Source of the DNA: Sporopachydermia quercuum
Lineage: Eukaryota > Ascomycota > Sporopachydermiomycetes > Sporopachydermiales > Sporopachydermiaceae
DNA: 64,000 nucleotides
Direction of reading: 5' to 3'
NCBI GenBank assembly: GCA_001599295.1
Contig: BCGN01000002.1
Location: forward strand, 992,001 to 1,056,000
Shown here: positions 1-64,000 of the stretch, piece by piece
Layout: every line of letters begins with the position of its first letter
Position numbering within the stretch: the stretch's first letter is position 1
Notes under the pieces: model-generated
What the model saw: only the letters and a program-made list of their open reading frames with translations
Databases searched by the model: none
What the model was told of the DNA's origin: nothing
Made by a program: the position numbers and the translations under genes

Positions 1-408
1 TGTTCAGAAGCAGAATTCACTCAAATCAATCCTATTCCTGGTTCAACTTGTGGTGAATATTTGAATGATTTCATTAATGAATATGGTGGTTATCTCCAGG
101 ATGAAAATGTTACTGCTCCCGACTTGTGTATGTACTGCGCGTACACTAATCAAGCAGCCCCAATGCAAGAATTCAACATCCACTGGACCTATAGATGGAG
201 AAATTTCGGTTTCTTCTGGGTTTACATTGGCTTCAATTTTGCTGCAATGTTGGGATGTTACTACTTATTCAGAGTTAAGGTATGGAATGTCAAGGCAATT
301 TTGGATATTAAGAATTGGTTCAATGGACCTAAGAAAGATCGTCATGAAAAGGATACCACTATTTTCCAAGCTAAGCCTGGTGATGACAAGGTAGTTAAGA
401 CTGCTTGA
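1..408 (+). CDS. PDR-type ABC transporter, C-terminal fragment (SNQ2-like)
   Basis: The frame is open from base 1 and ends in TGA at 406-408, giving the last 135 residues of a protein that begins upstream of the window. The fragment has the cysteine-bearing extracellular loop typical of full-size fungal PDR transporters (GSTCGEY, then GGYL, then CMYC). After it come the WRNFGFFW motif and the last membrane helix (roughly residues 70-95 of the fragment), which ends in YLFRVKVW, and a short charged cytosolic tail. PDR transporters pump xenobiotics and lipids out across the plasma membrane using ATP. The tail looks more like SNQ2 than PDR5/CDR1, but the nucleotide-binding domains that would decide this lie outside the window. 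The family call is firm; the subfamily is tentative. Confidence 0.85.
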   Translation, partial: CSEAEFTQINPIPGSTCGEYLNDFINEYGGYLQDENVTAPDLCMYCAYTNQAAPMQEFNIHWTYRWRNFGFFWVYIGFNFAAMLGCYYLFRVKVWNVKAILDIKNWFNGPKKDRHEKDTTIFQAKPGDDKVVKTA

Positions 409-1192
409 ACTGACTTGTTGATTTGATCAACCAGTTTTATATTCCTTTCATTATACAAAATTCAATATTTTAGAATCAAGCAAGCATGAATNTAATTCTG
501 CTTATACCACTATACCTTTCAGTTCATGGTTATCTTGATTATTTGGTTAAATTTCGATTGAGTACCAATCGGTAAGTTCAACTAGCATCTATTTAACTAC
601 ATCTTCATAATATTTATTTGTTCCCTCATTTCCTTTACTTTANTTTACTAATAATTGATTACTATTGATCTTATTAATTGTTTGGGCTTGGTTTTTGTTT
701 TTAGACATTATATATTTTCAATTAATACCAACCATGGTGTTTATTATAAACTAAGATATCGTAATGGTAGGAACCTTCAGAAAAAATGGANATGAAATGA
801 ATACCTTCAAAAAGATACGAGAAAAATATTCAAATAAAGTTCAAACAGGGTATTACTATGTAAGTTAAGGTTCAAGAGTTTGAATAGTGCGAAGTGAAAG
901 GATCAATTGAATAGAATGAAATTTTGATATCATATTGAATAAAGGAAAACGAGCCGGAAAGTATCGTAACATCTTTAATTTGGCCGCTGGATATAGTATA
1001 TGCTTAAAGCAATAAATGCAACCTACATTCATTTTCTTGTACATTAACGAGTATGTTTTTCCTTGTTCTCTTATAACTCAACTTCAAATAATAAACCAAA
1101 AAATATCGAGAAAGTAATAGAACCCAATAAAAATTGGCCAGGTTTCCTTCAGCCTTATATTCAGGAACATTTTTGAAGCAATCATGTAATCC
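409..1192. other. Intergenic, convergent 3' ends
   Basis: This AT-rich stretch lies between the stop of the ABC transporter and the stop of the dehydrogenase on the other strand. It should hold both 3' UTRs and terminators. No gene, RNA gene or repeat was recognised. Confidence 0.6.
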
Positions 1193-1957
1193 TTATTTTG
1201 CAGTAAAGCCACCAGAGCAGAAAATGGTTTGCCCAGTAATCCATCCACCTTCAGATACTAAAAATCTGATAATTGGGACAATATCGTTGATCTCTGTTAA
1301 CCGACCTCCTAAACCTATACTCTTGTAAAATTGAATATCAGAATCTTCTTCTTGACCATAAAGAAATGGAGTATCCATTGGGCCAGGTGCCACGCAGTTG
1401 CAAGAAATAAGCTTTGATTTCAATTCGTGGGAAGCTGCCTTCGAGAAATATTCAACTGGGGCCTTGGATCCCTGATAGATGCCATAGAAAGGAGTATAAG
1501 CAGCCAGTAAAGATGTAACTAGAGAGACAATACGACCTCCTTCATTCAATGTTTTACCTGCCTCTTGGATGAAGAAGAAGGCAACCTTAGTGTTGACAGT
1601 GGTCATAGTATCATACTCTTCTTCTGAGACTTCAGTAACAGGTTTCTTCAAAACCATACCAATATTATTGATTGCAATATCTAAAGAGCCCAACTCGGAA
1701 ACTGCTTTCTCAAAAAGGGTCTTGACATCTTTAGCAGAAACTAATGATGCTTGATACAGTTTAACTGTAACGTTACTGGCAGAAGCTAATTCTTCGGCAA
1801 ACTTCTCGGCANCTGAAGTATCTTTCGATGAGTGATAATGAAGAAAAAGATTGGCACCTTTGGATGCTAACTCCTGTGCTGTAGCAGCACCAAGGTTCTT
1901 GGTACCACCAGTAATAATAACATTCTTTCCAGTTAATGGTAAGTTAGAGTCGTACAT
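1193..1957 (-). CDS. Short-chain dehydrogenase/reductase (SDR)
   Basis: This complete 254-aa classical SDR uses NAD(P)H to oxidise or reduce an unidentified substrate. The Rossmann-fold cofactor site is TGGTKNLG near residue 16. The structural NNIG motif (the usual NNAG) is near residue 97. The catalytic Ser lies in LVTSLL and the YxxxK dyad is YQGSK near residue 160. The C-terminal PGPMDTPF and GQTIFCSGG stretches are also typical. The start is a real ATG at 1955-1957. One ambiguous base gives a single unknown residue near position 49. The closest relatives I recall are uncharacterised yeast oxidoreductases, so no substrate is proposed. It is convergent with the ABC transporter and divergent from GUS1, sharing a 1.6-kb promoter region that contains a TCCGCGGA site. 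Confidence 0.9.
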   Translation of the reverse strand: MYDSNLPLTGKNVIITGGTKNLGAATAQELASKGANLFLHYHSSKDTSXAEKFAEELASASNVTVKLYQASLVSAKDVKTLFEKAVSELGSLDIAINNIGMVLKKPVTEVSEEEYDTMTTVNTKVAFFFIQEAGKTLNEGGRIVSLVTSLLAAYTPFYGIYQGSKAPVEYFSKAASHELKSKLISCNCVAPGPMDTPFLYGQEEDSDIQFYKSIGLGGRLTEINDIVPIIRFLVSEGGWITGQTIFCSGGFTAK

Positions 1958-3518
1958 TTTGTTTTAGTGTTCTGTTGTAAGGAGAAGTATTAGATTATTC
2001 GACTGACAATGAGCAGTTAGTACGTTAGTTATCTCAGACAACTACTGATCTTTCGATTCTGTTATTAGTTAAATAGTTAGCTAGGATCAAGATTCAATAA
2101 GTACCAAGGAAGCTGTTGAACTGCTATTTATACCTTTTGTTCAGCAAGTGTATCTGTGTTATTCACCAACTTCTGGATTTAATGATTAGGTAGTTAGTGA
2201 AACTTTATTTTTAGTTTCTCTGTTTTGACAGCTTGTAAATACTGGTTGAGAACTTTAGTTGAAACTTTAATTGACCAGTTAGATGGTATGAGAAAGATAA
2301 GTATAGATGGGCAATATATCGTCTNAAATATCTCAAAAAGAGTATTTTAATCTTTAATTTCAGCTACCAAAAAATTTATGCTGTTTTTGTGAAGTAGTTG
2401 ATTCTTGTTGATACCTTCTAAACAGAAATTCGAAGCAAATAGAACTAATTAAGTTAAGCTTTGACAATCTCAGATAAAGTTCTTTCTGAAGACTAACTCA
2501 TTGAACCTTATTTATTTTTTGATTACTGCGAAGGATTTAAGGGAAAGAAATCCTACAGGTCAATTCAATTCCTCCCTGCTGCATTTTCTATAGAATAGGT
2601 TTAATGAAAACAATTTCACTTGAAAAAAGAGTTTAGCGCCATCCCCATTATTTGATTATTTCTTCGGTGTTCATACTTGTAATTTATCGTGAGCTAAATC
2701 AATAGCCGCTCTCCGTTGTTCTTCTGTCTCCTTTTCTTCTCCGCGGAATGCTTGATGTTGTAATCAGTAAATGATTACACCCCGGAGCTCACATCTTTTC
2801 GCGGACAAAAAGGATTTAAAGACGAGCGGATGATCTTGTTTTATTTGAGTTTNTGAAATCGCTGATGTAATTAAAAACTTACATAAGCAAGCAATAAGTT
2901 TATTCTGAAGGATTTAACTTGTGAGTGAATAAAGTAAAATTAAAGCCTGTCTTTACGACTAATCTTCTTAACTGAGTTCTTNCCATCTCCCTTTTCTTCT
3001 CTGCACCTCCATCAATTCCCTCATACTAAGCTCTTCCTATCTATAAGTCTCGTCCCAAACGCGATTTCGGAATTAATACCACATTCTATTTAGTCCTTAC
3101 TTCACAAACTTGTCGTTAGATCATTGAGGAATATGAAGTGTCCGGATTTGACTCGTGCGAAGGACAACGTAGAACAATGCAATATGTGGTAGAGTTCATT
3201 ACAATAGTATTCCACAAAAGAACACCATCATATCACATGATGTAACCGGACATTTACTATTTTTCAAGTTTCAATTGCCAAATTAGCTATTACCTCCATT
3301 TATCTCTCGGATGTCCTTCCAGATTATTTCCGAAATAATTTTCATTCATCTTTTCCNGCTAAGAAAAAATGTCTACGCACCAACACATATAGTTGTNTAC
3401 CTTTTTCCCATCTTCTATATCATGTATTCAACCGAATGTTTTTATTTCTACCAAAAACACACTTTGGTTATCTCCAATTTATTTAGGTAACAAATACTGT
3501 CTACCATAGCATACAATC
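1958..3518. other. Divergent promoter region SDR / GUS1
   Basis: This 1.56-kb region separates two divergent starts. It contains a TCCGCGGA palindrome (2740-2747), two oppositely oriented GTCCGG/CCGGAC hexamers near 3143 and 3247, and a near-palindrome centred on TTTCCGAAA near 3332. A TACTAAC box followed by CAG lies on the minus strand about 45-65 bases upstream of the SDR start, but no matching donor was found. No ORF of note is present. Confidence 0.55.
2740..2747. promoter_or_regulatory. PDRE-like palindrome TCCGCGGA
   Basis: The octamer TCCGCGGA is exactly the consensus pleiotropic drug response element bound by Pdr1/Pdr3-type zinc-cluster factors in Saccharomyces. It lies about 780 bp upstream of the dehydrogenase and on the same side as the drug-pump gene. 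It could serve either the SDR or GUS1, and any Zn2Cys6 factor that binds everted or inverted CGG could use it. Function is inferred. Confidence 0.4.
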
Positions 3519-5723
3519 ATGTCTGAGTTCACTCTTACTGTTGCTGCTAAAGCTCCTCAAGTAGCATATCCTTCTTTGATTGCTGCTTCCTTCATCACCG
3601 CTGATGAAAATTCTGGCGATATTGTCAACATCAAATACGTCGACGATAAGCAAGTTGCTTCTGATGTTAAAGGTTCCGTTGTTGAATTCAAAGATGGTGA
3701 TTTGGCCTCTTCTATCTACATCGAAACAGAATTCTTCAAGTATTTAGTTGCCAAATACAGTTCCTTGTTCATTGGTAACAAGAATCCATCTGATATCGAA
3801 GAATGGATTTCTTACGCTGCAGACAACTTTTGTGTCAAGGATTTCAAGAAAATTTCCGTTGCTTTAGAGAAGTTTGAAAGTCACCTCAACTTCCGCAGTT
3901 TTGTTGTTGGATACTCTGTATCTTTGGCCGATATTGTGGCCTGGGGTATTCTTAGATCTAATGCTGTCGTAGCATCTGTTGTTAAGAATGGTACTTTTGT
4001 TAATATTTCCCGTTGGTATCTCTTCTTGGAAGCTGATTTCCGATTTGGTGGCGTTGTTGAGGCTATGTCTAAATCCGTGATTGAATTACGTAAAGCTAGT
4101 AAACAAGGACAGAAGAAGGAATCAAAAGCCAGTTTCGATATCGACTTAATTGGTGCTGAAGAAGGTAAAGTTGTTACTCGTTTTCCCCCCGAACCAAGTG
4201 GATATCTTCATATCGGACACGCTAAAGCTGCTGTTCTCAATCAGTACTTCGCCGAAATGTATAAAGGTAAACTCATCATTCGTTTTGATGATACTAACCC
4301 AAATAAGGAAAAAGAGGAATATCAAGACGCCATTCTTGAAGATTTAGAACTATTAGGAATCAAAGGTGACAAAATTACCTACTCCTCTGACTATTTCCAA
4401 ACAATGTATGAATACGCTATTCAAATGATCAAAGAAGGTAAAGCTTACTGTGACGATACTCCTCAAGAACAAATGAGATTTGAAAGAGGTGAAGGTATTC
4501 CATCTAAGAGAAGAGATAGAAGTGTTGAAGAGAATCTTAAGATGTTCACAGAAGAAATGTTCAATGGTACTGAAGAGGGCTTGAAAAATTGCTTAAGGGC
4601 TAAAATCTCTGTAGATGCTGGCAATAAAACATTACGTGATCCTGTTATCTACAGATGCAATTTGACTCCTCATCATAGAACTGGTACAACTTGGAAGATT
4701 TATCCTACTTATGATTTCTGCGTTCCATTGGTTGATTCTATTGAAGGAGTTACTCATGCTTTACGTACTATCGAGTATAGAGATAGAAATGCTCAATATG
4801 ATTGGATGCTTAAAGCTCTCCATTTAAGAAAAGTTCATGTTTGGGATTTCTCAAGAGTCAACTTTGTCAGAACATTGTTATCTAAGAGAAAACTTCAATG
4901 GTTTGTTGATAAAGGATATGTCAGTAATTGGGATGATCCTAGGTTCCCTACTGTCCGTGGTGTTAGACGAAGAGGAATGTCTGTTGAAGGTTTACGTAAC
5001 TTCATCATTTCGCAAGGTCCTTCTAGAAATATNTTGAATTTGGATTGGAATCTTATCTGGGCTATTAATAAGAAAGTTATTGATCCTATTTCCCCTAGGT
5101 ATTCTTGTGTTTATGCTGATAATGTTGTGAAAATCACTATTATTGATGGACCTGAACCTGCAGTTACTGAAGAGAAACCAAAACATAAGAAGAATGCTGA
5201 TTTAGGTTCTAAGCCTGTTGTTTACTCTAAGCATATTCTTCTTGATCAAGATGATGCTGTGAATCTTGATGATAATGAAGAAATCACTCTTATGGATTGG
5301 GGGAATGCCATTGTTACTAAGATCGAAAAGAATGATAATGGTGCTATTACTGCTGTTGAATTAAAACTTCATTTAGAAGGTGATTTTAAGACTACTTCCA
5401 AGAAGCTTACTTGGATTGCCGATACTAAGGNAAACGTTCCTCTTGATTTAGTTGATTTCGATCATTTGATTACTAAAGATAAGTTGGAAGAAGGCGACAA
5501 TTTCGAAGATTTCCTAACTCCTCAAACCGAATTCCATACTCCTGCTATCGGTGATGCCAATATTGCTAAATTGAAAGAAGGTGATGTTATTCAATTCGAA
5601 CGTAAAGGCTACTATCGCTTGGATAAGCCTTATGATCCATCTATTGAGGGTTCAAAGGCTGTTTTTTTTACTATTCCTGATGGAAAGTCTGTTCAAAGAT
5701 ATGGAGCTAAGCCCAAGGCCTAA
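3519..5723 (+). CDS. GUS1: Cytosolic glutamyl-tRNA synthetase
   Basis: This enzyme charges cytosolic tRNA-Glu with glutamate (class I synthetase). The 734-aa product is close to the 708 aa of S. cerevisiae Gus1. Residues 1 to about 190 form the GST-like N-terminal domain that in yeast docks onto the Arc1 cofactor. The catalytic core starts with RFPPEPSGYLHIGH, with the HIGH signature at residues 231-234. The KMSKS-like loop is SKRKL at about 455-459, the form usual in GlnRS/eukaryotic GluRS. The C-terminal half is the beta-barrel anticodon-binding region. Two ambiguous bases fall in the coding frame. The start ATG at 3519 follows a T-rich leader and no upstream in-frame ATG competes. The gene is intronless. 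Confidence 0.97.
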   Translation: MSEFTLTVAAKAPQVAYPSLIAASFITADENSGDIVNIKYVDDKQVASDVKGSVVEFKDGDLASSIYIETEFFKYLVAKYSSLFIGNKNPSDIEEWISYAADNFCVKDFKKISVALEKFESHLNFRSFVVGYSVSLADIVAWGILRSNAVVASVVKNGTFVNISRWYLFLEADFRFGGVVEAMSKSVIELRKASKQGQKKESKASFDIDLIGAEEGKVVTRFPPEPSGYLHIGHAKAAVLNQYFAEMYKGKLIIRFDDTNPNKEKEEYQDAILEDLELLGIKGDKITYSSDYFQTMYEYAIQMIKEGKAYCDDTPQEQMRFERGEGIPSKRRDRSVEENLKMFTEEMFNGTEEGLKNCLRAKISVDAGNKTLRDPVIYRCNLTPHHRTGTTWKIYPTYDFCVPLVDSIEGVTHALRTIEYRDRNAQYDWMLKALHLRKVHVWDFSRVNFVRTLLSKRKLQWFVDKGYVSNWDDPRFPTVRGVRRRGMSVEGLRNFIISQGPSRNXLNLDWNLIWAINKKVIDPISPRYSCVYADNVVKITIIDGPEPAVTEEKPKHKKNADLGSKPVVYSKHILLDQDDAVNLDDNEEITLMDWGNAIVTKIEKNDNGAITAVELKLHLEGDFKTTSKKLTWIADTKXNVPLDLVDFDHLITKDKLEEGDNFEDFLTPQTEFHTPAIGDANIAKLKEGDVIQFERKGYYRLDKPYDPSIEGSKAVFFTIPDGKSVQRYGAKPKA

Positions 5724-6137
5724 ATTAGTGATGATGTATAGAATGTTGGTAATTGAACATGACACGAGACATTTATATCGTGTTTCGATAGTAGAGATTT
5801 CAGTAGTACTTAGTGACACTATTATTTACTTCGAACAAAGTGTTCATGTAGTAATAGTATTAGTATCAAGACTACATACTCTATTCTATTATGAAAATAA
5901 CATAAATCTTCTACCATCATTAGTTTCTATTATACAGTCTCTCTAACGACATGAGACGAACTTGACAACAAGTAATGTGATCAAAATAATATAGCGGAGC
6001 ACCCCGCCCCCTCCCCCCGTAATTCATATATCAGATTAAAAGAACCTGATTATTAGATTTCACTTATTATACATATCATGCATGCATTCATTCATTCAGT
6101 AATCGACTCGTTTTATTGCAAATTCAATCAATTCAAG
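5724..6137. other. Intergenic, convergent GUS1 / SCM3, with C-rich tract
   Basis: Both flanking genes end here. The only standout feature is a run of C tracts at about 6001-6019 (CCCC, CCCCC and CCCCCC separated by single bases), which is striking in such AT-rich DNA. The complementary strand has three long G runs and could form a quadruplex-like structure. Confidence 0.5.
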
Positions 6138-8134
6138 TTATCTCCTTTTGGATTGCATTCTCTTTCTGTTATATGCATTCTTAGTACTATTCTTAGTACT
6201 CGTCTTTGTTGTAGTTGTCTCTTCGCTAGTATTGACATCAACATATTGCTGTGTCCCAATTTCTGTCCCAGTTTGTGTTCCTAAACCCATTGCACCCATC
6301 ATAGTATAAGTATTCTGTGTCTGTTGTATTATCTGCTGGAATCCTTGTACTGATTGTTGAACTGGTACTGTTAATGACCCATTATTACCTAAACTATTAA
6401 ACTGAGGAATCAACGATGAATTATTAATAGCCATTGGAACAAGTTGAAATGATATCGGAAACTGTTGAAAGTTTGTTGGCAGTCCTTGTAGATTATTAGT
6501 TCCAATAAGTGCGTTGATAGCACTATTATTAGCATTATTAGTAGCACCATTAGCATTGGTAATATTATTGCTATTGTTTGTATAATTTGTTGGTAGAGGT
6601 AGTAGATTGCCTATTGGGAATTGTGATTGAGAAGTCGGTGGAAGTATTGAAGCTAATAACGAATTTCCTTCAATCTCTGAGCCATTGGGTAATTCTGTTT
6701 CTTCTCCCTCTTCGTCTTCGTCTTCGTCTGCAATTCCACTCTCAACTGAATATTTACTACTGTCTCTTTGTTCATACTCTGAATCACTGGCAGAATCAAC
6801 TTCAAATAGAGGATGTGCCATCCGTGAGTCTTGCTCTTCCTTACCATCGTCATTATAAAATACTTCTTCCGTAGCTTCTTCACTCAGAACTTCTGAAGCA
6901 TGAGCGCCTTGTGAATGAGTAATAGATGTTGGTTGTTTGGTAGCCTTCCTTGTAGATCGTTGTCTTTGCTTAGGAGCTGGTTTTGGCTTTGATTGAACTG
7001 TTTTGCTTGGCTTGAAGTTGCCGTCAGCAGGTTTCAATGTCCTCTTAGCATTTCTGACCTGCTCTGTTGTTTCACTCATCATTTTGCTATTTCCATTTCG
7101 TCTCCTATTGGGAGAACCACTAATCGGTTCATAATTATTCTCATAGTCATTATATCTAGTGTCATTCGTGTTACTATTAGGTCCGCGCTTGGCCTTTTCT
7201 TTGCTCTTTCCATTAACTATCGATCTTTGCGGCAACTCTTTGTTTCTANCCATTCCTAATTTCAATCTTTTATTAGACTGTGGTGTCATAGACGGTGATT
7301 TCTTTGAAAGTGTAGTTCCATTTACAGTGCTAGGTAAATTATTCTTTCTTTTATTTCCAATCGTCTTCCTTGCCNGNTGATCAGTCTTCTTATTATCCTG
7401 TGAATATGAATATGATTTATCTCTGATCTTTTTTGTTTCCGTTGTAGTAGTACCTTTCGTACCATTGNTTTTCTTATTAAGATGTTTATCCTTTTTCTTA
7501 TCGCCTTCGTTCGTGTCTACTTCATCATCCTGTATCTCATCTAGCAAACCACCATCGCTGAATATCCTATTTTTATTCACTATTGATACAATTGGTGATG
7601 ATGGTATTAAATCATAGTCATCTTCTTCATTTCTTCTCTGAAGTGAAAGTAATTTTTCACGTATACTCTTAGGTGTTGAAACATGAGTAGGACCGATTTT
7701 CTCTGGTGACTTTCTTAGTTGTTTCAAACGTTCTAATAATGGCGACGAGGATATATATGTTATTCCTGTAGATTTGTTCTTCGTTTTGGGACTTCTAAGA
7801 GTTGCTGAAGGAGTCATAAAGTTTTTATTCATTGTACTAGCTTTAGAATTGGTTTTACTAGAAATCCTGTTACCTTTAGAAGGTGCCACTAGGTCTAACA
7901 ATCCACCATCCCTCGGTAATTTATAAGACGACATTGAATATAATTCAGTATTAATAGTCCTATTTTTGAATGATTTGAATGAAGTAAATGATGGATTTGC
8001 TTTGGTTGGAGTTGAATATTGAGATGATGAGGAAGAGATTTGAGTCAATGATTTGTAATGTGATGAGAATGTTCGAATTGCTGATTTTGGTGTTGTTATT
8101 AATAAGTTATCAAAAGAGTCTTCAGCTAGTTCAA

Positions 8135-8169
<35 letters not shown>

Positions 8170-8741
8170 ATAGTAGAAGTGACAGATTTGCCCCTATTGA
8201 TAAGTTTTCTTGTTTCTTTAGTTGAAATTGACTTATCATGAACAGAAGAATGTGATGAATAGCTTTTGGTTCTATTAACACTTGTAGTAGAGCTTTTATT
8301 ATGTGTTTCTTTGATTATACTGGTAGTAGAGCTTTTATTGTGTACTTCTTTGATTCTTTTACCATTACTACTAATAGTAACATCGACACCACTTATGCTT
8401 TGTTGCTTTGATTTCACTTTAGTTATACTCTTTTTTGCCTTTAAACTGTTCTCCTGCCATAAATCGTCCGCTTCATAAGTCCATATATTACTCTCCGATG
8501 AGCTATTTATATCATCTAATGAAGTTAAGTGACCTCTATCAACAATGATTTCTCCTGATCTTAAGTCAATAACATCACCCTGATCTTCAATTCCATAAGA
8601 CGAGTATTTATCAATTATAGCCTCCCAAGTTGATTTTAGTCGTTCTGTAGATTTTCTATGTAGTTGATAAAAATCTTTAGCATCTGATATACTTTCAGTG
8701 CTATTGCGGATCCTCGGTTTGTCTCTTATGGTTAAGCTCAT
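6138..8741 (-). CDS. SCM3: Centromeric histone H3 (CENP-A/Cse4) chaperone Scm3, enlarged
   Basis: Scm3/HJURP proteins deliver CENP-A nucleosomes to centromeres. Residues about 34-78 match the Scm3 core: ERLKSTWEAIIDKYS, then EDQGDVIDLRSGEII, then DRGHLTSLDD. The S. cerevisiae counterpart reads WSNIISKY, EQGDLVDLKTGEIV and NGHIKTL. NIWTYEADDLW (86-96) matches the following conserved patch. The rest of the 867 residues is low-complexity. It has a Ser run encoded by the ATG/TCA triplet array near 8150, and many Lys/Arg-rich segments including a basic middle region (about 400-600). An acidic stretch (about 650-710) and an Asn/Gln-rich C-terminal third follow, ending in a basic RKRMQSKRR tail. S. 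cerevisiae Scm3 has only 223 aa. The start is an ATG at 8739-8741. The family call rests on the N-terminal core alone. Confidence 0.85.
8135..8170. repeat. (ATG)n triplet microsatellite inside SCM3
   Basis: About eleven tandem ATG/TCA-phase triplets encode a polyserine run in the SCM3 product. Such arrays vary in length between strains, so this part of the protein is probably an unstructured linker. Confidence 0.85.
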
Positions 8742-9162
8742 AATAGATTCATAATTAACAAGATATGTACAGTCATCACAAAATTCTTCGGTACCTTTAC
8801 TTGTGATGTACTTTATGTTGAGTTGATTGTAGTTGCGAAAGCGTTTATATTGTATCAGTTATACTAACTGTTTGATACGATTGTTGTTGTTATTGTTGCT
8901 AGTGCTATTTGATTTCTAGTATAGTCTCACCATTCTGAATATAAGATTGTGAATTTCTTATCCTACCGTTATTATTAATNCCCTTGTTGTAGTCTCAAGT
9001 ATGTCAGCTTCATCGGGTGATGTTAGTAAGCCCATTGAAATCTAGTGTTGACAACATCCCGACTTCTATTGTCATACACATCCTCCAAGTAACAGTAATA
9101 ACATCTAACAAATAATGTATATTGATAAGCGCATGCAGCTGAGCAGAATGTTTTTATATTGT

Positions 9163-9206
9163 GCCCAAAAACAATGCTGCCCCAAATCGCCTATTTAAGT
9201 CGGGGC
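9163..9206. repeat. GC-rich diverged direct repeat, copy 1
   Basis: The block holds GCCCA, a short A-rich spacer, TGCCCC, AATCG and CTATTT, and ends in GGGGC. TGCCCC (9178-9183) and GGGGCA (9202-9207) form a hairpin stem with an 18-nt loop. A related block starts 486 bp downstream and agrees at 21 of the 29 core bases. Its nature is unknown. It could be a regulatory site or the edge of an eroded element. Confidence 0.4.
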
Positions 9207-9648
9207 AAGCATAATTGTGCATAATCTGTACGCTGAAACTAACATTGCATGAATCTAGCCAATCTACTCATCTTAATAGAAAGTAGAAATATAAAGAACG
9301 TAAAACCTTTGATTTATAGATGTCTTGTTTTAATATGTTGTTAATAGGAAAATATTCATGAAGTTACTCACATTTTGTAACTATTCCTATTCAATTGAAT
9401 TCTTGAATTTTCTTCCCTTGCAGAAAAATGCATAAACTCTACGTCAATTGTACATCTGTTCTGAACTTATTATCTGTTAGTTATCACCTACTCAGTAATT
9501 AATTAATTTGCAAATGACTTCACACTATCAAAGTCATGCAGTAATATGTACATATCTGCATAGGATAGTTANAAGGTATTTTGAATATATTAATTTTAGG
9601 GGAAGTTTACGCATATTTTGTACGGACCCAAAAGGATACAAATTTTCG

Positions 9649-9690
9649 GCCCACAAACGGTGCCCCGAATCGGCTATTTGTTCTGGGTCC
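9649..9690. repeat. GC-rich diverged direct repeat, copy 2
   Basis: The block repeats the order seen at 9163: GCCCA, A-rich spacer, TGCCCC, AATCG, CTATTT and a GGGTC end. It lies in the right half of a 7-bp perfect inverted repeat, GGACCCA (9624-9630) and TGGGTCC (9684-9690). No coding potential was seen between the two copies. Confidence 0.4.
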
Positions 9691-10046
9691 CCACATTATT
9701 TCTTGTATTTCTCAACAATTACTATAATTACTTCTAATTCCCGTACGCAAATGGTTTGGATGAGGAGAAGTCCCGTTATAGATCATGTGATCTGGTACTA
9801 AGTTGCACTTGGATTACTCACTCTGGGACAGAAAAGAGATTTAAATGAGCAATTATTACAAGCAGTTTCTCAGACCACTCATCAGGGAGCAAGTTAACAT
9901 ACTATGAATCATTCTCTTAGTCGAAAGATTCAAAACAGAAGTACTTAAATAATAGGTTATTCTATGCATACCAATGATTCTATTTGTTTGATATTTTGTA
10001 TTTCATTAACTTTTGGTTAGTGAAGAATCAAAGAACAGTAAGGGAA

Positions 10047-10651
10047 ATGCAACCTGAGAATAACAGAAACCAGTCTGATATTGCAGATGACGACGATGAG
10101 CCCGATGAGTGGTAAGTAAAGGTGTGGGGATAAGCAATGTGGAATTGATTTTAATAAACACACTCAAATGGGTCCAAGCAAACAATAAATNGATGCTAAC
10201 TAGCAATTCTTGTTCCTTTTTTTGCCTTGTTAGGGACCAACGGATAATAAAAACTGGTTGCGCAGGTAAGTAGGACTTATTAGTAGCACTGTTCAGTTGC
10301 TAGCAATTCTATATATCATCATACGGAACACATGGTAGCCACCTTNTCTTTATGCTATGTACAACTGAACATCTAACAAAATCAAATTAGACGAGAATTT
10401 AAAACTACAGCTATGCCATGCTGATACTGGTGATTGGAGAAAATGCACTGAAGAAGTATGTTAAATCTATCGGGATCAGTAGTATCATTAATCAGCTCAA
10501 TTCATTAAGCAGTAAGCAAAGCAGAATCATAATTATACATTGTCATTCTAACTTTCCACAGATGAAAGCTTTTAAGGATTGTTGGGCTAAAAACTCGAAT
10601 AACGAAAGGACTCATACAAAAGATAACGCTGACGGTTCAACTGATCAATGA
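10047..10651 (+). CDS. COA4: Cytochrome oxidase assembly factor, twin CX9C protein Coa4 (four exons)
   Basis: Coa4/Cmc3 is a small intermembrane-space protein of mitochondria needed for cytochrome c oxidase assembly. The exons are 10047-10111, 10234-10265, 10391-10455 and 10562-10651, giving 83 aa. The three introns (122, 125 and 106 nt) have donors GTAAGT, GTAAGT and GTATGT. The branch points are TGCTAAC (10194), ATCTAAC (10371) and TTCTAAC (10546). All reading phases join cleanly. The product has an acidic N-terminus, then C31-x9-C41 and C51-x9-C61, the twin CX9C helical hairpin oxidised by the Mia40 pathway. LCHADTGDWRKC is the Coa4 hallmark. Three introns in an 84-codon gene is unusual for a budding yeast. 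Confidence 0.88.
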
Positions 10652-10856
10652 TAAAAATTTTGTTTTGACAAACTAGTTTCATCAACTAGAGAAGCAGCAT
10701 GCATATGGGAATGCGAAATACAGTTAACCCATTTTTTTTTTGTACATAAATTAATGAATGAGGCCATTGGGTAGAGTCTAGCTATGGCGATATATATGAA
10801 GATAAGGCATTGGAAATGCAAGGTAGAATAGGATAAGATAAGACAAGATAATAGAA

Positions 10857-11471
10857 CTAAAAGGTTAGGTCCTCATCAACCACTACAACACCTGTTGATC
10901 TTTCTTTCTCGCTTAGGTTATTAATAATGCTGAGATTCTCTTTCCTCGAAGATTCTGGAAGATTTGAAGTGGTGGAAGTGCTTTGTTCGCTATCTTGATT
11001 GTTTGGCTCAGTTTGAACGGAAATATTGATGGATTTGTCTTGTTTTTCATTTTTCTCATTCTGCTCATGCTCTTGTAACTTATGAGGTTTGTTGTTTTTG
11101 TTTGTCTTCTGCTTTATATTCTTTTGCATCCTCCTACGTCTGTTCTTTTCTGTCTTCTTCCTATCAAGTTCTTCCATGGCTTCTCTTCTTTTATTAAACT
11201 CTAACTCTTCTTGTTCCTTCCTTCTCTCTTCCTCTATCATCTTTCTGTTTTCAATTTCCTTCCTTCTGGCTTTTTTGTAGATATGGAAATCACCAGAGCC
11301 GGCTGCTGCTGAGGATCCCAGTACATTTTTCACAATGTCTGGTGGTTGGTGAGATTGAACTTTTGATGCTTCCTTTCGCTTCAAATCTACCGCCGCGAGA
11401 TATTTTTTAGGATTTTGAGAAAACTTTTCTATCAGCATCCTTTGTTGTGATACGGGATCATTTTTGGCCAT
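10857..11471 (-). CDS. PRKRIP1 / DUF1168-family spliceosome-associated protein
   Basis: The product is 204 aa from the ATG at 11469-11471; the open frame extends upstream only from a TTG. The family signature is GSSAAAGSGDFHIYKKARRKE (about residues 53-73), preceded by VKNVL. A long highly charged coiled helix follows (about 74-125, ERRKEQEELEFNKRREAMEE and so on), then a basic stretch KNRRRRMQKN. The C-terminal third is disordered and acidic. In other eukaryotes PRKRIP1 is a spliceosomal component that clamps RNA in C* complexes. S. cerevisiae lacks it as far as I know, so its presence fits a lineage that keeps more introns. It is convergent with COA4, with 205 bp between them. Confidence 0.8.
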   Translation of the reverse strand: MAKNDPVSQQRMLIEKFSQNPKKYLAAVDLKRKEASKVQSHQPPDIVKNVLGSSAAAGSGDFHIYKKARRKEIENRKMIEEERRKEQEELEFNKRREAMEELDRKKTEKNRRRRMQKNIKQKTNKNNKPHKLQEHEQNEKNEKQDKSINISVQTEPNNQDSEQSTSTTSNLPESSRKENLSIINNLSEKERSTGVVVVDEDLTF

Positions 11472-11811
11472 TTTGTCGGATGTAAGTAAGGTAGGTAGAT
11501 TTATATTGGGAGACAAAAACAGTTGATTGAAGTGTTGAACCGTATTTTTTAATGGAAGAACAGGTTTGGCTGCTTGGAAAAAAATTTGTGGCTCTTTTCT
11601 TATGAATGTGATTTGTTATTTGAAACCGTCAGCAAAATCACCGATCAGTTAATGATGATTCTTGCGGATAAGATGTAAATACCTCTCAGAAGTAACGAGT
11701 ATGCTGATTGAAGGGCTATATAATGCCTTCAGCGAAATCTGAGCAGAATCAACGATACAATAAAGAGCTGGCTATTTATTTTACTCTGTTTCAAAGTATC
11801 TTTCTANTATT
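11472..11811. other. Upstream region of the PRKRIP1-like gene
   Basis: This is the promoter side of the minus-strand gene that ends at 10857. It is AT-rich and shows no recognisable feature beyond a few A and T tracts. Confidence 0.4.
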
Positions 11812-12236
11812 TTAGATATTATGTAGGCGGAATAGAATACCAAGAGAACCTTTGATATATGAAGCACCATACAATGGGATATATTTATTCTTTATCAAAA
11901 AAAAAATCCAATCAGAAGAAATAGAAAGAGATATGATGTTTGAACCAACAGGTGGTACAATGGGATATACCTGTTGCAGATCACATGATCTTGGGAAGAC
12001 GAAGATGGCTTTATCAGAGAATACTATTTTGAAATTGCATATGTAAAGGAACTTTTCAGATTCGGAATATACAGAAAGAGAGTACAAAACGAATATAAAT
12101 GAATACCTTGAGCATTATTAACATTATACAACTGTTGGATTGAAAAAATAATAAAGATATTAAAGGGATCATCTGTTAAACGTTTTACTTTCTGTCCGTT
12201 TACTTCTATTATGAAGTATTCAGTCACTCCAACCAT
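11812..12236 (-). other. Possible unrecognised spliced ORF (weak)
   Basis: Two overlapping minus-strand open frames (ATG at 12236, stop near 11812) can be joined in phase. The first gives 43 codons starting MVGVTEYFIIEVNGQK. The join would remove 12024-12106, using a GTATTC donor and an ATAG acceptor, and continue to VYPIVPPVGSN and a hydrophobic tail. The inferred product is about 113 aa. The putative intron is 83 nt and lacks the CTAAC branch point seen in every well-supported intron here. No family was recognised. It could equally be chance open frame. Confidence 0.2.
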
Positions 12237-13349
12237 GTACAATGAAACATAAGATTAACTATATATGTAACATCCTCAGCTTGTTAGGTTAGATATAAAT
12301 TCTTCTTTCTACATCTCAATTGGCAAAAAATTTAAGATAGATAATAAAATGTTTATTTCCAAACCATTGATATAAAACTAGCTACTATTCATATCCAATA
12401 ATCCTACTTCTAACTTGTCAACCAGTTCTTACATATCTTTGGTCATCCAGCAGATAAGTTCCTCCCCAACAATGTGAAAGAAAACAGAATCCATCATTTC
12501 CCTTCTAGTTCAATTTTCAACCTAAACGGCTTTTGCCGTGAAACCTCTTTAAAGTACTCAAATTCCATACAATTCTACCCTAATCAAATTTACATATTTT
12601 CCTCCCNTTAGTAGCTACTTTATCCCCGCTGCTCTTTCAATTCACCTCTGCTCATCTCACCTACAATCTCATCTCATCACCCATCATATCACACATCACA
12701 GTCTCTCCCACCCCCCCATAAATACACCAAAACACCATTTTCTCTTCTTTCAACAGGAATCAATCTATGCCTAGAATTGCCCCCGCTCCACGTTCAACCA
12801 GCCAAAAAGACAACAAACATCGCGCTGGCTGTTTTCACAGAAATCACAATTGAAATAATCAGTGAAACAACGCAACGGATGGAAGGATGATCAAGAGTAC
12901 CAATAATCGACCGGAAATCAATTAGTCAATTTGTTTGTTAAACAATTAAATGGATTCACATTTGACACCAAGTTTGGTTGAATCAAGAACAATATACGTG
13001 TCGTTTAAAGAGCTTAGTTGATCTGATTATTTGGGTGTGTGTCATCATTTTTGAGTAATTGGAGGATTGGTAATTCATTACATTGATATTGTATATGAGC
13101 ACAATTGAATCAACAAGTGAATTTATTGAAGGGAAAGAAAAAAAATAACCATTGTATTACTGAGGCATAGAAGTTCATCTATTTATTGATAAGTTGTTGG
13201 ATTGAGTTTGAGTTGTCTTTGATGTTGATTTGACTGTTCAGTTAATTGTTAGTTTTCATTGATTCGCTGATTAATTGATTGATTTGATAGAAACCAGTAT
13301 CAAGAGAAGAAAAAGGAAAAGTGCATAAAGGTAATTCAGAAAGAGAATT
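12237..13349. other. SEC31 upstream region
   Basis: This 1.1-kb promoter and leader region is strongly pyrimidine-rich at 12420-12760. A run of C followed by ATAAATA at about 12712-12723 may be a TATA-like element. No gene was seen. Confidence 0.45.
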
Positions 13350-16300
13350 ATGGTGAAACTTAAAGAGATTCCCAAGTCAGCTACATTTGCTTGGGCTTAT
13401 GATGCTAAACCTTTGATGGTTACGGGTACTGTAGCTGGTACCATTGATTCCGATTTCAGTTCTAGCTCATCGTTAGATATCTGGGATTTGAACCTTACTG
13501 ATAGATCAGTAGATGGATTCCAATTGACCAAACCATTGGTGTCTGTTACTGGTAATGATAGGTATTATGCGGTCGAATGGTCAAAACCCTTAGATAACTT
13601 CCCTCAAGGTGTGATTGCTGGTGCTTTAGAGAATGGCGAATTGGAATTCTGGAATGCAGAAAAACTGATATCATCAGGCCCAACTGAAGGATTAATTGCC
13701 CGAGAAACCAAACATAGTGGATCAATTAAGTCCATTCAATTTAACGTGTCGAGACCTAATTTATTAGCATCAGCAGGTGCCAAGAGTGAGATATTCATTT
13801 GGGATTTAAATAACCTTTCATCCCCTATCAGCCCTGGCTCTCAATCAGCAAGATTGGATGAAATTGAGTCTGTGGCTTGGAATATAAACGTTGCCAATAT
13901 TCTTGCAACTGGTGGTAATACGGGCTATACCTCTATTTGGGATCTTCGTCATAAAAGGGAAGTTTTGCATCTACAATATGGAGCTATTAAAGGTTCTGGT
14001 GTTTCTAGTATCGCTTGGCATCCAGACACTTCAACCAAACTTGTTACTGCATCTGAATCTGACTCAAGCCCTGTTATATTATTATGGGATCTCAGGAATG
14101 GTAACGCTCCTGAGAAAGTATTATCCGGTCATGAAAGTGGTGTTTTATCTGTTGATTGGTGTATTAAAGACTCTACTTTCCTTTTATCTTCAGGTAAAGA
14201 TAACAAAACCATTCTATGGGACACTGAGAAAGGTGAAGTATTAGGGGAGTATCCTGCTGCAACCAATTGGTGTTTTGAAAGTAAATTCAACTCTTATAAC
14301 CCAGATTTGTTTGCTACTGCATCTTTTGATGGTAAAATTTCCATCCAAACTCTTCAAAATACTAGCTCTTCTGAACCAGCTAAAGACAATAAAATTTCAG
14401 AAGAAGATTTCTGGAATTCTCCTAATTTCGTTGATACTCAAAAGCCTTCTTTTACATTGCAGAAAGTACCAAAATGGCTGGTGAATCCTTCGTCAGTTAG
14501 CTTTGGATTTGGTGGTAAGATTGTAACAGTCAAATCTGATTTGAAAGAACATAAATCTGCTGTAACGGTTTCTAAATATGTTGAAGATGAAAACTTTTCT
14601 GGTGATTTGAAACAATTTTCTACTTCTTTGAAAGAGGGCAAACTGGAAATCTTGGTTACTGAAAGATTACATAGTGCCTCTGACAGTTCAAAAGCCGATT
14701 GGAGCATATTGAAGAATGCTTTGGAGAATGGTACTGTTGAAGCATTGACNATATACGCTGGTTTGAATAAGGAGGCATCTGATGATANGGAAGCTGTAAA
14801 AGAAGAAGATAAAAAGAATGAGAATGGTGATGCCAAAGAAACGTCAAATGCTGCCCTTGATGATCTATTTGCCAATAGTGGATCTGAAGGTAAGACTTCA
14901 GAAGGAGATGATTTCTTCTCTAAAGTTGCTCAAGAGAAAGAAGAAGACTCATTTAGCGTTGAAAAACCTATTAGCTTCTTCTCTGATTCTCAAACAGAAT
15001 CGGAGAGAAAAATCGTTGAGAGCATTTTAAAGAAAGACTTTGCAAATGGAATCAAACTTTTGCTTGAAGAAGATAGATTATTAGATGCTAGTTTGTTCTC
15101 AATGTTTGCTGGTGATGCTGAAAGAAAAAAAGTCCANGCCGCTTATTTNAGCAAATATGCTAATATTACTGACTTTGCTAGACTTCTTTATACGGTCTCT
15201 AAAGATGATTTGAAAGATTTAGTACAAAATACTTCTGTTGCCGAATGGAAGTCAGTCGTGGCTGCTATTTCAACTTATGCATCAACTGAAGAGTTCAATA
15301 GAAGTATTTCCGAACTTGGTGATAGAATTCTTGCTTCAAACTCTACAACAGCTAGAAATGACGCTATTGCTTGCTACGTAGCAAGTGGAAATGTAGAGAA
15401 GCTTACTAGTATTTGGATCAAGGAAATCCCGGTTTCTGAAGAAAAACTTTTATCATCCAGCGAGAATGCCGTTTCTTCAAGATCAGCTGCTCATTTTGAA
15501 GCGTTACAGGAATTCATTGAGAAAATTACTGTTTTCAAGAAAGCTTTGAAAGGTTCTTTTGATAACAAGAATCTGGAATCTTTGAATGAATTGTTCAGGG
15601 AGTATGCTAACATTGTTGCGTTTCAAGGTGAATTAGAACTTGCATCTTCATTCTTTGATTTATTACCTGAACAAATGTCTGGATTATCACTTGAGAAAGA
15701 ACGTGTTACTAAGGCTGATGAGAAAGTCCTACCAGCTAAACAATTTGCTCCCAATTCAACAGGCCAAAAACCAAGATATGGTAGTATTCCAAGCTTAGCC
15801 AGCAAGAAATACACTGTTCCTTCTTATGGAAAGCCAGTTGAAGCTACTGGTGCACAACCTGGAGCTCAGACCGATATTTCTGGTGCCCCTGTATTCAACA
15901 GTTTGTATGCACCCCCTGGAGCTACTGCCACACCATTTGGACAAAATGCTGTTCCCAGCCAGCCTCCAGTCTCCAGGTCGGCTAGTGTCAGCAATCCTTA
16001 TGCTCCAGTGGCCCCAGTACAACAAGCACAACCTACTTATGCACCTCCTCCTAGCTCTGGAGCCCCTCGTGGACCCTCACCTGGTCCCAAGGGATTTAAC
16101 ATTCCAGGACCTAGACCTGTTTTAACCCCTGTTAATCCAAATCCTATTGGACCTGTTGAAACGCCTGGCCCAGCACCTAAAGTTAGTGGACCTAGTATCC
16201 CACCACCCCTTGCAGGTGCATTACGCAAGAGTTCAACAGAGGCTGGTGGATGGAACGATTTACCATTGCAATTACCACCTTCGGCCAATAAGAGAAGTAA

Positions 16301-17201
16301 TGCTCCACCAGCAAGAGTCAACACTTACAACCCACCTCAGGGCCCAGCAAGTAGATCTCAAACACCTGCAATGCCACCACCAGCTGCTGGTTCTGTTCAA
16401 ACTCATACAAGAACACCCAGTGATCACCGCAGTACTGCGCTGGTGAATCCATATGCGCAAGAACCCCATACTGTTGTTCCTCCTATGATTCCAAGACCTC
16501 AATCATCACAGAGTATCATCCCTCCTCGCCCAGGATTTTCAAATCAACCATTACAACAGAATACTCCTCCTCCTCCACCAGTGAATCCTTATGCTCCTTC
16601 AACTAGTGGCAATGCCAGAAGTCCTGCAGTGAATGCTTATGCTCCAGCAGTTTCTCCAGGAGCGTCTATACATAATCAAGTGCCGTTAAGTGGACCACCA
16701 TTAGGTGTATCAGGAGTTCCACCACCACCACCTGTTGGAGGTAGAAATAATTCAATTGATAGAATATCATCTCCACACGCACCACTACCAGCAACAGGAC
16801 GAACTCCTTCTATAGCGGCGGCATCTCCACCACTAGTAGTAACCAAACCACGTTATCCACCAGGTGACAGAAGTCATATTCCAACTGCCGCGTTGCCTAT
16901 TGTTCAAATTTTAGAAAGTCAAGTAAGCAATGTTAGACCAAAGATTCCTGAGCATTATGCTAAGCATCTAGCTGATGTTGAAAAGCGGTTGAGCATTTTA
17001 TACGACCACTTGAATAACGACGATCTAAGTAGTGATTTGGTAAGTGAACTGGTTACTATGTGTCAAAGCTTAGCTGGTGGTGATTTTGCTAAAGCACTAG
17101 AGTTGCATATTCAAATCTCTGTTAATAGAAGCAGTCAAACTGGTCATTGGATGGTTGGTATCAAGAGACTTGTTGAAATGGTTAGAGCTACAAGTCAGTA
17201 G
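13350..17201 (+). CDS. SEC31: COPII outer-coat subunit Sec31
   Basis: Sec31 pairs with Sec13 to form the outer cage of COPII vesicles leaving the ER and stimulates the Sar1 GTPase cycle. The product is 1283 aa (S. cerevisiae 1273). Residues 1 to about 340 are WD40 repeats (SGHESGVLSVDW, TILWDTEKG, FIWDLNN, SIWDLRHK). They are followed by the blade-donating segment and an alpha-solenoid (about 400-800). Residues about 830-1130 are very Pro/Ala/Ser-rich, with repeated PxNPYAP and PPPP clusters, the region that binds Sec23 and Sar1. The C-terminal domain (about 1140-1283) is helical. Four ambiguous bases lie in the solenoid part. The gene is intronless and the start ATG opens MVKLKEIPKSATFAW, as in other Sec31 proteins. 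Confidence 0.97.
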   Translation: MVKLKEIPKSATFAWAYDAKPLMVTGTVAGTIDSDFSSSSSLDIWDLNLTDRSVDGFQLTKPLVSVTGNDRYYAVEWSKPLDNFPQGVIAGALENGELEFWNAEKLISSGPTEGLIARETKHSGSIKSIQFNVSRPNLLASAGAKSEIFIWDLNNLSSPISPGSQSARLDEIESVAWNINVANILATGGNTGYTSIWDLRHKREVLHLQYGAIKGSGVSSIAWHPDTSTKLVTASESDSSPVILLWDLRNGNAPEKVLSGHESGVLSVDWCIKDSTFLLSSGKDNKTILWDTEKGEVLGEYPAATNWCFESKFNSYNPDLFATASFDGKISIQTLQNTSSSEPAKDNKISEEDFWNSPNFVDTQKPSFTLQKVPKWLVNPSSVSFGFGGKIVTVKSDLKEHKSAVTVSKYVEDENFSGDLKQFSTSLKEGKLEILVTERLHSASDSSKADWSILKNALENGTVEALXIYAGLNKEASDDXEAVKEEDKKNENGDAKETSNAALDDLFANSGSEGKTSEGDDFFSKVAQEKEEDSFSVEKPISFFSDSQTESERKIVESILKKDFANGIKLLLEEDRLLDASLFSMFAGDAERKKVXAAYXSKYANITDFARLLYTVSKDDLKDLVQNTSVAEWKSVVAAISTYASTEEFNRSISELGDRILASNSTTARNDAIACYVASGNVEKLTSIWIKEIPVSEEKLLSSSENAVSSRSAAHFEALQEFIEKITVFKKALKGSFDNKNLESLNELFREYANIVAFQGELELASSFFDLLPEQMSGLSLEKERVTKADEKVLPAKQFAPNSTGQKPRYGSIPSLASKKYTVPSYGKPVEATGAQPGAQTDISGAPVFNSLYAPPGATATPFGQNAVPSQPPVSRSASVSNPYAPVAPVQQAQPTYAPPPSSGAPRGPSPGPKGFNIPGPRPVLTPVNPNPIGPVETPGPAPKVSGPSIPPPLAGALRKSSTEAGGWNDLPLQLPPSANKRSNAPPARVNTYNPPQGPASRSQTPAMPPPAAGSVQTHTRTPSDHRSTALVNPYAQEPHTVVPPMIPRPQSSQSIIPPRPGFSNQPLQQNTPPPPPVNPYAPSTSGNARSPAVNAYAPAVSPGASIHNQVPLSGPPLGVSGVPPPPPVGGRNNSIDRISSPHAPLPATGRTPSIAAASPPLVVTKPRYPPGDRSHIPTAALPIVQILESQVSNVRPKIPEHYAKHLADVEKRLSILYDHLNNDDLSSDLVSELVTMCQSLAGGDFAKALELHIQISVNRSSQTGHWMVGIKRLVEMVRATSQ

Positions 17202-20002
17202 GGTAGACGGTTCTCAATTGCACGACCGTCTTAGTTATGTATATTGGATTAATATAATCGATCTTATAAACTTGTTATATTGGCAATAAAAGGCAAAATC
17301 AATAATTATTATATTTATTGATCCAAGTAGAAGGGTTATAAGTAGAAAAATGCCTTCCATAACTGAAAATATGTAATGGTCACGTGATAGAAGGTTTCAA
17401 TCTGATTATGATTACAACATAATCAACTATAGTTCAGATGGTATGAGGTATAGGAAATATTAGTTTCTATATGATTCTAGCTAGAAGTAACTTTTGCTAT
17501 AATATCTCGGTGTGAATTCGAATGCATCCCCGGTTTTCTTATTTTTTCTATTAGCATTCATTATGGACAGCTAGTTATATTTGTAAATAGAGAAACTTAT
17601 CCAAACAGATTCTTACATGTCCCTTGCATCAAGTTCAGGCTAGACTCAAAGTTTAATCTTATATGCCATCTTACGTAAGCCCTTCTATGAATTCTATGGA
17701 TTGTATGAATGTATCTAGCTGCCAAACCAATGACAACAATAATCCAGACAATCAATGAAATGAAGCTTTTGATCATAAAGCTATTAAAATCGAGGTCATG
17801 AAAATTGTAAATTCTGATGTTGTCCTACGTTATAATCTATTTGTTTTACTACGGACGCGCTGCTAGAGAGAATTAACCTTTCTCAACCGACAACTTAGGA
17901 TTACTTGTGTCTACGTGGATAGTACCAATTTATGCTTTGTATATCTGAAGTCAACTATAGCTCAACAAAACTAGAGTAATTGAAACTCGTTTTTAACTAA
18001 TTGTTTCTGGTTCAATGGAACTCAATCAGCGATGTAGACATTAGTTAACCAGCCAATTCTGAAAGCTCATTCCACCTTCTGCAAGTTTATGCATGCCACG
18101 GAAAGTAACTTTACCTTCTATCATATTTACCCATGATCATCGACAATTGGTTAAACGTAGAAACAAACGGAAGTTTTGTTGTAGAAACTTGAAGAAATTC
18201 CAGGAAACCAGAGAAAACAGAATTGCTTATAAATACCTCGAAGTTGACTTATTTATGGACTTTCTGAATGCTAACTATTAGCTAACCATACTATAAAAGA
18301 ACTATACAACTGGTATTAAGGCATCTCTTACGAAGGAACGTTTTAATCTCGTGTAAGAACTGGCATTTCATAAGCTTGTTCCATCAGCAGTTTTTTTAAG
18401 NCTTATTAATTGCTATTTGCTTAATACATCTCTTCTCCTGTAGTTTAATACTAATTGTTGATCTAGAAGATTGGTGAATATTGAGCTTATATTAATAAAG
18501 TTTATTTTATGCTTTCTTAATAACATAAACTTTATATGAGGAGTAAATGTTCCCCAGACATGTGATATGTTATAATCATGTTATAATCGCGTAATATAAT
18601 TACCAAATCTAATAAGAAGGTAAGTCGAAAATATTCGAATCTTTGATTCAAATGTTTTCAAATCTCCATCTATTTAGCGTGTATTTCAGTATATTTTAAT
18701 CTTTTCTGGATATATTGATTGTCTATCCCACATACTTTCAGTTCATCTAAGCGACAGAATATTTAATACTAAGCCGGAATAGGAATACCTAGCACTAATC
18801 ACTCATTGTGCATAAACATGCGTTAATAATTGCATGGTTCTAATGAGGGCAATGAAGAAAACTCTTCTACTTATCGCCTTGAGGATGCTTTAAGCTAAGC
18901 AGAATATTTGCGGGAAATCCCTNAAGAAGAAGTCTTTTACATCTTAGGTTTGACCAAGAAAGGGAAATATGTCAACTAATGGAGAAATCTTTTGAAAGGA
19001 AGGACTGGAGTAAGAATGAGAGTTTTCTTCCTCTTCTCTTGTCCTGTCAATTGAAAGAGTGAGAGAGCCTCTCGTATGTCTAGCTGCTCATCCAGCCAAT
19101 TGTTTTCCCGAGAAACCGAAAAATCTGAATTAAAAACAGGCAGTAAAAGTATACAAACAGTATTATACTCACCATTCACAAAAAAAGCCAGCAGCTACTT
19201 CATCCTGATCTTCCGATACTTGACAGAATCAAGTTTCGCGTTTTTCTTCTCTTGTTATCTCTAACAACATTCCATAAGATTTCATTTTAACCCAGAAATC
19301 ACAATGAAAAATAACTCATTTTCCTGCATCATATTTTAGCCCTCCCTTCCTTCTATTATTATCTTGTCTTATTTGTTGAATAATTACCCATTCANTGTTG
19401 CTTAATTTACATTTATTCCATCATGATATAATCCCTCATCACACAATCCAAATAAACTTTCTTCGTCCAAACGTTAACGTTAACTCTACTCACAACCTTA
19501 ACCGACTCTCTCCAAATTTCATCACTTTATTACCAAATTAAGCAATGAGGATGGGATTGTTGAATAGAAACTCCTTATAGAGAATTGTATATAACAATGA
19601 ACTGATCCTAGTAAACCATTGGGAAACTAATTGATATTATAATGAAAATCTTCAGAGTGTGATTTTGAATATTAGAAGTTGATAATTTCAATGGAGGTTC
19701 GGTTATCAATTGTCAAAGGATCTGGAAGATGGACGAGCACTGTATCTATCTATCATCATTGTGTATCTGTCCGCTCAAATGAATTAACGAATTAATGAAT
19801 GAATGAATTAAATGTAACGTAGTAAGTTATCTTGATAAGGAAAACGTTATAAGCAAAAATTTAAGTCATCAGCTTAAGAAAAAGACACATCAAACATCAT
19901 CAATTTACTTAAAGTTCTTGACATATTTTGTTGATTTGAACATATGTATCTGATAGTAATCTCTCAGGGAAGGAATAGTATCAAAACAACGATTTAACGA
20001 CT
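17202..20002. other. Long intergenic region SEC31 / small Cys-Ser-Arg gene
   Basis: These 2.8 kb contain no convincing gene; the open frames seen are short and have random-looking composition. Features noted are a TCACGTGA box near 17381, an 11-bp inverted repeat (18495-18505 and 18525-18535), two GTTATAATC direct repeats near 18568, and pyrimidine-rich DNA at 19320-19540 that may belong to the promoter of the gene at 20003. Confidence 0.5.
18495..18535. repeat. 11-bp inverted repeat in AT-rich DNA
   Basis: ATAAAGTTTAT at 18495-18505 is the exact reverse complement of ATAAACTTTAT at 18525-18535, with a 19-nt spacer. It could form a hairpin or be part of a replication origin, but in AT-rich DNA it may be chance. 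Confidence 0.4.
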
Positions 20003-20329
20003 ATGGACAATAAGTCAATCGACAATATCATGAATGATATTTATATTCCGCCTTCGGAGCCAGATAAACCGGAAACAGTTCCTCATCATCAACCAACTTT
20101 GATTATGCAAGACAAAGAAACTGACACAACACATCATTTATCATGTGGATGTAGTGGGACTTGTATTAGAGAAGAAGCCTGGTGGTGCGATAACAAGACT
20201 GGGGAAGTCAAACATACTGATCGCCATGGAAGTGTAAGTACTGCTCGAAATGCTCGTGGAAGCAGAAGTTCAGATAGAAGTAGAAGCAGTAGTAGTGAAA
20301 GTGGAAGTAGTGTTGAGAGTATATTCTAA
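20003..20329 (+). CDS. Small Cys-cluster / Ser-Arg-rich protein of unknown function
   Basis: The ORF of 108 codons starts at a good ATG and has non-random composition. The N-terminal half is acidic and Pro-rich (MNDIYIPPSEPDKPE). A compact cysteine cluster LSCGCSGTC follows near residues 48-56, then REEAWWCDNKTG. The C-terminal third is rich in Ser and Arg (GSRSSDRSRSSSSES). No signal peptide or membrane segment is seen. The Cys cluster could bind a metal and the RS tail could be phosphorylated, but both are inference. I do not recognise the family. It is convergent with PEX7 and has a 2.8-kb gene-free upstream region. Confidence 0.55.
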   Translation: MDNKSIDNIMNDIYIPPSEPDKPETVPHHQPTLIMQDKETDTTHHLSCGCSGTCIREEAWWCDNKTGEVKHTDRHGSVSTARNARGSRSSDRSRSSSSESGSSVESIF

Positions 20330-20717
20330 GATCTGTTTTCGGTGAATGTGTTTGATACATAGTAAGGAAAGCATGGATTGTGGCTGATAGAAATCAACAA
20401 TGCTGACAATGTAGAAGATGTATAAGGCTGATCACCTGTTCCATGAAAAAATATTTGTTTGTTTGGCTATACATATTAGTAATAGGGCTAATCATAATTG
20501 CTTATAAGTATGATTAATGATGAGTAGCTGTAGAATCGAGGGTTCTGCTGATTAATATAAGTTTATTTGAATATGAATCTTTCCATAAACTATGTGGTCT
20601 TCTGTCACTAGGAATTCCATCTCTGCATCAATAGAAGGAAGGTGTACATGATACAAATCGTCAAATGTACCATCCCAAAATTAGCGATGTCAAAAAATAT
20701 GTTCAAGTCCCTATTCA
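20330..20717. other. Intergenic, convergent 3' ends
   Basis: This holds the 3' UTRs of the small Cys/Ser-Arg gene and PEX7. Nothing else was seen. Confidence 0.5.
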
Positions 20718-21993
20718 TCATCTTCCCACAGTAAAATTATTGGCATTCCATACATAAACCATTTCATCCCAGCCAACGGTGCAACACCATCCTTCTGCTC
20801 CCCACATACTCCAATCACATCCTACTACAAACTCTCGATGTTTATCAAACACACTAATCAAGCCTTTACTATGATTCACTCTAGTTAAAAATCTTGCTTT
20901 ATCATCAATTTGATCTTGCCATACTTTAGCTGTCATGTCATAAGATACTGATAATAGTATATCACCACGATGAGGTGACCATTTGATATTTCGGACTGCA
21001 TATTCATGAGCAACTAACTCATTCAAAGGCGATGGACCAACGTTATGATATGCTTGGCTGGGTGCAGAAGCTGGCGGTTGATTCAANACTTGAATCATAC
21101 GTAAATCCCATATTTTAATAGCACGATCGACACCAGCTGATGCAACGATAGTTGGCCTATATTTATTCCAATCAACAGAGAGCACTTCAAACCCTGAATG
21201 GGCAACGAAATCTAACTGTAAAGGATTTGGCGACCTCAAATCCCAAAACTGTAAATGTGAATTTGAATGTGCGGAAATTAATTGTTGAGGACTATGTGGA
21301 GACATTTGAACACTGTATATACAATCTTGGGTAGCTGGTAAAGGGTTAGGATTAGGATTGCTTCTTTCTCGTTGTGACATTGGTACTTTGGTATTTTTCG
21401 CATAGGAACTCACAGGCGAATATGGTGTTGTAAAATTCTTTTGAGGGGATAATGTAGTTAATGATGTAGGTCTATTAGGTGACCACTGATTAAATGGCAG
21501 GTTAGTTAATTGATTCATTAAGGTGTGATAATGACCCATTATCATCAANTGTTTAAAAGAATGATGAATAATCTAGCAGAATAATCAAAATAGCACATAC
21601 GATTTTAATAGTTCCATCCCAACTTGCTGTTGCAAAAGTTGTCTTTTCAACAAGATTCCAATTGACTGAAAATACTTCCCTTTTATGTTCTAGCCAGTTC
21701 TGAATTGGATATTGAGGTACTGTTCGATCAAACATCTTCACACTACCATCACCACTTGCTACAACAACATGGTTCTCATGTACTTCACTCCAAGCTAGAT
21801 CAAATAGCCCATCTTGAGTATCAAAAAATAATTCTGATGCTATACTACCATCATCATTAATATTAAGGAAATATAATCTTCCATTTCCCACTAATCCGTA
21901 ATTTGCTGCCGTTGCAACTGCTAGCTTATTATCAAAGAATGGTGAATATGCTACACCATAACCAGAATAACCAGTAGTACGAAATGATAGCAT
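20718..21993 (-). CDS. PEX7: Peroxisomal PTS2 receptor Pex7 (two exons)
   Basis: Pex7 is the cytosolic WD40 receptor that brings PTS2-signal proteins to the peroxisome. Exon 1 is 21993-21601 (131 codons) and exon 2 is 21485-20718, together 386 aa (S. cerevisiae 375). The intron 21600-21486 has a GTATGT donor, an AACTAAC branch point and a TCAG acceptor. It joins ASWDGTIKI to WSPNRPTSL in frame. The start MLSFRTTGYSGYGVAYSPF is the Pex7 N-terminus. WD blades include LAWSEVHENHVVVASGDGS, SVDWNKYRPTIVASAGVDR and CDWSMWGAEGWCCTVGWDE, the last a typical Pex7 end. An upstream in-frame ATG at 22029 was not chosen because homology begins at 21993. One N falls in the intron and one in the coding frame. 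Confidence 0.93.
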
Positions 21994-23063
21994 CTTGATC
22001 AGAATTTGACACAAGCTTGGACAATTCAATCAAAAGCTTTTCCAATCCAAAATAATTTAATTTAGTTACCAACGTCACCGTTAGTAAAACTAAGAAGTAC
22101 GACAGCAATTAATCATGTCAGCTACTTGAAAAGGCTACAGAGATATCTGTCGGCTTACAAAGAGATTTGATGCATAATTATGCATTAATATGTACATACA
22201 TGCTTCAGAGATAAGAGTTTACCGAAATTTGGCATATGACTTCCTAATACGGTATTAGATTTCCTTTATAGAAATTATTTTCATAGTATCGAAGCTTTAC
22301 CATTTTGGGAAGAGTTAGTTTTGGGGTACATGGCTAAGCACGAAACCTTATAACCTTATTCAGTATTCTGCATTAACCATGCATAATAATACATAGCGTC
22401 ACATCAACATACAGAGATACATAATATCAAAAAACCACCAACCNGGATATAACCAAACAGTGAATTATTTTTCTTTACGGAATAATCCTTCAGGTGAAAA
22501 CAATCTAGTTATAATAGTATAATGGATTGGAAGGGCGTTATTTTATTAGGATTGTCATTTGTATATATTTATATTTGCTTATTGAATGAATAATTAATAC
22601 GATATAAGTCTTCCAATTGCTATTGATCATTTATACAAGGCTGTTTACAACCTATTGCTTTGTTTGCTACACTCAGTTATAAGTAAACAGTGATCATATC
22701 AAGTTTTCAATTGCTAGGGTGTTCAAAGTGTTAATTTAAGTCGAATTTAACTTGCTGGCGGGCTAAGAAATTATTATATGCTTAACAAAATATATCAAGG
22801 TATTATTGAAGAGGAATAAAAATATTCACAGTAGTTTTCTCACTTCGCAATAATCCGTTAAATATACCCTTAGAAATGAGAGATTTGACTGGCAAGAAAA
22901 AGCTATCTAAATACCTATCATAAGTGCTTGCTTTGTTGACAGAAGAACTGGAATTAAAATAAGTTTTGGATGCAACTCAACCTTACTATTCATATTTTCT
23001 TTTCCTTTGTTCTTCATCACATACANCAACTGTTCGTGAGACCAAGTAATAGTCATACTCACA
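21994..23063. other. Divergent promoter region PEX7 / KH gene
   Basis: This 1.07-kb region has no gene. It contains a perfect 16-bp palindrome (22170-22185) and further ATGCATAA-type words near 22379, so the motif may be a shared regulatory site. Confidence 0.45.
22170..22185. promoter_or_regulatory. 16-bp perfect palindrome ATGCATAATTATGCAT
   Basis: The sequence equals its own reverse complement over 16 bases and lies about 180 bp upstream of PEX7. Homeodomain-like or dimeric factors bind such sites. No factor is known to me here, and function is inferred. Confidence 0.3.
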
Positions 23064-26000
23064 ATGTCTCGTGATCCCAAAGAACAGAATAGTGAAAATC
23101 GCTCAAGTGACATATTGACATGTCTGATACCTTTACAACATACGCTTATTTTACCACCTGATCCAAACTCAGATTCAGTACATGCTCGTACTAATATCAA
23201 TAGCGTCTCACCTGCCATCCTTCATGCTACTGAAGATTTTTATAACCTGTGGAGATCGTTCAAACCATTGACAGCTGATGAAATTGGACCTTACCCCTTT
23301 CCAGATCAAGTATCCGGTGCAAATAGTGCGAAGTTTTCTGATTTGATAGGTGATCGTCTTTATTTAGACAATATGGGATCAATACGATCGGTAGTAAGAG
23401 ATATAAACAAGAAGAATGAGACCCAACCTACCGGTTCGAAAGTGGAAGCTGGTATCAACGATAGCCATATAAACAATGGGATTTTTACAGTCACTCTCAG
23501 AGGTCTAGGAGAAGATGTAAATCAAGAGAAGATGAGAATTCTTCGTAACTATTACCATATGAAAAGAGAAAGAGTTAGTACTCCTATGAATATATTCAAT
23601 GGTAGTGAGGAAACATCCAAAAATATACATGAAGATATCAAAGATGGATTGAATGATATAGCAAAATACTTTGCTGTTCATATTATTGTCACCAACTTTG
23701 TTGATGAACCAAACTATGGCATTGGATTCCATTCAGCCATATTATCTGCTTCCGCCTCTACCGATAAATACCATTTCTTTATTTATGGTGATCAAGACTC
23801 GGTGCATCCAGCTACTATCAGAGTTGAATTATTACTGCGGCAAGTAATTTATAACGATAATATTGACTACTTGGACGTTGATTTGTCTCTAATTCCATTA
23901 TTGAATGGTTGCAATGGAGGCAATATTAAGAATATCTCATTACAGACTAAATGCAAAATATTTTTACCTAATCTACTTCCTGAATTGTACGACTCAGTTG
24001 TCGATTCTAGGAATATAGAAAACTTGGACTCTCATAACTCAGAACCTTTTCTGACTCACAATCTGAACAGGATATTTATTTCTGGTAAATCAACTAATGT
24101 AATTCTTACAAAATCGTTATTGAAAGAAGTGTTGAATATGAAGAAAACATATTTTAAAGATGTTGTGATATCACTACCAAAACTTGACCTGCTATTACTC
24201 AATTTCCAAAGTGAAATACATAAAATCATCATCAAATATGGGTCATTCATTCAATTGCCTTTCCTGGGATCGGGGAGAGCGGTGNTGAGAATTCAAGCTT
24301 TTAGTGAGGATCTAAGCCTGAAAACTATAGAGGATTTAATGTTATTAATTTGTGAATTCTATAAAGCAACATACTCATTTCATAATGGTGAGATTGATAG
24401 TTCTACTGGATACTATGGTTCACCTAATATCAATAGCTCTGTTGAAGAATCACCTGAATCTCATATTCACGAATATTTGTATCAAATAGGTAGTTTAACG
24501 GGAACTTTTGTCCAATATGGCAACTACGGATTTGAGCTATATGGCAACAGGAACGTTGTGAAGAGAGGACTCAATAAAATTCACAATTTGCCTATATGGC
24601 AAGATAGTAAGAACCAAATCAAAGTTGAACTTGAGCTATCAAGAGAACAAAAAGATTTTATTGCTGGTAAGAAACAAGGAAAAATATTGAAAATTATCAA
24701 TTCTACAAATGCTGCCATTAAATTTACACCATTTAATGATTACAATTTTCATATTAATTTGATTGGTGATGATTACAATTCATATATTTCTGGAGTTCAA
24801 ATGCTTGAAGAAGAATTACCATCAGAAGTCTCATTCTATATTCCTGAAATATGTCATAAGCAAATAATTGGTGCAGGAGGTCAAATGATTCAACAGTTAA
24901 TGAGAAAGTTTAACGTTTTCATTAAATTTACTAATCAAACAAAATTCGCATCAAATGGGTATTCTCATACTCGAACTGATAACGTTATTATCCGTTGTCC
25001 TACTAAGAATGCTCCTCAAATTCCATTAGCTAAAACAGAACTACTTAACCAAGTTCAAGAACTCTCAGATGATCATCTAAACACTTTCATCAAACTATCA
25101 ATAAACGATCAACGGTTGTTATTGCTTTTAGCAATGTCTTCAATTTATGAGATTGAAAAGAAAACTGGTACTTATATAGTGTACCCTGAGGATTCTGCAC
25201 CATTGACCGAGAGATTGATTGAAATAAGAGGCATAGGTGAGTCATCACAAGAGTCTGCAGAGTTGGTAAGAGCACTATTGCCAATGAGTTATGAATTCCG
25301 TGTTGCTTTCTCTTCCAGATTTAAAGACACCATTCAGGATGGTAACGGTTTCTACGAACGGTTTGTTGTCCCAGTTAGAATTAGTCTGAAAATTGAAACT
25401 ACAATATTAGTCACACCTACCAGTGCTGACTTAGGTAGCTCTAAGAATGCATCAATATCCCAATCAGGAAGTAAGATTGATGCAAAGTATCATAGAATCA
25501 TCCTTTCATACATGAATCATGAAAAGAGACTTTCTCCAAGTATGGAAAAAGCTATTGGGCTGCTGACAACAATTCTACGCGAAAATGATTTAGAAATCTT
25601 AGATAAACTGGAAATAACTACTAATCCAATTGAGAAAGGCACCGCATATCGAGCAAATTTGTCTACTAATACCACCAACAAAAGTGTTTGGAATAGATCT
25701 GTTAATTCTGCAGGTTCTGAAACAAATTCTACGGCCTCTTCACGTCCATCGTCGGGAAAACAGTTCCAGTCTCAAATATCCCAAACATCAAATCTGAACT
25801 TCAATACTGGGATACCTAAAGCCAATATTCCCTATTCTCGTCAAATCCCAGGCTCAAACTTCACTTTCAATAAGGGAGACTTCAAAATGAGAAACAAATA
25901 TGACATTTCAAATAATTCGCTTAGTAGAGACTCTGAAATGCCGAACGATTATGACTATGGTTATGATTATTCTAGAACAGATATGATGAGTCAGAACCCG

Positions 26001-26558
26001 TTTAGATCACGTGATGAAACTATGTATGGATATCGTCGTGATCGGAATGCTTCCCCCGACAGATACAATCCGGATAACAGAATGCTGAATCCTGGATTTG
26101 ATGGCTATGATGAAAGAGAAGTAATGTATGCACGGAACAATGGTAGAATATGGCATGATAATAGACCTGGAAGTGGAAGTATGCGGTTCGACATAAGAAA
26201 GAGATTACCAAACCCAATTTATGGACAAAAAGCTGATCAGAATGAAGAGTTTGAAATGTATGGTCTGAATCATAATTTAAATAGACCTTTNACTATGAAT
26301 GTTCCCAATTTGGATGCACCTCATGGATACCCGGAACAACATTATGATCAAGTTGCCAATTCTACTATTATGAATGGAAACAGTAAAGGAAGTGCTCATC
26401 GTCAAAATAAACATAGTAATAATAATAATAACAACAGCAACTCACAACAGTATTTTGAACAGAATAGACGAAGTGATAAGTTTTTCAAAAGGAATCATGG
26501 TTTCAACCAAGGAAGAAACCGTACTGGAAATGGGAGTGGAGAACGATTTTATCAGTAA
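23064..26558 (+). CDS. Large KH-domain RNA-binding protein
   Basis: The 1164-aa product is predicted to bind RNA. Two adjacent KH-like modules are visible. One is around residues 525-590, with GKKQGKILKIINSTNAAIKF. A clearer one is around 593-660, with HKQIIGAGGQMIQQL, in which the GxxG loop GAGG is at about 603-606. Further weaker KH-like segments probably lie before (about 350-440) and after (about 690-760). The last 300 residues are disordered, rich in Asn, Tyr, Arg and Ser with an Asn run near the end, as in RNP-granule proteins. It resembles the multi-KH protein YLL032C of S. cerevisiae in layout, but I am not certain. The start ATG follows a CACA leader. It is intronless, with one or more unknown residues from Ns. 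Confidence 0.75.
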   Translation: MSRDPKEQNSENRSSDILTCLIPLQHTLILPPDPNSDSVHARTNINSVSPAILHATEDFYNLWRSFKPLTADEIGPYPFPDQVSGANSAKFSDLIGDRLYLDNMGSIRSVVRDINKKNETQPTGSKVEAGINDSHINNGIFTVTLRGLGEDVNQEKMRILRNYYHMKRERVSTPMNIFNGSEETSKNIHEDIKDGLNDIAKYFAVHIIVTNFVDEPNYGIGFHSAILSASASTDKYHFFIYGDQDSVHPATIRVELLLRQVIYNDNIDYLDVDLSLIPLLNGCNGGNIKNISLQTKCKIFLPNLLPELYDSVVDSRNIENLDSHNSEPFLTHNLNRIFISGKSTNVILTKSLLKEVLNMKKTYFKDVVISLPKLDLLLLNFQSEIHKIIIKYGSFIQLPFLGSGRAVXRIQAFSEDLSLKTIEDLMLLICEFYKATYSFHNGEIDSSTGYYGSPNINSSVEESPESHIHEYLYQIGSLTGTFVQYGNYGFELYGNRNVVKRGLNKIHNLPIWQDSKNQIKVELELSREQKDFIAGKKQGKILKIINSTNAAIKFTPFNDYNFHINLIGDDYNSYISGVQMLEEELPSEVSFYIPEICHKQIIGAGGQMIQQLMRKFNVFIKFTNQTKFASNGYSHTRTDNVIIRCPTKNAPQIPLAKTELLNQVQELSDDHLNTFIKLSINDQRLLLLLAMSSIYEIEKKTGTYIVYPEDSAPLTERLIEIRGIGESSQESAELVRALLPMSYEFRVAFSSRFKDTIQDGNGFYERFVVPVRISLKIETTILVTPTSADLGSSKNASISQSGSKIDAKYHRIILSYMNHEKRLSPSMEKAIGLLTTILRENDLEILDKLEITTNPIEKGTAYRANLSTNTTNKSVWNRSVNSAGSETNSTASSRPSSGKQFQSQISQTSNLNFNTGIPKANIPYSRQIPGSNFTFNKGDFKMRNKYDISNNSLSRDSEMPNDYDYGYDYSRTDMMSQNPFRSRDETMYGYRRDRNASPDRYNPDNRMLNPGFDGYDEREVMYARNNGRIWHDNRPGSGSMRFDIRKRLPNPIYGQKADQNEEFEMYGLNHNLNRPXTMNVPNLDAPHGYPEQHYDQVANSTIMNGNSKGSAHRQNKHSNNNNNNSNSQQYFEQNRRSDKFFKRNHGFNQGRNRTGNGSGERFYQ

Positions 26559-26818
26559 CCATCAGTTGTTTATACCCACAATAATTAATCATTCAACATT
26601 TTTTGATACCAAAACTCTCGTCTACATTGTTATATAATAACTATCAAATTTAATTCATAGTCAACAAGTAAAATATAATATTTCTACATTATATGGTTCT
26701 TCCACATAGAAATAGCGATCTGTCAATATTTAATCACATCATCAATTATTGCCCTCTCCTTACCCCGGACTTTATCGAGTTTCGGACTTCATTGTAAACT
26801 TCCGTTTTGAAAATGCAA

Positions 26819-26832
26819 ATATCACGTGATAT
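26819..26832. promoter_or_regulatory. CACGTG E-box in a 14-bp palindrome
   Basis: ATATCACGTGATAT is a perfect palindrome around the CACGTG core bound by Cbf1, Pho4 and related bHLH factors. It lies 640 bp upstream of the ATM1 start. Other TCACGTGA-type boxes occur near 17381, 30049 and 33665. Regulation of ATM1 by this site is inferred. Confidence 0.45.
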
Positions 26833-27091
26833 GATCAAAAAACATGCCCCTAACAGGATGAGACGCGACGCTCGATCTTCTTTATATACCGGATTCTCGG
26901 CAGACATGATATTTGTGCATTTCTATAGATTAAGAGCCCCCTAGTGATGATCCATGCGTTGATATTGATTGAAAGTGAATTGAAAATATAAATACATTCT
27001 GCCTTATTATTTTGAATTAACGAAGGTGATTAGTTGGTTTTGCTTGTAAAGGTGAGGTAGCAAATAGTTCAGCAAGTGGCGCTTGGTGAAG

Positions 27092-27470
27092 GTATGTATG
27101 TATGAATGCTTGATGGTATTCTAAGAGCATCGAATGCCATTATGTGGAGGCGAGTGAAATGAATTGAGGTTCATTGTATATGTTATATGGAATAGAAGAA
27201 GGGAAAATATTGGACTGATTCTGTATCAGTTTTGATACTAATTGAAACAACTTCTGGAAAGACCTTTGAAGTATTCAACAGGATTAAGATCAATTGAAGC
27301 ATCTCAATTGTACCTTAATGGACTTACTATGCTGCCTGATTCTCAAATCTAAGAGCAAATTGAAGCCTGAAGCATTTATAACAATTAGGGTCGACTTCCG
27401 AGTTATATACGAGTGAAATATGAAACAGAAGCTTCTAGCGTAACAGTCCCTAACCGAATATTTTCTATAG
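27092..27470 (+). other. Probable 5'-UTR intron of ATM1
   Basis: A GTATGT donor at 27092-27097 follows GTGAAG. TCCCTAAC (27447-27454) and TTTTCTATAG (ending 27470) form a branch point and acceptor. The acceptor lies one base before the ATG at 27472. The upstream exon has stops in the relevant frames, so the intron would be entirely in the leader. Length is 379 nt. The signals match the window's other introns, but no transcript evidence is available. Confidence 0.5.
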
Positions 27471-27471
27471 T

Positions 27472-29682
27472 ATGATGAACTATTTCGGCCTCTCAAGCCG
27501 TTGTGGGCTAAGAAGTAGGACAATTCAAACAGTGGTCCCAAGCCGTATGCTATATGGGCTAACTGGACCTAAATCTCAATTGCCGGCTCTTAAAGTCAAC
27601 ACTACATTAAAAACCTATCCTATACATTCTCGAATACACTTGAATAGCATTCGTGTATTTACTTCTGGACTTTCTGCCAGCAAATCTGGCAGTAAAGCAA
27701 CGCCAAAGGTACCACCTACAAAGGTTGTGGATGCTAAAAAGAAACCAGTTGCATCTACATTATTGGATTTGAATGAAGTCCCCGGTTTCAATCAAAAGGG
27801 AATCATTCTCAATTTATTGAAGTATTTATGGCCAAAAGATAAACCGTCAGCAAAATTTCGAGTTATCTTAGCTTTAAGTTTATTAATAGGATCAAAGCTA
27901 CTCAATGTTCAAGTTCCTTTTTACTTCAAATCAATCATTGATTCAGTGAATGTTGATTGGCTATCAGAAGCAGGTACTTTGACCACAGCTGTAGGCGTGA
28001 TAATTCTCTCATATGGCTTGGCAAGATTTGGTGCAGTTTTGTTTGGCGAACTTCGTAATGCAATCTTTGCATCTGTTGCTCAAGGAGCCATTAGAAATGT
28101 AGCTCAAAACATATTTGTTCATTTATTGAGATTGGACTTAGGATTCCATCTCAGCAAACAAACCGGTGGTATTACAAGAGCTATTGACAGAGGTACTAAA
28201 GGTATCAGTTATGTATTGACAGCTATGGTCTTTCATATCTTACCAATTACATTCGAAATATCTGTGGTTTGTGGTATATTAACTTACAATTATGGTTTTC
28301 AGTTTGCTGCTCTAACATTTGCAACAATGTTAGCATACTCAATTTTCACAATTCGAACAACATCATGGAGAGCACAGTTCCGACGTAATGCCAATAAGGC
28401 AGATAATGAAGCCGCTAGTGTTGCTTTAGACTCTTTGATTAACTATGAATCAGTGAAATATTTTAATAATGAAAATTTCCAATTGCAAAAATACGACAGG
28501 GCTTTACAGCATTATGAAAAATCATCAATCAAAGTTGCTACATCATTAGCTTTCTTGAATGCTGGGCAGAATTTCATCTTCTCCTCTGCACTAACAGCAA
28601 TGATGTATCTAGCGTGTGAAGGCGTAGCACAAGGGGCTTTAACGGTTGGTGACTTGGTGCTTATTAATCAACTGGTGTTTCAACTATCAGTTCCTTTGAA
28701 CTTCCTGGGTTCTGTTTACAGAGAATTGAAACAAAGTTTACTCGATATGGAAACATTGTTCAAACTACAAATGGTTGATGTGAAAATCAAGGATAAAGAG
28801 AATGCTGAACCATTGCATTTAACTCGTACTGGAATGGGTGGTGAAATCAGATTTGAAAATGTAACTTTTGGGTATCACCCAGACCGACCTATTCTGAAGA
28901 ATGCTACATTTACTATTCCAGCAGGTAAGAAAGTTGCAATTGTTGGACCAAGTGGATCCGGTAAATCAACAATTCTGAGACTTGTGTTTAGATTCTATGA
29001 TATTCAGTCAGGAAGAATCTTAATTGATGGTCAAGATATTCGTGATGTTCAGTTGGAGTCTTTACGTAAGAATATTGGTATAGTTCCTCAGGATACCCCT
29101 TTATTCAATGACTCTATATTGGAGAACATCCGATATGGACGATTGGATGCTACTGATGAAGAAGTCATGGCCGTAGCAAAAGCAGCAAAACTTGATAAGT
29201 TAATTAGAGAACTACCTGAGGGTGTGCACACAATTGTAGGTGAGAGAGGATTGATGATTTCTGGAGGTGAGAAGCAAAGATTGGCTATATCCAGAGTTTT
29301 GCTTAAGAAAGCACCGATTACATTTTTTGATGAAGCAACATCAGCCCTCGATACACATACTGAACAATCATTACTGCGGACAATCAGAAATGTTTTCTCA
29401 AGTACTGAAAATACCAATATTTCAATTGCTCACAGGTTGAGGACAATTGCTGATGTTGATAAAATCATTGTATTGAAAGATGGCAGGGTATGTGAAGAAG
29501 GTACTCATAACCAATTATTAGCAAGACGTGATTCAGTTTATGCAAGCTTATGGAATATTCAAGAAAATATGGATCTAGCCGAATATGAAGAAGAATTATT
29601 GAAAGAAGATGAACGAGAGATTGAAGTTGATGCTAGCANTATAACTAATAGTCCAATTATTAGCAAAAAAGTGGAAAACTAG
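27472..29682 (+). CDS. ATM1: Mitochondrial ABC half-transporter Atm1
   Basis: Atm1 in the inner mitochondrial membrane exports a glutathione-linked sulfur compound needed for cytosolic Fe-S assembly. The product is 736 aa (S. cerevisiae 690). The N-terminus is Arg/Ser-rich and lacks acidic residues, as expected of a matrix-targeting signal (about 1-80). The transmembrane domain covers about 125-420. The nucleotide-binding domain has Walker [10 protein letters not shown] (about 491), Q-loop VPQDTPLF, signature ISGGEKQR (about 596), Walker [13 protein letters not shown] (about 613) and the H-switch AHRLRT. Three conserved Leu residues in this domain (475, 502 and 635) are encoded by CTG, which shows that CTG means Leu here. 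The start is the first of two adjacent ATGs. Confidence 0.97.
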
Positions 29683-30575
29683 ATGTAGTTAGTGATCCAA
29701 ATGTTTTTGTTTCGGCATAGCAATGTCTATTATGTTAAATCATCCAGTATCAGGTCATTTTATATTCTTTTTATATATTCTATGATTCTTTTAAATTCAA
29801 ACTAGCATTATTCAACCTGCCCTATCATTTATATACCACTTTTCATAGTCTCAAGTGTATTTAATCTGGTTATTATTATTTGTTCATCATTTTACCCAGA
29901 ATATTTCTTACAATTCAGTTGTAATAGACATCTCAAATCTATGCCTCCTAATCAACAAATTCCTCTTTCTTCTTTAGAGATACTCATACTATTAATTCAA
30001 ATAGTACTACAATCCAGTAAATCAATTTCTACAACCGCAATCAATCACGTGAACATTGTCACTTGAAAATATCTTCATCATATTCACCTCGGAGTTTGAA
30101 TAACCTAAAGTAGTTGTAATCTCAAACGTTATCCTTTTTTAGTATCCCATTCCCTTTATGAGATAACATTTCCTGTTTAAGGCAAGTGAATTGGGTNGTT
30201 CTGCATTCCTACAGAACGACCCAATTTTGAGATAGAAGGTACCGGGTTGATATTCTGATAATGATGAGGGTAAACTATATTATATTCGCATTGTATTGCT
30301 GATTCTATGTAGGAGGGAAACAGTATAGAAACGATTAAAAATCATCCGTTGAGGATTCAGACGCATTGTTTGAAGTTGGCANAGTACTTGAAAATAGGTA
30401 CAAGTTTAGAGGAAAGGTTGGAATTTCTAAGGAACTTAGCCACCTGACCTGTCATAATTTTCTTAGAACATTTTTTTGAATTCTTCATATAAATATTGGT
30501 ATTGGTAGAATAAATTCTTCAAGACATACCCATTAATATATTTGGAATTGAAAGAAGAGAAATCTGTTGTGAAAT
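29683..30575. other. Intergenic ATM1 / Cys-rich gene
   Basis: This 0.9-kb stretch has no gene. It holds a striking 15-bp hairpin at 30189-30226 and a TCACGTGA box near 30049. The rest is AT-rich and unremarkable. Confidence 0.5.
30189..30226. repeat. Perfect 15-bp inverted repeat (hairpin)
   Basis: The arm AATTGGGTNGTTCTG at 30189-30203 pairs with CAGAACGACCCAATT at 30212-30226 across an 8-nt loop. All fourteen called bases match, and the N would have to be C to complete the stem. It is too long to be likely by chance. A structured RNA element or an insertion remnant are both possible. Confidence 0.6.
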
Positions 30576-30860
30576 ATGTGTAAACCAGCAACCTGTGACA
30601 CATGTGGTAAGTGCGCACGATCGTAGTGATGGTGCAATAAGAAGAGAGTAGGAGTTGAAGGTGGATATTGATCTCTTTGGAGCTGAATTATCTAACACAG
30701 AATTTATCANCATTTAGGAGGCGCTACTTGGTGGGGATGCGGTAGTCATATACCTGCAGCTATGACTGCTGCTCCTAAAGACAAATGGTGTACATGCTTG
30801 TACCCGGATGGTTCTAAGCAAGAGTTTCCTCCAAAGCAAGGCACTGGAGTGAAAGCTTGA
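30576..30860 (+). CDS. 57-aa Cys-rich conserved fungal protein (two exons)
   Basis: Exon 1 is 30576-30606 (ten codons plus one base) and exon 2 is 30718-30860. The 111-nt intron has a GTAAGT donor, an ATCTAAC branch point (30690-30696) and a TTTAG acceptor. The product begins MCKPATCDTC, continues GGATWWGCGSHIPAAM and then KWCTC, and ends in a Lys/Pro-rich tail. Its cysteines at 2, 7, 10, 18, 35 and 37 and the WWGCGxHIP core match a family of tiny uncharacterised proteins I recall from many fungi. The Cys spacing suggests a metal-bound knuckle; that is inference. Both exons are too short to be noticed as ORFs. Confidence 0.8.
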
Positions 30861-30999
30861 ATTTACTTCTTNGTTACCCTTATGAGTAAACTTAATACTT
30901 CATTATATTATTAGAAAAAGTTTGAAATCAATCTATGAAAGCCTGGAAAATAAACCCGTATATGAATTCTTTTTGTTTGCTAATACAATGACTCTTGTA

Positions 31000-32040
31000 T
31001 TACGCCCATTTACCCAACAATGCCATCAATCCAGCACCTACAGCCATTACAATCCAGGCCATAACCTTCATTTTGAGATTTTCTTTGCCGTTGACTTGGA
31101 ATCCGTCAGAGTAGAAGAACTCATGAGCCATGAATTCAACAATACCTGTATAGACAAGAATACCAGCTGAGATAGCATCAAAAATACCATTGGTGATTAG
31201 AGCAGTTGGTGAGCCGGGAGCATATGTATATCTTACACCTAAGCCAATAGCAATTGCAATGGGTGTTGATAAAGAGTAACCAAGGGCCAATAAATAAGGT
31301 GTAGCTCTTTTTGATGCGGGCCAATCTGCTTCAGATATTCTAGTACCTAAACCAGCACCTTCGAACATTTGATGGAAGACTAAAACAATGTATAGAGTAA
31401 TGAATTCATCTCCAGAAACAGCTAATGCCAAACCAATGAAGATAGAATGAAAAATAACTCCAAATTCTAAAATGAAAATTGAAACCAACTGATCTCTGAA
31501 ATGGCTCCCCGTTGATGCAGAATCAACATTAACATCGCCTTGCTCTTTCAGATCTGAACGTGCTTCTGCTTCTACATCTGCAGAGTTTGTGTTACCTTCA
31601 GTTTCCAATCCAACATCACCAGATTTATGAATATAGTACGCTGTTACAAACTCAACCAAAAGCATTAGGAAAATAGTAATTAAACAGATNGCGAATGCAT
31701 AAGGGTATTCACCCCAACCGTCGCTTAAACATGAAGATCCTAGAGAGTCTACCGCAGGTTCCAACAAATGTATAAATGCAGTAGCGACGATGACCCCGGA
31801 TCCAAAATACTTCAAAATAAAGAAAGCCCACGGTGGAAATGGAATACTACTGTGGTTGGATGCTAAGATAGGTAAAAGAGTGCCTATTAATGAAGAAGCA
31901 AGAATAACAAATATAGCAGATACTCTTACTCCAATTCTCCCGTCGAACTCATTTCCATCACATTCCTCCTCATCGTGAGAATGTTGCCTTTTCACCAAGA
32001 CAGAAGATGCTATATCATTCGCTAATTCCCCAAAATGCAT
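31000..32040 (-). CDS. ZIP-family plasma-membrane zinc transporter (Zrt1/Zrt2-like)
   Basis: This family imports zinc, and sometimes iron, across the plasma membrane. The 346-aa product has eight predicted membrane helices. NEFDGRIGVRVSAIFVI leads into helix 1, and VIVATAFIHLLEP is in the helix 2-3 region. Helix 4 is FHSIFIGLAL and helix 5 is FHQMFEGAGLG, which hold the paired metal-binding histidines. The variable cytosolic loop between helices 3 and 4 (about 160-195) is acidic, with few histidines, unlike the His-rich loop of Zrt1. The protein is also shorter than S. cerevisiae Zrt1 (376) and Zrt2 (422). The N-terminus has a small HSHDEEECD cluster that could sense metal. Start ATG is at 32038-32040. 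One N falls in a helix. Confidence 0.92.
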   Translation of the reverse strand: MHFGELANDIASSVLVKRQHSHDEEECDGNEFDGRIGVRVSAIFVILASSLIGTLLPILASNHSSIPFPPWAFFILKYFGSGVIVATAFIHLLEPAVDSLGSSCLSDGWGEYPYAFXICLITIFLMLLVEFVTAYYIHKSGDVGLETEGNTNSADVEAEARSDLKEQGDVNVDSASTGSHFRDQLVSIFILEFGVIFHSIFIGLALAVSGDEFITLYIVLVFHQMFEGAGLGTRISEADWPASKRATPYLLALGYSLSTPIAIAIGLGVRYTYAPGSPTALITNGIFDAISAGILVYTGIVEFMAHEFFYSDGFQVNGKENLKMKVMAWIVMAVGAGLMALLGKWA

Positions 32041-32560
32041 TTTGACAATAATTTAAAAGCTTCAAGATATTGATTGATTTCAATTGATCGAATAAATAAG
32101 TCTTCAACTGTTAGTTAATAAGACGAGACAGATGTGTATGCGTAAGTGTATATAAGGATGATTTATCAATGATAGTCTTAGGCTGTATTTAACGCTCAAA
32201 TTGCTCAATAAATTCAAATAGCAAATTTGAGTTGCTTTATACTACTAATTCTGACCAATTCAACTTCAGACTATAACTTCAAGCGTAAAGCTAATATATA
32301 CAAATTCTTCTTCTAACCAATTAACCTAACTCGAGCCAAGCCAATTCGGTTTTCTTGATTTTTCTCCTCGATATAGTCAAAAACTAATAATAATAAAAAG
32401 AAGAAAAAAAGAATCTTTTTGACAACCCTGTAGGTAACAACTCTTATATATCTATAACTTAAGAAAACAAACCTCATTTGGTATCTTTTGGCATCCTTTA
32501 ATATCTCCCATGATAGTTTTTCCGAATTAACCTGCAAGGTAACAGCAAAATTTATTCAAT
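32041..32560. other. Upstream region of the zinc transporter
   Basis: This is the promoter side of the ZIP gene. No zinc-response element of the Zap1 type was recognised by eye. It is AT-rich with A tracts near 32397. Confidence 0.4.
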
Positions 32561-33195
32561 ATGGTAACCTTCAAGGTTTGGAGTGACGAAATTAAGGCAC
32601 CATGCTGTTTGAGAGTGCTCTTGGACAGCCTCAAGGTACAGAATCGTGCAGAGACTGTGTGCTTATGGTTTAGTTTCGTGATTTGAGGACAACTTACCAT
32701 TAACCGAAGAAAATGCAAGTACAACAGTTTGAGTCTGATACTGAAAAAGAATCAACTGTTATTCAGTAATAATAGAAATAGTAAGAAAAGTTTTCGATGT
32801 TGAGTTTTGTTTTCTAACTCCGAGGCTCGTTTGGCAAAAGAGACCTTTCCTCAGCATTAGCCTTAAAAACGACACTGGACACTGGGAACCTAGGAAAGCC
32901 AAAATCGATGACCCATAAGGTGCAGCAAACTTTAAACGTATAGAGTTTAAAACTTAAATATGAAGTCTCCATAGATGGAAAACTGGAGAAAATCAAAGCT
33001 GAAGATATATATATTTCTCTCTTAGTTAAATCTAATGTAATATTTAAATATTTAGATAATTCCCCACCTAATAATTCAGTAGTAAAACTCATTTGGAAAC
33101 AAGCAGCTTGGGAAAATTTTGTTTCTATTTCATTATGCTCTTTCTCAAACCGCTCAAGACAAAACCAACCAATGCTTTATGAAATAAGTAAATGA
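32561..33195 (+). pseudogene. Unrecognised broken or multi-exon coding region
   Basis: Coding-like sequence is present but no single frame spans it. An ATG at 32561 opens MVTFKVWSDEIKAPCCLRVLL and meets a stop after 41 codons. A TTCTAAC branch-point-like box at 32812 precedes a second open stretch (from about 32825) with SFGKRDLSSALALKTTL. This runs to an in-frame TAG at 32941-32943, then stays open for 83 codons (KYEVSIDGKLEKIKAEDIY, later SVVKLIWKQAAWENF) to a stop at 33195. The composition is protein-like, rich in Lys, Glu and Asp. The minus-strand ORF over it (33092-32814) looks like its shadow. It may be a decayed host gene or a gene with introns I cannot place. No family was recognised. 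Confidence 0.35.
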
Positions 33196-34466
33196 AATAG
33201 GAATGATTTGAAAGGAAGCATTCTTAATTGGGGTTTTCTTTTCATGTAAATGGTGTCTATTGTGTATATTATGCATTGTACGGCAAATCGATTTAAATGT
33301 CTTCAGTTTGATAGGCGATCAGTGATTGACCAACAAGGCAGTTAACATATATAGCACTGTATTCACAGTGAAGTAAGTGATCAATTCTTGGATTGTAAAT
33401 GCCTTTTTGATCCTTTTGAAGATCGGAAATACAAGCCATAGTGTTCGTCGGTGATGATGGTTTCAACAGCAGTTATTGATAGAAGTTGAGTGATCAATTG
33501 ATACTGGTAGGAATTGCAACCAATAAAATAATACTAAATTATATACCTATACCCTACTATCCACGGGATTGTTTTAAAAAATCTAGGTATTTAAGAAACA
33601 GGCACTTCTTTTCATTAAAATTGTTGATATATCCAGTACCATCTATTGTATACAAATGCTTTTCACGTGATGCGATGCAAAGATAGTCCCTGACATACCT
33701 CTCTTCACTTGATGTTTAATTACACAAACAAAAACCAAGCACCCTCAAGACAACTACCTAGTTTTACGACCTTGTTTACATTTATTTGAAAACATCACAG
33801 ATATTTTGTACTAAGGAGACGTATCATTTCATACATCTATAAAACACTTCTTCTTGATCCGTCTTGGTACTGGTTTGCCTAGGGGGGTAGAGCTCTCTAA
33901 GCTTTCGCTCCTCAATAATTACTACGCTTTAGACTACATTCTATATATACTTTTTCACACTCAATTGATTATATACCCGTTAGTTTTCGGTTTGAAAACC
34001 AAATAAAACCCTTCCTTTGTTACTAATGATCNCAAAACCCCTTCGTCAGTTTCATTGCATGGCATGCATATTAACCACTTAACCATAACGTAATCAAAAA
34101 TCTTCACTCCTTGCGTTTGCAATACCCGAATCGAGCAATTATTTTGGCACTGATGAATCCTGTCACGAAAGAAAATTAGATTGATAACGATCTTACTGAT
34201 GACTAACTCTGGAGTTGAACATGAGTGTGTTTTATTGTCTCAAACGAATANAACCTATCTATATCAAGTGATTGATAGCTTCTGATTAATTCTTATGTTA
34301 CAGGATTTAGGACGGTAACTGATCAGTGGTAGTGTTCTGTTGTCGCTTTTATTATCCGTTCCCGCACACTATCTCAGTACAGTGAAGTGTATCGACTTAA
34401 TTGAGTAGATTTGCTCAAAGAGTTCAGCAAAGCCCGAATAACAAAACTAAATTAATATTTGAAATA
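33196..34466. other. Upstream region of the MOSC gene
   Basis: This 1.27-kb region has no accepted gene; the 66-codon open frame near 33486 has no supporting features. It includes a TCACGTGA-type box near 33665 and a GGGGGG run near 33882. Confidence 0.45.
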
Positions 34467-35576
34467 ATGGAAGAACAACTAACAACCTATTTGATCTATA
34501 CAGGTGTGACAGTGTTGGTTGGATTTCTAACTGCGTTCACCATTGGATCGGTGATCTGTAACTCACCCCAAACAACAATCAAATCAACATGGGCAATTGC
34601 ATTGAGCAAGTTTTACTATTCTGTTAGCAATGTTTTTCAACGACCAGTTTATAAAGGTAAAGTAAAAGAGATGTTTATTTATCCTATCAAGTCTATCGCT
34701 GGTATCAGTGTTAAAGAAAATGTAATGACTGCTCACGGTTTCAAGAATGATCGTATTTATATGTTTGCATATCCGACACTAGAGCCAAAAGAAGGTAAGA
34801 AAAAGCCTGAAAACACTTACACTTTCTTAACCCAAAGAGAGGTACCGCGATTAGTTTTGATTAAGCCTACTATCTCTGAAAAAGATAATACAATAATTCT
34901 CGAATTCCCTGATCATGAACCACTTGTTATCCCATTGGAATACGGACCTAAAGATATTACCGATGAAGTGCATACTGTCGACATTTGGGGTGTAATTGTT
35001 GAATGTCATGCTCTAAAATCCGAGCTTTTACCTCGGGAATTTGTATCTAAAGTAGGACTTCCAGAAGGTACACTGTTGTTAGCACCTTTCAAAAGAAGAG
35101 TAGTCACCAAAGGAGTCTTTCCTGCATCTCAGAACAAAACTATCACATTTCAGGACGAATACCCAGGAAATCTCAACACTACAGCATCTCTTGGCGATTT
35201 GAACGAAAAATTAGAGGCTGCAGGTAGTGATGTTAGAGTAAGTGTTAGAAACTTTCGTCCAAATTTGCTGATTGATAATCCTGATGGAAAACCATTTGAA
35301 GAAGACACTTGGAACAAAGTAACATTAAACGGACATTTACTACATGTGGCTTGTCGTAATGTCAGATGTCAAGTTACCACTGTCAATACGACAAAAGGTG
35401 AGTTTGAAGCAACTAGAGAACCATATAAAACTATGCAAAAATATAGAAGGGTTGATGCTGGTTCTAAGTACAGTCCATGTTTTGGTGTGAATTTTGTTGC
35501 TCAGGAAAAAGAATTTGTTGTAAAAATTGGTGATGAGCTTTGGATGAACAGCCGATGTGAGCATTACTATTTATAA
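34467..35576 (+). CDS. Membrane-anchored MOSC-domain protein (mARC-like)
   Basis: The product is 369 aa from the ATG at 34467. An N-terminal hydrophobic helix (about 7-30, TYLIYTGVTVLVGFLTAFT) anchors it. MOSC-N beta-barrel sequence follows (VKEMFIYPIKSIAGISV, then TQREVPRLVLI). The C-terminal MOSC domain contains FRPNLLID and CRNVRCQVTTVN. In mitochondrial amidoxime-reducing component (mARC) enzymes the Cys in this last motif binds molybdenum, and here Cys301 sits at that place with Cys296 just before it. mARC reduces N-hydroxylated compounds with cytochrome b5. Whether this yeast makes molybdenum cofactor cannot be told from the window. The 3' end overlaps the 3' end of DSS4 by 10 bp. Confidence 0.85.
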   Translation: MEEQLTTYLIYTGVTVLVGFLTAFTIGSVICNSPQTTIKSTWAIALSKFYYSVSNVFQRPVYKGKVKEMFIYPIKSIAGISVKENVMTAHGFKNDRIYMFAYPTLEPKEGKKKPENTYTFLTQREVPRLVLIKPTISEKDNTIILEFPDHEPLVIPLEYGPKDITDEVHTVDIWGVIVECHALKSELLPREFVSKVGLPEGTLLLAPFKRRVVTKGVFPASQNKTITFQDEYPGNLNTTASLGDLNEKLEAAGSDVRVSVRNFRPNLLIDNPDGKPFEEDTWNKVTLNGHLLHVACRNVRCQVTTVNTTKGEFEATREPYKTMQKYRRVDAGSKYSPCFGVNFVAQEKEFVVKIGDELWMNSRCEHYYL

Positions 35577-35950
35577 TATAACGATTCTAGGTGCAGAAGA
35601 TATGGATATGAATTATCATCAGTTACTATACCTATAGGGCCTTTCTCACACTCACCACAGAAAAGATATCTTGCGGGAACTACTTTTTTTGTTTCGTTAT
35701 TTTCTTCATTTTTTATTGTTATTTCTGATATAGTTGTTGTAATTCTTGAAACAGTAAGATTTTCGAAATCAAATGCATCTGGGATGACTATAAATTCTGA
35801 TTGTCCAGGGATTAACATATCCGGCGCGTTTTCAATTGTGACATGTTTATGAGTGTCCGTCAGATTGATGACCAATGTTCGACAATCGGAAAATCGGCAA
35901 TATGCGGAACCAGTTTTATTATCTGTTTTTGAATATTCATGAAATGACAT
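35567..35950 (-). CDS. DSS4: Rab guanine-nucleotide release factor Dss4 (Mss4 family)
   Basis: Dss4/Mss4 binds nucleotide-free Rab GTPases such as Sec4 and assists exocytic traffic. The 127-aa product (S. cerevisiae 143) has the family's two zinc-ligand pairs, CRFSDC near residue 18 and CGEC near residue 98. Between them is QSEFIVIPDAFDFENLTVSR, which parallels SNFLVVPDVWDFDNVGVSR of yeast Dss4. YLFCGECEKGPIGIV parallels YLICADCDKGPIGII. The start ATG is at 35948-35950. Its last ten bases overlap the end of the MOSC gene on the opposite strand, so the two transcripts must be antisense at their 3' ends. Confidence 0.92.
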   Translation of the reverse strand: MSFHEYSKTDNKTGSAYCRFSDCRTLVINLTDTHKHVTIENAPDMLIPGQSEFIVIPDAFDFENLTVSRITTTISEITIKNEENNETKKVVPARYLFCGECEKGPIGIVTDDNSYPYLLHLESLYYK

Positions 35951-38515
35951 CTTATTTGTTTTCAGAATATATGCTATCTCAATTATGTCCTTCTTGCTTT
36001 GTATGGTCTTGCATTGTCTATGGGTTTAGAAAGAAAGGTGCCGTAGTTAATAAATCTCAATAAGCTCCTTATACTGCTTTTGACAACAACAATTTTTTTA
36101 TTTAGTTTTTGCTACTATGGGTTTGATTTATGTTTTGTCTAATAACTGACCAGTTAAATATTCTACCGCATTATCAACAGAAAGAAAGGTCCATTGATCT
36201 TTAAACCAGTGGAAGTCAATATGCAATTCTTTCCGTTATTTACCTACAAAAATGATAAAGTCTCCGGTTTGGAAATTCATGTATATCGGTGTTACCCGAA
36301 AGAGACTACAAAAGAATTCATAGCAAGCAAGAAATATTGTTAGACCATTATTAGACCATTGTTAGACCTAAATCAAAACCAACCAGTCATCTCAGATATC
36401 TCTCCGTAATATTTAGTTTGATCCTTCTTATTGATCTCCAACAAAGGCATTTGGGTAGTCTTTTTGATTTTTAGATACTTCAACTACTATAGATTGACTA
36501 ACCATCAACTACAGTATTATTAGGTTCACTGGTACGGAACCACTTAACAGGTTTCTTCCCCCACAATATGACACGTGATCTTCCAATTACATTCCGCGAA
36601 CTAGTGATAGAACTCAAACGAGTGGCTTTTCGACGGATAGTCGATTCCACTAACTTCGAACAACTTCGAACACTTATAAATGCTTTTTATGAGGCGATTG
36701 AAAGTGCAAGAGTATATATATATTTCTGCATCAATTTATAACTCCATATCCAATTCTTGTTCTTCCAGGTAATAGATATTATTTTCTCCAATGCCATAAC
36801 ATTGATTCTGGGATTCTTTATGGTCTTTTGGGTATCAGAACTATTCAGATATTGCTTTTCACTTGAACTTATTCTACCTCTCTATTTTACTAACTACCAT
36901 AACAACAGTGTAACTCTTTGTGTTGTGTATTCTCCAATCAAAATATAGAAACTCTCAGCCGAATTCTGATAATGTAGCGCAGCAATCAATATCAATCCTA
37001 AAAGCAAGGTTCTTTGAGACTAGCTTTAAAGTTCCGTGCTATTATCTCCCCGGAAAAACATCAACAGCCGTCTGAGGGAACATACCGCTCAGCAACAGAG
37101 CATATGTCTGACAGGAATCACTGAATTAATTGGCCCCTTCGTAATAATATAGTGCAATACAACATATCCAGTTGATATTGTACAGAATAAGACAATTGAT
37201 ATCAACGAAATATAAGTATCTATATTTATTTCTGAGCATTAATAGTGCTTATGCTCATTCATTGTTCCTGGGTACCTGCAGCGAAATATACCACGTCCTA
37301 ATAAAGNGTTTCGATTTTATGCTCTACAATTCAAAACTTTTGGACTTATTGTTGCATTGTTTCAATTGACACAGCAGTTACTTCTAACAAATTATTCAGA
37401 CAAGCTCTTTTCTAAGATGAAACCAGTTCTGCTGTATTGTATTATATACCAATACCAACTTGGGAGTGGGGAACCCCTGATGTACGTAAAATTATTTTCT
37501 TCTATTCTTACCTATTTGGCCTTTAGAACGGAGACAATAGGAATATCTGGAGAACATTTCCAGAAGGAAAACTCTACCAATTATTCAAGATTCCCCTATT
37601 ATCTTGAGTAAAGCTAGAAAAATGGCAAATTGATATAATAAAGAAATCCTATTAAACTATTTCCAGCATTCAGTTCTTGATTTCTTATTAGCGCTGATAC
37701 CATTGTAATGTTGTTCACTGNCTTATCCATTATTTCCGTTTTATTCCTGGCCACCCTTCAGCCACTCTTACCGTTCCTAAAACAGAAATCGAAAAAGCGG
37801 AGAAATGTAAAACGTACGTAACAATCAACCCAATTTTGTAGTAAAAAAATTTATGCTTGTGGTTTTGTGTGTTAGTAACCATAATCATCCTTCGTGTTGT
37901 TTGATAATTTGTTCTTTTGAACATACGATTAGCAGGTGAGATTATCTATGAACAGTAAGGTTGCGTTGGAAGGAACCGACGACATTTTATCAGATTTATC
38001 AAAATATTTATTTGATTTTTTGATAATAGATAACATTTTTATACACTGTTCAATATTGATTAGTTTGATTAATTTGAAACGGTAAAATAGCCAAGTGGTA
38101 CACTTTTCTTTATCAAACTAAAGAACCCCTTGTTGACTTTTTCGCCTGGCGTTTATGCCGTTTGACATATCAAGTATAATTTTTTTGAAATAGTTTTTTA
38201 CGACTTTCGACTTGGGAATATCGAAATATCGAGATAATAAAAAAGTGAATTTTTTCTTCCATTCTCTCCAGATTTTCGTTGGCGAATTCAACTTCTCAGG
38301 ATCTAGACAGAACAGTTTTTACCCCACATTGGCGGACGATCAAGATATCGAGAATTCGACACCAAGAAACAGTGATAACTCTCATGCTGCATGAGATAGT
38401 GGGATAGTATTATTACGTGTATTTATATTTAACGACTCTGAATTTCCTAAATATTTGTTGCTATCCTTTTATTTTTCATTTTTCATTTTTCATTTTATCT
38501 TGAATCCTGAACGCA
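35951..38515. other. Long divergent region DSS4 / MIG1
   Basis: These 2.6 kb lack a convincing gene. Several open frames of 60-85 codons occur (for example 36757-36948 and 37730-37924), but none has support beyond a hydrophobic stretch. A CACGTG box lies near 36572. Three tandem TTTTTCA units at about 38470-38497 sit directly upstream of MIG1 in its leader. A long upstream region fits a regulated transcription-factor gene. Confidence 0.45.
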
Positions 38516-39943
38516 ATGAAGCCTACTAAGTCAGAGTTGGGGGAGGCCCCTAGGCCATACAAATGTCCTCTGTGTGACAAAGCATTTCATAGATTGGAAC
38601 ATCAAACAAGGCATATAAGGACTCATACTGGAGAAAAGCCGCATGTTTGCAATTTTCCTGGTTGTACTAAGCGGTTTTCTCGATCTGATGAACTTACACG
38701 ACATTCCAGAATTCATACAAATCCGAATTCTCGCAAGAACAAATCATATTCAGCAACTAAGGTGAAAAGCAAAAGCTCTTCTGATTTGAAATCATTTTCA
38801 CCTCTCACCCCAGTTTCCACAGTCGCTCAAGAATTGACGGTTTCGTCGTCGCCTAATGATTTGAAAGTTCCATCGCTTCCAAAATCTCAACCAATATCTA
38901 CTCCTCATTCACCATCAGCGAACGCTTCGGCCGCTTTGGCTTCATTATCATCCGTGTTGATTCCGAAGTCAGCCCCAACATCAAGTTTAACATCACCAAC
39001 AGTCTCACCACCGAGCAATACTCCGTTCGGAAATGCTCTCGCTGGAGGGCATAGAAATGTATTTGCTGATTTCAACTTATTAGCATCAGCAGCATCACAG
39101 CAACTAGAAAGAGAAGTGATGGACGGTTCATTCAACGGAAGTGGAAACACATCGCCAGTTAATTTACCTGCTTTACCTGCATTATCTTCTATATCAAGAG
39201 TAAAACAAGAACCTTTGTCTTCAACCAGGTCACTCTCATCTTTATCTGCATATTTTTCAAAACTTTCTGCTGCACCACCCCATCAACCACTCCCCCCAAT
39301 TCAAACTCCTACGCTACCGCCATTAAACCTTGCATCAAACACCAGTCCAAGTTCTGGTGCAATGTCTGTCAACAGTTCAGGTCATCATCATCCCTTGAAT
39401 TCCCTTTCTGCTCTGCAGAGAATGACGCCGCTAGCGAAACCAAAAATTGGTGCCTCGTCTCGTTTACATGATGAAGATGACCCCTATACCTATCAAAAGT
39501 CAAAAAGATCAAGACCAAACTCGCCATCGGGAACTGTTCCTTCATCTCCAACACATTCTCCAAGATTACAACCAAGTGTTTCATTCTCATTACGTGGTAC
39601 TCCTGAGCACACACCATTAGTTACACCAGCTCATTCACCCAGACTTCAACCTCGTGACTCGTCAAACGCTAACATTAACTCATTTCCTTCTTTACCAGTA
39701 CTCGACTCACAACCTGTAACTGCTGTGCACTTGCCACCTATAAGGAACCTCAATTTAGATCGGGGAGTATCCAATGAAAATGAGTTCAGAACTACCACTT
39801 TGCCTCCTTTGAAAGGAAGTATATCTACTTCTTCATCACCTGGNACAGATATGCCGCCATTAGCTGTTTTATCTCATCTATCTTCAGTTTTAAGAGAAGA
39901 AGATAAGAAAAAGAATGTGTCGGATATGGATTATATGACATAA
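38516..39943 (+). CDS. MIG1: Glucose-repression C2H2 zinc-finger repressor Mig1
   Basis: Mig1/CreA binds GC-boxes (SYGGRG) with an adjacent AT-rich stretch and represses genes for alternative carbon sources when glucose is present. The product is 475 aa (S. cerevisiae 504). Two C2H2 fingers lie at residues 17-37 (ligands C17, C20, H33, H37) and 45-67 (C45, C50, H63, H67). They are joined by HTGEKPH, with the Mig1-typical PRPYKCPLC start and [10 protein letters not shown] recognition helix. The remainder is Ser/Pro-rich and low-complexity, with many SP sites that Snf1 and other kinases could use. A C-terminal leucine-rich end ([15 protein letters not shown]) is like the Mig1 effector domain. 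Intronless. Confidence 0.95.
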
Positions 39944-40247
39944 CATGATAGTTGGTGATAGATGGGAAACCACCGATAAGATTTTTGGAAAGTAATAGTT
40001 GTGTAATTAGAGACTTGAAAAGAGAGGAACAGACACAGTTGTAAGGAGAGAATGTTGACTATGCATTTGTATTATTTATTATTTATATACTGTACTAATG
40101 AAGATGTATAATGTATGTTGCATGCTTTGCATGTTTATATGTACATTCAGATGTAACTAGATCTATGTTTGCGATCAGTAGTACATGAAAATAAAGTATA
40201 TTTTGTGTTGGGTAGGTTTTTTCATAAACGTATAAAAATGCTGATCT
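39944..40247. other. Intergenic, convergent MIG1 / HPM1
   Basis: This holds the two 3' UTRs. Nothing else was recognised. Confidence 0.5.
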
Positions 40248-41297
40248 TCACTGTAGTTGTTTAGATATCTTAGTTATACTCCTTGCTACTCCTGACCCTG
40301 TTTCCCATAATGTTTGATACAGTAGCCCAAACTTCTCAAGCTCATTTCTCAACTCAGCTACTCCTCCGCCAACTCCAAAATAGACATTCTTCCCGGCCAC
40401 CAATGCAAAAGCGTCTTTTTCATCTTTTAATAGATCTTCTACCGTCTGCACAAAACTAGATAGATAATCCAAGGTATAGTACGTTTCAGACGCTAGAATT
40501 ATATCAAACTGTTTGTTTGTAATCTCACAGAATTCATTCCCCCATCCACCTTCTATCAATATAATTTCGATATTTCGCTCTTGTAGGTTCTCCTCCATCT
40601 TCCGTACTAATGACGGTGTAATTACTAATTCTCCTTCACGGATACCAATGTGTCCTTCTTCATATCGTAGGTCGCTTTCCTGAAGCTTTCTAATCTCAAC
40701 CTCTCCAAGCCAATCTGCCCATGCTAGCACCAAATTAACAACACTCACCAGTCTTAGAACGTCATAATTATAATCAGCAACAAATAAAGAGCCACAGGAT
40801 ATTCCTGGTGCGGCTTGAAGCTTTCGTAGTAATACATGAGTAGACGGCAAAGCAGCTCCTGCCCCAAGTTCAATAACATCACCAGTAGCGACTTTCAAGT
40901 TCAAGTCGGAGTTGGAATTGTTTATTAAACTACTTAAATCTTCGCTTGCTTCCCATATTTTCAACCCACCTTCATACAATCCAGAATGTAGGTCGCTATT
41001 TGAAAGCAGCGTCGAGTCTAGATCTTCTCTCATTACTTGATGTCTAGCATCATAGACTTCACGTCTGGGAGGTTTCGCGGCTGTATATGTAATTCGCTGA
41101 TGGTACAAGGAGGATAACACATCGTGAAAGTAATGAATTTTAGGCTTCAGGATCTTTGGTAGATCAGAAGTATGTTCCTTGATATCATCACCATGGTAAA
41201 TATTAGTATTAATATCGCTAATAATAGACGGCTGTGGTCCAGACACAATAGGTGTGCCTTCTACTGTGTCCTCATCTTCAAAGTTGAATTTAAACAT
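40248..41297 (-). CDS. HPM1: Protein-histidine N-methyltransferase Hpm1 (METTL18 family)
   Basis: Hpm1 uses S-adenosylmethionine to methylate a histidine of ribosomal protein Rpl3, helping large-subunit assembly. The product is 349 aa (S. cerevisiae 377), starting MFKFNFEDED at the ATG 41295-41297; the frame upstream has only a TTG. The family motif LYEGGLKIWEASEDL lies at about 107-121. SAM-binding motif I is GDVIELGAGAALPS (about 138-151), followed by VADYNYDVL for the acidic post-I loop and FDIILASETYYTL for motif IV. The gene lies downstream of SEC24 on the same strand with a 541-bp gap that should hold its promoter. Confidence 0.92.
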   Translation of the reverse strand: MFKFNFEDEDTVEGTPIVSGPQPSIISDINTNIYHGDDIKEHTSDLPKILKPKIHYFHDVLSSLYHQRITYTAAKPPRREVYDARHQVMREDLDSTLLSNSDLHSGLYEGGLKIWEASEDLSSLINNSNSDLNLKVATGDVIELGAGAALPSTHVLLRKLQAAPGISCGSLFVADYNYDVLRLVSVVNLVLAWADWLGEVEIRKLQESDLRYEEGHIGIREGELVITPSLVRKMEENLQERNIEIILIEGGWGNEFCEITNKQFDIILASETYYTLDYLSSFVQTVEDLLKDEKDAFALVAGKNVYFGVGGGVAELRNELEKFGLLYQTLWETGSGVARSITKISKQLQ

Positions 41298-41838
41298 GGT
41301 GCCAAAGTGGATTGTTTCACAGATCAAAGGGCATTCAGATCAGCAGCAAAAAGTGTACACTAGGAGGTATTGGATTATAAATTCTGCCCAAACGCTCAAT
41401 TTTCAGCTTATCTGAACATTTTACCCGAATAATCATTAATCTCAAAAAAAACCTGACGAGTTTTATAAATAAAGCTGCCCTAAAATGAAAATTTTACAAA
41501 TGTGCAGTGGAAATGCGATGAGACGTAATGCTGAAAGACACTGAAAAAGCTCTTAAATGAATTGATTGTTTAATAACGGTTTACGAATTAAAATCAATTA
41601 ATTGATATGGGCTCATTTCTATATGGAATATTAATAGACATTTATAGATTCGTTGAACAGGTGGCTAACCATTAGGGTAGCAATGAATATAACATACATA
41701 ACATACAGCACTCTAAGGAGCAGTTATGACAAATAGAATGAGTAACTTAGATACAAAATAATATTACAGCAGGCAATTTCTTCTTGTTAACAGTATTATT
41801 ACTAGAGATAGCTTATATGACAATCCAACAATCTACAC
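41298..41838. other. HPM1 promoter and SEC24 3' region
   Basis: A 541-bp gap between two minus-strand genes. It is AT-rich and contains no recognisable element or ORF. Confidence 0.45.
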
Positions 41839-44640
41839 CTAGGTAGTCATCTTCTCTCTCAAAGAAGCAAGATACTCCTTATATCCTCTAGCATTGTCAA
41901 TACGATCTTCAACCAATAGACTTGCGGCCCACATACGAAGAGCCAAAAGATCATTGGTCTGTTTACCGGGAGTATTGACATCTTTACTTCCGCCTCCTCT
42001 AACAATATACAAACTTTGGTATGTAATTGAATCAACATTCTCCCGAATTTTCCCAATTATAGCTCTCACTCTGATTGACAGTTCAGTATCGATTTCTGGA
42101 AGGTCAGTTTTACCAATAGGAATAGAGTAANTATCTGGAGTTCCGAACAAATCATTAACTAAGGCAGGTACAGCATCACCCCCAATCCACAAGAATAATT
42201 CTTGAGTATTATCGATTAGATATAAACCAAATCGTTCAAATAGTTCAACGGATGCGTTTATAGGAGTAGGGAAAGTGATTTCTCCCGTAGCTTCATCAGG
42301 ATATCCAGCATCATCAGCCATATCATGTAATGAGTATACAGCAGGATAAATATAGCGGATTAATCGATTAGTTGGTAATGATGACAATAATGCTAAAGCT
42401 GCTGAACGATGATCAGAAGGCACAATTCCTGGTCTTAATCCGATATGTTTGGTTAAAGCTTGAATCAAAAGAGGTAACATTCGTAAGTTTGCACATAATT
42501 GTAATGGAGATGACCCACCAACATTTCCTGCCATGATGTCCTTCTTGTATTCGATTACAACGTCAGCCATGAATTTATTCAAATAATCACGGGCACCACT
42601 CAAAGAAGAGCCAATTGCCTTTTCAACCGCTCTTTGACTTAAATAGGTGATAATTGCTTGTTGATCAGCAGATGCATAAATATCGGCTAAATTAGATGAT
42701 GTAGGAACTGCCAAGTTCATAACACGAATACGTCGTTCTCCATGGCATGTAGTATGTAATACAGCTGATTGAAAACAAACATAAGGTCTACTTATAGTTT
42801 CTTCTACGCTTAATTCAATCACATAGCCTTGATCACGGGGAAATGACGGGAAAGAGCAAAGATCAGATGATCTGTTGAAAAAGTTACCATAGAAGGATTT
42901 CATGGTGACACCCGATGAAGCTCTCACTCTCATAACAGCTTCTAAACCAACTTCCATGGATAAGTGATTAGATAATTCTTGTGCTAGTTTGACAGCATCT
43001 TCAGGATTAGATGCCATCCAACCAGGATAAAAATGTGTTTGACCAGATGTATATCTGGGTAAATTTGACAAAGAGGCAACATCTTGATATTGAGTAGCGC
43101 ACAAGAACATATCAATTGTTATTTGAGATTTATTACAATCCACAGCAAATGATTTGTAGAAGGAATTAGCAGCACCCAACAACAATGATGATTCTTTTGG
43201 TGTATTGAGAGCAGATTTTTCATCTCTGATTTCTAATTTACCAACTCCAACAGATGGTAAAGAAGCACTAATAACTTCAATCTTACCGCCAATGTGTCCA
43301 ATTAACTTATGAGCAGCTTTAAGAGCAGGACCTAAAGCAAATCCTGCTTCAGAAGTTGGAACAAACATATCATTCATCTTAACTAATAACTTCTCAATAC
43401 CTTTTCGTGCTGACGATAGAGTAACAAGAATATCAGTAGGGCTAGGTAAAAATGGTTCGTCGAGATCACCTACAACCAGCATTGATGGTTCACTATTGTC
43501 TTCATCTTCTTCTTCACCATTTGCTTCACCATCTTGATTATTATCGCTGGATGGANTAGTGAAGAAATGCAAAGCAGAACTGACACCAATGAATGCTACT
43601 CTAGTGCGTCCATCAGTATTAGGTATTCTGTCTAAAGATTCTAATATAGTTCTGCTAGCAGTAGCTGTTAGACCATTATTGACAGCAATCGTTGAAACAT
43701 CAATGAGAAAAACGTAGATGAGAGGCTGAGGAGGTCTCACCATATATTCTTGTGGAGCAATAAATTCAACCACGGCGTTATTCAATTCAGGCCTTTCATA
43801 TCTATTGATACTAACACCTTTAGCAGCGTCATAATCAAAAGCAGCAGGAACATCATTTTGAAGACCACACAGGTTGCACTTCCATCTTCTGTCTGAATCA
43901 ACAAATGTTACATAGGGATTGATATATGATCGGCAACGACGACAACGGGTAATCAATTGATCAGATGCCAAAGCCACAGGCTTCTCAGAATCATGCAAGG
44001 AAGTGTATGGGCTAAGCACAAGCGCCAATGGTAACTTAGACTTTTTCAAAATTGCAGAACTAGTAGGCAGAACATTTAATGTAGATCTGAAATACTCAGG
44101 TGCAGCATTGTTGGTTTCACTGTTTGTAACAGTGGCATCAGCAGGCAAAATCAAAGGTGGTGGTGGTAATTGAAGATCCGTAACTGGTGGGGGTAATTCC
44201 CGTGACAAATCGATATTGTAAAGTTGATTCAACGGCTGGGAGTAAAGAGGTTGTTGAGAACCTTGAGTTGCGTATTGAGAATTTTGAGCTGCGTATTGCT
44301 GTTGTGATTGTCCATATGAAGGATATTGTTGAGATTGGTATTCTAGAACCGGAGAAGCACCAGTTCCAGAAGCTGCTCCAACTCCAACACCTGGAATGCC
44401 AGCCGATGGTTGTCCAACACCAGGGACACTGCTTTGGCCACCAATATTCATTCCTGAAAGTTGAGCAGTCATAGAATCAATAGGATTAGGGGTACCAGGG
44501 GCTGCCGCTGCTGGTGTGAAAACTTGACCAGGAGCTCCAGCTGCTGGAAGTTGGCCATAAGTGGCGCCTGCGGCAACTTGTGGACCCGCACCAAATCCAT
44601 ATTGTTGTTGGGGGTATGCTCTTCTTTTATTATGTGACAT
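41839..44640 (-). CDS. SEC24: COPII cargo-adaptor subunit Sec24
   Basis: Sec24 pairs with Sec23 in the inner COPII coat and selects cargo leaving the ER. The product is 933 aa (S. cerevisiae Sec24 926). The start chosen is [17 protein letters not shown], matching the MSHHKKRVYPQ start of yeast Sec24; the frame further upstream has only TTG. Residues 1 to about 150 are Gly/Pro/Gln-rich and disordered. The zinc finger [15 protein letters not shown], then WKCNLC, is near 235-265. The trunk (YVFLIDVS), beta-sandwich, helical and gelsolin domains ([14 protein letters not shown]) follow. One acidic insert in the trunk ([13 protein letters not shown], about 370) interrupts the usual sequence and is probably a surface loop. 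SEC31, the outer-coat partner, lies 25 kb away. Confidence 0.97.
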
Positions 44641-47600
44641 CTTATTCAATCAATTATTACTTTTCTCCTATCATTCAAAGGTTATCCTTTCCTTTCTCAA
44701 AGGCTGAAAACTCTATAGTCGAATACAGCCAACGAGTATACGTCAGTCCTGCCGTTTATATAAACTTCTCACTTGCTATATCTACCTCTACTATCAGGCC
44801 ACACTTCTATGGTATTTCTGACAATCAAGAAAAAGTATTGGTTCTAGTGGTTACGAATACTTTGCGTCCAAGATCTCAATGAACAGCTCTACCACAACAG
44901 AATGCACAGATTATACCAATAATCTACTACTCAGTGATAATCAGTCTGAATAACTCAACGCTTCTCCATTCAGCTGACACAGTGATTTTTAGATGTTTAG
45001 CTAACTTCTATCCTATCCAACGATTCTTTAGATGTAGAGACACACGATTGCTCTCACTTTTACTATTNAAGACATTGCCCTTTCATTACAATGAAAATGC
45101 CAGATCATTGAGTTGATGCGTAACTTTAGTTTCTACACCCATTCACCATTAAATTTCAATACGAGCAGAGTGAGACTCTAAGTAGAGGCTAAAAACTACG
45201 AGGGATACTGGAAACATAAAGGTGTGTGTGATAGGAGAATGAGCATTGCTATATGAAATGGGATGACGTTATGAGAATATCTACAGTTGAAGCACAGGTT
45301 AGATCTTCTAAATGACAATATGGCATAGTCTGACTAGGTATTATCATTAATTATCCAAGGATAGGTTCAATTGTAGAGACTGAAGTTCGCTGGTATGGGG
45401 TTAAAGTATGGAGGAGAAGATGGTGGAATTGGAGGAAGTGAGTGCTAAAGTGTGGATATACGAAATTTGGCATTTGAGCTGTTTTGGGTGGTTGGGTCAA
45501 TTCCTGAGTCTCCAGTACAGTTGGTTAATGGCATAAAGCATTGTAATTGAGTTGCTTTCTGCTGGTTAATCCAAAATATAAAATAGAATGAATGTCATTT
45601 GTTTAATCTATCTAAGTATCTGATTGAAAACTCGTGATTCCCCATTTAGTAAGAAGTATTTCTATTTAGATACTCGTAATCTAATCCACATGAAATATCA
45701 TCTGTTGATATTCAACAATCGGGTTCTACCGGTTTGTCCGACTTTACACTTGACATTAGACTTAGTTTACTCTACCAGTTCAACTCTTATGCAGATATAT
45801 CAAGTCATTTTCGCTAAGGTGAAAGTATATTATAGAATGTATTGAAAAGTGAATATAATTTATTAGGCATATATTTGCTAGAAGCATATCAGGAGTTATT
45901 GCATCCAGCCTATACTATACCATATCAAAACAGCCTAGGTAGTGATCATTGGACTACCTCGTCATAGAAAGAAGAAGAGAAGAATCGAGTAAATCGAATC
46001 AGCATTGGCTTCAGATTGGTACATTAATTTGATTCGCAATAACTTCTTTCAGAGGGATTTACATCTTTTTCATTCAACAAAAGTAACTACCGAGAATAAA
46101 ATTTGTATTCTAATTCATTTACCTCACTGATACAACTCAATGTTCACTCTCTTACGACCCCGGTGAGTCTACCAGACGCCTCGCGAAGTCTGTTTCCTTT
46201 GGAGATATCTCATATCCCACATGATCCATCCTGTTCTTTCCTTCCTTATATCAATCTATTTGGATAGCCACCTTTAAACTCACTTGATATTCTCTTCACT
46301 TGTTTAGAGAATAGNAGAGAATTGCAAGCCTCGGGCTGGTTCTGGTTCCTTACAATACGCCGGACCCACGGGAAGGCATATTTCACCAGCAAGCACCCAC
46401 CAGCTTCTTAAATTCCTAGACCCTACCTAAATACCCTTGTCCTATCAATTGTACGGATTTGTCCCTATTTTGATAATCCAGACCCCGTTGTAAACAATAG
46501 AGTGTGCATACTTCTTTCACATCAACAGTTTCATGGTGCTAATATACTACCAAAAATCTACCTTCAGAATTATGACATTCTATTTTTTCTAAATAAATAA
46601 ATTGCTAGATTAATTTACTTCATTAGACTATATAATGACAGCCTAGTTTATGCTAAATATAACATGCTTTTTTTCTCGCATCTCATCATACAAATGTCGT
46701 CTCCTCAGTGTACGTAACGGACTTCTCCAGTACAGTGTTTCGGGCGGTTATGTCGAGCCCAGATTCTGGTTTGTCCTTTCCTGGTCTGTAGAATATTTGT
46801 CCAGAGAAAATAACTAGTTAGTTTTTACGATGTATGATTTCTACAAAAAGATGTTGTAATAGCGATAAACTTTCTACAATAAACAGTCAATCCCAGCAAC
46901 ATAGATAGGTAGAGATATATTAATTTTGCATTCTGTGTATTATAGTGAAAGGAGATCCGTATTTGATAGTGTGTGCCTTTCATAGAAGTTTCTACGTTAT
47001 TTTATTAGCCTTGAGCAGCAAGGTGCAAACGAACAGGACATAAACCAGATTTAGTTCAATTACTCACTGTGTCTGTTCGTCTCTTCTTTTTAGAATACTT
47101 GAATCACTATTGATTATACATGATATTGTCTTTCTTTTGAATACACTGAAGGAGAAACATAAGCGATCGTATCGCATTTGAATTAACAAAATATTGCTTT
47201 GGATTAGATTTCCCTTTTGTTATTGTTGATAGTGAGCAATTTCCTACTATACTACTCTTCCTTGCTTTCTACATCGTCTTGAGTGAATGTGTAATGGCAT
47301 TTAGTATGAAAGTAGAGGATACTGTAGCACTCAACTTGATCATCATTCATTGAATTTTCTACTCGATTCTTTAACGGGTAGCAATTTGGGAAGAGTTAGT
47401 TTGCTATTTGAACTGCTTGGTTAATTATATCATAGTACATCAGAAGTAGAGGAAAGAAGGAAGCTAGTCATATCCAAGATTTAGTTTGCTGCTGATGATA
47501 ATCAATTGGTTGGTTCGAACTAATTGTTAATTGTCTTTTCCTTTTCCAATTTGAAATCAGTTTCTTTCAAAAGGGAGCAATCTAAAAGGAATAAACGATT

Positions 47601-47675
47601 GATTGGTTTGAAATACTCGGAGTTTTGTTTTGTTGGCTTGGTTCTGTTGCTTGGTGTCAAAGGAGAATTGTTGTT
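44641..47675. other. Long divergent region SEC24 / PSR
   Basis: These 3.0 kb have no convincing gene; a 73-codon open frame at 45624 was not accepted. GC-richer patches occur at 46155-46200 and 46325-46385 and may be promoter elements. The word CTCCAGTACAG appears twice (near 45508 and 46725). No RNA gene was recognised. Confidence 0.45.
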
Positions 47676-49097
47676 ATGAAGGAGAACAACGAGAAAACCT
47701 CTATCCCCAACGTTCATTCTACTTCCATCCAATTGAATAAATCCAAGACAACGTCACATGAAGCATCGAATCAATCAGGATTCCTGTCTATATTCTTTTG
47801 TTGTTCTGAATCCTCAGCAGCTGTTAAGGTATCAAATAACCGGTCGATAAGCAATAGACAGCAAGGGATATCAATACCTTCAGTACGTGTTACAGCACCT
47901 GTTAACAAATCGGCAAAACTAGCTGATAAAGAGAAATCGAGTCCTGAGAAATCAGACCAGTCAAACCCTGTCAGTGCATTTCAACCTGTCGAATCCAGAA
48001 ATTCGATTCGTGCAAGATTGCAACCAGCATTATCTAATACAAGTGCCACCACAACTTCCTCAAGAATGTTAAGACAATCATCAAATAAATCTGAAAAGTC
48101 TGGTAGACTTTTTGGATTGTTCCCACATAAATCCTCAAAGAATACACAACAGTCACAGCAGAAGCAAGCTAGTAGTAAATCTGAGGCGTCAAAAGCAACC
48201 CAGAAATCAACAGTAATAATCCAAAAAACAAGTACATCAGCAAAAGTGACATCTTCAGCGAGCACAAATTCTCATAACGAAAGAGAAACTCAAAGTAGTG
48301 CTGCTTCTCCTAGTCCTAATATTAGTCATAATACCAACACAGCATCACAACCCATTCCACAATCAAATTCAACCCAAACTGCTACTGCTGTTACTACCTC
48401 TGAACAATCACCACCTTCAGTTTCTTCTGCATCGTCATCAGCTGTTTCATCATCAAATTCAGGAACAACCGCTGATAACTATCAGTATGATTATGATGCT
48501 GCTTTAACTGCATTTCAACCGGGCCAGAGCGTTTCTTCTACTGGTTGGTTACTTGAAGAAACACCCGCATCTTTACAAGGTAGAAAATGTTTGGTATTAG
48601 ATTTAGATGAAACTTTGGTTCACTCGTCTTTCAAGTACTTAAGACAAGCTGATTTTGTCATTCCTGTGGATATAGACAATCAGATTCATAGTGTGTATGT
48701 GATAAAGCGTCCTGGTGTTGATGCATTTATGAAAAGAGTTGGTGAATTGTATGAAGTTGTTGTCTTCACTGCATCAGTTTCCAGATACGGAGATCCTTTA
48801 TTAGATGAATTAGATATTCATCATTCTGTTCATCATCGTTTATTTCGAGAGTCATGTTACAATTATCAAGGAAATTATATCAAGAATTTATCGCAACTTG
48901 GAAGACCTTTAAAAGATGTCATCATTATTGATAATTCGCCAGCAAGTTATATTTTTCATCCACAGCATGCCGTTCCTATTTCAAGTTGGTTCAGTGATGC
49001 TCATGATAACGAGTTGTTAGATTTATTACCTTTGTTAGAAGATTTGGCTGAAAGTAAAGTGGAAGATATTGGTGTGGTACTTGATGTGACACTCTAA
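47676..49097 (+). CDS. PSR1: Plasma-membrane Psr1/Psr2-type phosphatase (HAD/FCP1-SCP family)
   Basis: Psr1/2 are membrane-anchored protein phosphatases involved in sodium and general stress responses with Whi2. The product is 473 aa from the ATG at 47676 (S. cerevisiae Psr1 427). The catalytic domain (about 300-473) begins [17 protein letters not shown], with the DxDxT nucleophile pair D309/D311. It continues with [16 protein letters not shown] and [14 protein letters not shown]. The first 280 residues are Ser/Gln/Thr-rich and disordered. In S. cerevisiae the protein opens MGFISSILCC and is palmitoylated; here [10 protein letters not shown] lies at residues 35-44, after a 34-residue extension. 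Only one family member is in the window, so PSR1 versus PSR2 is undecided. Confidence 0.9.
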
Positions 49098-50225
49098 TTG
49101 TGAACTTGCTATTATTTGAACGCTTAAGATGCTGTTATAAATCAATCATGAAACCTAATTTAAATGAAAATGAAATAAATTGAAGAAATAAGTCAAAGCA
49201 AGAACTAGAATAGGAATGATCATGTACATGTCAACTGTCAAAAAAGGTATATATGGCACACTGTCATATCTGCCTATCTTTTCTTTATTGCTATATTAAT
49301 ATCAAAGCATTGTGCAATGAAGGAAGGTTAAACAAACCATCAGCCGACTATAGAATATTAACAAATTTTTCTGTTCTTTGTTTTGCAGAACTAGCTCAAA
49401 GTAGCTCATTATATTATATTATTCTCGTTGTTGCACCACACCCCACTTCGATTAATGAACGTTTAATCCAACTATGAAAGTAATGTTGATCACGGTTACG
49501 AGTCTTTTAGACTGATTTTCACGGTTAGAAATAGCACCTGATGTTCTATATTTGACTACGCTGCTTTCAAGAATACAGAGAACATAATGGCCCATAATTG
49601 CTTTACATGTGGTTGTTGTTATTTCAACCTAAGAGATGAACAATAACTTTATCTTCGTTCCCTTCGCAATCTTATTTCATTGATTATCTCATATCAACTA
49701 ACTTGAATGTCAGTGTCCCAATTAACTCATATTACAAACGATCTTTTTATTGTCTATCTTTCTATCGTTATCTGCTCAATATTGGCGCATTAGCTTTGCT
49801 TTCAATTCTCTAATTTATCTGTTATTTCTTCATATCTGTTTGTATCTTTAATTATCACAATTGTTCTTAATACTCTCCTTTTTCTTTACTTTTTCTTTCA
49901 CAATTGTTATTATCTGTTTAAATGTTCCTGTGTATGTTGGTTATTGGTTTGTTGGTTTATTTGTTTGTTCTTCATTTTTAACGAGTTTACAGATCCCATT
50001 CAGGTATTATATAGCTTGGGTCACTTCTTTGTTTTGATTTCTACTCTTCCTCCAGTTGATGATACCTGCTTAATAGATTGAGTAAAGGTCATGAAATTTA
50101 CACTAATAATAAATCACTCATTAATAATAAACATTAATCAAACTAAAAGTATATAGTAGGTATACAATGTATAATTCAACGCATAATAAATAAGGTCTTT
50201 AATTTTAAGGATTTGAAACTTTACC
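49098..50225. other. Intergenic, convergent PSR / SOF1
   Basis: These 1.1 kb are T-rich on the plus strand (49780-49990). They hold 3' UTRs, and no gene or RNA was recognised. Confidence 0.45.
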
Positions 50226-51828
50226 CTATCTTTTATCGGTATTTTTTGATTTGTCTTTATTGTGTTTTTTTCGTTTCTCGCCGCCTTCTTGATCCTTCAA
50301 TGCAACACCAATAATATGTTGTTCACGTTCAGGTGCAGGTAATGGTGCCTTTTGATGTTTTCTGAGATTCTCTTCTTTACGTTTCATACTATTTAATTCA
50401 ATCTTCTTTAGTTCAGCAGCTTTCTTGACAACCTTAGGAAGATGTCGATGTTTGGATATTCTTCTAATTTCTGGCATGTATTTATATCTCTCCTTTAATG
50501 CGTTATCATATTCTAGTTTACTTCTTTCCTTAGCAGATTTTACTTGGGTTCTTTCTGAAGCATTAGATCTCCAGAGCCTCACATTACCATCATCAGAACC
50601 AGAAAGGATAAATTTAGAGTCCATAGAGTATTTCACAGAAAATATATGCTGCATTCGTTTTGTATGATAGATATCTCTTGAATGACCTTCACGAGATTTG
50701 AATATTCGGATTGTTTTGTCATAACCAGCAGTGACAACTTCCTCACCTGTGGGTGAGAAGTCAACATCCATCACAGCAGCAACGTGGTCTTTATAGATAT
50801 TGAGTGCTCTGTTTAGCTTTCTCATATCATAAAGATACACATTATGATCTTCGTTAGCAGCAGCAAAATTGAAAGCCTCCATCGGATTCCAGCATAAGGC
50901 ATTTGTTCTTAATGTCGAAACCATTTTTTGTACTGGTGAGTTTAATCTTATGTCATAAATAATAATACTTCTATCGGATCCACTTGAGGCGAAAACGGAT
51001 GTCTCGGTTTGATTGAATTTAACAGATGTAACGTTATCAGAATTATCCCAAGATAAATCGGAAATTGGTGCGCTTCTATTATAATCCCATAAATTGAGTC
51101 TTAGGCCACCCGTTATAAAATTTGTTCCCTCATAGTTTGAGTCTATTCCTGAAAATCCATATTCTCCAAAAAAAGTCTTTTGTATTCCTCCTTTAGCAAT
51201 TCCATCATCACCATGTCTTTCATCCATACTTATCAAGCTTCGGTTCATAGTGTCCCACAGCTTGACAGTTTTATCTGAACTACAACTTAGAACGTTACCT
51301 TCACGATTGACTGTTAAGCCACTAACGACTCCTGAATGTCCTTTGAAGCTCAAAATTTCATCATGAGATGTTAAATCCCAATACTTAATCACACCATCTC
51401 CAGATCCTGATGCTATTCTATTTAAACTCCTACTATCTTTTGCAATCACATAAACGCCATCTGCATGACCACGTCCTAGCTGACAAATAAACGGTTGAGC
51501 AAACATTCGCTCCATCTTTGTCGCCGTTAGGGCTCTGGTATATTCCCTCGCCCTTTCAAATGGATGTAACGCTGGGTCCAAGTTCCGAGGAACTGCTTGT
51601 TCCTGTGTATTTCTCACAGGCACATAAGTCTCCGTTGATCTGCTGATTGTCTTCACTTTCTGCCATTGTCGGTTAGTATTAATCCATTCAAATCAAGTAT
51701 ATGGTATATATATCTCTATATTCATCGATACATAATGAGATAGACAGACATCACAGCTAGATAGATGAGTTTGACTCATCTGTTCTTTTCCTTCCAGCTG
51801 TCTTTCACTCAATTTACCAACATACCAT
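50226..51828 (-). CDS. SOF1: Ribosome-biogenesis WD40 protein Sof1 (two exons; exon 1 is only ATG)
   Basis: Sof1 (DCAF13) is a U3 snoRNP/SSU-processome component needed for 18S rRNA maturation in the nucleolus. Exon 2 (51659-50226) is open without an ATG at the expected start. Immediately upstream are TACTAAC (51678-51672) and GGCAG, a branch point and acceptor. Exon 1 is the single codon ATG at 51828-51826, followed at once by a GTATGT donor. Removing the 166-nt intron (51825-51660) gives MKVKTISRSTETYVPV, which parallels MKIKTIKRSADDYVPV of yeast Sof1. The product is 478 aa (S. cerevisiae 489). Seven WD blades are followed by the basic Sof1-like tail (ERYKYMPEIRRISKHRHLPK). Confidence 0.93.
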
Positions 51829-52463
51829 TTTTAAGTATAACTCTGTCAATAAAACAATACATCCTACTATGATTCCAAGCCAGTTAATAGACAGAGAACG
51901 CTTCAAATCAATCACTCATAATCAATCACTATAGGAAAAATCTCTTCGCAGAAAACATTTTTTTTTACTTTCATTCTTATGTTTAGTATGATACATCCTA
52001 AACTGGTAATACATATCATATGACTTTAATCAGTATTTTTCTAAGGGGGGTGTTGTGAGATACCCGATTCTATATCTTATTATTCTATTTAAAGATTACG
52101 TAATCCAAATATAGCGGTTCTAAGGGCCAGATGGGATGCCATGGGGTATCTATCTATGCAATTGAGAGTTGGATAAAGCCCCAAAATAGATGTGGGAATT
52201 CATAATGAGGTGCCAAGAGACAGGGTGTAAGAAAATTATTCTTTTTTTGGTATAGTGGGTCAAATTTCCAAACCATGTAACAACGTGAGATCTGAGCTTT
52301 TGAATGCTCTCCACTCTTGAAGATACATAAGCCTATCACAAGATCCTACAAACAAGTAAACGCGATTCAAAACCAAGAAGTTCGAACATAAAATGAATTA
52401 TTTACAATCACATGACTCATTCCAATATGAGCACATATATCAATAGCTATCCATCCAACTCAT
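51829..52463. other. SOF1 promoter and VPS1 3' region
   Basis: A gap between two minus-strand genes. It contains a run of G (52046-52051) and an A/T tract near 51960. No gene was seen. Confidence 0.45.
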
Positions 52464-55005
52464 CTATATAGCTTCAGATATAATACGAGCAGCTTCCTTA
52501 TATGTTTTCAATAAGGATTCACACTTAGCCCTATCCTGAGCAATCGTTTCATCTTCTCGCAAGAGCTCATCAAACAAATCTTCACGATACAACTTAGTGA
52601 CTAATCTATTTTGTATGATTTCTTTGCTATAATTCACCAATAAGCACATGACAGCCTTCGGGACCTGATCTTGAATCATCTCCCGGACAATATCAAAATA
52701 AGATATGATAAGTCTTCTAATAAGTTCACATTCTAATTTCTCTTTCTCAGTAAACTCAGCTTGTGCACCTGCAGATCCTCCAATTTCTAATGCACCCATG
52801 CTGGAAACAATGTTTCTTCCGTGAAAAGGATATTGGAATGAAGATCCTAAACTCCCATTTCTCTGTTGTTGCATCGATGATTGTTGAGACATCGATGCTC
52901 TTGAAAGATTTCCTTCCTTGTTACCGAAAAAGTAATTCAAGAAAGAGTCTCTATGTTCACCGTTGCTTTGGGAGGACATAGAGCTATTGCTTCTATTCAT
53001 ATCAGCTGGGCTAAAATCGGCAGCTGGGTCGATTTCTGTTGAACCAGTAGATGTTCCTGATGGCTCATTCTCTTCCTTGGTTAGCTCATTGGAACCATTT
53101 GTATCAGTTGATTTTCTAGGCGCATCATTTTCTGCTTCGAGTTTTTTCAGTTTTTCAGCTTCTGCACTAGCCAATCGGTTTTGTTTCTTTTCTTCTAAAA
53201 TCTCAGCCATTGCAACAGAAGGACCAACAAAGCTAGGATGATTTGTATTTATATAAGCTCTATGAATAGATATCAGACTTTCTACGTAGGAACTAGTAGG
53301 TCCTAATCTTTCTCTCAATAAGTCTGAAACGACTTCAATGAGTTTAGCTTGAAGTTTGGGATACCTGGATAATTCTGGGTTTCCACAATTATAGCAGATT
53401 TTCATTAATTCCTCGTAAACCATTTCAACACATCTTTGAGAAGGAGGTTCCAACAGTTTGATTTGAGGTTTGACTAATAAATCAAAGGCTAGTTCAGGAA
53501 CAAACAATGATGGACGAGGTCCCATTGAGTTTCTAACAGCAATCCTGATATCAGACACGCTTAGATTAGATGTAGCATTGATTGATTGTAAAGACTGACC
53601 AAATACTTCATGGTATATATGGTAAATTCTGGCACCCCCGCATAACTCATCGGTTGAAACTTCACTTGATGTTCCTTCAATTGATGAGATGAAATTAGAA
53701 GCAAATCTAGTCATCAATTGCAATATTAACGGGCCTCTATTTTCTGGACCTGAAAATTGATAATCTCCATATGATGCAAGTTCCTGTTCTGTCTGGCTCA
53801 TCAAAGTGTTCAATTTGGCCTTGATATCAGGTAATTTCTCTCTAATGTGGTTCATTAATGTAGTATTCAACGACTTTGCCAAGTACTTGGTTCCGCATTT
53901 ATAGCTCATATGTCTATAAACAGGATGATTATCAAAAAACTCCTCTTCTGATCTTAATGAATCACGAAGTGATTTACCAACATGAATATCTTGTTGAGAT
54001 CGGTTAACTACGCCAATGAATCCAAGCTTCAAAGGATACACTTTACCAGATAGAATTTCACCTGCGTTTGTTCCATGATCCATTAGGTCTAATTTTGTCA
54101 AAACACCAATAGTTCTTTTGCCTTGTGGATCAACTTGACTTGCCAATTTCAAAGATTCGGAGTTAACTAAATCAACATTAGCAGGCGAAACAGCAAGAAT
54201 AATGGAATTTGGTTTGGAAATGTATTCTAAAATCAAATTACGTGTTTGCTTTTCAATGTCAGTTGGTTGATCCCCAATTGGAATTTTGGTTAAACCCGGC
54301 AAATCAACTAAGGTCAAGTTCAAAACATGTGGGGAGAAGATTTTCAAGTTGATTGGTTGACGAGATATACCTTTATTGGTACCAGCTAATCTAGCCGTCT
54401 CGTTCTCAATTTCGCGTCTTATTTCATTGAAGTCGTAGAACCGTTTTCCAGGAATATGTAAAAACTCCCCCCATTCTTCATACTGAGCTGGTCGCAGATT
54501 TGATTGTTGTTGTTGTTGTTGGCCAGCTGCTTGAGAAGATAACGAAGCATTAGAGCTAGACAAATCAGGTTCATATCTAATGGAGCCATTTTGTTGCTGT
54601 TGTTGGCCATAAGGAGTACTTTGAGAAAATTCTTGCTGTTCGGTACTTCCACTGTTATTTGAAGGAGCAGGAATATTGAGAAGTTGAAGAACTAATGGTC
54701 TTCGGGTTACAATTCCAGTTCCTCGAGGTAAAAAGTCTCTACCAACTAGATGTAATTGTTAGTCGATCCAAATATATGACGTAGAGCCATCTTCATGATT
54801 TCAATGAAATGAGTACTCTTTCAAGGAAAGAAACAAAAGAAAGAAAGAAGAGCATACCAATGTTTTCCAAAACCGAAGATTTACCACAAGATTGAGATCC
54901 AACTACAACAACTTGTGGAAGATCTAATGCATCAGATCCTATGGTATTGAAGACTAGATCTTGTAGCTTATTCACCACAGGAATAAGATCTTCCAAAGAT
55001 GACAT
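52464..55005 (-). CDS. VPS1: Dynamin-like GTPase Vps1 (two exons)
   Basis: Vps1 is a dynamin-related GTPase acting in vacuolar sorting, endocytosis and peroxisome fission. Exon 1 is 55005-54858 ([16 protein letters not shown], with P-loop GSQSCGKSS) and exon 2 is 54745-52464, together 809 aa (S. cerevisiae 704). The 112-nt intron has a GTATGC donor, a GACTAAC branch point and a TCTAG acceptor. It joins LENI to [17 protein letters not shown] in phase. G3 is DLPGLT and G4 is TKLDLMD. Between the G2 region and [14 protein letters not shown] is a Gln/Ser/Asn-rich insert of about 55 residues. A second disordered insert (about 560-690) separates the stalk from the GTPase effector domain at the C-terminus. 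The start ATG is the conserved family start. Confidence 0.95.
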
Positions 55006-58000
55006 GATTAATATAAAACTCAACAAATCTTCAATGATTCAGTATAACTCTATAGTTATAAAATTTAACTGCGTTATTAATCGTAGTTTTAAACAATGTT
55101 TCGGAGGATTATCAACAAATCCTCTCTTATATACAACTTCTAACGTCACCGTTTTTTAACTTGTCGAATGCGTTGGATAGATCAACGAATAGATAGATAG
55201 ATCAACAACAACAACAATTAAATTAAATTAATCATCGAAAGATCAACCAGGATGCTTGTTGAATAAAAATCAATCTCAGATACTAGAAGTCAAATAGTTA
55301 CCAACTGAAGCTCAAAATGCCTTAATAGTTAGTTACTCGTTCTCGTATATTAGTTTTAATATCAGCTAGATATAATCTGAGTACGCCATCTATGACCCGC
55401 TCCTTCCAATCCAGATTTGGTATTTACCTTTGGAGAAGTTTCATAGGATTGAAGATATCGGAGACTGTGTTAGTTGTATTATTTCCGTAATACGTTAACG
55501 AATAAGATGGAATACAAGGGAGAATCTCTGTTTTTCATTGTTTCCGAAATTTTGCAAGAAGAGCTTATCCATGTTATACATAGGAGACTATTCAATTGCT
55601 TGGTTGGTGGAGAAAGAAAGATGATTCTGATACGGTGAAAATAAGGGTTGAGCTAATTAGGAATAATCAACAAAAGAGTTCTTACAAATCCACTGGTATA
55701 AGAGCTTGTAGTTAGTGAATATCTAGCGATATGTTGTTGCAATTGAGGTGTGCGCCGCAAGTTTGAAATGTACACAATTAGGGAGAACGGGAGTACTATG
55801 AGGTTTTCTATCGCGCGCATGGAAGGATTGATTTGTAGTAATCAAGATGAATATTTTGGTAAGTTCTAGTTGGTCATTTTGGATATTGGCTCAGAATGTA
55901 CATCATGGCAACATTTCTACGGCACTGATCCTAATGATTGTGGTAGTAGAAGCAATGAGACGTTTAAGGGGATTAAATCTACGGGTTATAACAACTATTG
56001 AGGAGATCAAAGTTAGACAATCGAAATACAGCCTTTATCATAAAACTGGGTTTTCGTGTACTAAGTAAAGTGGTAGGCGTCTTGAATGATCTGGGTAGAG
56101 CGTAGCGCATTTCTGTAGGTAAATCTACTTGTTCAGTATGTTACTATTGCTGTTATTTTCAAACAGTATGGTCAATTCTCTTGTTGCATTGTAAACAATA
56201 TTTAATTGATTTATCGAAAAGACTTTATCTATTCACTTCTTAAAAATTAATATTCTTTTAAAAGATGTGGTTTATACGACACATCTATTCCAACGCATAT
56301 TATATGTCAACTTTATTATATATTCTACGTTTATAAATAATTATTCCCTGTCCTCAACAAATCATCAATTCATTTCATATTTAAAAAAGACTCGAACTAT
56401 AATATTAGATATTTCATTTATTCTTTTCAAACATGATGAGCTATGTATAATTCGGTATGCAAATATAATATAATCAAGCAGTTCAATCTTCATTCAGGGG
56501 TAAATTAGTGAGTGTCTCAGCACTAAGTATTGATCCTCAACAGTATACAACCAAAGAAAACAGCAACGCCACCAAATTCCCAGTGGTGTCCTTAATAATA
56601 GAATTTTCTATCAAAATAATCTATTTAACAATAACCATATTATTGCATAATGATCTCTAAGATTACAGAATTTTGATGTTCTTGTATTTAAAGTTGAATA
56701 GGGGCCATCTATGATTCTTCAGTACCAAGACCCTCACCGCGTTCTAACGCGAAACTGCTATATTGATATGGTAATTATGTGATGAGATCAATAAAGGAGA
56801 CAAGATATAAACTGTTTACGTTTTAATCTAGGCTAAATATTGTTCAATTATAGGTTACCCATCAATTTCCTTAGTGTGGTCTCGAAACTCAATTGATAAG
56901 TATTGTAAACGAGGCAAACGAGAACTCAATAATTCAATACCCCTGATTTTTCACTTTAAATTTATAATACGGTTCTCGGTCAATAATACGAACATAAGGT
57001 GGGGATACAGCAGCGATATCAATTTTTACACAGAATTTCAAAGCTTCTTAATAGTTTTTCCGTATCTACTGATGAAACGATTCAACTGGCTGCTCCTTTT
57101 ATTGCGTGGTTACTATATATCGAATCTTTCACATATCATACATTCCCATCCTATTGTTTAAGATTAAAAAAATCCTATTTTGTAATCCCCTCTAAGCTCC
57201 GTCTCAAAATTTAACCAACTAATGAACATACACTCATCTATTACGGAAAACAAAGAAATCATTTCAAGACAGCATTGCACTCTATGTATCTGCCCATCAC
57301 TCTTTATCCATCTCCCTCTCTCAAGAGAACACAACACAGCTCACCCCGGCTTGTATGTTGTTCTGTAATCGGATTGAACCGCTGGATAAGAAATTCAGAT
57401 CACAAATTCCCTAATTTGGAAATTAGTCTTAATAATGTCAAAATAAAGTTGTGTACAAGCTTTGTATTGAAAAAGCTTAACTTAATTTGTACTGTAAGTC
57501 AACTTACCAAAGAAACATTGCGGGTAATTGTAACGCAATATTCACAAGAGATGAGCTGCTTCCTTGAAGCAAAATAGAAAAAATCGAAGAAAAAATCGAA
57601 GAACTACTGAAAGTGGTTTCTACTTTTGGGAATTTAACAAATTGTGACATGACCGACCATTACTTTCATCAGTGTTTTTTCCGGCTAATTGCACATTTCT
57701 TATTATGAAAATTGGGCTTCTTGTAAACAGATCAGAATGACTAAAGTCTGATGAGTAAGGTAAGCACAATAAGTCATTTTATTTTACTAAGTAATTTGTC
57801 ACGCCATCAGTAAATGTATTTCTTCTTGCTAGTTACTTAATATGGAAAGAATTTTCGCTGTGAAAAGTTTGCAACGATAACTTGACGAAAGACATATATA
57901 TGTTGGAGAGTTTTAATGAATTTCCGCGGGTTGGCATTATGAAATTTATAAAGAAAGGCAAATTGATAATAAAACCTATAGATTTATTNTTGGTATTTGA

Positions 58001-59508
58001 TATCAAAGAAGTGATGATATTTTTGATTGTTGTTCCAGAAGTACAAACAGGACAAAATGAATGAGGTTGCGGAAACATATTAATTTGCATCAACTTGCAT
58101 GATTGCTGGTAGTGACAATACCAAAGACAAACGATAAACTGTTTGGATCAATTATTGTATTCTACATTTCCGAAGAGAATAAAATATACTCTGAAGAGAC
58201 AAATGTCAATAGAAAAATCATCAAGCTTTATATACGTAGTATTTGTTACATCTAACTCGATCATTGACAAGTGAGCAACTTGTTTTCACTCATCTTGCAC
58301 TGGGTCTAATAGGCCACTTATATCCCCAGTGCATACATCTTGCAGGAAATCTTCATATATTGCAAATTCATTTTCAATCTTTGTTCTTTGATGACAATAT
58401 TCATATCATACAAACTCAGTCACCAGAGTATTTCTATTTTACCTGCAATGATTCATTTTTTATTCCAATCGCAACACAATTTGTTTGTACTTATCGTATG
58501 GGTTAATTACGATTTTCTTTTGAGTATCGTTATAGCTAATTGATCAGCCTTTCGAGTGTTAACTCTGCGTCGTATTGTATACGACGAGAGATAACTCTCT
58601 ACTAAATAAACAAACAAACAGCCAAACAATACAAGCTCAACTCATCATGATTTTATTATTTAAATCTTCATTATAGCCAAAATTTTATGTTATTTTTCTC
58701 ATCAATTATAATTTCAACATCCTCTCCTATCTTGTTTCCACTTAGCCCATCGATTGGTAACTTTCTGACATAATTTAAATCAAATCACTTTCCAACAGTT
58801 CATCCCTTAGTCGATGCTCGTTGGCTTTTCCTTACCTTCTTTCAAACGGTTTGAATTATCATATAAATCAATAGGTACCTAAACCTATTCACTATCAGGA
58901 AGCTTTGTTTCATGCAGTCTAATTTCATCACAACAATAGCAACAATAACAATAACAACACATTCATACCTACTTCGTTCCAAATCCATAGAAATAAAACC
59001 TTCCCTATTAATTAGACTTTCTTCGGTATATTGATATACCGAACTTTCTTTAAGGCTTCACATCCAAATTTGTAAGAAAAATCGTATCATAAAATGTTTC
59101 CCAAATAATAAGCTTCTCTCTCCACTATTAGAACTATTGTAACATATAAAAAGGGAAGAAGAGCCAACCAAACGACTTCTTCGAAACAATATCTGACGAG
59201 AAGCAAGGATGAAGGAGCTTTATTCTTTTGAAATATCATGTTAAAAGAAAACAAAGTATAAGATAGAGGTTAAAAAGGCTGTTTTGAGACCCGCTATTAT
59301 CATTGACTTAAAAGCGTACTACCTGCGAACGAAAAAAGAAAATAGCTGATTAGAAGTCGCTTGGTCATTTGACAATTAAGAAGAGGAATCACAAAGATTC
59401 TGCTCTAAAATATCAAGAGTTGCATTTCAATTGACACGGAATACAGCTTGAAAAAGAATACGACTTGGAAATTGGGAGATTCAAATATTCAATTCTACAA
59501 CAGAAATA
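55006..59508. other. 4.5-kb gene-poor stretch upstream of VPS1
   Basis: This is the largest gap in the window. It contains a (GATA)n/(CAA)n microsatellite near 55190-55220, one weak candidate spliced ORF (55798-56068), and scattered open frames of 60-100 codons with no recognisable family. Pyrimidine-rich DNA at about 58780-59000 could be promoter sequence for the small gene at 59509. No RNA gene or transposon domain was seen. Confidence 0.5.
55798..56068 (+). other. Possible unrecognised small spliced ORF
   Basis: ATG at 55798 opens MRFSIARMEGLICSNQDEYF and reaches G followed by a GTAAGT donor at 55859. A possible acceptor at 55946 or 55949, after a CCTAAT box (a weak branch point), restores the frame to EAMRRLRGLNLRVITTIEE. 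That frame continues to a stop at 56066-56068. The product would be about 60 aa. The joined sequence reads like a helical basic protein, but the branch point is non-consensus and no family was recognised. Confidence 0.28.
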
Positions 59509-59724
59509 ATGATTGCTAGTTCGTTTGTATTCAACGCTTATCGACCATACGCCATGAAGACACCTTTTTTCCAACGAAGGGCTGGAGTCTTGATGCTATC
59601 ATATCTAGTTATGAGTCTCACTGTCCCGTTCATGTTCCCTCTAAAATCAAGTTTAAATCATGAGATTGAAAGTAATAATGTGGTGCAACACCATCATCTA
59701 CACAAAGGAGTTGTAATGCACTAG
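59509..59724 (+). CDS. Small predicted single-pass membrane protein
   Basis: The ORF of 71 codons starts at ATG 59509. Residues 1-24 are basic and lack acidic residues (NAYRPYAMKTPFFQRRAG), followed by a hydrophobic segment of about 20 residues (VLMLSYLVMSLTVPFMFPL), then a polar His-rich tail. The layout fits a small mitochondrial or endomembrane protein with an N-terminal targeting segment. I do not recognise a family. The ORF is short enough to be chance, but its composition differs from the random frames around it and it sits in an otherwise empty 5-kb stretch. It is convergent with the hydrolase-phosphatase gene. Confidence 0.4.
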   Translation: MIASSFVFNAYRPYAMKTPFFQRRAGVLMLSYLVMSLTVPFMFPLKSSLNHEIESNNVVQHHHLHKGVVMH

Positions 59725-60132
59725 ACTCATATTCATATCTGTATTTAATGGCGCTCTCTTTATAAAGAGAACTGTTGCTGTTGCCTGGTGTATATCAACA
59801 GTTCAATAAAGAATGTGGATGTGAGCAGTGAGCACTAGCTAAGTGTTCTTCGCTTTGTTCATGTTGGGCTTCGGTTTGGTTTTTTCGTTATTCGTTCTTT
59901 AATGTTATTTCAATTTGGATTTATATTGTATCTTAATAAAATGGTTGGCTGGTCTACGAGTTGGTTCTCTGATTTACTTCTGTATTCACTAATATACAGT
60001 TAATTAAGTATCTATAACTAAGAAAATAAAAGTTGTTTGTACTGTCATATTATTCCTTATAAAATGTAGATGGTGTATTATTCTTGTCCCTGTTAATTGT
60101 ATTTCTTTACCCAGACCTTACGCAAAATGAAC
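59725..60132. other. Intergenic, convergent 3' ends
   Basis: Just over 400 bp between the small membrane-protein ORF and the hydrolase-phosphatase gene. AT-rich with TTTAATGTT-type words. Nothing recognised. Confidence 0.45.
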
Positions 60133-62154
60133 TTATGCTTCATAACGTACATGAAGAATATCAATAAAGTGTAAATGTTTAATGCCTGGTTTTCTTGCTT
60201 TTTGAAACGCTTCAACTGCTTCGTCAACAGTAAAACCTAATCTTTCCACCAGGTAACAGCAGATCAAAAATCCAGTTCGATTGAATCCATAATGGCAATG
60301 TACAACAATATGATTATCGGAATTCTCTTCCAAGATTGAGTCAACTAATTTAATGAATTTTTTCACTGTTGACGAACTAGGAGGAATTTTCGATACAGTT
60401 GCAAATTTATGGTACCTTATTCGTTTAAATGATTCAGGATCATATGGTGGATCCCATGAGCTTATATCGATCACATCAGTTATATCAGGATATAATTCTT
60501 CAAATAGAACAGGGTTATGTTCATCATCAGTTTCTCTCAAAGTTTTCATTGCTCTAAATGGACTCATTTTTTCTACAGACGATATGGTATCAGATACTGG
60601 TTTCAACTTCTTCCATTTAGCTTCATTCTTCAAACTCCATTTCCCATCACCATATTCGGCCTTATATCTCAATACCCAAGACTGAGATAATACCGGTAAT
60701 TGTTTTTCTATGAACTCGGAAATTAGACCAGCTACCAGTTTTGGTTTTTCTCCAATCAAAGCATGACCAGCATCGTGAATTAGTTTAGTTTCTATTTCTT
60801 GACTTTCAGTAGAAGACTCTGCTTCTAAACCAAGCATCCATTTCCTAACAATTTCAACATTATCACAAGGTGTAACGATATCCTCAGTTGCCCCCAATAT
60901 ATAAGCACCACCTTTATTAGCTTTCAAGATCTGGTAGACAGTGTACCACTCTTGTTTAGTCGCAGGTGTGAATCCATTGGCGACTTTAACCCAAACCCGT
61001 GAGTCTACATCTAAATTCCAACGCATCTGTCTTTGCTTTATAGCCTCATCTCTACAACTGGCCACGCTCAACATTCGTTCTACGCTTGGTGAGTCTAATC
61101 CATTGTACCTATCAAGTATTCTGAACCCGTCAAATATAAAGGTTGGTGCTGATTTCAGCATCTGCAGTTTCTTCTTAGCATCTTCCTTCATTTCTATTGG
61201 TGGACAAATTGTTACCAGAGATTTACACCTCGGACCTAATTTGATGCCTAATTTAGCTGCTAAATTGGTACCCATTGAATGACCTACCAGAATAACATCT
61301 CGGCCTTCCAATGAAACAGCTTCCCTGTCGTTAGGTATATCATGTTGTAAAAACTCATAAAGAATGTCAACCATGCGATCTGAATTGTAATCCTCAAATG
61401 TGAGTTTATCATTTATCAGATATTTCTTTTCTTGCTCATATGGCAATTGTTGCAAACTCTTATCGAATTTATACCCGGGCATTCTAAATGAAGCTCTACT
61501 TAATCCGCAACCAGGTAAATCGATTCCAACAACATCAGAAAACTGAGAAAATAAATCAATAAGCCCTTCAAATTGCGAAACTTGACCACCAAGACCATGA
61601 ATCAGCATTATAACGGGTAGCTTTTCAAAATCTCCAAATGGGGTAGGACCAAATTCATCTGCATTGGGGATCCCGTCAAACTCGGACTGTCCCAACTGGA
61701 TATCTGGATTGATGTCTCCTCCTGAGCCATCATCTCTATCTATACTTTGTTTCATTGAATCTGTGTCTAGAGGGTTCAGAACCGGCGTATTGAGCTCGCT
61801 TTCACTAGTGTCTCCTTTACCTTCAAGATCATTGTCAGAGTTACTTTTCTTATCAGGAGTGGAATTCTTTTTCTGTTCAGGAAGAGGAAATCTTGAAAGC
61901 TTGTATGATCTCAGAGGATGTGGAATGAGAATACCCCTAACAGTACATCTCTTCGTCGATAACGACTCAACAGAAAGTTCAAATGTAGAATTATANTTCT
62001 CGACAAGCTGACTGGCTACTGATTCAGTCAAGATTGCTTGTTCTAGTTCTGTGTACCAAATTGATCTACGTATCAGTGATAGCAAAAAGGATGGTGACCA
62101 CGAAAATTTAGTCTCGTGGAGAGTTCTCTGTGGGATTGGATCAGTCCCTGCCAT
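60133..62154 (-). CDS. Fusion of alpha/beta-hydrolase and capping-enzyme-like dual-specificity phosphatase
   Basis: One 673-aa frame from the ATG at 62152-62154 carries two enzymes; the frame upstream has only TTG. The N-terminal two-thirds is an alpha/beta-hydrolase: VIMLIHGLGG oxyanion region, GHSMG elbow with Ser293, Asp425 in GATEDIVTP and His464 in DAGHALIG, a complete triad. The C-terminal 150 residues are a cysteine phosphatase with HCHYGFNRTG (Cys620, Arg626). The following LICCYLVERLGFTVDEAVEAF and ARKPGI closely resemble the RNA-triphosphatase domain of animal mRNA capping enzyme (HCTHGFNRTGFLIC, ARPPGI). The segment 105-190 between the N-terminus and the hydrolase core is disordered. 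Substrates of both halves are unknown. The domain pairing may exist in other fungi. Confidence 0.88.
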   Translation of the reverse strand: MAGTDPIPQRTLHETKFSWSPSFLLSLIRRSIWYTELEQAILTESVASQLVEXYNSTFELSVESLSTKRCTVRGILIPHPLRSYKLSRFPLPEQKKNSTPDKKSNSDNDLEGKGDTSESELNTPVLNPLDTDSMKQSIDRDDGSGGDINPDIQLGQSEFDGIPNADEFGPTPFGDFEKLPVIMLIHGLGGQVSQFEGLIDLFSQFSDVVGIDLPGCGLSRASFRMPGYKFDKSLQQLPYEQEKKYLINDKLTFEDYNSDRMVDILYEFLQHDIPNDREAVSLEGRDVILVGHSMGTNLAAKLGIKLGPRCKSLVTICPPIEMKEDAKKKLQMLKSAPTFIFDGFRILDRYNGLDSPSVERMLSVASCRDEAIKQRQMRWNLDVDSRVWVKVANGFTPATKQEWYTVYQILKANKGGAYILGATEDIVTPCDNVEIVRKWMLGLEAESSTESQEIETKLIHDAGHALIGEKPKLVAGLISEFIEKQLPVLSQSWVLRYKAEYGDGKWSLKNEAKWKKLKPVSDTISSVEKMSPFRAMKTLRETDDEHNPVLFEELYPDITDVIDISSWDPPYDPESFKRIRYHKFATVSKIPPSSSTVKKFIKLVDSILEENSDNHIVVHCHYGFNRTGFLICCYLVERLGFTVDEAVEAFQKARKPGIKHLHFIDILHVRYEA

Positions 62155-64000
62155 GGCTGTACTGATATAATAAGTGTATGTTATTCGTGACCAGATTAAC
62201 AAAAGATCAAGATGTTGGACCACTGAACAACCACATTCAAATACAAGCTCAATTTTCAATCAGTGTATCCAGCACTTTCTTCTTATATGTGTTTTGCTCT
62301 TCAATAAAACAACTATCAATTAAGCAACCTTTAGTTTGGGTTTCTGTGGGCAGAACTAGCTACTCAAAATCTCTACAAACACTCTAGATTATATCACTCA
62401 ATTTATCAAAAGCAAAGAGAAGTACTCTTTCCTTCAACAACAGTCTAAGCTACTCTCAACCCTCTATGAGAAGGCTCGAAATATTCGGTACTTAGTATCA
62501 ACTCCACTCAATTATACTAATGGTATCAGAGATACAGAATAGGAGTCATTGACTGGGTTACATACATTTGATAAAGTATTCTACGAATGGCTATGGACGC
62601 TTCATATTAGATCACGTCTCAACTTGCATATGTGGGGATAAGGGGATAATTATTACCATTGTACCCGAATTGCACATCCACGTGCTATCATCATTGAAAT
62701 AACGGAAATTATGCGAACCAGATCTTCAGAAACAACTTATATGTGTTATGGGACAGCTTAAGAAATCAAATTATCGCGAAGGTATGTGGTATATCTATTT
62801 TATTGTCTAGGAGTGTATTTAAGAAATTTCGGCTCAAATACTACTGTCGCAGTTTTGAAGTTGTTCCGTTATCGGATATTTTCTCTACTTTTAGTGGTTC
62901 ACTGAAACTAGGGTTTGGAGGTACTCATCCTACAACACAGTTAGGAGGTTCACTTTGCTCTTGGAGCATCATATGGGCAGTTTATAGTGGATAATATCTA
63001 ATTGATACTCTCACAAATAGTAGAATAAAGTAATTTCAGGTATTTAATCGTTCTTTTAGCTCAAATCTTCGTTTATTTACTCTTTTACTACTATTAATTC
63101 TAACCCTTTTTCTTCAACTCCATCGACTCCGCAGGATCTGCCGTCAGCCACACAGGTTACAAAAAAGTTTCTCAAAAAGCATTACCACTGCATATAATCT
63201 CATTGTGCTTACTTACTTAACATCACCTACTTCACCCACCTATTCTTTGTGCATATGATATATATTCAAATTTTTTAAATAATAAATATATTAAAGCTGA
63301 CTCCTGCCCTAAAACTCGGTTAGTTATCTTGTATTTTTTCTTGATATCTTTCTATAATCAAACAGCTTTATTCATTGACTGAGTTTACGGTTTCCAAATA
63401 TGGTTCAACATTAAAAAATTTAAGCTTGAACCTTAAGCGGTCTCTCATTTTGTTATGGTCTTTTCTCTTTTCCGCTCTGTAATATCAGAACAATAAAACA
63501 ATTCATAGGCTGAGGACTGAATAGCATTATTCCTCTCCTTTCAACCTTTTTCTTGATGATTTGAGTAGCATGAATTTCCTTTGATGTTCTAAAGAGATTA
63601 GTCTGGATTTGGCAGAATGTAAGAAGTATCAGTAATATTAGAAGTGGTAAATAGGTTATTAAAAGCTAGCTGTGGTTGAAACGTTTTGGATGAATAGCAT
63701 TGATTATAATTGTATAATAAAGGTTTGACTCATTACATGAAAGATTTATCGTGAAAAGAAGTGCTGAATGGGTCATTTAAAAGGTATACTCAAGTTGAAG
63801 CATTTTTGAGAGACAGCATTGTTCATAAAACTATAGAAAGTATTGATAGCATTTTAAGAGTAAGCGATAAAAATTAAAAGGTTAAATTTATCGTTTTGAA
63901 ATTGATTGAAATATGAATGTTACTGGCGAAAGGTCTTGTAAGAAAAATGGTTTTCAAATTTACAATTGATGACGTCCTCAATCCTTATCTCAATTTTATT
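62155..64000. other. Upstream region of the hydrolase-phosphatase gene and window end
   Basis: The promoter side of the fusion gene, extending to the window edge. It contains one weak candidate spliced ORF (62748-63220) and a 63-95% AT stretch at 63240-63420. No other gene was seen. A CACGTG-like CCACGTGC box lies near 62680. Confidence 0.4.
62748..63220 (+). other. Possible small spliced ORF with good splice signals
   Basis: ATG at 62748 opens MGQLKKSNYRE and runs into a GTATGT donor at 62782. TTCTAAC near 63094 is followed by a pyrimidine tract and a CCGCAG acceptor ending at 63134. The joined frame continues GSAVSHTGYKKVSQKALPLH to a TAA at 63218-63220, a 39-aa product. The intron would be 353 nt, similar to the ATM1 leader intron. 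The splice signals are good, but the product is tiny and unrecognised. It could instead be a spliced leader of a gene beyond the window. Confidence 0.3.

Follow-up and report, generated by a model that had tools for sequence, protein, structure and literature searches.

What would a Cys-based phosphatase, carried on the same chain as an alpha/beta hydrolase, do in a yeast? Capping in fungi is attributed to metal-dependent (TTM) triphosphatases and in animals and plants to Cys-type enzymes, and antifungal drugs that exploit this contrast have been proposed (passages of PMC4791841 and PMC2904801). The gene that raises the question lies near one end of the window, the whole stretch of 64,000 nucleotides analysed here, and we examined its frame, its two domains, its relatives and the other capping genes of the same genome.

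One open reading frame encodes both domains

The initial annotation had described a single uninterrupted frame at 60133-62154, and this openness was confirmed (673 codons, no internal stop); that annotation had given no strand, which is minus, the plus-strand reading of the same interval being broken by many stops. The gene was taken to start at the first ATG, upstream of which the frame stays open for a further 35 codons (708 in total). Twenty mononucleotide shuffles of the window gave longest open frames of just 111 to 168 codons, and a frame of 673 codons is therefore not a product of chance. The features of the gene are as follows.

60133..62154, minus: whole open reading frame, 673 aa plus stop (frame analysis)
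61618..62154, minus: N-terminal region, aa 1-179, with no best-scoring Pfam stretch when the whole protein was scanned
60730..61617, minus: alpha/beta hydrolase domain, aa 180-475 (Pfam, AlphaFold2 model, fold matches)
61276..61278, minus: nucleophile Ser293 in GHSMG (sequence)
60880..60882, minus: acid Asp425 in GATED (sequence)
60763..60765, minus: His464 in HDAGH (sequence)
60499..60699, minus: linker between the domains, aa 486-552, with 0 stops and 0 ambiguous bases (frame analysis)
60136..60498, minus: Cys-based phosphatase domain, aa 553-673 (Pfam DSPc, PDB matches)
60361..60408, minus: general-acid-type loop, aa 583-598 (KFATVSKIPPSSSTVK), with Ser588 in the column of the acid (alignment)
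60277..60297, minus: phosphate-binding loop, catalytic Cys620 to Arg626 (sequence, alignment)

A Pfam scan of the whole protein (16 families at E up to 1) supplied the domain search of both halves that the initial annotation had proposed: the halves match Abhydrolase_1 (180-468, E 5.9e-14) and DSPc (586-665, E 2.4e-11), each above its curated cut-off. By eye, aa ~92-175 of the N-terminal region are acidic and rich in Ser and Asp.

It is highly improbable that two adjacent genes, or an assembly error, have been read here as one. Third-position GC does fall from 0.34 in the first part of the frame to 0.22 in the last, and the linker shows a weaker base periodicity (0.40, 0.37, 0.30), but the linker runs in one frame with neither a stop nor an ambiguous base, and the differences in GC between codon positions keep to the same frame across the N-terminal, hydrolase and phosphatase parts. 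The single ambiguous base of the gene falls in codon 53, far from the domain junction. The genome assembly that we searched (16.39 Mb in 12 contigs) has the same frame at C2:1052136-1054154, minus strand and 100% identical, which adds no independent support because the assembly is the window's own source.

The host is probably a budding yeast with the standard code, given that all five CTG codons in its own CDC14 stretch face Leu of S. cerevisiae CDC14 and that the two sequences are identical at 152 of 208 positions; a reading of CTG as Ser was rejected on the same five codons. The window as a whole holds 51 ambiguous bases, several of them within open frames, which may be heterozygous sites. 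Beside the fusion gene, about 5 kb (55040-60130) contain no open frame longer than 120 aa, and beyond this stretch lies a dynamin-like gene (52464-54758, minus; VPS1-like by eye). This gene seems to start on the far side of an intron, in a candidate first exon at 54793-55038, in which case the listed ATG frame of 52464-54083 is too short.

The N-terminal half is a serine hydrolase of broad kinship

Judged by its sequence and modelled fold, the N-terminal half is an alpha/beta serine hydrolase with an intact catalytic triad; the Ser293-Asp425-His464 triad first read from the letters is complete and sits in GHSMG, GATED and HDAGH. AlphaFold2 run on the query sequence alone modelled the whole protein with a mean pLDDT of 31.5, and the hydrolase half, from a 13-row alignment in which one row (L022) is itself a piece of the query, gave a pTM of 0.75 and a mean pLDDT of 66.8. 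This model has 1157 fold matches at E up to 0.001, too many for the fold to name a substrate. ABHD6 and bacterial esterases have the fold and the triad in common with the hydrolase half but are only 12-21% identical to it among the fold matches listed. No close paralogue of the hydrolase was found among frames of at least 100 aa at the 17 other places in the genome that match Abhydrolase_1.

Among these fold matches are the monoacylglycerol lipase ABHD6 and a phospholipase A, and the matches of profile A3, among 386 sequences, include bifunctional epoxide hydrolase 2 (EPHX2, the mammalian soluble epoxide hydrolase). These matches speak for our main rival explanation, an enzyme of metabolites or lipids in which the phosphatase would act on an inositol pyrophosphate, a nucleotide or a lipid phosphate and the hydrolase on an ester of that small molecule or of a related one, in the manner of EPHX2. 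An alpha/beta hydrolase fold that matches so many enzymes is, however, a poor pointer to lipids. The phosphatase of EPHX2 is N-terminal and of the HAD type. Its alpha/beta hydrolase occupies residues 261-529 of 555 (PDB 1s8o), and the fusion protein likewise carries both kinds of enzyme on a single chain, but it has no HAD match in the Pfam scan.

The phosphatase half is nearest to the RNA 5'-phosphatase group

Several tests, with moderate support from trees, place the phosphatase half nearest to the Cys-type RNA 5'-phosphatases (RNGTT, DUSP11/PIR1 and the baculovirus phosphatase; hereafter the RNA group). The best 9 of 101 PDB matches (60 shown, E up to 1) are the RNGTT capping enzyme, the baculovirus phosphatase and PIR1, at 57.7-51.0 bits, followed by DUSP23 (38.6 bits), PTEN (28.8) and CDC14B (27.1). 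A profile built from four members of the RNA group, with the query left out, scores the query at 92.2 bits and, among the 5 that the test took in out of the genome's 7 other DSPc matches, the best sequence from outside the group, the yeast's own CDC14, at 44.6 bits; a CDC14/PTEN profile gives the query 46.9 bits and a VH1-type profile 32.0 bits, the reference segments having been trimmed to the part that aligns with the query, which may slightly favour it. Searched in reverse against the genome, the RNGTT segment finds the fusion gene first (63.8 bits; next 39.9), as does the baculovirus segment (58.7 bits; next 35.6). Profile A1 also ranks the RNA group top in the PDB, with DUSP23 second, but this ranking is no test of kinship because A1 contains the query and members of the group.

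The C-terminal HCxxGxxRTG loop noted in the initial annotation is present as HCHYGFNRTG (H619 to G628, with C620 and R626), which conforms to the HCxxGxNRTG pattern of the RNA group, and its H, G, N, R, T and G are invariant in all five rows of A1 (the PIR1 row being a chain with Ser for Cys). The RNGTT triphosphatase domain, DUSP11/PIR1 and the baculovirus phosphatase share with the query this loop, an ID-I/L-S/T ... Y strand and the lack of Asp in the acid column. They differ from it in having Gly in that column where the query has Ser, in an identity of 28-37%, and in that the query is fused to an alpha/beta hydrolase and not to a guanylyltransferase, in a yeast with a Cet1-type enzyme.

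In a tree of 15 rows, the query and the five RNA-group rows fall on one side of a branch with support of 98/97, the query lying outside those five rows (79/79), and a topology holding the query with CDC14 and PTEN came just short of rejection (AU p 0.0502). A second tree of 14 rows, from which the mouse RNGTT row and two edited rows were removed and to which TpbA and AtPFA-DSP1 were added, lowered the support for the query with the RNA group to 84/80; in this set a grouping with CDC14 was rejected (AU p 0.0172), and a grouping with TpbA and AtPFA-DSP1, absent from the best tree, was not (AU p 0.215). Neither tree contains DUSP23, PRL or PTPMT1. A place beside the RNA group is thus the best supported, and the trees still allow a wider clade. 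To the initial annotation, the loop and the helix after it had looked more like the RNA triphosphatase/PIR1 group than like MAPK-type enzymes, and it had named a grouping with lipid or MAPK phosphatases as a result that would tell against this; PDB scores, profiles, reverse searches and trees all bear out the closer kinship, the CDC14 and PTEN rows likewise lie further away, and the contrary grouping is absent from the best trees, though the unrejected grouping with TpbA and the inositol pyrophosphatase AtPFA-DSP1 (p 0.215) counts in favour of the metabolite or lipid explanation. Against that explanation, the PDB, profile and reverse-search scores of the query are all nearer to the RNA 5'-phosphatases.

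A protein phosphatase, in which the C-terminal DSP would act on phosphoproteins and the hydrolase half would be a targeting or scaffold part, is unlikely: the DSPc match above its cut-off agrees with it, but the marks of a MAPK-type DSP are missing, as the query scores 32.0 bits with the VH1-type profile but 92.2 with that of the RNA group, and the acid loop has no Asp or any other acidic residue, and an intact serine hydrolase triad would be odd in a mere scaffold. Elsewhere in the genome, a DSP-like domain (L009, C7:495177-495440) has CENGNNKSA in place of HCx5R and lacks the Arg, and is perhaps a dead phosphatase.

The acid loop suggests phosphoanhydride chemistry

The loop at aa 583-598 contains 0 acidic residues, in keeping with the RNA group, which has no general acid. 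In the column of the acid, the query has Ser588 and each of the five RNA-group rows has Gly; outside the group, eight of nine rows have Asp (two CDC14, PTEN, three YVH1-type, L007 and 3lj8), and the ninth, own_L005, has a gap there, at the cut made in that row. Phosphoanhydrides are the natural substrates of acid-less PTPs in the RNA and inositol pyrophosphate (PP-InsP) cases. Taken together with the acid-less loop, this leads us to propose that the phosphatase half would likewise cleave a phosphoanhydride.

Which phosphoanhydride is a separate matter. The PTPs without a WPD motif include MCE1, the baculovirus phosphatase and PIR1, and the missing acid is reported also for the Siw14/PFA-DSP inositol pyrophosphatases, PTEN and CDC25 (a passage of PMC9038691), so that loss of the acid does not single out RNA. 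Nor is the acid column a clean marker of function that could settle the chemistry alone, since the PTEN row has Asp and PTEN is yet on that acid-less list. Siw14/PFA-DSP enzymes are Cys-based and lack the general acid, like the query (same passage), a likeness that again favours the metabolite or lipid explanation; on the other side, the query has no PF03162 (Siw14-type) match in the Pfam scan at E up to 1, and the genome has separate PF03162 genes, so the fusion gene is not its sole acid-less PTP. Weighing both sides, we give an enzyme of metabolites or lipids a substantial minority chance. The kinship of the phosphatase half makes 5'-phosphorylated RNA our first guess at its substrate and PP-InsP the second.

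Capping genes are encoded elsewhere in the genome

As the initial annotation had stated for yeasts, capping would here use a metal-dependent triphosphatase: a Cet1-type gene is present (PF02940, 168.9 bits), as are a Ceg1-type guanylyltransferase match (PF01331, 115.7 bits), on a contig other than that of the fusion gene, and RAI1 (330.6 bits). With these genes in place capping does not need the fusion gene, and it is not likely to be the job of the predicted enzyme; because the genome already has a Cet1-type triphosphatase, the fusion phosphatase would be an extra enzyme. That the fusion protein is instead this yeast's capping triphosphatase, in replacement of Cet1, is hardly credible: triphosphatase domains of capping enzymes are indeed among its closest relatives, but the Cet1-type gene and the guanylyltransferase match are both there, and the fusion protein carries no guanylyltransferase domain of its own (no PF01331 match in the Pfam scan at E up to 1), in which it differs from the metazoan and plant capping enzymes with their guanylyltransferase on the same chain.

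The guanylyltransferase match, at C6:1375249-1375849 (L037/L038), comes in two pieces, one with an internal TGA and TAG, which may be due to an intron, to errors in the sequence or to damage in this copy. RAI1 lies about 70 kb from the fusion gene, a distance that we do not take as linkage.

Relatives and earlier descriptions

A short-pattern scan of IMG/VR with the whole fusion protein gave 13 pattern stretches and no relative, the loop motif HCHYGFNRTGF occurs 0 times in IMG/VR and 0 times in the GTDB genomes, and the phosphatase half had no match in phages (tblastn). With the phosphatase alignment A1, short-pattern scans returned a relative in 0 of 18 stretches in the GTDB genomes and in 1 of 11 in IMG/VR; the latter (L036) is a capping enzyme and served as an algal-type reference, its organism being presumed. 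Its contig (IMGVR_UViG_3300050343_000299; L036/L031) has a minus-strand frame of 692 aa that reads by eye as a triphosphatase-guanylyltransferase capping enzyme, and the neighbours are eukaryote-like (an eEF3-like ABC protein and a sugar kinase with repeats); the contig, though classed as viral, may come from a green alga.

We take it that filamentous ascomycetes commonly share this hydrolase-phosphatase architecture, with similar sequence around the junction, and to our knowledge their proteins of this kind are annotated only by machine. Among the open-licence matches listed, searched by titles and the openings of abstracts, we found no paper on an alpha/beta hydrolase-DSP fusion, and papers on the phosphatases of Neurospora and Aspergillus fumigatus catalogue DSPc genes in main texts that use the words 'capping' and 'hydrolase' 0 times; one of those DSPs, for example N. 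crassa dsp-5 (NCU05049), may be the orthologue. The protein thus consists of known domains in an unusual pairing, with a phosphatase in an unexpected host group, and we found no described function for it.

A proposed two-headed enzyme

The reading that we favour, tentatively, is a two-headed enzyme: a serine hydrolase joined to a phosphatase of the RNA-group type that would act on a phosphoanhydride, most plausibly 5'-tri- or diphosphate RNA outside capping. By the mechanism known for the RNA 5'-phosphatase group, Cys620 would attack the terminal phosphate of the phosphoanhydride to form a cysteinyl-phosphate, from which phosphate would then be released; since a phosphoanhydride offers a good leaving group, no general acid would be needed. 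The likeliest substrate would be RNA that ends in a 5'-tri- or diphosphate, in a role other than capping such as quality control or decay of uncapped RNA, and the hydrolase half would cleave an ester or thioester through Ser293. The two halves may act in sequence on one molecule, as the initial annotation had suggested. Further points against the favoured reading are that the query has Ser where the RNA group has Gly and that nothing links the hydrolase half to RNA. We regard as very improbable a more specific proposal, in which fungi would keep a Cys-type RNA 5'-phosphatase beside Cet1 as part of a serine hydrolase, and both heads would treat the same RNA 5' end one after the other: first the hydrolase would take off a non-canonical cap group that is ester-linked or bears an acyl, and then the phosphatase would strip the exposed phosphates to allow degradation of the RNA.

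A yeast gene that is nearest to the Cys-type group, and that probably works outside capping, suggests that this group is not absent from fungi, and raises the question of which RNA end, or which other phosphoanhydride, the fusion phosphatase handles.
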